Shown here piece after piece: positions 1 through 33,178 of a stretch of DNA of 33,178 nt. The stretch is from an uncultured archaeon. Lineage in GTDB: Archaea; EX4484-52; LFW-46. Every line of letters begins with the position of its first letter. The stretch's first letter is position 1. The notes below the pieces were generated by a model. That model ran no database searches. It was not told the DNA's origin and was given only the letters and a program-made list of their open reading frames with translations. The position numbers were made by a program, and so were the translations under genes. Location of the stretch: positions 1-33,178 of the forward strand of contig CABMCT010000012.1 in assembly GCA_902384675.1 (NCBI GenBank). The letters run 5' to 3'.

Positions 1-1
1 A

Positions 2-307
2 CTGGCAGAATTCGCGCGCAAAAATCTTGCCAAATCCCGGATAAAAAACGTCCAAGTCATTGTTGGAAACGGGAATTTAGGATTGGTGGAGGAAGCGCCG
101 TTTGACAAAATTATCGTGACCGCAGCCGCGCCCGAAGTCCCGAAAGCGCTGGTTGAACAACTAAAGGAAGGCGGCAAAATCATAATCCCTGTTGACAAAG
201 ACGGCTTTCAGGAACTGATTGTAGGCGTGAAGAAAAACTACAAAATGCAATACACGAGCTGGGGAGAGGTCGTGTTTGTGCCGCTGGTGAAGAAGAAAGG
301 TTTATAA
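2..307 (+). CDS. pcm: Protein-L-isoaspartate O-methyltransferase, C-terminal part (truncated by window start)
   Basis: Open frame from base 2: LAEFARKNLAKSRIKNVQVIVGNGNLGLVEEAPFDKIIVTAAAPEVPKALVEQLKEGGKIIIPV, typical PIMT C-terminal motifs. Confidence 0.85.
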   Translation: MAEFARKNLAKSRIKNVQVIVGNGNLGLVEEAPFDKIIVTAAAPEVPKALVEQLKEGGKIIIPVDKDGFQELIVGVKKNYKMQYTSWGEVVFVPLVKKKGL

Positions 308-343
308 ATCTATAATTACTATGTAGTACTGATATTTGGTGAT

Positions 344-667
344 TTGAGGCCTTATTCACAAATATTAAAAAATTTTGATTACAGAAAAGAAACCCGACTG
401 CCGCAGGAATTGTTTGAGGCGCTTGAAACAGGTGGCCAAGTAGTATATACATCAAGCGATGAACAATTAGTACTTTCAAAGACACAACTGCGCTGCGCGC
501 ATTCGAGCATAGTGAAGACGCTACTATAGACCGGCAAATACACCATTGATACTATGATTCCTGTACTGAATACTTCAGGTTTTACATCCGGACAGCTTTT
601 CTATGACCCTATTACCGGAGAGCGAGCAGGGGACAAAGAAGGAGCAAATAAGTGGCTCTTGGGTTAG
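344..667 (+). pseudogene. ORF interrupted by one in-frame TAG (527-529), unknown function
   Basis: TTG-started ORF 344-529; same frame continues after TAG as TGKYTIDTMIPVLNTSGFTSGQLFYDPITGERAGDKEGANKWLLG to a stop at 665-667. Confidence 0.4.
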
Positions 668-671
668 AAAG

Positions 672-683
672 AATATATTTAAA
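672..683 (+). promoter_or_regulatory. Archaeal TATA box for hicB-like gene
   Basis: aatatatttaaa about 27 nt upstream of ATG 706. Confidence 0.5.
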
Positions 684-705
684 CAGTTCTGAACATAGTT
701 CATAT

Positions 706-954
706 ATGGTTAGTAAAGCAGCAAAAGAAATATTGCAATTCCCCGTATTAATAGAAAAAGGCGAAGATGGCTTTTTTGTCGCTGAGTGTCCTGTTCTTCA
801 GGGTTGCCTTACCCAGGGAAAAACCATTAACGAAACATTGAAAAACATCCGGGAAGCTATAGAGCTATGTATCGAAGACAACAAAGATGAAATCCGGTCT
901 CAAATGAAGATGTCCAAGGGTTTCGGCTTTTATATGGTGGATGTTAAGGTGTAA
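706..954 (+). CDS. HicB family antitoxin-like protein (orphan)
   Basis: FPVLIEKGEDGFFVAECPVLQGCLTQGKTINETLKNIREAIELCIED matches HicB pattern; ATG at 706 lies about 27 nt after a TATA-like element, so probably leaderless. Confidence 0.75.
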   Translation: MVSKAAKEILQFPVLIEKGEDGFFVAECPVLQGCLTQGKTINETLKNIREAIELCIEDNKDEIRSQMKMSKGFGFYMVDVKV

Positions 955-962
955 GATGGGTT

Positions 963-1811
963 CTATCGTTCATCAATCATTTTTTGTTTCTTAGCCAAAT
1001 GGAGGTAATTCTCTTTTGATACCACTGACTTTCCTATCTTCTTCTCAAGTTCGCGCCGCGTGTTTCCCGCGATAGTTCCGCCCTCTATCGATGCTGTGAG
1101 GCATTTTCCGAATCCTTTTGAATTACGGACTTTTGTGATATCTGTTGTTGCTTTCTCACCGACCATTGTCAGGATAAGTTCCCAGTCGGTCATGTGATCG
1201 CGCAGATTTTGATTCTCGAATTTTGGGTCCAAGCCTTTTATCGCTTTGTGTTCTTTTACAGATTTCCCGAAAGTTGCCTTTGCGATTTCGTCAGTTAGAA
1301 TCGCGAAATTCTTTTCGCCTTGAACGCCGCGATTCTTCCACTCGTCTGTGAGGTCTTGTCGTATCGCGATCCCACGAATTCTCTTTTCAATCCAATCTTT
1401 CGGATAGCCCTTGAGTTCGTAATAATTCTTTGCGCGCTCCTGCGCCAACTCCGGATTTTCTATTTCCTGGACTCGCTCATAGCCGACTTTTGCGAGCCAT
1501 TGTTTGAAAGGCTCCGCCTTTTTTGACGGAATTGACTGGATTATCCTGAACATATGCTCGGTATTTGCGCAGTCGGTCTCATAGAATTTGCCGTCTGAGG
1601 ATTGTAGTTTCAGTTGTCGACATTTTGTCGATAACTCAATTCCGCTTGACTCGGTTTCACGCTTCTTTAGTCTATACCAGTAATCTTTCGCATCTGCACT
1701 CTCGGTTAATACCTCAACTATATCAATCACAGAGAAGAACCATTTTCCATCGTGCCATATTCTCCTGATTTTCTTTCCTTCGAATACAACTAAAGCGTTT
1801 TTCTGTTCCAT
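963..1811 (-). CDS. Bro-N domain / DinD-like protein
   Basis: MEQKNALVVFEGKKIRRIWHDGKWFFSVIDIVEVLTES..YWYRLKKRE Bro-N pattern plus DinD-like C-terminal region; ATG at 1811 about 26 nt from a TATA-like ttatataaatgg. Confidence 0.75.
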   Translation of the reverse strand: MEQKNALVVFEGKKIRRIWHDGKWFFSVIDIVEVLTESADAKDYWYRLKKRETESSGIELSTKCRQLKLQSSDGKFYETDCANTEHMFRIIQSIPSKKAEPFKQWLAKVGYERVQEIENPELAQERAKNYYELKGYPKDWIEKRIRGIAIRQDLTDEWKNRGVQGEKNFAILTDEIAKATFGKSVKEHKAIKGLDPKFENQNLRDHMTDWELILTMVGEKATTDITKVRNSKGFGKCLTASIEGGTIAGNTRRELEKKIGKSVVSKENYLHLAKKQKMIDER

Positions 1812-1986
1812 AAAATGGTAATGATGATTGCCATTTATATAAGTAAGCATTATGCGTTGCCGATACGCGCACGGGCTTCGGATAAAATAGTGAAACAAGT
1901 CGATATTTCTGTTGAGGCTTTTGAAGGACTCGTTTGAAAATGCAGGAAGCGCGCACTTAAAAATGCATATCCCTATATATCTTTGA

Positions 1987-2265
1987 ATGACTTCAATAAT
2001 TCCTGATTATATGCCGTATGGTGTCGAAATTACAGAGACAGCAAAAAAGGAGTTGAAGCGGTTTAATTCGGAAATATTGCAGCATTTTTCAAAGAAGGTA
2101 GAAAAAATACGTTCCAATCCAAAGGTTTTCGGTAAGCCTTTGCGAAGCGAATATTTCGGCATATGGGAATATTATTTTGAGAAGCGCTTTCGGATTTTAT
2201 TTAAAATCGATGAGAGCAGAAACATAATAGTTATTGTAGGCATTAAGCATAAAGACTGGTTTTAA
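1987..2265 (+). CDS. RelE/ParE-type mRNA interferase toxin
   Basis: EITETAKKELKRFNSEILQHFSKKVEKIRSNP..GKPLRSEYFGIWEYYFEKRFRILFKID...VVGIKHKDWF; RelE fold signature. Confidence 0.8.
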   Translation: MTSIIPDYMPYGVEITETAKKELKRFNSEILQHFSKKVEKIRSNPKVFGKPLRSEYFGIWEYYFEKRFRILFKIDESRNIIVIVGIKHKDWF

Positions 2266-2501
2266 ACTCCAAGTTCTTTTTTCACATCGTCCCATTTCTG
2301 AACTCTTCCAGCAGCTATATCTTCTTCAGAGGCCTTTAAGGTATTTTTTAAATCCAGCGTCTCAAGCTTCTTTAATTCATCTTCGGATATCAGAATCAGT
2401 TTATTAGGGTCCACGCCTGTTGCAGACTTAATTTTAAGATAATCCGTGCGGCATAAATCCATTTTAAATGGCGCCTGTTTCTTCGCTGATATGATTCTCA
2501 T
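2262..2501 (-). CDS. RelB-like antitoxin candidate, convergent with RelE
   Basis: C-terminus LKASEEDIAAGRVQKWDDVKKELGV resembles RelB-type antitoxin tails; 3' end overlaps the relE stop codon by 4 nt. Confidence 0.55.
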   Translation of the reverse strand: MRIISAKKQAPFKMDLCRTDYLKIKSATGVDPNKLILISEDELKKLETLDLKNTLKASEEDIAAGRVQKWDDVKKELGV

Positions 2502-2685
2502 ACCTATCTCTTATTTATCTAAGTATTTAAGCCTTTATCCGTCGATTGTTTAGCTTTGTCAATCAACGGGCGGGCGCGGAGTTCGGCGCGGTTGAGGTGG
2601 AAGCTAGAAAAGATGGTGAATGAAATGATGATCTTTGTAGGATTAATAAGCCTTTGAATTAAGAATTACTTTAGAGGTTATGTAA

Positions 2686-3567
2686 ATGACCGAAGAAACC
2701 GATTCATTTTTTCAAAAAATTACAAGATTTTTAAATAAGTCTAAACAGAGTTGGAAAGAGATAATTATCTCAACAATCGTCTTAACTTTAATCTTAACAA
2801 TTTTTTGGGAATATTTTCTACACCCCCAGTTAGATAATTTAATCTACTCCATCTCTGAAAAACCAGAAATTATTGTCTCTGTAAATAGAGTTGTTTTAAC
2901 GAGACCTGATGAACCGCTTTATCTATCGAATGTTTCTAACCTAACTGAAAATATGCAGATTTACTTCTTAAGCTGTTGTAATACTAGAGAAATGGAAACT
3001 TCGGTTAAGGTTTTTAATTCTAATCCAAACAGTGAGAAGATACCTAGATCATTTACCAATGAAAAGTGTAGATTTGATGATGGCGAAGATTGCTATTTTT
3101 ATACGATAAATATTGCTAATGTAGGGAAAGCTAAAGCAAAATCGATAATAGTGGATGGTTCAATACTTTCGGACAGAGTAGAATTCTCGCAACATTCTCC
3201 AAAAATCAAATTAGAAACAGGAACGGGTTTCTTCGGTACTGGAGGATTCTATTTTGAGATAAACGATCTAGATATAAATGAAGAGTTAGGATTGTTAATC
3301 AAAGCTAGGTCTCTTTCTGATGTAAAACTAACTTGTGAAGCAAATGGGAAAAAAGATCTTTGTTTTTATAAAGTGTATAATATGTACTTAACAGATATAG
3401 TAAAACCAACAGGCATGATTATTAACGAGAAAAAAGTATACTTTCCTACGATAAGTTGGGAACCTAAGTTCTATCAATTTGTACCAAGTGGACAAAGTTA
3501 CGTCTGGCAAGAAAAGACTTCGGACGCTTACAACGATCTGAAACTCAAGTGTAATTGTAAATACTGA
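2686..3567 (+). CDS. Hypothetical AT-rich protein with one N-terminal transmembrane helix
   Basis: Long ORF starting MTEETDSFFQ; hydrophobic segment IIISTIVLTLILTIFWEYFL. Confidence 0.65.
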   Translation: MTEETDSFFQKITRFLNKSKQSWKEIIISTIVLTLILTIFWEYFLHPQLDNLIYSISEKPEIIVSVNRVVLTRPDEPLYLSNVSNLTENMQIYFLSCCNTREMETSVKVFNSNPNSEKIPRSFTNEKCRFDDGEDCYFYTINIANVGKAKAKSIIVDGSILSDRVEFSQHSPKIKLETGTGFFGTGGFYFEINDLDINEELGLLIKARSLSDVKLTCEANGKKDLCFYKVYNMYLTDIVKPTGMIINEKKVYFPTISWEPKFYQFVPSGQSYVWQEKTSDAYNDLKLKCNCKY

Positions 3568-3606
3568 GTAATATGCTTATTTGCTTTCAAAAATTATTCG
3601 TTTTAT

Positions 3607-3770
3607 GTTAACTACACCTGCCGTGAGAAATATGTCGTTTTAATTTGTCCAAATATAAGTTCAGAAAAATATGACATATGCTAACGAAAACGTATGTTGG
3701 TAGTTAGAACTTATAGTGCCTAATTGTTCCGCTTCAAATATACTAAAATTCATTGGAAGGTGTAGTTAAC
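3607..3770. mobile_element. MITE-like element with 13-bp perfect terminal inverted repeats
   Basis: GTTAACTACACCT (3607-3619) and AGGTGTAGTTAAC (3758-3770); nested inner inverted repeat tataagttc/gaacttata. Confidence 0.6.
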
Positions 3771-3782
3771 CTATCTAAAGCG

Positions 3783-5411
3783 TTACGAACTACTCGCCCT
3801 CAAAAATTCAAGGAAAAGCGGCGCCGGCTTCTCCAGTCTCGACTTGAATTCAGGATGCGCTTGTGTCGCAACAAAGAATTTGTGCTTTGGCAGTTCGATA
3901 AACTCGACTAGTCTGCCGTTCTCGGAAGTCCCTGAAAATACAAGCCCGTTTTTCTTCAGGCAATCGTGATAATCAGGATTTACTTCATAGCGATGCCTGT
4001 GTCTTTCAGAAACTTTTGATTCGCCGTAAATCTTTTCTATGCGCGACCCTTTCAAAATATCCGCTGCGAACGCCCCCAAACGTGGTGTTCCTCCCATGTC
4101 AGTGATATTCGCAAGGCTTGGCAAAATCTTAATCACCGGCTCTTTTGCCTTTGAATCAATCTCTGTCGAATTCGCGCCATTTAGTCCGCATACATTTCTT
4201 GCAAACTCTATGACTGCCAGTTGCAAACCATAACATAATCCAAGAAACGGAATATTATTCTCCCGCGCGTATCTTATCACTTCCATCTTCCCTTCTGTTC
4301 CGCGAGCGCCCCAGCCTCCGGGCACAAGGATACCATTAACATCCTTCAATACATCGGATACGCTTTTCTTTCCCGCTTCAATTTCAGTGGTTTCAATCCA
4401 TGACAATTTCACAGAAATGCCCAGATTGGCCCCTGCATGCTTTAGCGCATCGATAATGATTGCATAGGCATCATGCAGTTCTGTGTATTTCCCGCAGATT
4501 GCGATCTTGACTTCTTTTTTCGGGGACTTTATTTTGTCCACAAGCCCCCGCCAGTTTTTCATATCCTGCTTAGCTTTTGTCGAAAGCCTCTCATTTATCA
4601 GGCTGAGCAGGCCCTCTTCCTCAAAAATTATAGGCACTTCGTAAATCGTTGCAGTGTCCGGGTCGCTTATGACTTCTTTTTTCTCGACATTGCAGAAAAG
4701 CGCAATCCTCTCCTTTGATTTCTCGCTGAGCTTTTGGGCAGACCTGCCGATAATCACATCAGGCTGTATTCCTATTCCCTGCAGAATCTTGACGCTCTGT
4801 TGCGTTGGCTTTGTTTTCTGCTCCCCTCCGTTTACTTCGGGAATTAAAGAAAGATGGATATAGAGGATGTTGTCGCGCCCTACATCGACTCTCAATTGCC
4901 TTGCAGCCTCAAGGAAAAGCATGTTTTCGATGTCCCCTACAGTCCCGCCGATTTCAATAAGAACGACATCTGCCTTTTCCTCTTCGGCAATTTTTTTGAA
5001 TCTCTTCTTTATCTCATCAGTAACATGAGGAATCATCTGTACTGTTTTTCCCAAAAAGTCTCCCTTGCGCTCCCTGTCGATAACCGATTTGAATATCTTG
5101 CCTGAAGTGAGATTCCATGCGAACTTGGTATTTATGTTCATAAAGCGCTCGTAGTGGCCGAAATCCATGTCGACTTCCCCGCCGTCCTCAAGAACAAATA
5201 CTTCGCCGTGCTCGTACGGGTTGATTGTGCCGGGGTCGACATTCAGATACCCGTCGCATTTTACAGGCACGACCTTCAAATTAGTGCTAAGAAGCCTTCC
5301 GATGCTTGCAGAAACAATACCCTTACCGAGACCCGATAGAACACCGCCGGTGATGACAATCCACTTGGTGGTCGTGTGCATAAGAAAATCATCTCGTTTC
5401 GCTTCGCTCAT
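3783..5411 (-). CDS. pyrG: CTP synthase
   Basis: KWIVITGGVLSGLGKGIVSASIGRLL; GATase motif FLGLCYGLQLAVIEFARN; start is MSEAKRDDFL at 5411 or MHTTTKW at 5381. Confidence 0.97.
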   Translation of the reverse strand: MSEAKRDDFLMHTTTKWIVITGGVLSGLGKGIVSASIGRLLSTNLKVVPVKCDGYLNVDPGTINPYEHGEVFVLEDGGEVDMDFGHYERFMNINTKFAWNLTSGKIFKSVIDRERKGDFLGKTVQMIPHVTDEIKKRFKKIAEEEKADVVLIEIGGTVGDIENMLFLEAARQLRVDVGRDNILYIHLSLIPEVNGGEQKTKPTQQSVKILQGIGIQPDVIIGRSAQKLSEKSKERIALFCNVEKKEVISDPDTATIYEVPIIFEEEGLLSLINERLSTKAKQDMKNWRGLVDKIKSPKKEVKIAICGKYTELHDAYAIIIDALKHAGANLGISVKLSWIETTEIEAGKKSVSDVLKDVNGILVPGGWGARGTEGKMEVIRYARENNIPFLGLCYGLQLAVIEFARNVCGLNGANSTEIDSKAKEPVIKILPSLANITDMGGTPRLGAFAADILKGSRIEKIYGESKVSERHRHRYEVNPDYHDCLKKNGLVFSGTSENGRLVEFIELPKHKFFVATQAHPEFKSRLEKPAPLFLEFLRASSS

Positions 5412-5469
5412 TTTGAGCCATTGAACATTTCTTTGGGCTCGAAAGCTTGAAAAGCCTCTGCTTTTCATG
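5411..5469 (-). repeat. Double-hairpin leader element, pyrG copy
   Basis: Stem TTTTGAGCC (5411-5419)/GGCTCgAAA (5436-5444), loop ATTGAACATTTCTTTG; then palindrome TGAAAAGC-ctct-GCTTTTCA (5448-5467). Confidence 0.7.
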
Positions 5470-5609
5470 ACTCGAAGCTTTTTTATTGCATTGCATACTA
5501 TATCGCAATAAAAAATATGTGATGAAAGATTAATATATCTATGTTGAGCCGATAACCCGTTGCAAGAAAGCATATATGCTTTTGCGGATAATGATTATCG
5601 GGAATGATT

Positions 5610-5732
5610 ATGCAGGCCATTTTTTTGTCTTTTCTGTCAGGCTCCACAGATTCCCTGTCATTTACCAATATGGCTATATTTTTCTTATTCGCGCTTGTGC
5701 TTATCGCAACCCTGTCTGCAAACAGGGGCTGA
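5610..5732 (+). CDS. Small single-pass membrane protein, 40 aa
   Basis: MQAIFLSFLSGSTDSLSFTNMAIFFLFALVLIATLSANRG; preceded by ggaatgattATG start context seen at many genes here. Confidence 0.5.
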   Translation: MQAIFLSFLSGSTDSLSFTNMAIFFLFALVLIATLSANRG

Positions 5733-5738
5733 TTTTTT
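5710..5738 (+). terminator. Hairpin plus T-run, terminator-like
   Basis: CCCTGT-ctgcaa-ACAGGG followed by gctgaTTTTTT, between convergent genes. Confidence 0.5.
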
Positions 5739-6588
5739 AGTTTCTGATACTGCGCCCGACCAGAAAGCTATGCCTTGGGAAAATATCCGCGAATTCTGTA
5801 TTGTTCAACTCGTACTGGCTCAATACTTTTTTATTCGATGAATCAAAGGTAAAAACAGTAACTTCTGTTCCGTTCGGGGCCTGCTCTACGACATACCAGA
5901 CATATGGATTGAACGACGGATACACCGAATCTATGCCTGTGCCAAAATTCTCTGCGGATGCCGTTTTCTCCGCGTATCTTAAGCCGCCGAACAGCAAAAG
6001 CACCCCGATGAAGGCGACAAAGATTTTATTATACGGAACCTCAATTTTGCCGGTACTTGCGCCAAACGGCGTCCTTAGCCAGCCTCTCTTGTAAAACATA
6101 TATGCTGTGAGCGCAAGGCTCGCTGCAGTAAGATAGATATCTATGTAGAAAAACAGCTCCATAGAATAGCGCTGCAGGCTAAAAGGATAGAACAGCGGTA
6201 TTCCGTAAGTTGTTGTGAAATCTAGGAAAAGGTGCGAAAGCGTGCCTATTGCAGTGAAAAACAGGAGCTTTGGCGTAATTGCAAGCGAAATTTTTGACTT
6301 GAAAAAATAGTTAAGTACCGACAGGACCGGCTTTCTTGATGCGACATACAAGGCAAGCCATGAGAACAGGATGCCAAAAATTATCGAATGGGTTATCCCG
6401 CGATGATAAAGGAGAAGCGTTGAAGGAATGGAGCCAAGAGCCGAGCCAAAGAAGGCATTAATAAAGAGAAATATCAGGTCAAAATCCGGCGCAAGCCCGC
6501 CGATAAGCAATGCCATGCAAGTTTCTGCATCCTTTTTTGCAACCTTTCCTGAAAGAAAAGGGAAAAGCGCATGAGTAAAAGTGTCCAT
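5737..6588 (-). CDS. Membrane-bound metal-dependent hydrolase, YdjM/DUF457 family
   Basis: MDTFTHALFPFLSG...GGLAPDFDLIFLF...YHRGITHSIIF...LSHLFLDFTTTYGIPLFYPF. Confidence 0.85.
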   Translation of the reverse strand: MDTFTHALFPFLSGKVAKKDAETCMALLIGGLAPDFDLIFLFINAFFGSALGSIPSTLLLYHRGITHSIIFGILFSWLALYVASRKPVLSVLNYFFKSKISLAITPKLLFFTAIGTLSHLFLDFTTTYGIPLFYPFSLQRYSMELFFYIDIYLTAASLALTAYMFYKRGWLRTPFGASTGKIEVPYNKIFVAFIGVLLLFGGLRYAEKTASAENFGTGIDSVYPSFNPYVWYVVEQAPNGTEVTVFTFDSSNKKVLSQYELNNTEFADIFPRHSFLVGRSIRN

Positions 6589-6648
6589 GATTATATCGGA
6601 TAAAACAAGAATAAATCCTTGATATGGCGTTGCCTGGCAATACGATGA

Positions 6649-7431
6649 TTAGCGATTTTCCAGCATTTCAAGTGCTTTGGGAAGTTCATTCAAATTAATT
6701 ATCTCCTTTACTGATTTCGGGTCATCTTGGCTGCGCTTCACATATACCTTTTTTACAGCTTCTGAAGGAATGTGCTCAGCAGTGATTATAAGTACAATTC
6801 TATATGCTTCGTTAACAATACCTACATCCCAATCGCCGTAGCCCGCTGCTATTACATCGCTACCTACCTTTATTTTCGAATGTGTTTTCTCGAACGCCTC
6901 TATTTTTCTATCGGGTGTATCGACCTCTTTTATCAGCCCCTGAATGATTCCGTCATCGACATCCAGATAGTTGGAAGTTATGCTCTTGATTAGATTTTCT
7001 CCCGGTCTATCTTTGCTAATAATTCCTTTTTCCTCCAGGACAATCTCAATTATCTCTTTTATCCCGGCGCTTACGATATGGACATCGTGTCCCTGTGCCT
7101 TAATTTCTTTTAATACCTCCTTTGCCTCTTTCTTGAAGTCTTGAGCATATTCTCTTGAAAACGCTTCTAATTCAGATACCGGAACACCCCTTAGAATACC
7201 ATCATACCATTTAAAGGCTTCTTCGGCTGATTTATAAGCTTCTGATATATTCCCTTCATTAAGATGTTCTTCGAATTTATGCAGGTGATGATATGTGCCT
7301 ATACCTGAATAATATAGTTTGCCTTTCCCTATTATGTTATACCACTTTGTTCTATCAAGTAGGTATTTCGCAAACTCTTCTTTCATTTCACGCGGCAGGA
7401 ATAGCCCGCTATTTATGATAACATCCTTCAT
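6649..7431 (-). CDS. HAD superfamily IB-like protein (phosphoserine phosphatase-like), possibly catalytically degenerate
   Basis: HDVHIVSAGIKEIIEIVLEEKGI...KIEAFEKTHSKIKVGSDVIAAGYGDWDVGIV; start ATG 7431 after ttgattattATG. Confidence 0.6.
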   Translation of the reverse strand: MKDVIINSGLFLPREMKEEFAKYLLDRTKWYNIIGKGKLYYSGIGTYHHLHKFEEHLNEGNISEAYKSAEEAFKWYDGILRGVPVSELEAFSREYAQDFKKEAKEVLKEIKAQGHDVHIVSAGIKEIIEIVLEEKGIISKDRPGENLIKSITSNYLDVDDGIIQGLIKEVDTPDRKIEAFEKTHSKIKVGSDVIAAGYGDWDVGIVNEAYRIVLIITAEHIPSEAVKKVYVKRSQDDPKSVKEIINLNELPKALEMLENR

Positions 7432-7489
7432 AATAATCAACAATATAGCTGAAAATATTTAAAAATCATTAAATTACGGAAATTTCTCA

Positions 7490-8677
7490 TTACTCATACC
7501 TCAGCGCCTCGACAGGCTGAAGGCTTGCCGCATGTCTTGCCGGCATCAGTCCTGAAAGCGCGCCGATGACAAAGGCAAAAAGAAGCGCCCCGCCAATAAC
7601 CACAGGGTCAAGAATTATCAAAAGCAATCCAAATCCTGATGCCTTTGCAACTGCGCCCACAAGCTCTGCCACGCCGGAGCCGATAATAACGCCTATGGTC
7701 CCTCCGATAAGCCCCAGCACTCCTGATTCTGTAAGGAATATGAATCCGATGTCGTAATTTGTCGCGCCTATGGCTTTCATAATCCCGATTTCCTTTGTGC
7801 GCTCAAGAACAGATGTGTACATTGTGTTCATTATCCCTATTGCCCCGACAAGAAGCGAAATTGCTGCAATCCCGACAAGTATCAGCTGGACTATTCCAAG
7901 GACAGTGCTTGCCTGCTTTAATATCTGGTCCGGCGTAAATACATCGAAATTCTCGTTCCCGCGTGCGCGTTTCAGTTCCCGCTTGATGTTGTCTGAAACG
8001 ACTGCGATATCAGTGCCTGGCTTTACTCGCAGTATTATCTCGCTTACGTCGTTTGGCTTGTTAAAAACCGTGCGGGCAGTATCGATAGAAATGTAAATCG
8101 CGTTGTCGTTGCTCGGGTTGCCCATCTGGTTAAAAATCCCGTCCACTGTAAAATCCACGCCGTTTATTTTTATGCGGGAGCGGACCAGGACTTCCTTTTC
8201 AAAACCGCTTTTTGCTGTCTTGTAGCCGAGAATTGCCCCGTACTTTTCACCTGAATTAAAATACCTGCCTTCCGCTATGGCAAAATTCTGGCCTTCAAAT
8301 CTTTTTTCCGCATTGCTCGTGGGAAACCCGATAACTTGGATGAATTTCGTTTCCCTCTTGTATTCGACCTGGCCCGTGTTCAAATCTACCGGCGTGACGA
8401 AATCAAAATAAGGCATTTTTTCAAGAGTTTTGACATCATCGGTTGTAATGCCTGTGCTTCCTGACGGCGGGCCCTGCAAGCCTTTTGGGACAACCAGTAT
8501 TGTTTCTGTACCAAGCTGCGAGAATTGCGCGGATATTGCATTCTGCAGCCCCTGCCCTATCGATATGAGAGAAACAACCGCTGCAACGCCGATAATGATT
8601 CCAAGAATAGTGAGCCAGCTTCGCATTCTCCTGTGCCGGATATTTTTCAGCGTGAGACGAAAATATTCGAGAAACAT
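7490..8677 (-). CDS. ABC transporter permease, MacB/FtsX family
   Basis: RMRSWLTILGIIIGVAAVVSLISIGQGLQNAI...GAIGIMNTMYTSVLERTKEIGIMKAIGA. Confidence 0.93.
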   Translation of the reverse strand: MFLEYFRLTLKNIRHRRMRSWLTILGIIIGVAAVVSLISIGQGLQNAISAQFSQLGTETILVVPKGLQGPPSGSTGITTDDVKTLEKMPYFDFVTPVDLNTGQVEYKRETKFIQVIGFPTSNAEKRFEGQNFAIAEGRYFNSGEKYGAILGYKTAKSGFEKEVLVRSRIKINGVDFTVDGIFNQMGNPSNDNAIYISIDTARTVFNKPNDVSEIILRVKPGTDIAVVSDNIKRELKRARGNENFDVFTPDQILKQASTVLGIVQLILVGIAAISLLVGAIGIMNTMYTSVLERTKEIGIMKAIGATNYDIGFIFLTESGVLGLIGGTIGVIIGSGVAELVGAVAKASGFGLLLIILDPVVIGGALLFAFVIGALSGLMPARHAASLQPVEALRYE

Positions 8678-8688
8678 AGAAGACCTCC

Positions 8689-9921
8689 TTAAGTGCTTTT
8701 TTTGCGCCGGAAGTATCTCCTGTAAACATAATAAATTACAGCAATCGCTATCAGCACGTAAATTATTGTGTAGCTGCTGCCCGACGGTCCCAGGCCGTAC
8801 GCGCTTATTTCAGATGGAGTGTATACGCGCATGTCAAGGGTTGTGTTTTTCGAGTATTCGTTGTTCAGCCCGTCGCGGTACTTCAGTGCAATATTAAGCG
8901 GGACTGTTTTGCCGCCGGAAAGGGCGCCTTTATTTACATGTTTTTTGATCGCGCCTGTCTGGTAATCATCCGGGTTTAGGTTCCCGAGATATATGGAATC
9001 CTCCCCGATTACTTCGTATGCGGCAGACGGAAGCAGGTCCATTGTCATGAATTTGATGGCGCCAGGCCCTGTATTTGAAACGCTTGCAGTAAGGGTTCCT
9101 GTTGAGCCTTCTGTCATAACATCATATTTCTGCAGGTCCATTTTAAAATCAGGCGCAGAGTTCACCACAAGCCCCAGCAGGTATGTGCGGTTGTACGTCT
9201 TGTTTGTTATATCAGAATATTTGAGAGCTACAGGAATCTTATAAACTCCCGAAGTAGCATCAGGGAATGTTATTATGCCAAATAATACATCCTGTTTTTC
9301 CTTTGGCGCAATGCCGGATGTTCTTTTTTCGTTTACAGAATCTATTGTAGCAAAGGGAAGGGTGCTGGCAGAAAAATCAAGTGTCACTGCGACGTCTCTT
9401 AAGTATGTGTCCGCCATGTTCTCCAGTGACAGGGAAAGGTTCTGCGTTTTTCCAGGTATCATATCTTCAGAGGAAATTTGCGAAACAGCAAGAACCGCAT
9501 CATGCGCCTGTATGAAAATATCGACGTCCTGCGTTGTCCACGGCGCGAAGGAATTTGGCCGGTATCTTATCTGGAGAATATTGTCTCCTGCTGTTGCTTT
9601 TTCGTCGATTTTGATATGATACTTTATAAGAGGAGTGCTGCCCGAGGATATAGGACCCGTTGATTTTACCGCATCGTCGGATTCAAGAGAAAATGGAAAT
9701 TTCGGCAGAAGCTGGAGCGTCACATTGCCTGAATCTCCGCTTCCCAGGTTTTCCACCTTGAACCAGACATCAACATATTGCCCTGCCTCTGCAGGAAACG
9801 GCTCGTATTTTGCAACCGAGACTGCTATTGACGCAGTAGTCCCGTAATCGGCCAAAGAGAGCCCTGAAATAGAAATAAGAATCAAAATCGTAAAAGCCGC
9901 AATAAACAGACTCTTTTTCAT
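8689..9921 (-). CDS. Secreted/membrane-anchored CARDB-like (COG1361-type) protein associated with the exporter
   Basis: Signal peptide MKKSLFIAAFTILILISISGLSLA, beta-sandwich repeats, C-terminal TM followed by RRYFRRKK. Confidence 0.75.
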   Translation of the reverse strand: MKKSLFIAAFTILILISISGLSLADYGTTASIAVSVAKYEPFPAEAGQYVDVWFKVENLGSGDSGNVTLQLLPKFPFSLESDDAVKSTGPISSGSTPLIKYHIKIDEKATAGDNILQIRYRPNSFAPWTTQDVDIFIQAHDAVLAVSQISSEDMIPGKTQNLSLSLENMADTYLRDVAVTLDFSASTLPFATIDSVNEKRTSGIAPKEKQDVLFGIITFPDATSGVYKIPVALKYSDITNKTYNRTYLLGLVVNSAPDFKMDLQKYDVMTEGSTGTLTASVSNTGPGAIKFMTMDLLPSAAYEVIGEDSIYLGNLNPDDYQTGAIKKHVNKGALSGGKTVPLNIALKYRDGLNNEYSKNTTLDMRVYTPSEISAYGLGPSGSSYTIIYVLIAIAVIYYVYRRYFRRKKST

Positions 9922-9967
9922 ACCAATCACTTTAGATATATCAACTATATATCGCTTTATTTAAATG

Positions 9968-10651
9968 CTATAAATGTTCGACGTTCTTTCCGTCCTTCAA
10001 ATAAACCACTTTTTCATGGTCCCTTTTCAGGTTGACGTCATGCGTTATCAATATAATCGTCTTGTTTCCCTTTTCATGAAGCTCGCGAAGCATTGTCATG
10101 ACTTCTGCGCCTGTTTTTGAATCCAGGTTTCCTGTAGGCTCATCCGCCAGTATTATTTCAGGGTCGTTTGCAAGCGCACGGGCAATCGCCACCCTCTGCT
10201 GCTCTCCTCCTGACATCTGCGTTGGCCTATGATGCAGCCGGTGTCCCAGATGCACGGATTCAAGAAGTTTATGCGCCCGCTCGTTGCGCTCTTCCTCCGG
10301 CACTCCCTGGAATAAAAGCGGCAGCCCCACGTTTTCAACGGCATCAAGGCTGTTTATCAGGTTGAATTTCTGGAAGACGAAGCCGATTTTTCTTCCGCGT
10401 ATCCTTGTAAGAGTGCCCTCGGACATGTGCGCGATATCCTCTCCGTCAAGAATGACTTTGCCCTTTGTAGGCCGGTCAAGGCATCCGATCATGTTCATTG
10501 CAGTGGATTTTCCGCTGCCTGAAGGGCCCATTATCACAAGAAAATCTCCTTTATTCACAGTTACATTCAGCCCCTGCAGCGCCGGAACCTTTACGTTTTC
10601 CATTTCGTACAGCTTCCAGACATCTTTGACTTCAATGAGCTTTTTTGGCAT
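9968..10651 (-). CDS. ABC transporter ATP-binding protein, LolD/MacB type
   Basis: [15 protein letters not shown] Walker [16 protein letters not shown] signature, [13 protein letters not shown] Walker B. Confidence 0.95.
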
Positions 10652-10744
10652 GGAGATTAATTGGGCTGGTGTGCTAATAAATTTAAGCGACATGTTATTT
10701 TAAGAAGCGTCAATTAGGTGCAGTTTGTACGTTTCCTGACGATT

Positions 10745-11344
10745 TTATCTCGCTCCGCTTGCTTCCTTTTCCCTGCGCATTTTCTCAGAGTATGCAAAGC
10801 TTGCAGCGTCGCCTTTTGCAGCGGCCATTATCTCTTCTGCCAAAGCCTCGCCTGCTGTTCTTTTGTTTGAGCGCGACTTTGTCTGCGTTCCCTGCGCAAT
10901 GTGTTTCAATGCAAGGTCTACTCTTCTTTGCGGCGATGTTATAACGCCCTCGCGCACGAAAATGCCTCCTCTCTGGTACGATATCGCTTCTTCAAGGGGT
11001 GCTGCATTCTCGATTGCAGTTAAAAGAACTTCAATAGGATTTTTCTGCGTCTTTTTCTCGATTATCTCGAATGCTTCCTTTACAATATTTGCAGAATTCT
11101 GGGTCTTTCCGACGTTTCTGCCGGATGTCATCTTGTGCTTCTTTCCGCGATGCCCCGGGACAAAAAGCTTTGTCATCAGGCGCTCCACGACGCTCATTTT
11201 CGACTTGTAGAACTGGGTGTTTGCGTATTTTCCGGATGTTCTTGGGACTATTACAGGCACTATGCTAACATAATCCGCAATGCCCGGATCCTTCATCTTG
11301 AGCCCTTCAAATGACCATTTGTTGAATAATTTTATTTCTGACAT
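10745..11344 (-). CDS. rps7: 30S ribosomal protein S7
   Basis: GRNVGKTQNSANIVKEAFEIIEKKTQKNPIEVLLTAIENAAPLEEAISYQRGGIFVREGVITSPQRRVDLALKHI. Confidence 0.96.
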   Translation of the reverse strand: MSEIKLFNKWSFEGLKMKDPGIADYVSIVPVIVPRTSGKYANTQFYKSKMSVVERLMTKLFVPGHRGKKHKMTSGRNVGKTQNSANIVKEAFEIIEKKTQKNPIEVLLTAIENAAPLEEAISYQRGGIFVREGVITSPQRRVDLALKHIAQGTQTKSRSNKRTAGEALAEEIMAAAKGDAASFAYSEKMRREKEASGAR

Positions 11345-11358
11345 AAAAATCAATTCGC

Positions 11359-11712
11359 TTATTTTTCTTCAAAAACATAACCCACTGGAGTTACACTCAT
11401 GATTTCCTTCATTCCTTTTATTTGTGTATTTATTTCATCAATCTTCGAATAGTTTGTATCTTCTGACTCTTTGAGCCAAAGGAGGAAACAAGTCATATCC
11501 GGCAATTTTTCTAATTCCTTTAATCCTTCTAATGTTACAGAGCCTTTTTTTAGTACGAGCTGATTTTCATATATTTGACGGCCATCATTACGGGTATCTA
11601 TAATATCTATTATGTTTCCGTACATTTTTTTAATTTGTTTAAGTGTCTCAGAGCTTCCTTTAGTCAATGATATGATTTCTATTCCATCGTATCTGTTATT
11701 AGCCCCACCCAT
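11359..11712 (-). CDS. Hypothetical protein inserted between rps12 and rps7
   Basis: 117-aa ORF on operon strand, no recognised family. Confidence 0.55.
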   Translation of the reverse strand: MGGANNRYDGIEIISLTKGSSETLKQIKKMYGNIIDIIDTRNDGRQIYENQLVLKKGSVTLEGLKELEKLPDMTCFLLWLKESEDTNYSKIDEINTQIKGMKEIMSVTPVGYVFEEK

Positions 11713-11728
11713 AGATAATCATCTAATA

Positions 11729-12157
11729 CTACTTCACTGCTCTCTTCTTCTTTCCCCTTACAAGCTCAATCAGCGAAATGCCGTTGACCTGTATCACTTT
11801 CCATTTTACCGAAGGAAGCGAACCCATTGGCCCTGCATTTGAGCCGCCGATGTGCTCGATTAAGACTTCGTCGTGTTCCTGGATATTATTTATTGCGCCG
11901 GAAAGCGGTGCAAAAGCAGTCACCTGCTTGCCGTTCTTGATAAGCTGGACCCTGACGCATTTAAGCATTCCGGAGTGCGGCTGCTTTGCCTCAAGCTGGC
12001 GCTTGTCAAGCACAATGCCGCGCGCCTGGTGATACCCCTCAAGAGGGTCGCTCTTCTCCTTCAAGTGCAATTTCTTGTTCTTGAAATACCAGTCGTGCCA
12101 CTGCTTGTCCTTTTTGTTCTTTTTCAAATCTCTTCCTGAAAATAAACCTCGAGGCAT
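11729..12157 (-). CDS. rps12: 30S ribosomal protein S12
   Basis: [65 protein letters not shown]. Confidence 0.97.
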
Positions 12158-12191
12158 TTTTGACCATTCTCCATTTTACTTGGGTCAAAAA
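12157..12191 (-). repeat. Leader hairpin overlapping rps12 start codon
   Basis: TTTTTGACC-ATTCTCCATTTTACTTG-GGTCAAAAA, 9-bp perfect stem, 17-nt loop; ATG at stem end. Confidence 0.75.
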
Positions 12192-12198
12192 GCCGAAA

Positions 12199-12229
12199 GT
12201 GATGCGATTCATGGTTTATAAGGCATCAC
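12199..12229 (-). repeat. Second rps12 leader hairpin with TATA-like loop
   Basis: GTGATGC-gattcatggtttataag-GCATCAC, 7-bp stem, 17-nt loop; 28 of 29 nt block shared with 21003-21031. Confidence 0.7.
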
Positions 12230-12236
12230 GAACGGA

Positions 12237-12289
12237 TTTCCGACCATTTATATTATGCAATGGGTTGGAAAGCTTGATACATAGTATCA
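12237..12289 (-). repeat. Third rps12 leader double hairpin
   Basis: TTTCCGACC-(17 nt)-GGTTGGAAA (12237-12271) then TGATAC-ata-GTATCA (12275-12289). Confidence 0.65.
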
Positions 12290-12292
12290 TGA

Positions 12293-12325
12293 TTTTCAAC
12301 CTTTATTTTATGCACTGGGTTAAAA
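12293..12325 (-). repeat. Fourth rps12 leader hairpin
   Basis: TTTTCAACC (12293-12301), 16-nt loop tttattttatgcactg, GGTTAAAA (12318-12325). Confidence 0.6.
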
Positions 12326-12342
12326 CCGCATTGCATTATTAA

Positions 12343-12762
12343 TTATAACAACCTGACTTCATCGACCCCAAAAACCCGCTTCAGAAGCGCTGATGCGTTC
12401 TTTATGGTCTTTCCTTCGCGGCCGATTGCAAGCGATTTGTCTTTCTGCTCGACTGAAATCATCACTGTTTTTTTTCCCTGTTTCTCCGAAAGCTCGAATG
12501 TCTTCAGAGGAACCGGGAGTACGTTTTCCGTGAACTCTTTTATTTCAGGCGAATATTTAAAAACCTTTATATTGTGCCCGAACCGCGATTTTATCTCGTT
12601 TATCCGCTTTCCCTGCGGCCCAATCACATCGCTTAGATTTCTGCATTCGACGACAAAATTGAGCTCGTCGTCGGATTTAAAATAATCAACAACAGTTGTT
12701 TTTGCCATTTTTTCAAAAAGCGCCATCGTCTGGAGGTCTTCCTGAGATATGGTTATTTTCAT
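12343..12762 (-). CDS. nusA: NusA-like transcription termination/antitermination factor (KH domains)
   Basis: VVECRNLSDVIGPQGKRINEIKSRFGHNIKVFKYS...DKSLAIGREGKTIKNASALLKRVFGVDEVRLL. Confidence 0.93.
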   Translation of the reverse strand: MKITISQEDLQTMALFEKMAKTTVVDYFKSDDELNFVVECRNLSDVIGPQGKRINEIKSRFGHNIKVFKYSPEIKEFTENVLPVPLKTFELSEKQGKKTVMISVEQKDKSLAIGREGKTIKNASALLKRVFGVDEVRLL

Positions 12763-12791
12763 GCGCGCATCAACACTATTTCTTTATACTC

Positions 12792-13094
12792 TTACTTCGC
12801 TTCGCTCGTTCGAGTCTTTTGAGGACTCCCTTCCCTCAAAATTCCGATAACCGCGATTTTGAACGGCTTGACACAAAGCGCACCCAAATCTGCGCTGTTG
12901 CCTTCGAATTGTTTTACCGCAATTTCCGAAAGCTTCCCGTAGTGCTCTATATCAGACTTTATGTTGTCCGGGCAGTTGGAAGCGATAATAACCGAATGCA
13001 ATTCCCCTGCCTTTAATGCTTTTAGCGTTGACTCTGTACCTATAAGCACTTTCTTTGTCTCTACTGCCTTTTTTATCTCTTTTTCAAGCGTCAT
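12792..13094 (-). CDS. rpl30e: 50S ribosomal protein L30e
   Basis: VLIGTESTLKALKAGELHSVIIASNCPDNIKSDIEHY..; position between rpoA2 and nusA. Confidence 0.92.
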   Translation of the reverse strand: MTLEKEIKKAVETKKVLIGTESTLKALKAGELHSVIIASNCPDNIKSDIEHYGKLSEIAVKQFEGNSADLGALCVKPFKIAVIGILREGSPQKTRTSEAK

Positions 13095-13131
13095 GATAAT
13101 CACGTTCTCATTTTATTCATTTAATTTCTTT

Positions 13132-14247
13132 TTATTTCTTGCCGTCAGCCTCATCCTCCTTTACCGCCAATTTCACAATCCCGGTTCCAATCGGCGCAAG
13201 GTTTCCGACAATTATGTTTTCGATAACACTTTCAAGCGGGTCAATTTCGCCTGCAACAGCAGCATAAGTGAGGTGCTTGACTGTCTCCTCGAAGTTCGCT
13301 CTTGAAAGCACCGATGCCTTTCTTCCTGCAAGACCGTACCGGCCTATTGCTGAAATCGAAGCAGTGTTGGTCATGACATCCGCGACAAGAAGCAGGTGCC
13401 TTATATCCGTATCTACACCCTGTTCTCTCATTGTGTCTATGGTCTCTTTTACAATCGCATTTCGCGCAGCTTCTATTCCAAGAACGTCTGCGACTTCGAA
13501 AATATTGTTTGAAGTTGTCCTTATTGTGTTGACGCCCTTAATCTTGAGCACCCTTCGCAGGCTTGAGCCAAGGGTTCTTATTACCCAGTCGTTTTTGACT
13601 TTCTCGATAATTATCTGGCTGATGCCTTTTATTCCTTTGATGTAAATTGTTCGTGCCTTGATTCTTGTTGCCTGCAGTTCCCTTACATCGAAGTCTTTCT
13701 TTTTAAGCTCGATATAAATTTTGTTCTGCTCGCCTGTAATGTTTGCGGAGCGCAGGTTTTTCTTAAGGATGTTCATGATTTCTTCCACGTTTGTCTCCGA
13801 TGCGCTCATCTGCTCGCGGTCAAGCACTATCTCTGCCCGCATGTTAATCATGTCAAGAGAGTCTTCCGAAATCAGTTGCTTCAGCTTCGTCTCCCGGATT
13901 TTTGCTGCGATTTCCCTTGCTTTTTCAAGGGTGTTGTTTTCCGCATCAAGATAAATTTCCATCGTTGGGGTTTTTGGCATTTTTCTTGCATCGAAAATCT
14001 CGATAAGCCTTGGAAGGCCTTTTGTTGTGACGAGCTGCGTTCTGCCTTCTGCGTGGTATGAACGAAGCGTCGTTTGTGTTGCAGGCTCTGAAATGGACTG
14101 CGCTGCCACGACTCCTATCGCTTCGCCGACTTCGAATTTCATTGATTCGTATTTCTTTTTTATCGCTTCCTGCTCTTTTGCCGAAAGCCCGACTATTGCA
14201 TCCGCGTACTTTGGCGGGAAAAAATTGGAATTTTGTTTTTCTGCCAT
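13132..14247 (-). CDS. rpoA2: DNA-directed RNA polymerase subunit A''
   Basis: EAIGVVAAQSISEPATQTTLRSYHAEGRTQLVTTKGLPRLIEIFDARK; start ATG 14247. Confidence 0.97.
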   Translation of the reverse strand: MAEKQNSNFFPPKYADAIVGLSAKEQEAIKKKYESMKFEVGEAIGVVAAQSISEPATQTTLRSYHAEGRTQLVTTKGLPRLIEIFDARKMPKTPTMEIYLDAENNTLEKAREIAAKIRETKLKQLISEDSLDMINMRAEIVLDREQMSASETNVEEIMNILKKNLRSANITGEQNKIYIELKKKDFDVRELQATRIKARTIYIKGIKGISQIIIEKVKNDWVIRTLGSSLRRVLKIKGVNTIRTTSNNIFEVADVLGIEAARNAIVKETIDTMREQGVDTDIRHLLLVADVMTNTASISAIGRYGLAGRKASVLSRANFEETVKHLTYAAVAGEIDPLESVIENIIVGNLAPIGTGIVKLAVKEDEADGKK

Positions 14248-14257
14248 AATTATCAAC

Positions 14258-14818
14258 TCATTTCGTATTGCTCTTAAGTATTACTCCTTTACGCTCCCAG
14301 TTTAGCTCGGGATGTAATCTTTTTATCTCGTCTAACGTCATTCCTGAGTTACCTGTGAGCTCCCGGATTCCTTTCGGAGGTTCTATACTATAACTTTCAT
14401 AAACGCGTTCAATTTCCTTTAAAAGGCGTTGTGCCCCGAAAGTGTGTTCGCCTTTATTTATCATTTTTTTGAGATGGTTTGTTTTTTCTTCCAAACAATA
14501 TATCATAGTTTTTTCAACATCAATGAATTCATCCAATTTATCCAAAGGTTTTGCCGTAATGAGTGAGTATGAGTCCTTTGCATTTTTTAACAAACCGGCA
14601 GCGGCACCGAGGCGCCAATCTTGGTCAAAAAAATAATACAACGCGGAATTTATATCCGCTTGATTGTTTGGTGCTTCGATGACCTTGGAGAGCTGCAAAA
14701 TATATTTCCGTAACTGCTCTTGAGCTCTTTGAATTCCGCCATATGCCAATTGAGTTGTTATATCACTGCTTTTAAAAGGATGCTTTTCATCGCAACCGGT
14801 TCCACACGAACATCCCAT
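14258..14818 (-). CDS. Hypothetical protein inserted between rpoA1 and rpoA2
   Basis: 186-aa ORF with N-terminal Cys cluster MGCSCGTGCDEKH; no recognised family. Confidence 0.6.
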   Translation of the reverse strand: MGCSCGTGCDEKHPFKSSDITTQLAYGGIQRAQEQLRKYILQLSKVIEAPNNQADINSALYYFFDQDWRLGAAAGLLKNAKDSYSLITAKPLDKLDEFIDVEKTMIYCLEEKTNHLKKMINKGEHTFGAQRLLKEIERVYESYSIEPPKGIRELTGNSGMTLDEIKRLHPELNWERKGVILKSNTK

Positions 14819-14846
14819 ATCGATATTACCTCGCGATATATCTTTA

Positions 14847-17375
14847 TTATTCAGTTTTTAACTTTCTATCCAAAGTTCCGAAATCGCTCTTTGCCGGGTC
14901 AATTCCGTCTTCTCCTGGGACGAACTGGATTATTGTTCCTTCCGAGTCCTTGACAGTCCAGTCGTTGTTGACTTTCAAATCCTGCAAAGCATTAATCAGC
15001 CTTCTTTGCATGTATCCCGAGACTTTTGTCTTAAGCGCCACGTCCATCAGGCCTTCTCTTCCTTTCATGACCTCAAAGAAGAATTCTGCCGGCGTAAGTC
15101 CCTGTATGAACGATGACCTTACAAAGCCGTGTGCGTCAGGGCCTAAAACATCTCGCGGGAAGTGGGAAGTCGTCCTGTTCTTGTATCCCCTGAATATCCT
15201 TCTTCCTCCAATCATTTCCTGGCCGATGAGCGCTGCCATGTACGCAAGGTTCTGTATGTTTCCTCTCGCCCCTGTTTTTGCCATTATTAAAGCGTCTGTG
15301 GGCTCTGCGTTCTCGCGCACAACCTTCTGAACTTCGTTTGTTATTTTCCAGACTTCCTCAAGTATCAAATCCTCAAGCGTCTGCTCTGCGGTTCTTCCCG
15401 GGAAGCATTCCATTTTCCCTTTCCTGTACTGCTCGATATGAGCCTCCATTGCCGCAAATTGCCTGTCGATAATATTGTTAATATCGCGCTTGGTTTTTGC
15501 CGGAAGGTCTATGTCCTGCACCGATATGCTAAAACCCTTGCGCATCATCACTTCTGAAATCAGCCTTGTGACCTGGTCCAGGAACAGCCTTGCCCGCGCG
15601 TGTCCGAACTGGGCATCAACTGCATCCAGGACATTGCCTTTAAACGAAGCTATTCCCTTGCTGTCGATAACGCCATGTTTTAATATTCCGTTCTCAATTA
15701 CGACCTCGCCATTGTGTTTGCAGTTGCCCTCGCATTCCTCGCATCCGACGGTTCCCTTGTATCTTGCGTTAAGCCCTTTTGGAAGCACCATTGAAAAGAT
15801 TTCTTTTCCTGTGTATTCTTTCTTGTTTTGCGAAAGCAGCTCTTCTGCAATCTCGTTTTCAAGCGCCAGGGAGTTGGCAAGCATCTGCACTACATCCTTT
15901 TTGCTGAAACTTGTTCCTTTTCTTGTAAGCAGGTACGCGCCTGAAATATAATCCTGGTCGCATCCAAGCACAGGCCCGCCGAATCTTGGCGAGCGCATAT
16001 TTTTTTCGACAAGCATTAATTCTTCTGCTTCTGCTCTTGCTTCTGCGGTCTGCGGAAAGTGCAGGTTCATCTCGTCCCCGTCGAAGTCCGCGTTGTAGGG
16101 CTTGCAGACACACAGATTGACCCTGAAAGTCTTCCCGTTCATGACCCTTACATGGTGTGCCATGACAGACATCCTGTGAAGCGATGGCTGCCTGTTGAAG
16201 AGTACTACATCCCCGTCCATCATGTGCCTTTCCACGATGCACCCGGGAATCAGCTCTTCTGCAAGCGTTGCGCTGTTGTCTTTGAGTATCTTCTTTCGCA
16301 TGCCTTCTGGCCTTATTACATAATTGGCGCCGGGGTGGACATTCGGCCCGTTTTTGACGAGTTCGCGCATGAATTCAAGATTATGCTTTGTGACCTTAAT
16401 CGGAACAGTGAGCTCTTTTGCAATGACTTCCGGGACTCCCACGTCGTTTACGCTGATATTCGGATCAGGCGACACTACTGTTCTTGCAGAGAAATTTACT
16501 CTTTTTCCCGTGAGGTTGTGCCTGAACCTGCCGTCCTTTGTTTTCAGTCTCTGCGAAAGAGTTTTTAGCGCCCTTCCGGAGCGGTGCCTTGCCGGCGGAA
16601 CACCGGATAATTCGTTGTTGAAGAATGTCGAAACATGGTATTGCAAAAGCTCCCAGAGGTCTTCAAGAATGAAATCAGGGGCTCCTATTTCAAGGTTGTC
16701 TGCAAGCCTCTTGTTTATCCTGATTATGTCCACTATCTTGTGCGTAAGGTCGTCCTCGCTTCGGTCTCCTGTCTCAAGAGTGATTGAAGGCCTTGTTGTT
16801 ATAGGCGGAACCAAAAGAAGCGTCAATATCAGCCATTCCGGCCTGCCCCCGAGGAATTTCATTGCTGCAAGGTCGCCATCCTTTATTTTCTCGAACTGCT
16901 CGCGGATTTCAACCGGCGTCAGTGCGTGTTTTCCCCGGACGAATGTCGACGGCTTGTCAAGCCTTATTTTTTCCTGCGCCTTCCCGCATTTCGGGCATTT
17001 GGCAGCAGGCTTGAAAGCCTTTAAGTCATCGAATGTCTTGATGTTTTTCAGGCGGTCCTTGTCAACAAGAAGCCCGCCGCATTCAAAGCATGTGTAGGTA
17101 AGAAGCGATTTTATCTGCTTTATATAAAGAATGTTGATAACCGGCCTTGAGAGCTCGATGTAGCCGAAGTGCCCTGTGCATTCCCCAAGCTTTCCGCCGC
17201 ATGTCCTGCATCGCATTCCGGGGTCTATTACGCCGAGTTTCGGATCCATGACGCCACCTTCCACAGGATAAGCGTCTGCATCATAGACGTCCGAGACGTT
17301 AACGTTCATTACTGCGATTTTTTTCACCATTGCCGGTGAAATCAATTTGAACTGAAGTTCTTTAACAGTAGCCAT
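14847..17375 (-). CDS. rpoA1: DNA-directed RNA polymerase subunit A'
   Basis: Catalytic YNADFDGDEMNLHFPQ, zinc-binding CRTCGGKLGECTGHFG; start ATG 17375. Confidence 0.98.
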   Translation of the reverse strand: MATVKELQFKLISPAMVKKIAVMNVNVSDVYDADAYPVEGGVMDPKLGVIDPGMRCRTCGGKLGECTGHFGYIELSRPVINILYIKQIKSLLTYTCFECGGLLVDKDRLKNIKTFDDLKAFKPAAKCPKCGKAQEKIRLDKPSTFVRGKHALTPVEIREQFEKIKDGDLAAMKFLGGRPEWLILTLLLVPPITTRPSITLETGDRSEDDLTHKIVDIIRINKRLADNLEIGAPDFILEDLWELLQYHVSTFFNNELSGVPPARHRSGRALKTLSQRLKTKDGRFRHNLTGKRVNFSARTVVSPDPNISVNDVGVPEVIAKELTVPIKVTKHNLEFMRELVKNGPNVHPGANYVIRPEGMRKKILKDNSATLAEELIPGCIVERHMMDGDVVLFNRQPSLHRMSVMAHHVRVMNGKTFRVNLCVCKPYNADFDGDEMNLHFPQTAEARAEAEELMLVEKNMRSPRFGGPVLGCDQDYISGAYLLTRKGTSFSKKDVVQMLANSLALENEIAEELLSQNKKEYTGKEIFSMVLPKGLNARYKGTVGCEECEGNCKHNGEVVIENGILKHGVIDSKGIASFKGNVLDAVDAQFGHARARLFLDQVTRLISEVMMRKGFSISVQDIDLPAKTKRDINNIIDRQFAAMEAHIEQYRKGKMECFPGRTAEQTLEDLILEEVWKITNEVQKVVRENAEPTDALIMAKTGARGNIQNLAYMAALIGQEMIGGRRIFRGYKNRTTSHFPRDVLGPDAHGFVRSSFIQGLTPAEFFFEVMKGREGLMDVALKTKVSGYMQRRLINALQDLKVNNDWTVKDSEGTIIQFVPGEDGIDPAKSDFGTLDRKLKTE

Positions 17376-17387
17376 AAAAATCACTTA

Positions 17388-19184
17388 CTATTCCTCCTCT
17401 TCCATCACAACTTGCGGATATATCATCATGCTCTTCATTTCGTCAAGCAGGAGCTTGAAAGCATAGGACATATCCACGTTCTTTATCTTTGAGCCTTTGC
17501 AAAGAGGACAATAAGTCTTGTTCTTTATCTTATCCACTACCGCGGTCACTCCGCATGTTTCGCAGAACGGAATCGTTGTCTTGTCCGAGCTGAAGCGCTC
17601 CCTCAATGTTATTGCTGCCCCGTGCGCGACAAGGGTGTCTTTCTCCATTTCTCCGAATCTTAAACCGCCTTCCTTGCTTCGCCCCTCTGTCGGCTGTTTT
17701 GTAAGCAATGCCACAGGGCCCTTTGAGCGGGCGTGCATTTTCTGCGACACAAGGTGGTAAAGCCTCTGGTAGTAAATCATTCCGATAAGTATGCTTGCCT
17801 CTACTTTTTCTCCTGTTATGCCGTTGTAGACTGTTTCTTTTCCGTCATCCCTGAACCCTGCTGCCTTAAGGAGCTTGACTATGTATTCCTCGTTTCCCTT
17901 GAACGCGGTTCCGTTGATTTTCTCTCCTGCCAGCGCTCCTGCCTTTCCGCCGATTATTTCAAGCAGGTGCCCGATTGTCATTCTTGACGGTATTGCGTGA
18001 GCATTAAAGATTATATCCGGAGTTATCCCGTCTGCTGTAAACGGCATGTCTTCCTCGGGAACAATTATTCCAAGAACGCCTTTTTGCCCGTGCCTTGAAG
18101 CGAATTTGTCGCCCACTTCAGGGATTTTAAGCTCTCTTACAGTGACCTTGATTAAGCGGTTTCCTTCCTTGGATTCGGTCATTATGACTTTGTCCACAAC
18201 CCCGCCTTCTCCTGCATTCACGACAAGCGAATTGTCTCTTCGGTTTTTTATCCCGAGGCGCGTTTCTTTTACAACTCCAAGGAACCTTAACGGCGATGTC
18301 TTTCCGACAACAACGTCATTTCCCTCTACATTTGTTTCAGGAGACACTATTCCGTCAGAGTCAAGCTTGTTGTACTCTTTTTCGGACTTGAATCCTCTTA
18401 CGCTCGGGTCCGGGAATCCGATTTCGTCTTCCTGGCCTCCCCAGTACCTGTTTGCCTCGGTTACGTATGTTCTGAATGAATATGACCTTCCAAGGCCGCG
18501 CTCGATTGATGCCTTATTGATAACTATTGCGTCTTCGATATTGTAGCCGTAGAAAGGCATTACTGCAATTATGATGTTCTGTCCTGCAGGATGGATATCA
18601 ACGCCTGCTGCATGGATTGTCTCGGACTGCACAAGCGGCTCCTGCGGATAGACAAGCATCTGGGCTGTTGTGTCGTCTCGCAGGTTGTGGTTGTGAAGAT
18701 ACATCCCGACTGCCTGAGTCACCATTCTTGAGCCGTAGTTTGACCTGTCTCCTCTGTTCTTTTCCGGGTACACAAGAAGCGATGCGCCGACACCCACAAT
18801 CATCATCGGGTCTATTTCTATATGAGTATGCTTTTTTGTGAGCTCTTCCGGCTTGAATGCGACAAGCGCCATTTCCTCTTCTTCGGCATCAAGATATTCC
18901 ACGACGCCTTTCTCGACGAGATTTTGCCAAGTGAGCTTTCCTTCCCTTAACTGCGCAATCATCGCCTCTGTCAGTTTTGATGCGCCGTTCTCGACAACAA
19001 TAAGAGGCCTTCTTACCCTGCCGCCGTCGGTGTTTATCTGGACCTCGTCCTTCTCCTCGTAGTAGCTGCTGTTCATTGTCCAGGGAAGCACGCCCTGCCT
19101 TCTCTTTGCGATAAGCGATTTGACAAGCTCGCGCCCTTCCTTTGTTGTTCCGACATATTCGCCGTTAAGATATATTTCGCTCAT
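17388..19184 (-). CDS. rpoB1: DNA-directed RNA polymerase subunit B'
   Basis: MPFYGYNIEDAIVINKASIERGLGRS; KFASRHGQKGVLGIIVPEEDMPFT; QPTEGRSKEGGLRFGEMEKDTL. Confidence 0.98.
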   Translation of the reverse strand: MSEIYLNGEYVGTTKEGRELVKSLIAKRRQGVLPWTMNSSYYEEKDEVQINTDGGRVRRPLIVVENGASKLTEAMIAQLREGKLTWQNLVEKGVVEYLDAEEEEMALVAFKPEELTKKHTHIEIDPMMIVGVGASLLVYPEKNRGDRSNYGSRMVTQAVGMYLHNHNLRDDTTAQMLVYPQEPLVQSETIHAAGVDIHPAGQNIIIAVMPFYGYNIEDAIVINKASIERGLGRSYSFRTYVTEANRYWGGQEDEIGFPDPSVRGFKSEKEYNKLDSDGIVSPETNVEGNDVVVGKTSPLRFLGVVKETRLGIKNRRDNSLVVNAGEGGVVDKVIMTESKEGNRLIKVTVRELKIPEVGDKFASRHGQKGVLGIIVPEEDMPFTADGITPDIIFNAHAIPSRMTIGHLLEIIGGKAGALAGEKINGTAFKGNEEYIVKLLKAAGFRDDGKETVYNGITGEKVEASILIGMIYYQRLYHLVSQKMHARSKGPVALLTKQPTEGRSKEGGLRFGEMEKDTLVAHGAAITLRERFSSDKTTIPFCETCGVTAVVDKIKNKTYCPLCKGSKIKNVDMSYAFKLLLDEMKSMMIYPQVVMEEEE

Positions 19185-19246
19185 TTTTAATCATTCTCCA
19201 TTTTCCTTGGATTAAAAAGCTTGAAAATCGTTGAACGATTTTCAAG
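19184..19246 (-). repeat. Double-hairpin leader element at rpoB1 start
   Basis: TTTTTAATC (19184-19192), 17-nt loop ATTCTCCATTTTCCTTG, GATTAAAAA (19210-19218), then 13-bp palindrome CTTGAAAATCGTT-g-AACGATTTTCAAG. Confidence 0.8.
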
Positions 19247-19274
19247 ATAAATATCATTCTCCAATTTATTTCCC

Positions 19275-19304
19275 GCATCAGCAGCGCATTTTATGCTCTG
19301 ATGC
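19275..19304 (-). repeat. Hairpin in rpoB2-rpoB1 intergenic region
   Basis: GCATCAG-cagcgcattttatgct-CTGATGC, 7-bp stem, 16-nt loop containing attttatgc shared with other copies. Confidence 0.6.
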
Positions 19305-19307
19305 TAT

Positions 19308-19351
19308 CGATTATCGTTCGGTCTTCACCGAATAATAATCGCTATTATTCG
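19308..19351. promoter_or_regulatory. Mutually exclusive overlapping hairpins
   Basis: CGATTATcgTTCGGT-cttc-ACCGAAtaATAATCG (19308-19341) overlaps CGAATAATA-atcgc-TATTATTCG (19329-19351). Confidence 0.5.
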
Positions 19352-19378
19352 ACATTCTACCCGCGTAAAACACTCGGC

Positions 19379-20881
19379 CTATTCGACCTTTGCCCCAAGC
19401 GCCTTGACTGTTGTAAGTATTTTCAGGTCGTCTGCATCTGTGCCCGGCTGCGTCAGTTTTGCCCCCATTGCAAGGAAGTTCCTGAGACCTATGTTCTGCC
19501 CTTCAGGGGTTCTTATGCAGCAAAGCCTTCCCATATGGGTAGCATGCAGTTCTCTTGCCTCGAAGTGCTCCTGCGTCGATGAAAGCGCAGACACAACGCT
19601 TCTGAGATGCTCTGTTGTCCTTATGAAATTGCTTCTCTCAAGCCTCTGCGACACGCCGGTTTTGCCGGTTATCCAGTTTCCTGTTGCCATGGAGCGCATA
19701 ATCTGTTTTGTAAGCACATCAGACACAACAACGCCCTGCAGCTTCAGGAACTTTCTGCCGCGCTTCATCATTTTCTGATAATTATACTGCAATCTTGCGA
19801 CAAGGCCCCATCTTCCAAGGATTATCGAGCGCAGCAGGTCCTCGAACAGGTCCCCGACGCCTTTAAGCCTCTTGTTTGCATAGTGGTCGATGTCATCAAC
19901 AGACAGCTTTCCCTGCTTTGCGTGTATGAGCTTTCGCACGACTATGCCAAGGAATTTCGCCTTCTTTATTCGGTCTTCCACTTTCTGGCCTATGTGCCCG
20001 AGCAGGTAAGTATCAAGAAGCTGCAGTACTCTTGCCTCGCGGTGCTCTTTCTGCATTACTTTCATGCGCCTTCCGATGTAATCGATTGCCTCGTCGCGGG
20101 TGCTTGCCTCGACTTCGTAAATATTCGTGTAGACTTCCTCAAGCTCGCTCTGGTCCTCTGTGACTATATTGTCTATTATTTCCTTGTCTGTATCCATTCC
20201 AAGAGCCTTCATGAGTGCCACAAGAGGAATCGGGGTGTTGACGATGTTCGCGAATTTTGCGACAATCACGCCTGTTGCCTTTCTTTCAAAAACATGCCTC
20301 TGGACATATCCGCCGCGCTCGCTGTTGATTCTTGCAAAAAATTCCTCGCCGTCTTTCTGCAGTATCAGGCGGTTTGGCGCAACTTCTTCAAGAAGCACAA
20401 CAACTCTCTCGGTGCCGTTTATTATGAAATATCCTCCCGGGTCTTTCGGGTCCTCTCCTGCCAGGATTAGCTCCTCCTTGTTCATTGTGGAGAGAGGGCA
20501 GAGAACCGATTTGACCATGATTGGTATTTCCCCGATTTCAACGACCTCGGTTTCCTGCGCCTTGCCTTCGAATATCGGCGTCATTTCAACCAGAAGCGGG
20601 GCGGAGTATGTAAGGTTTCTTAAGCGCGCCTCCTGCGGAAGTATCGACCTTGTCGAGCCGTTTGCCTCGCGGATTATCGGTTTTCCGAGAGTTACAGAGC
20701 CGAATTTAATATCAAGAAATTCCCCGCTGGACAGCTCGACGGTTACTTTGCCGATTTCGTTAATTGTGCGTTGGAGCCGCCTGATTACGAAATCATTGAA
20801 CGAATCTATCTGGTGGGATACGAACTCGTTTCTGTCCGCCTTTTCATTTAAGAATGTCTGAAGTATTGTCTGTTCTTGCAT
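19379..20881 (-). CDS. rpoB2: DNA-directed RNA polymerase subunit B''
   Basis: FIINGTERVVVLLEEVAPNRLIL; GVSQRLERSNFIRTTEHLRSVVSAL; HMGRLCCIRTPEGQNIGLRNFLA; ATG 20881. Confidence 0.98.
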   Translation of the reverse strand: MQEQTILQTFLNEKADRNEFVSHQIDSFNDFVIRRLQRTINEIGKVTVELSSGEFLDIKFGSVTLGKPIIREANGSTRSILPQEARLRNLTYSAPLLVEMTPIFEGKAQETEVVEIGEIPIMVKSVLCPLSTMNKEELILAGEDPKDPGGYFIINGTERVVVLLEEVAPNRLILQKDGEEFFARINSERGGYVQRHVFERKATGVIVAKFANIVNTPIPLVALMKALGMDTDKEIIDNIVTEDQSELEEVYTNIYEVEASTRDEAIDYIGRRMKVMQKEHREARVLQLLDTYLLGHIGQKVEDRIKKAKFLGIVVRKLIHAKQGKLSVDDIDHYANKRLKGVGDLFEDLLRSIILGRWGLVARLQYNYQKMMKRGRKFLKLQGVVVSDVLTKQIMRSMATGNWITGKTGVSQRLERSNFIRTTEHLRSVVSALSSTQEHFEARELHATHMGRLCCIRTPEGQNIGLRNFLAMGAKLTQPGTDADDLKILTTVKALGAKVE

Positions 20882-20927
20882 TTTCAATCATCTCTACTAA
20901 CTATTCGCATTTTGCATTGGATTGAAA
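20882..20927 (-). repeat. Leader hairpin at rpoB2 start
   Basis: TTTCAATC (20882-20889)/GATTGAAA (20920-20927); 30-nt loop whose last 17 nt, ATTCGCATTTTGCATTG, match the family loop. Confidence 0.65.
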
Positions 20928-21002
20928 TCATCTCGTTTGCTGTTTGCAAACTCGAAGCTTTTGGGAACCCTTTGTCCCAAAAAGCCAAGAGCGATGCTGT
21001 CA

Positions 21003-21031
21003 ATGGTTTATAAGGCATCGCGAACGGATTT
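21003..21031 (-). repeat. 29-nt conserved block shared with the rps12 leader, TATA-like
   Basis: ATGGTTTATAAGGCATCGCGAACGGATTT versus ATGGTTTATAAGGCATCACGAACGGATTT at 12211-12239. Confidence 0.75.
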
Positions 21032-21124
21032 TTCGCCATTTTGAATCATTCGTAATTTTTGTTGGATTCGAAAGCTTGGAAATTCGCAAGAATTTCCAAG
21101 ATTATTTTATGCTGTGGGCGAAAA
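21030..21124 (-). repeat. Nested double-hairpin element: inner copy inside an older copy
   Basis: Outer stem TTTTCGCC (21030-21037)/GGCGAAAA (21117-21124); inner TTTTGAATC-(17 nt)-GATTCgAAA plus perfect palindrome CTTGGAAATTC-gcaa-GAATTTCCAAG (21075-21100). Confidence 0.7.
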
Positions 21125-21148
21125 CAGCTTGACACAAAGTTGTTTCGC

Positions 21149-21472
21149 TTACTCACTTTCGCTCTCTTCCTCAAAAGCAGCAACGTTGCTCTCGATGACG
21201 AGCCGATAATAATATGATGTGCCGGCAGTTGCGCTTCTTCGCGTGATTTTTATGATGTCGCCAAGCTTGGGATTAAGATATTGTATTGCCGGGTCATTCG
21301 AGGATATTTTGGGAAGATTCTCTACCTTGATTTTCAGGTTTGCAAGCAGTGCTAGCGCCTCCTCTTCTGAAAGAATTTCGTGCTTAGGCACAAGAAAATG
21401 GTTTATTTCAGTTTTCGGCTCCTTTTTTACTTCTTCAGCGCTGGATTTTTTAGCCCCTTTTTTTTCAGTCAA
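21149..21472 (-). CDS. rpoH: DNA-directed RNA polymerase subunit H
   Basis: HFLVPKHEILSEEEALALLANLKIKVENLPKISSNDPAIQYLNPKLGDIIKITRRSATAGTSYYYRLV. Confidence 0.95.
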   Translation of the reverse strand: MTEKKGAKKSSAEEVKKEPKTEINHFLVPKHEILSEEEALALLANLKIKVENLPKISSNDPAIQYLNPKLGDIIKITRRSATAGTSYYYRLVIESNVAAFEEESESE

Positions 21473-21512
21473 GCAATCTACCCCAATTGATTTATATTTC
21501 CGTTACTATGAG

Positions 21513-21657
21513 CGAGCCCGAGGGGATTTGAACCCCCGACACCCGGGTTTCTTCAGTTTCGAAATTCGTCTGGTTAAAAGCCTCACCCTTCCAAAAGGTC
21601 GCTATGTACCTTTCGGCATTAAGAGCCCGGTGCTCTACCAGACTGAGCTACGGGCCC
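21513..21657 (-). tRNA. tRNA-Lys(CUU) with a 71-nt intron at the canonical 37/38 position (intron 21549-21619)
   Basis: Acceptor GGGCCCG/CGGGCTC (one G-U), D-arm GCTC/GAGC, anticodon stem CCGGG/CCCGG with loop CTCTTAA, T-arm GGGGG-TTCAAAT-CCCCT. Confidence 0.9.
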
Positions 21658-21695
21658 AATATGATGTTGATTATGCTCAGCAGGTAACGACGTTA

Positions 21696-21863
21696 ATTTG
21701 AACCATTTTCAATCATACACAACGGCTTTGTTTACAACCCCACGCCAACCGCTTTGGGTTGGAAAGCTTGGAAATCTGCAATTTCAATGAGATTGAAAAG
21801 CTTGCCGAAGGCATGATTCATAAGTGATTGGGTTCAAATGCTTGGAAATCTTTTAGATTTCCA
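21696..21863 (-). repeat. Nested hairpin cluster upstream of tRNA-Lys
   Basis: Outer ATTTGAACC (21696-21704)/GGTTCAAAT (21831-21839); inner TTTTCAATC (21706-21714)/GATTGAAAA (21791-21799); CCAACC-gctttg-GGTTGG (21745-21762); palindrome TGGAAATC-tttta-GATTTCCA (21843-21863). Confidence 0.7.
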
Positions 21864-21974
21864 TGAATTATTAAATGAATAAATTGATAGATGCCCTGTA
21901 TCTTTGAACTGGTTGATTAATAAATCATTAAAAAAAGAAAAACCAAAGGACATAGGTTACACCAACTAATAGTA

Positions 21975-22020
21975 TATTCAATCTCACATACTTGAGCCAT
22001 ATTGTATTTGAGATTGAATA
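21975..22020. repeat. Long inverted repeat near the xerA 3' end
   Basis: TATTCAATCTCA-c-ATAC ... GTAT-t-TGAGATTGAATA: 12-bp perfect arms plus 4 bp after one mismatch, 12-nt loop. Confidence 0.7.
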
Positions 22021-22023
22021 GAT

Positions 22024-22053
22024 AGTGAATCGCCTAATACTCTTGGATTCACT
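22024..22053. repeat. Inverted repeat next to previous one
   Basis: AGTGAATC-gcctaatactcttg-GATTCACT. Confidence 0.6.
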
Positions 22054-22127
22054 GTATCCAAATATTAACGTATAAGATTTATAAAGCTTACGGAGGTTTT
22101 GCGGCAAATTCTTAACCTATTTCCGCG

Positions 22128-22949
22128 TTATTCCTTAAGTTCCAGGTTATCCAGAGGACTTTTCACTTTTTTCAGCTCCTCTGTCGAAACTGAGGTATAT
22201 ATCTGCGTTGTCTGCAAATTCGTATGCCCCAGAAGCTTCTGTATTTTTCTTATATCCGTCCCGTTTTCAAGCAAATGCGTTGCAAAGGTGTGGCGCAAAG
22301 TATGCACATGCACAGGCTTTTCTATTCCCGCCCTTTTTGCTGCCCGCTCCACAAGCTTTTGCACTGCCCGCGGCGTCAGCTGGCCGTCGCGTCCCTTGAA
22401 AACATAGTCCTGTGCTTTCGGGTTTTTTGCAAGCAGTTCATCCCGCAGTTTGTTCGAAAGTATGAACATCCTGTCTTTTTTTCCTTTGCCCGAGCGCACC
22501 CAGCCCATTCCTTCGGAGAAGTCGATGTCGCCGTATTTCAGGTTCACGCACTCCGAAAGCCGCAGGCCCGACGAATACAAAAGAAGCAAGAGGAGCCTGT
22601 GTTTTTCATTTGTTGTCGAATCTATGAGCCGCTTTACCTCTGTGCGCGTAAGGACAACAGGTAACCTGTTTGCGATTTTTGGCGCCTTTATGTTCACAAT
22701 GCCTTTTTTTAGCATGTCGTCATAATAGAATTTGAGTGCGGCTTTCATCAGCGCAACGGAGGAGCTTGCTATTTCGCCCGACGACATTTTTTCCGCAAGA
22801 AATTTTCGGATATCGTCCTCTGTTACGTCTTTTGGCTCTTTTTTTGTGAATTCAAGGAATTTCCGGTTGTAGAAAAGATATGTTTTGACAGTGCGTTGCG
22901 AGAAGCCGCGCAGCTTTAACTCGGTTTCCAGCGTTTCGAAATTATTCAT
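22128..22949 (-). CDS. xerA: XerA-type tyrosine recombinase/integrase
   Basis: LLLLLYSSGLRLSECVNLKYGDID..., VHVHTLRHTFATHLLENGTDIRKIQKLLGHTNLQTTQIYTSVS. Confidence 0.93.
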   Translation of the reverse strand: MNNFETLETELKLRGFSQRTVKTYLFYNRKFLEFTKKEPKDVTEDDIRKFLAEKMSSGEIASSSVALMKAALKFYYDDMLKKGIVNIKAPKIANRLPVVLTRTEVKRLIDSTTNEKHRLLLLLLYSSGLRLSECVNLKYGDIDFSEGMGWVRSGKGKKDRMFILSNKLRDELLAKNPKAQDYVFKGRDGQLTPRAVQKLVERAAKRAGIEKPVHVHTLRHTFATHLLENGTDIRKIQKLLGHTNLQTTQIYTSVSTEELKKVKSPLDNLELKE

Positions 22950-23008
22950 ATTTTATATTGGCGAGGGGAGGATATAAGTTTAAATATATCCAGCAATAAT
23001 AGAAAATT

Positions 23009-23419
23009 ATGACTAGAAAACCATCCCTAAAAGAACTAATAACTGCAGCTAAAGAAGAAAAATGGGACTATGTTGATGAGTCTCTTCCAAAAGTAGCTGG
23101 AGATGACCAATATGTCCGTTGGGCATACGCACATGGAATAGAAAACGAAGATAAAAACGTCCGCGACCTTGCAGGAAGTATATTGGAAAAAGCAACACTC
23201 TCTGAATCTGCATTTAGCCCAATTAGGCCCATAGTATTTGAAGCAATAAAAAAAGAATCGCATCCTTACGCAAAATACAGAATGGCTTTCGCGCTTGCAG
23301 CCCATGGCGCAGGAGAATATCAAGAGAAGATAATTCCCATTCTAGATGAGGCATCGAGAGATAAAGACGTTAGTTCTATTGCCGGAGGGTATCTTAAGCA
23401 ACTAAGGAAACAAAAATAA
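23009..23419 (+). CDS. Small HEAT-repeat-like protein
   Basis: Helical repeats (DKNVRDLAGSILEKATLSE..., HPYAKYRMAFALAAHG...); TATA-like gtttaaatatatcc upstream. Confidence 0.5.
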   Translation: MTRKPSLKELITAAKEEKWDYVDESLPKVAGDDQYVRWAYAHGIENEDKNVRDLAGSILEKATLSESAFSPIRPIVFEAIKKESHPYAKYRMAFALAAHGAGEYQEKIIPILDEASRDKDVSSIAGGYLKQLRKQK

Positions 23420-23435
23420 AATAAATTAAAACCCT

Positions 23436-24572
23436 CTACCTCCTCTGCTCTTTCCACTCTTTGACAAACCCGCTAAGAACATATTTCGCTTTTTTCAGTT
23501 CCGCGATATTCCTGCTTCCTGTCAGCATCATTGCGATTTTCAGCTGGGTTATGAATTCGTTCAGTTTTTCCTCGACTGCCTTGTCGCTTATTGTTGCTGC
23601 TTTTAGGAACGGCAACGCTGCACCGCATAAGTCCGCGCCCAGGGCAATTGCCTTTGCCATGTCAACGCCCGAGCGTATGCCTCCCGAAGCTATTATAGGA
23701 ATGCTTACTGCGTTTCTTACCTCGATAAGAGAGCAGGCTGTCGGGATTCCCCAGTTTTCAAAGCCGCTTATTCCTTCCCTATAGCTTTCAATCAGCGCGA
23801 AATTCGTTCCGCCTAGACCTGAAATATCAATTGCTTTCGCCCCGGCTTTTTCAATATGTTTTGCTGTCTGCGCACTTATGCCTGCTCCTGTTTCTTTTAC
23901 AATTATCGGGAATCCGCCTTTGCAAATTTGTGTTAATTCGTTGAGGCAGCCTTTCCAGTTCTTGTCCCCTCCCGGCTGGCAGAGTTCCTGCAGCGGGTTT
24001 AAGTGGAGCGCAAGAGCATCGCACTGTATTCCCGAAATCGCGTCATTGTATTCCTTGTCGCCGAAGCCGTTCCTGAATTGTATCAGGCCAAGATTTCCTA
24101 TAAGAAAAACATTGGGCGCAATGTCGCGCACTTTGTATGTCTTTGCAAGTTCCGGCTCTTTTACCATTGCCCTTTGCGAGCCGACGCCGAATCCTAGCCC
24201 GAGCTTATCCGCTGCTTTTGCAAGATTCCGGTTTATTTTTTCTGCATCCTTGCAGCCGCCGGTCATAGCCTCTATGATAAATGGAGCGTTCAGCTTTTTT
24301 CCAAGAAATGTCGTGGTTATATCTATTTCCTCGAAATCCAGTTCAGGCAGGGCGTCATGGATAAGGTGAACGTTCTTGAAATCAGTGTTTGCGCTTTCGA
24401 CTTTTTTTGAAAGAGATAGCCTGATATGGTCGCACTTTCGCTGCTCGATTGGCGGTGCCGGCGCAGTTTTCTTTTTTTCCTTTTCAATCGGCTGCTTTGG
24501 TTTCTGCGGCTTCAGAGGTTTCACAGGCATAGGAGGGATTTCTTTCTGGTCAGGAATTGTAGTTTCCGGCAT
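23436..24572 (-). CDS. fni: Type 2 isopentenyl-diphosphate delta-isomerase with Pro/Lys-rich N-terminal extension
   Basis: RKCDHIRLSLSKKVES..APFIIEAMTGG..GLGFGVGSQRAM..DISGLGGTNFALIE..IPIIASGGIRSGVDMAKAIALGADLCGAALPFLKA. Confidence 0.93.
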   Translation of the reverse strand: MPETTIPDQKEIPPMPVKPLKPQKPKQPIEKEKKKTAPAPPIEQRKCDHIRLSLSKKVESANTDFKNVHLIHDALPELDFEEIDITTTFLGKKLNAPFIIEAMTGGCKDAEKINRNLAKAADKLGLGFGVGSQRAMVKEPELAKTYKVRDIAPNVFLIGNLGLIQFRNGFGDKEYNDAISGIQCDALALHLNPLQELCQPGGDKNWKGCLNELTQICKGGFPIIVKETGAGISAQTAKHIEKAGAKAIDISGLGGTNFALIESYREGISGFENWGIPTACSLIEVRNAVSIPIIASGGIRSGVDMAKAIALGADLCGAALPFLKAATISDKAVEEKLNEFITQLKIAMMLTGSRNIAELKKAKYVLSGFVKEWKEQRR

Positions 24573-24607
24573 ACTAATACTTTGACGGTTGTTTTATTTA
24601 TAGTTTT

Positions 24608-25213
24608 TCAAAAGATTACTTTTTCCCCGAACATTTCTTTTAGCATTTTTTCCGCGGGATCCTCCAAGGGATTGCCGTTTACTTCGATTTCCGTGATATT
24701 TCTCAAGCCATATATGCTGTCAGGAAATTTGGTAAATTGATTATCGCTTGCACGCATGACTCTTAGCTCTTTCATAGCTCCTATGCTTTCCGGCAATTCA
24801 CGAAGACCGTTTCCCCGTATGTCAAGGTACCACAACTCGCTTAATTTCGAAATGCTTCCCGGCAGATGCGGCAGCCCCATGTAAGCTAACGTGTAACCGG
24901 AAACCGTGAGATATCTCTTTAAAGTAGAATTGCCCTTGGAACTGATGTGCTTATTTGAAAGCGTTATGTTCCGGGATGCGTATGGCACATTCTCCCGCAT
25001 TACATATTCCTTTTCGGGTGTGCTTCCGTACAATTTCGTGATTTCCCTAAGTGCGTCGTATTCTTCCTTGAGTAGCCAGTTATCAAAAAACCGGATGCAT
25101 GGCCGCGTATCTATAATTTCCTGTGCTCCATGATTCTCGGGGAGCTTATCTTCATAACCGCCGGTGTACCGCGGCTTTTTTCTTTCTGTCAGGGGGCTCG
25201 TGTGCAGTCCCAT
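24608..25213 (-). CDS. Leucine-rich repeat protein
   Basis: LPGSISKLSELWYLDIRGNGLRELPESIGAMKELRVMRASDNQFTKFPDSIYGLRNITEIEVNGNPL. Confidence 0.75.
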   Translation of the reverse strand: MGLHTSPLTERKKPRYTGGYEDKLPENHGAQEIIDTRPCIRFFDNWLLKEEYDALREITKLYGSTPEKEYVMRENVPYASRNITLSNKHISSKGNSTLKRYLTVSGYTLAYMGLPHLPGSISKLSELWYLDIRGNGLRELPESIGAMKELRVMRASDNQFTKFPDSIYGLRNITEIEVNGNPLEDPAEKMLKEMFGEKVIF

Positions 25214-25355
25214 ACAAAACCATTCCAGCTATCCCAGACATTTCCTGCAATGTTTTTAAATATATTCTTTATCATATACGATGTATGCCATATGTCTAAA
25301 ACAATGTAGATTAGTGCCTTCTAAAAGTTATAAGGTATATTATCCAATATCATAT

Positions 25356-25814
25356 ATGCCTCTTGAAAACTATGCTAAAAAAAGAGATTTTAAAAAAACA
25401 CCGGAACCAAAACCTCGCGAAAATCCTGAACCCGCAGGCAAAGAATTGATTTTTGTCGTGCACGAGCATCACGCAACGCACCTTCACTGGGATTTGCGCC
25501 TCGAGCATGAAGGCGTCCTGAAGTCGTGGGCTGTGCCAAAAGAGCCGGAACTTGAGGAAGGAGTAAAGCGGCTTGCAGTCGAGGTAGAGGACCATCCGCT
25601 GGATTACGCAGATTTTGAGGGCGAAATTCCGGAAGGGCAATACGGCGCAGGAAAAGTTATAATATGGGATAATGGAACGTACATCCCGGAAAAATTTTCA
25701 GACAAAGAAATAATTGCGGACTTTCGCGGGAAAAAACTTTTAGGGAAATATGTCCTTATCAAGACAGAATTCAAGGGCGCAAAAAATACGTGGTTGTTCT
25801 TCAAAAAGAAATAG
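25356..25814 (+). CDS. Stand-alone LigD-type 3'-phosphoesterase (PE) domain protein
   Basis: FVVHEHHATHLHWDLRLEHEGVLKSWAVPKEP...VEVEDHPLDYADFEGEIPEGQYGAGKVIIWDNGTY. Confidence 0.93.
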   Translation: MPLENYAKKRDFKKTPEPKPRENPEPAGKELIFVVHEHHATHLHWDLRLEHEGVLKSWAVPKEPELEEGVKRLAVEVEDHPLDYADFEGEIPEGQYGAGKVIIWDNGTYIPEKFSDKEIIADFRGKKLLGKYVLIKTEFKGAKNTWLFFKKK

Positions 25815-25816
25815 GG

Positions 25817-26581
25817 ATGTCTCTTATGCCTCAAATATCTGTTAAATGCATATTGTGGGATTATGGGAATACTCTCTTGTTAGACCCGTTTCCAAAAATC
25901 CTGGAAAAAATCGCTTCTGATTGTGTGGCTCGCTTAAAAGATTACGGCTATGATATCAGCGAAAAAGACTTTATCAGCGAATGGAGCGAAGCGAACAGGA
26001 AAATCAACTATCCGCATATCAGCCATTTTGTGCAGGAGGAGCCGATAATTGCAAAAGCTCTTGGCAAACTGAAAATCCTGCCGCAAGATATGCTTGTAAT
26101 ACTGCCGAAAATACTTGGCATATACAGGAGCAGATTCAAGGAACATGTAAGAAACGAGGCACGAAACAAGGAAGTAAGAGAAATAGTTTCCTGGATAAAG
26201 CAGGAAGGGTTTACGCAGGGAGTTTTCAGCAACGGCAGGGTGCTGGACCCAAAGCCGGCGCTTGCATTGATGGGCATAGAAAAATATTTCGATATTATTT
26301 ACGCTTCAGAAGAAGGCGGCATAGAAAAGCCGAACCCGAAAGTTTTTGGCAGGATTCTTAATGCACTAAAAGTAAAGCCCAAAGATTGCACGTATATCGG
26401 GGATGACCCGTTAAGAGATGTCGAATGCGCAAAAAAGAGAGGAATGTTTGCTGTTTTGTACAAAAGGCCTGCGGAAGAATCTGCTTCATGGCGCGATTAT
26501 AAAATCAGGCCAAAAATAGCACCGGATGCAGAGATAACTTCGTTGGCTGAATTAAAGAAGATACTCATTCTAAAACATTAG
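25817..26581 (+). CDS. HAD superfamily hydrolase
   Basis: CILWDYGNTLLLD motif I, GVFSNGR motif II, KPNPKVFGRIL motif III, YIGDDPLRDVECAKKRGM motif IV. Confidence 0.88.
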   Translation: MSLMPQISVKCILWDYGNTLLLDPFPKILEKIASDCVARLKDYGYDISEKDFISEWSEANRKINYPHISHFVQEEPIIAKALGKLKILPQDMLVILPKILGIYRSRFKEHVRNEARNKEVREIVSWIKQEGFTQGVFSNGRVLDPKPALALMGIEKYFDIIYASEEGGIEKPNPKVFGRILNALKVKPKDCTYIGDDPLRDVECAKKRGMFAVLYKRPAEESASWRDYKIRPKIAPDAEITSLAELKKILILKH

Positions 26582-26592
26582 AGTTGATTTTC

Positions 26593-27606
26593 ATGAAACT
26601 CCTAAAGCGCGACTTTAAACACGGCATCAAAATCAAGCCGGAGACGTTGGATGATTTGTGGAATCTTAAGAATATCCTTGCAGAGGGAGATGTTGCCGGA
26701 GCCAAGACAATCCGTACAATACAGCGTACTGAAACCGGCGAAAAAAAGCCCGTGTATTTAAAACTTAAAGTCGAGAAAATGCAGTTTGACGAAAGCGGAA
26801 ATGCGCTACGCCTGACAGGAAAAATCACAGAAGCTCCGGAGGAATTCGAGCACGGCTACCACACAATTTCTGTTGAACCGAATACAATTCTGGATATAGA
26901 AAAAGAGTGGACTCCAAGCGATAAAATTCGGCTTGATGAAAGCCTCACTTACAAAGGCCTTAAGTTTCTCATATGTGTTGTCGATGAGCGAAGGGCGGAC
27001 TTTGCAAAGGCAACAGAACTTGAAGTAAAAATATTTGCGACAGTTACTTGGAAGGCAGCAGGAAAAGAGTACGGCGCTTTGAGCCCGGAAATATTTTATG
27101 ACGAAGTCATCAAGCTTATCGACGCTAATTCCAATGTTGATAAAATAATTATTGCAGGCCCGGGATTTGCAAAAGAAAATATCATGGCCCTGATTAAGAA
27201 AAGAAAACTTGCATGGGCTTCCAAATGCGTCCCGGCGCAGTCAAGCATTACCGGAAAAACCGGAGTAAATGAAGTGATAAAGCGCGGCGGGCTTGAAAAG
27301 GTTTTGGCAGAAAGCAGGCTGTCGTTTGAAACTAATTTGGTCGAGAAGTTCCTGGAGCACTTGGGGAAAGAGACAGGCCTTGCGGTTTACGGCAAAAAAG
27401 AAGTTGCACAGGCGGCGGAAAACGGCGCAATTGCAGAGCTTCTTGTGTCTGATAAAATGCTGCGCAATGCAGAGACTGAGAAAATAATTTCAGAAGTCGA
27501 GAAAAATTCAGGCGCAGTTCACATAATCAATTCAACGCACGAATCCGGCGAGAAGCTTTTCAACCTTGGAGGATTTGGGGCGGTTTTGAGGTACAAAGTT
27601 AGATGA
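26593..27606 (+). CDS. pelA: Pelota/Dom34, mRNA surveillance protein
   Basis: MKLLKRDFKHG...PETLDDLWNLKNILAEGDVAGAKTIRTIQR...GFAKENIMALIKKRKL...AIAELLVSDKMLRN...STHESGEKLFNLGGFGAVLRYKVR. Confidence 0.96.
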   Translation: MKLLKRDFKHGIKIKPETLDDLWNLKNILAEGDVAGAKTIRTIQRTETGEKKPVYLKLKVEKMQFDESGNALRLTGKITEAPEEFEHGYHTISVEPNTILDIEKEWTPSDKIRLDESLTYKGLKFLICVVDERRADFAKATELEVKIFATVTWKAAGKEYGALSPEIFYDEVIKLIDANSNVDKIIIAGPGFAKENIMALIKKRKLAWASKCVPAQSSITGKTGVNEVIKRGGLEKVLAESRLSFETNLVEKFLEHLGKETGLAVYGKKEVAQAAENGAIAELLVSDKMLRNAETEKIISEVEKNSGAVHIINSTHESGEKLFNLGGFGAVLRYKVR

Positions 27607-27627
27607 TGCTTGGTGAAAAAATGATAA

Positions 27628-27753
27628 CTGGCTTTAAAAGGTATAAAGATAGGAAAGAGTGTTAAACTCTCTGGCATTTTGAGGCAGAATGAAAATGGAG
27701 AACGTCAAATATTCTTAGAAACAAAAGATCATTATATTTTACCAATATTATAA
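27628..27753 (+). other. Short open frame without standard start codon, possible small-gene remnant
   Basis: LALKGIKIGKSVKLSGILRQNENGERQIFLETKDHYILPIL* looks protein-like; only CTG available as start. Confidence 0.3.
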
Positions 27754-28476
27754 TTTTCTTACAATTTTTATCTCCCTCTCAAGTTCTTCTGCGGTATATA
27801 TTTCTCCTTCTATGATTAGTGGAACGTCTTTTTTTCTTATGGTTGGTACAATGCCGGTTTTATTTAATGTAATGTGTCTTTGTCTTATCGTATCACAATA
27901 AAATGCCCTTCTTGAAGCGCTAATATGTATTTCAGCTATTCTTTGATAAAATGCCTTTTCATACATTTCAAACGATTCTTGAGACTCCATACTATGGGCG
28001 AAGTCTAAAACTATGCCAATTTTAGGATTGCGATTTGTAATGTGCATTAACTCTTTGATTGAGCATCCGCTGCTTTTCTCTGGTGTCATGTTTTCAACAG
28101 AAAGGTTGGGAAATAATTTCTGAATAAAACCGTAGGTATTGATTGTTTTAACACAATCCGGATGTATTACAGCCGTATGAGAATCTAATCTGTGATATAG
28201 CTCTGAGAGGGAGTTTATGAACAAGTCTCCTTTTTCTGAATAAACAATCTCTTTCCACGGCAGATGTATTGAATTGAAATTCAATTGCTTAATGTATGAT
28301 TCATTTTTCTTTGTTAATTTTACGATTACTTTGCCAGAACGATTTGGCTTTTCAGGTTTGGCAAATGAAAGTTCTATGCCATCAATTCTCAATCCAGATT
28401 CTCTGAAGAAGCGGATTTGCTTATTTATTCCAGTAATGTGCGGATGCAGAACGCCTGTTGAAACGCCGACTAACAT
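27748..28476 (-). CDS. Xylose isomerase-like TIM barrel / AP endonuclease family 2 protein
   Basis: MLVGVSTGVLHPH...FNSIHLPWKEIVY...TAVIHPD...NLSVENMTPEKSSG...IGIVLDFAHSM...RIAEIHISAS...PLIIEGE. Confidence 0.75.
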   Translation of the reverse strand: MLVGVSTGVLHPHITGINKQIRFFRESGLRIDGIELSFAKPEKPNRSGKVIVKLTKKNESYIKQLNFNSIHLPWKEIVYSEKGDLFINSLSELYHRLDSHTAVIHPDCVKTINTYGFIQKLFPNLSVENMTPEKSSGCSIKELMHITNRNPKIGIVLDFAHSMESQESFEMYEKAFYQRIAEIHISASRRAFYCDTIRQRHITLNKTGIVPTIRKKDVPLIIEGEIYTAEELEREIKIVRKL

Positions 28477-28588
28477 ATGAATAAATACCTTTTGAAGAAT
28501 ATAAAAATATGATAGGATACAAATTGCGCGAGTTTCATCATGAGTTACTTGAAAACAGCTATAGGATTATCATTCATGAAAAATCAGC

Positions 28589-28873
28589 TCAAAAAACCCT
28601 AATCATCCTGCCTTTGATATACGGATTTTTCAAGTGGTCGATTGCATCCAGCGCACTGCGCGCTTCCGTAATTTCTGCGGACAGATATTTTCCCGGGCTA
28701 TTAGATACTTTTGTCAGGCAATCAACAAGGTAATATAATAGCTCATCAGGTTTTACTTTTCCTATTTTTATATATTCTGCGACAGTATCAAGCAGCCCGA
28801 TATTTCCTTCTGCTAATTCTTCAAGCTCTTTTTGTATCCCATTATTTTGCTGTTTTTGCATTAGCTTTTGCAT
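28589..28873 (-). CDS. Hypothetical small helical protein
   Basis: 94-aa ORF, GIQKELEELAEGNIGLLDTVAEYIKIGKVKPDELLYYLVDCL. Confidence 0.5.
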   Translation of the reverse strand: MQKLMQKQQNNGIQKELEELAEGNIGLLDTVAEYIKIGKVKPDELLYYLVDCLTKVSNSPGKYLSAEITEARSALDAIDHLKNPYIKGRMIRVF

Positions 28874-28974
28874 AATTCGGATGTTTTGGCACGGAAGTCA
28901 TATATTACTTTTCTGCCTTTGTTCAAATTCTGCGGCAATTGTCGTAGATTGTCTTAAAGATCCAAAGAACAGTT

Positions 28975-29196
28975 TTAGGGTTTTGCAAAGAAATCAGGAT
29001 TCAATTTTTTAAACCATGTACAGTCCAGGCAGCTTTTATACTTCTTTTTCAATTTCGGACAGCCTTCTTTTCTAAAAGTTCCGGCAACCATCCAGCATTC
29101 CCGCCCGGAATCTGTCTCGTATGCAGGGCATTTTTCGTGTATGTTTTTTGAGCACTTCCAGAATTCCCAGCAGTTCTTAGTTTTTTTGTAAACCAT
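28975..29196 (-). CDS. Two-CW domain, Cys-rich small protein
   Basis: MVYKKTKNCWEFWKCSKNIHEKCPAYETDSGRECWMVAGTFRKEGCPKLKKKYKSCLDCTWFKKLNP; start from MVYKK. Confidence 0.7.
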   Translation of the reverse strand: MVYKKTKNCWEFWKCSKNIHEKCPAYETDSGRECWMVAGTFRKEGCPKLKKKYKSCLDCTWFKKLNPDFFAKP

Positions 29197-29304
29197 TGTA
29201 TTTATTGACCTAGTCGATATATAAATATTCGGCAGCAGCAAACAACCCGCCCAAATGCCGATAACCTTAAAAACTTGCGCAAGATAGAATTAAACAGGAG
29301 TTCT

Positions 29305-29967
29305 ATGGAAAATGGCACGTTTGTTGAAATAGACTATGTCGGCAAAATCAAGGAGAGCGGGGAAATTTTCGACCTGACTTACGAGAATATTGCAAAAGAG
29401 AAAAAGATATTCAATCCACATGTAAAATACGGTCCCGTAACGATAATTCTTGGAAACAAGCAGATACTTTCAAGCCTTGAGAACAGAATCAGGGAGCTCA
29501 AGGTCGGCGAGGAAAAGACTTTTGTCCTGGAAACCAAGGAAGCTTTTGGCGATAGGTCAGCTGATTTTATCAAGCTGATTCCTTTGAGCAACTTCACAAA
29601 GCAGAACATGCATCCGCAGGTCGGGCAGTTCATAACGCTTGCAAACAATCTGCAGGGGCGCGTGGTTTCTGTTTCAAGCGGCAGGGTAAAGATTGATTTC
29701 AACCATCCGTTGGCAGGAAAAGCACTTGAATATGAAGTTGTGCTTAACAAGATTGTCGAGAAGGCAGAGGATAAAGTAAACGCAGTATTTTCATATTACG
29801 CAGGGGCAGATGCAAAATCAGTTAATATTGATTCGGGCATTGCCAAAATAGAGCTTTCATCAAATGTCGAGCTGCCACAGAATGCCAAGAAAAAGATATC
29901 CGAGGAGATAACAAAGCATGTGGCAGGCATAAAAGAGGTCAGTTTTGTCGAAAATTTCGGAAAGTAA
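29305..29967 (+). CDS. FKBP-type (SlyD-like) peptidyl-prolyl isomerase
   Basis: GTFVEIDYVGKIKESGEIFDLTYE...VTIILGNKQILSSLENRIRELKVGEEKTFVLETKEAFGDRSADFIKLIPLSNF..GRVVSVSSGRVKIDFNHPLAGKALEYEV. Confidence 0.93.
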   Translation: MENGTFVEIDYVGKIKESGEIFDLTYENIAKEKKIFNPHVKYGPVTIILGNKQILSSLENRIRELKVGEEKTFVLETKEAFGDRSADFIKLIPLSNFTKQNMHPQVGQFITLANNLQGRVVSVSSGRVKIDFNHPLAGKALEYEVVLNKIVEKAEDKVNAVFSYYAGADAKSVNIDSGIAKIELSSNVELPQNAKKKISEEITKHVAGIKEVSFVENFGK

Positions 29968-30022
29968 TGGCGCGGCTTGGATTCAATACGTATTTAAATA
30001 TTTTCCGCTACAATTTAACACT

Positions 30023-31180
30023 ATGAAAGAGGACTCAAAGGGTAATGGTATGGATGAGTTAATCAGAAGCGTCGTCAAAAAGCAGGAGGGTGCCGGGAAT
30101 GGCACGAAAGAAGCTCTTCCGCAAAGGAAGCACGCAAAGGATGCTGACTTGCAGGAAATTCTAAAGAAAAAGAAAGCTAATGTGTTCATTGTCGGCTGCG
30201 GAGGCGCCGGGAACAACACCATATCACGCCTGATGCAGGTCGGTATCGAGGGCGCTAAGACAATCGCGATAAACACCGATGCGCAGGACCTTCTTTACAC
30301 AGATGCTGACGAGAAAATTCTTATAGGCAAGGAAATCACCGAAGGCCTTGGAGCAGGCGCAAACCCGAAAGTCGGGGAAGCTGCAGCCAAGGAATCAAAG
30401 GATGAGCTTAAAACAGTAATCGACGGGGCTGACCTGGTATTCATAACATGCGGCCTTGGAGGCGGGACCGGAACAGGCTCTGCACCTGTTGTTGCCGAAG
30501 TCTCAAGAAAAGAGAACTCTCTGACCGTTGCTATCGTGACTCTGCCTTTCCACATGGAAGGAAGTCACAGGATGGCAAACGCCAGGATGGGGCTTGAGAA
30601 GCTTGAGGAGCTTGTCGATACTCTGATTGTCATACCGAACGAAAAGCTTATTGAAATCGTTCCGGATGTCTCTATAAACACCGCTTTCAAAGTGGCTGAC
30701 GAGATTCTTGTAAATGCTGTCAAAGGCATAACAGAACTCATAACAAAGCCGGGTCTTATTAACCTGGACTTTGCCGATGTCAAGGCAATCATGGGCAACG
30801 GAGGCGTTGCAATGGTGGGCATGGGCGAGTCAGACACAGAGAATCGCGGATATGAAGCAGTGCACAAGGCGCTCACAAACCCGCTTCTTGACATGGACAT
30901 CGAGGGCGCAACAGGCGCGCTGATTAATGTCACAGGCGGCGCTGATTTAACGCTTAAGGAAGCAAAGGAAATCGTGACTTCTGTAACCTCGCAGCTTGCT
31001 CCGGATGCAAAAGTAATCTGGGGAGCAATGATTCACCGCGAGCTTGGCGACATGATAAGGGTGCTTCTGATTGTAACCGGGGTAAAGAACTACACTGTCG
31101 GAATACCTCCTGCAAGCGGAGAGAAAGTGCCAGAGCTCAAGGACGGAATCGAGAAGGATTTGGGAATTGAGTTTATCTAA
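30023..31180 (+). CDS. ftsZ: Cell division protein FtsZ
   Basis: VFIVGCGGAGNNTISRLMQVGIEGAKTIAINTDAQDL; FITCGLGGGTGTGSAPVVAEVSR tubulin signature. Confidence 0.97.
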   Translation: MKEDSKGNGMDELIRSVVKKQEGAGNGTKEALPQRKHAKDADLQEILKKKKANVFIVGCGGAGNNTISRLMQVGIEGAKTIAINTDAQDLLYTDADEKILIGKEITEGLGAGANPKVGEAAAKESKDELKTVIDGADLVFITCGLGGGTGTGSAPVVAEVSRKENSLTVAIVTLPFHMEGSHRMANARMGLEKLEELVDTLIVIPNEKLIEIVPDVSINTAFKVADEILVNAVKGITELITKPGLINLDFADVKAIMGNGGVAMVGMGESDTENRGYEAVHKALTNPLLDMDIEGATGALINVTGGADLTLKEAKEIVTSVTSQLAPDAKVIWGAMIHRELGDMIRVLLIVTGVKNYTVGIPPASGEKVPELKDGIEKDLGIEFI

Positions 31181-31201
31181 GTACGAAGAAGTGTTTGGGC
31201 T

Positions 31202-32623
31202 TTAAGAGGTTCTCTTATCAAGTTCCCTTTTCCATTTAGGTGCGCGTATACGATTGATTTTTGATAAAGCTTCGCTTTTCGACAGATCTTTATCGACTTT
31301 GGCACGTACTGCCTTGTAAAGGTCATCCGGGACAAATTCCGGCTTTAATGTGCCAATCAAGTTTTTGACCTCGGAGGATGCAGTATGGCGCTTTGTTTCC
31401 AGGTATTCTTCTAAGCCCTTTGCAATTATCTTTTTTCCTTTTTCGACATCAAAGAAATCCTTTTTCATTGCTTTTTGCAGGATGCCGAGGGCAGGGATTA
31501 TTTCCTGGCTTGCATATAGTCTTGCAAGCCCGTCGTAATAGATTTCTGCCGCGTCTTTGATTCTTGATCTGGCTTTAGGAGTAATCCAATCTTTTGGAAA
31601 GTTATCCTTTATGAATCCGCTCACACGAAGCTCTTCTTCATTCAGCAATATGGAACTTATGAACATCCTAACTCTCTTTTTTGGAAGCCGAAGGTACTCT
31701 GCAAGAATTTCTGCATGCTCCAGAAGACAGACTTCCTGATCCCAATCACTTCCTTCGCTCACTGCGATAACGCGCTTTTTGATTTCATCTTTTAGGAGGC
31801 TTCGGATTATTTTTGTTTCCAAATATTTGCCATAAGGCTTAAGCGCGTCTTTAAGAAACGCTTCTGAATCCTCAGCTTCAATTCCGAAAGCTATATCAAA
31901 CGCCAGCTCGATAATGGGGCGCGCAAGAAATGCTTCGGATTCCAAACCTAGTGCTCCTTTTTTTCTTGCTTTTTTGAAGGCATCAACATACCGCTTATCA
32001 ATCCATTCGCCATAATTACCGTTTGCGAGAAGCGGTTTGGTCCTGAATTCATTTACCCTGCTAAGGTCCAAATGTTCGGGATATTTCATAATTGTATCGT
32101 ACTGGTTTCTGGGTATAGCCATCATCTCGCAGGTGAGGTAATTACCTGCAAGCTCCCAAAATCCCGCATTCACAGATTCGTTAAGCAATTCGTCGTTAAT
32201 AAAGTTTTTCAGGATTCCGTTATCATACTGCTCCACAATCCAGACATAGTCGGATTTTCGTTGGCGACTTTCTCTTTTTGCCTGTTCAATCATGAGTTTT
32301 GCATAAAATTCCGCATCATCATTCAAAGAAGGCTCGATTTGGGACCATGCTTTCACAGCGTTCCAGTATCCGTTTGTCGACAGTTCATAAAGCATTGAAA
32401 ATTTCTTCCTTGTGTTTGAATCTATCTCAACTCCTTGTTCTTGGACCGATTCGTTTGTCCCAAGCAGATAAAGCGCCATTTTAACTGCTTCTATATGATT
32501 TGCCGAAGGCCTGAAATGAGTTTCATCGCTATAAACCTGTTCAACCTTTTCCCAGAGTTCATCGGCAAGAACATTAAGCTCGTCAGAAACCCTTTTTTGG
32601 GCTTCGACGTAATTAAAATCCAT
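31202..32623 (-). CDS. Hypothetical helical protein, about 473 aa
   Basis: Long ORF starting MDFNYVEAQKRVSDELN, no recognised domain. Confidence 0.65.
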   Translation of the reverse strand: MDFNYVEAQKRVSDELNVLADELWEKVEQVYSDETHFRPSANHIEAVKMALYLLGTNESVQEQGVEIDSNTRKKFSMLYELSTNGYWNAVKAWSQIEPSLNDDAEFYAKLMIEQAKRESRQRKSDYVWIVEQYDNGILKNFINDELLNESVNAGFWELAGNYLTCEMMAIPRNQYDTIMKYPEHLDLSRVNEFRTKPLLANGNYGEWIDKRYVDAFKKARKKGALGLESEAFLARPIIELAFDIAFGIEAEDSEAFLKDALKPYGKYLETKIIRSLLKDEIKKRVIAVSEGSDWDQEVCLLEHAEILAEYLRLPKKRVRMFISSILLNEEELRVSGFIKDNFPKDWITPKARSRIKDAAEIYYDGLARLYASQEIIPALGILQKAMKKDFFDVEKGKKIIAKGLEEYLETKRHTASSEVKNLIGTLKPEFVPDDLYKAVRAKVDKDLSKSEALSKINRIRAPKWKRELDKRTS

Positions 32624-32690
32624 ATTTACTACTAAAAGCTGAAGATTTAAATTACCGACAAGGACATAGTTCACATCTCAAGAATAGAAT

Positions 32691-33178
32691 TCAATAGCCT
32701 CTAAACTCTTGTCCTGCATCCCAAATTTCATCGGCAGAGCTACCTTTTTTTATCATGTCATACTCCCAGAGCTGGTATGCCAGATAAGGCGGAGGCGTCC
32801 TTGACTGGTGTGTCATGATTCCATGTACTGCGGCCTTAAATAAATGCGCAGCATCTTCCTTTCTGATACGGATTAACGGACGGTGCATTATCGGTGTTCC
32901 ACGTGGCGCTAGTTCAATAGAATCAATACAGGCGTTATTGTCCCTACAATTTTCATAGAATACAAGATCATCGTTTATATCAATTACGGGCACGTAAGAA
33001 ACAACGCGGTTTGCATTCGGCTGCATCGTGCCAAAGAACATTTTTTTGACTTCTCTTATATTTGTTTTATCCGGCAATTGGGCAAGTATGTTTTGAATAT
33101 AATCGCGGGCAAAGCCCTCATAACCCTCGCTTGAAATGCTGGTCTGTGTAATCTCACCACTCCAGCCATAGCCTTGCA
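32691..33178 (-). CDS. Hypothetical protein, continues beyond window end
   Basis: Frame is open to base 33178 upstream of the listed TTG start. Confidence 0.55.
   Translation of the reverse strand, partial: QGYGWSGEITQTSISSEGYEGFARDYIQNILAQLPDKTNIREVKKMFFGTMQPNANRVVSYVPVIDINDDLVFYENCRDNNACIDSIELAPRGTPIMHRPLIRIRKEDAAHLFKAAVHGIMTHQSRTPPPYLAYQLWEYDMIKKGSSADEIWDAGQEFRGY

Follow-up and report, generated by a model that had tools for sequence, protein, structure and literature searches.

The double hairpins dispersed upstream of start codons in the DNA analysed here (the window, 33,178 nucleotides) are very probably mobile DNA elements of one family, non-autonomous and very small; their arms would be copied at the DNA level, and their insertions are biased towards start codons. 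Three observations show mobility: orthologous sites that are empty, nearly identical copies spread over several loci, and nesting. The family is essentially restricted to a single genus of DPANN archaea. Covariation that looks like that of a perfect leader RNA can stem from mobile palindromes rather than from a riboregulator, a pitfall when RNAs are sought in metagenomes by covariance. The family is also a natural case of mobile DNA at the start codons of essential genes with no evident gene loss, such genes apparently tolerating insertion by way of a supplied ribosome-binding motif, and it provides a clear system for testing the joint change of hairpin arms.

Architecture and distribution of the repeat unit

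The hairpins first described form just one end of a larger repeat, of which the unit, 5'-TC-(hairpin B)-GC-TTTT-(hairpin A)-AAAA-3', measures about 50-100 nt. The five sequences quoted in the initial annotation can all be found, letter for letter, on the minus strand (12157-12191, 19184-19218, 20882-20927, within 21039-21101, and 5411-5444). The variable palindrome C(A/T)TG-...-CAAGC, described there as lying upstream of several copies, is likewise present and is the regular second hairpin (TC...GC) of the same unit. Ends are conserved, stem sequences are variable, outer stems are A/T-rich, and B and A hairpins occur in reshuffled combinations from unit to unit. The comparison within the genus involves two incomplete metagenome-assembled genomes (MAGs): the genome under study (G000) and G001, the one further genome in the genus, whose RpoB2 is 92% identical. 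The copies in the window are as follows.

5411-5478, minus strand: pyrG-leader unit, with a B hairpin containing an inner palindrome (5445-5478) and A hairpin TTTCGAGCC...GGCTCAAAA (5411-5444); the pyrG product is CTP synthase by Pfam
12157-12191, minus strand: rps12 terminal A hairpin TTTTTGACC-caagtaaaatggagaat-GGTCAAAAA, with SD-like GGAG in the loop; the final base of the hairpin supplies the A of the ATG of S12, a protein recognised by Pfam PF00164
12192-12236, minus strand: rps12 B2 hairpin TCCG-TTC-GTGATGC-loop-GCATCAC-TTT-CGGC, a covariance-model match (E 1.4e-20), which forms one complete unit with the A hairpin at 12157-12191
12237-12325, minus strand: older part of the rps12 array (A 12293-12325, B1 TCATGATACtatGTATCAAGC 12272-12292, A 12237-12271)
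12795-12841, reverse-orientation unit at the 3' end of an L30e-like gene, forming an in-frame C-terminal tail of the protein; G001 has three tandem units at the equivalent place
19184-19247, minus strand: rpoB1 unit of 64 nt that splits the start codon after its A (empty site in G001), made of B hairpin TCTTGAAAATCG-ttcaa-CGATTTTCAAGC and A hairpin TTTTTAATC-caaggaaaatggagaat-GATTAAAAA (19184-19218)
20882-20927, minus strand: rpoB2 terminal A hairpin with a longer loop, caatgcaaaatgcgaatagttagtagagat, adjoining the rpoB2 ATG at 20881; site empty in G001
20928-20958, plus strand: B hairpin in opposite orientation, TCATCTCGTTTGC...GCAAACTCGAAGC, rpoB2 array
20959-20983, minus strand: A-type hairpin TTTTTGGGA...TTCCCAAAA, rpoB2 array
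20984-21028, minus strand: B2 hairpin, rpoB2 array
21039-21101, minus strand: nested unit, inserted at A^TGG into the loop of A hairpin TTTTCGCC...TGGCGAAAA (older; arms 21102-21124 and 21025-21038) and followed by further hairpins; the nested composite has a near-identical counterpart elsewhere in the genome (contig C62)
21703-21866, minus strand: degenerate hairpins of both types, A and B, lying 5' of a tRNA gene; absent in G001

Counts combine pattern and model searches of whole genomes with sequence stretches that total about 390 kb for G000 and about 640 kb for G001. There are 34 units in 288 kb of G000, against 0.2 expected from Markov-2 controls, 12 in 168 kb of G001 and one in 445 kb of named relatives. 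A covariance model gave 125 matches in G000 and 66 in G001; among 32 further genomes of the order, it gave a single match in G027 and zero in the other 31. The loop motif CCAA-N{2,6}-AAAT-N{2,6}-AATGR occurs four times in the window (0.31 expected; no shuffle reached four), and CCAANNNAAATGNNGAATG with at most two mismatches occurs 73 times genome-wide, compared with seven for the reversed control. No hairpins of a comparable kind were found in the rpoB upstream leaders of 68 named relatives, and the loop pattern was about as frequent as its control in 59 more distant archaeal genomes. None of the 43 matches to the 17-base loop pattern in viral contigs had complementary arms, the B2 pattern had no match in these contigs, and the plasmids searched gave no match. 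Rfam at the gathering threshold matched only tRNA, in line with the initial annotation, which did not recognise the element as a named RNA family.

Evidence for mobility

Among the start-adjacent copies with an ortholog in G001, 11 of 14 are absent there, with the start codon intact. The elements of rpoB1 and rpoB2 are both missing, and the empty rpoB1 site reads TGATATTTA^TGAGCGA; reciprocally, one site is filled in G001 and empty in G000, at TTTTA^TGGATATC. Units have entered other copies at A^TGG, giving TTTTTATCCAAGTAAAA[unit]TGGAGAATGATAAAAAATG, near-identical composite copies occur at five loci, and units are stacked in tandem arrays. Insertion takes place before T, mostly at A^T or A^TG, while the 5' flank of a unit can be A, G, T or C, and target duplication never exceeds one base. 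Units also lie beside tRNA genes, within other copies and in frame within ORFs, the last in two cases: an insertion of 16 codons in a long ORF read as NEMF/RqcH-like, and one of 43 codons in an Mtq2/HemK-type methyltransferase. The possibility that units are coding sequence was rejected, as B2 is found in differing frames with stops at differing sites and only the ORF insertions read through. Altogether, the empty sites, nesting, arrays, recurring copies and ORF insertions argue for a mobile double-hairpin family and not for a co-regulating RNA leader.

Candidate mobilising enzymes

One tentative proposal is that the units are MITE-like or HUH-type single-strand elements, with the two hairpins acting as transposon ends for an enzyme supplied in trans, either a Y1 transposase or a nuclease of Helitron-like type. 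The lack of target duplications of 2 nt or more, the strand-defined ends (TC...AAAA), the tandem arrays and the nesting would all fit such a process, and a Y1_Tnp search detected Y1 transposases in both genomes. However, the sole Y1 transposase of G000 belongs to an ordinary IS605-type TnpA/TnpB pair with no unit seen at its flanks, on which ground it was set aside as the mobiliser; moreover, the stems are far more variable than known HUH recognition hairpins, and the 3' end is AAAA rather than the Helitron CTRR. The proposal amounts to the preferred explanation with a specific enzyme class added. An RVT_1 search found no reverse transcriptase.

It is unlikely that the hairpins are attC-like sites, recognised by structure and exchanged one by one by a tyrosine recombinase. 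Conserved ends with freely variable stems, the reshuffling of B and A hairpins, and a B hairpin found in opposite orientation at one orthologous site are all compatible with this mode of exchange, and a Phage_integrase search found tyrosine recombinases, including one in the window. Yet the recombinase in the window is XerA-like and conserved, G000 and G001 both having its gene, gene cassettes are absent between units, and the attC R-box signature was not noticed.

Start-codon bias and the Shine-Dalgarno-like loop

The start-codon enrichment that had been anticipated is borne out, since 14 of 18 TG-flanked units lie at start codons against an expected share of 0.25 (p ~3e-6). Scattering of copies inside and outside genes with no leader bias had been named as evidence against a leader element; copies are indeed scattered inside and outside genes, yet the start-codon bias is clear. 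At S12, RpoB1 and RpoB2, copies end at the start codon as described, and the 3' stem contains its A. The copy at 21039-21101 is nested rather than at a gene start, and the pyrG copy adjoins an ATG at which translation perhaps does not begin; a start ten codons downstream, at MHTTTKWIV, is likelier. The SD-like sequence is not a TGAT at the stem, as had been suggested, but GGAG, GAGG or GGTG in the loop. In an unbiased sample, the A loop has such a motif in all 14 start-adjacent units and in 5 of the 24 others (Fisher p 2.4e-6), the baseline being 28% of ordinary ATG-start ORFs; the 16S rRNA tail GGATCACCTCC was found in G001. The genes downstream of start-adjacent elements form a mixed set that includes S12, S5, S14, S19, S28, L3, EF-2 and RpoB, among others.

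The enrichment may be caused in part by survival rather than targeting. Insertions at A^TG would survive because the start codon is retained and the unit brings its own ribosome-binding motif; translation would be restored once the old leader is displaced, and such insertions would persist. Each insertion would also regenerate AAAA^TG as a site for the next unit. A stronger version is possible but rather doubtful. In it, the element would be actively directed to start sites, insertion precisely between the A and the TG would exchange the leader of the gene for a portable initiation module with its own ribosome-binding site, recognition would depend on the shape and not the sequence of the hairpins, and copying at the DNA level would keep the arms complementary.

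Stem covariation and the RNA leader hypothesis

The covariation of the stems around a conserved loop is confirmed, and the hairpins themselves are far above chance. In 26 copies picked by the loop alone (at most one mismatch), stem positions 4, 5, 6 and 8 are paired in 21, 24, 23 and 24 copies, compared with 16.4, 10.3, 11.2 and 13.1 when arms are shuffled between copies. Changes in the stems nearly all preserve Watson-Crick pairing, and G-U mismatches do not outnumber A-C ones (5 against 11). Because G-U is not preferred over A-C, unlike what selection for an RNA fold predicts, this genuine covariation suggests that pairing is maintained at the DNA level.

A selected cis-acting RNA leader, serving as a translation switch common to RNA polymerase, S12 and other genes, is very unlikely. 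The covarying stems, the A of AUG within the 3' stem and the SD-like motif carried in the loop would be expected of it, and functional selection would also explain why the rps12, rpl3 and rps5 leaders bear elements in both genomes. B+A leaders are more stably folded than shuffles (z about -2.7 to -3.1), but for the A hairpin on its own the stability does not exceed that of shuffles (z -0.04 to -1.0). The co-regulation of RNA polymerase, S12 and CTP synthase originally envisaged is not supported, given the absence of the rpoB1 and rpoB2 elements from G001 and the mixed gene set; the 11 of 14 leaders lacking the element in so close a relative and the copies near tRNAs, within ORFs and within each other also speak against a leader function.

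In the mobile-element model, arms would stay complementary during drift if one were copied from the other in DNA, candidate routes being template switching or the repair of hairpin mismatches rather than RNA-switch selection. The idea that the target site serves as the template for the arms suits the L30e case; it was dropped because rpoB2, rpoB1 and the C31/C41 site disagree with it.

Finally, although both genomes are MAGs, chance palindromes or an assembly artefact of an AT-rich genome can be dismissed as vanishingly improbable, being refuted by 34 units against 0.2 expected, by recurrence of the family in an independent MAG and by precise breakpoints in single-copy gene orthologs.

Relation to known elements

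The units share with Helitrons a 5'-TC end, mostly A^T insertion, a 3' hairpin and arrays, but they end in AAAA and are about 60 nt long. Helitrons begin with 5'-TC, insert at A^T, have a hairpin near a 3' end of sequence CTRR and form head-to-tail arrays. MITEs, IS200/IS605-derived palindromes and REP/BIME sequences are similarly short, non-autonomous and multicopy, with end hairpins and mostly outside genes; in contrast, the archaeal units lack a common terminal inverted repeat, a target duplication of at least 2 nt and conserved stems, and the Y1_Tnp, RVT_1 and Phage_integrase searches found no parent transposon for them.

Compared by description, double-hairpin elements (DHEs) resemble the units in having two adjacent hairpins and in being dispersed and mobile. 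Nested DHE copies were reportedly described by Paquin et al. in 2000. The DHEs of Allomyces and other fungal mitochondria are tiny two-hairpin dispersed elements, potentially mobile, whose presence or absence differs between close species (PMC10085805, PMC2800124, PMC7218506). Unlike these mitochondrial elements, the archaeal units are chromosomal and have A/T-rich outer stems in a fixed TC...GC-TTTT...AAAA frame, insertion before T, an A^TG start-codon bias and an SD-like loop motif.

Rickettsia palindromic elements are dispersed palindromes, some in frame within protein-coding genes (PMC10969869). They measure about 100-150 bp, code for a conserved peptide, and their arms gradually cease to be identical (PMC6649704). 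In-frame ORF insertion is common to both (here in two ORFs and the L30e tail), whereas the archaeal units have no conserved peptide, as stems and hence peptides differ between copies, their arms remain complementary as sequences change, and they favour start codons. Arms are also kept complementary, with no required RNA selection, in the coding palindromes of Nematomorpha mtDNA (PMC6649704), and template switching maintains hairpins through paired substitutions with no need for RNA selection (PMC8794818); in both cases the hairpins are resident, while those of the archaeal units belong to mobile elements.

Structure and distribution of the repeated unit

The five hairpins that the initial annotation named are all present in the sequence, and its observation is both right and important. 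Their loop motif is more frequent than chance predicts, both within the window and across the entire 1.2 Mb genome, where 73 matches are found versus 7 with the reversed pattern. Inspection of the surroundings of all copies places the leader hairpin at one end of a larger repeat, the unit, which occurs in strings and in nested arrangements. The best description of these elements is as an archaeal equivalent of mobile elements of the double-hairpin or palindromic type. Read in the direction of the downstream gene, the unit is TC-[hairpin B]-GC-TTTT-[hairpin A]-AAAA. Hairpin B comes in two forms, a short palindrome (TCATG...CAAGC and similar sequences) and the longer B2, arranged as TCCG-TTC-7 bp stem-[CTTATNAACCAT...]-stem-TCT-CGGC. 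In hairpin A, T-runs lie outside a stem of about 9 pairs, and the loop is either about 17 nt (CAA...AAT) or short. The B2 loop has a hot spot at CCA^TT, where 6 of the 24 listed loops (about a quarter) are broken by a reversed TTTTGAGG hairpin (contigs C62, C56, C19 and C75 of the window's genome).

Six contigs of the window's genome, picked regardless of start-adjacency and totalling 288 kb, hold 34 strict units, versus 0.2 in Markov-2 controls. The same scan finds 12 in 168 kb of the relative, whose genome is the only other one available for the genus, and 1 among 445 kb from named relatives, the closest of which are Nanohalarchaeota MAGs (RpoB2 identity ~66%). A covariance model built from 13 B2+A units matches 125 times in the window's genome, 66 times in the relative and once in G027, with zero matches across the remaining 31 genomes of the order. 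Another genus of this order has single unit-like copies, L206 (G027:C109:4304-4361) and L106 (G033:C12), which possibly reflect transfer or bin contamination. No copies were detected in viral contigs and plasmids at the sensitivity used.

Mobility and insertion at start codons

Empty sites are supplied by the relative, whose RpoB2 is 92% identical. At rpoB1, it reads TGATATTTATGAGCGA, while the window reads TGATATTTA-[64-nt unit]-TGAGCGA. In the stretches compared, 14 start-adjacent copies have an ortholog, and 11 of these copies are absent from the relative with the start codon at the same place, although in one of the 11, the epimerase, the start aligns weakly. Conversely, at TTTTA^TGGATATC it is the relative that carries the element and the window's genome that is empty. 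At S12, L3 and S5, both species carry elements with different stems, and at the start codon of a further gene (contig C29; ortholog L277), the B hairpin is oppositely oriented between the two. Also on C29, one copy has a unit nested in its loop, at A^TGG. Four further loci hold near-identical composites in which an extra unit separates that hairpin from the ATG, so the start codon is apparently where arrays grow. All four bases occur at the 5′ flank of the unit, so no target duplication of at least two bases fits all cases.

Copies are indeed enriched at start codons, as initially proposed: in the six contigs, TG follows 18 units and 14 of these abut an ORF start, against a share of 0.25 expected for insertions spread across start codons and intergenic ATGs (p ~3e-6). 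From their translations, we take the genes concerned to be those for S12, S5, S14, S19, S28, L3, L30, EF-2, Rpo7, Spt4, proteasome alpha, SerRS, NDP kinase, an antiporter and others, Pfam confirmation covering the window proteins only. This mixed gene set, together with the empty sites, indicates that the proposal of a translation switch co-regulating its genes was mostly wrong.

The A loop contains GGAG, GAGG, GGTG or GGGG in all 14 start-adjacent units versus 5 of 24 others (Fisher p 2.4e-6, optimistic since copies are related); such an SD-like motif precedes 28% of ordinary ATG-start ORFs and is found at 12% of random positions. The relative has the 16S tail GGATCACCTCC, which was not found in the window's genome, an incomplete MAG. 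The loop motif may restore initiation after insertion. Units also occur immediately next to tRNA genes on their 3′ side, at A^TGAGCGAGCC (contig C19 of the relative; contig C31 of the window's genome, about 12755-12854), which shows that the A^TG used is not necessarily that of a start codon.

As for candidate mobilising enzymes, no reverse transcriptase was found in either genome of the genus. The window's genome has one IS605-type Y1 gene and the relative has three Y1 genes, with no units visible around them. Tyrosine recombinases are present, including an XerA-like one in the window.

Maintenance of stem complementarity

When copies are selected by their loop only, the two arms of a copy match each other far better than do arms shuffled among the copies, and the same holds for B2. 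In an alignment of 13 units, whose selection rested partly on pairing, 99.6% of cells are paired and both sides have changed in 12 of 19 pairs. The rps12 leader, orthologous in the two species, shows seven paired differences and, by eye, no one-sided changes. Yet stem mismatches show no preference for RNA-type G-U (5 G-U versus 11 A-C in ~510 cells), and a 9-bp A hairpin by itself has no folding advantage over shuffles, while B and A together do. The simplest reading is that complementarity is maintained at the DNA level. Template switching is known to create and maintain hairpins with compensatory changes (PMC8794818; for coding palindromes, PMC6649704); it could likewise keep the arms complementary here. 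Three features lack a description in the open-access literature searched: the A^TG start-codon bias, the SD-like loop motif in start-adjacent copies, and freely changing, strictly Watson-Crick stems.

Insertions inside genes and neighboring features

A 16-codon unit is read in frame within a 644-aa ORF, which we take to be NEMF/RqcH-like. A 43-codon composite, absent from the relative, is read in frame in an Mtq2/HemK-type methyltransferase, and the in-frame end of the window's L30e-like gene lies within a unit. Units read in frame inside genes recall the Rickettsia palindromic elements (PMC10969869). Three further features lie in the window:

11359-11712, minus strand: 117-aa ORF between rps12 and the next operon gene, no Pfam match, absent from the relative
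14258-14818, minus strand: 186-aa ORF between the two rpoA genes, no Pfam match, absent from the relative
21513-21657, minus strand: 145-nt tRNA gene with a long intron, missed by ARAGORN and found by Rfam

The empty site of the 186-aa ORF in the relative reads CTGAA^TGAGTTGATAATTATGG; this too is A^TG, as though a gene cassette had entered at a unit-type site.
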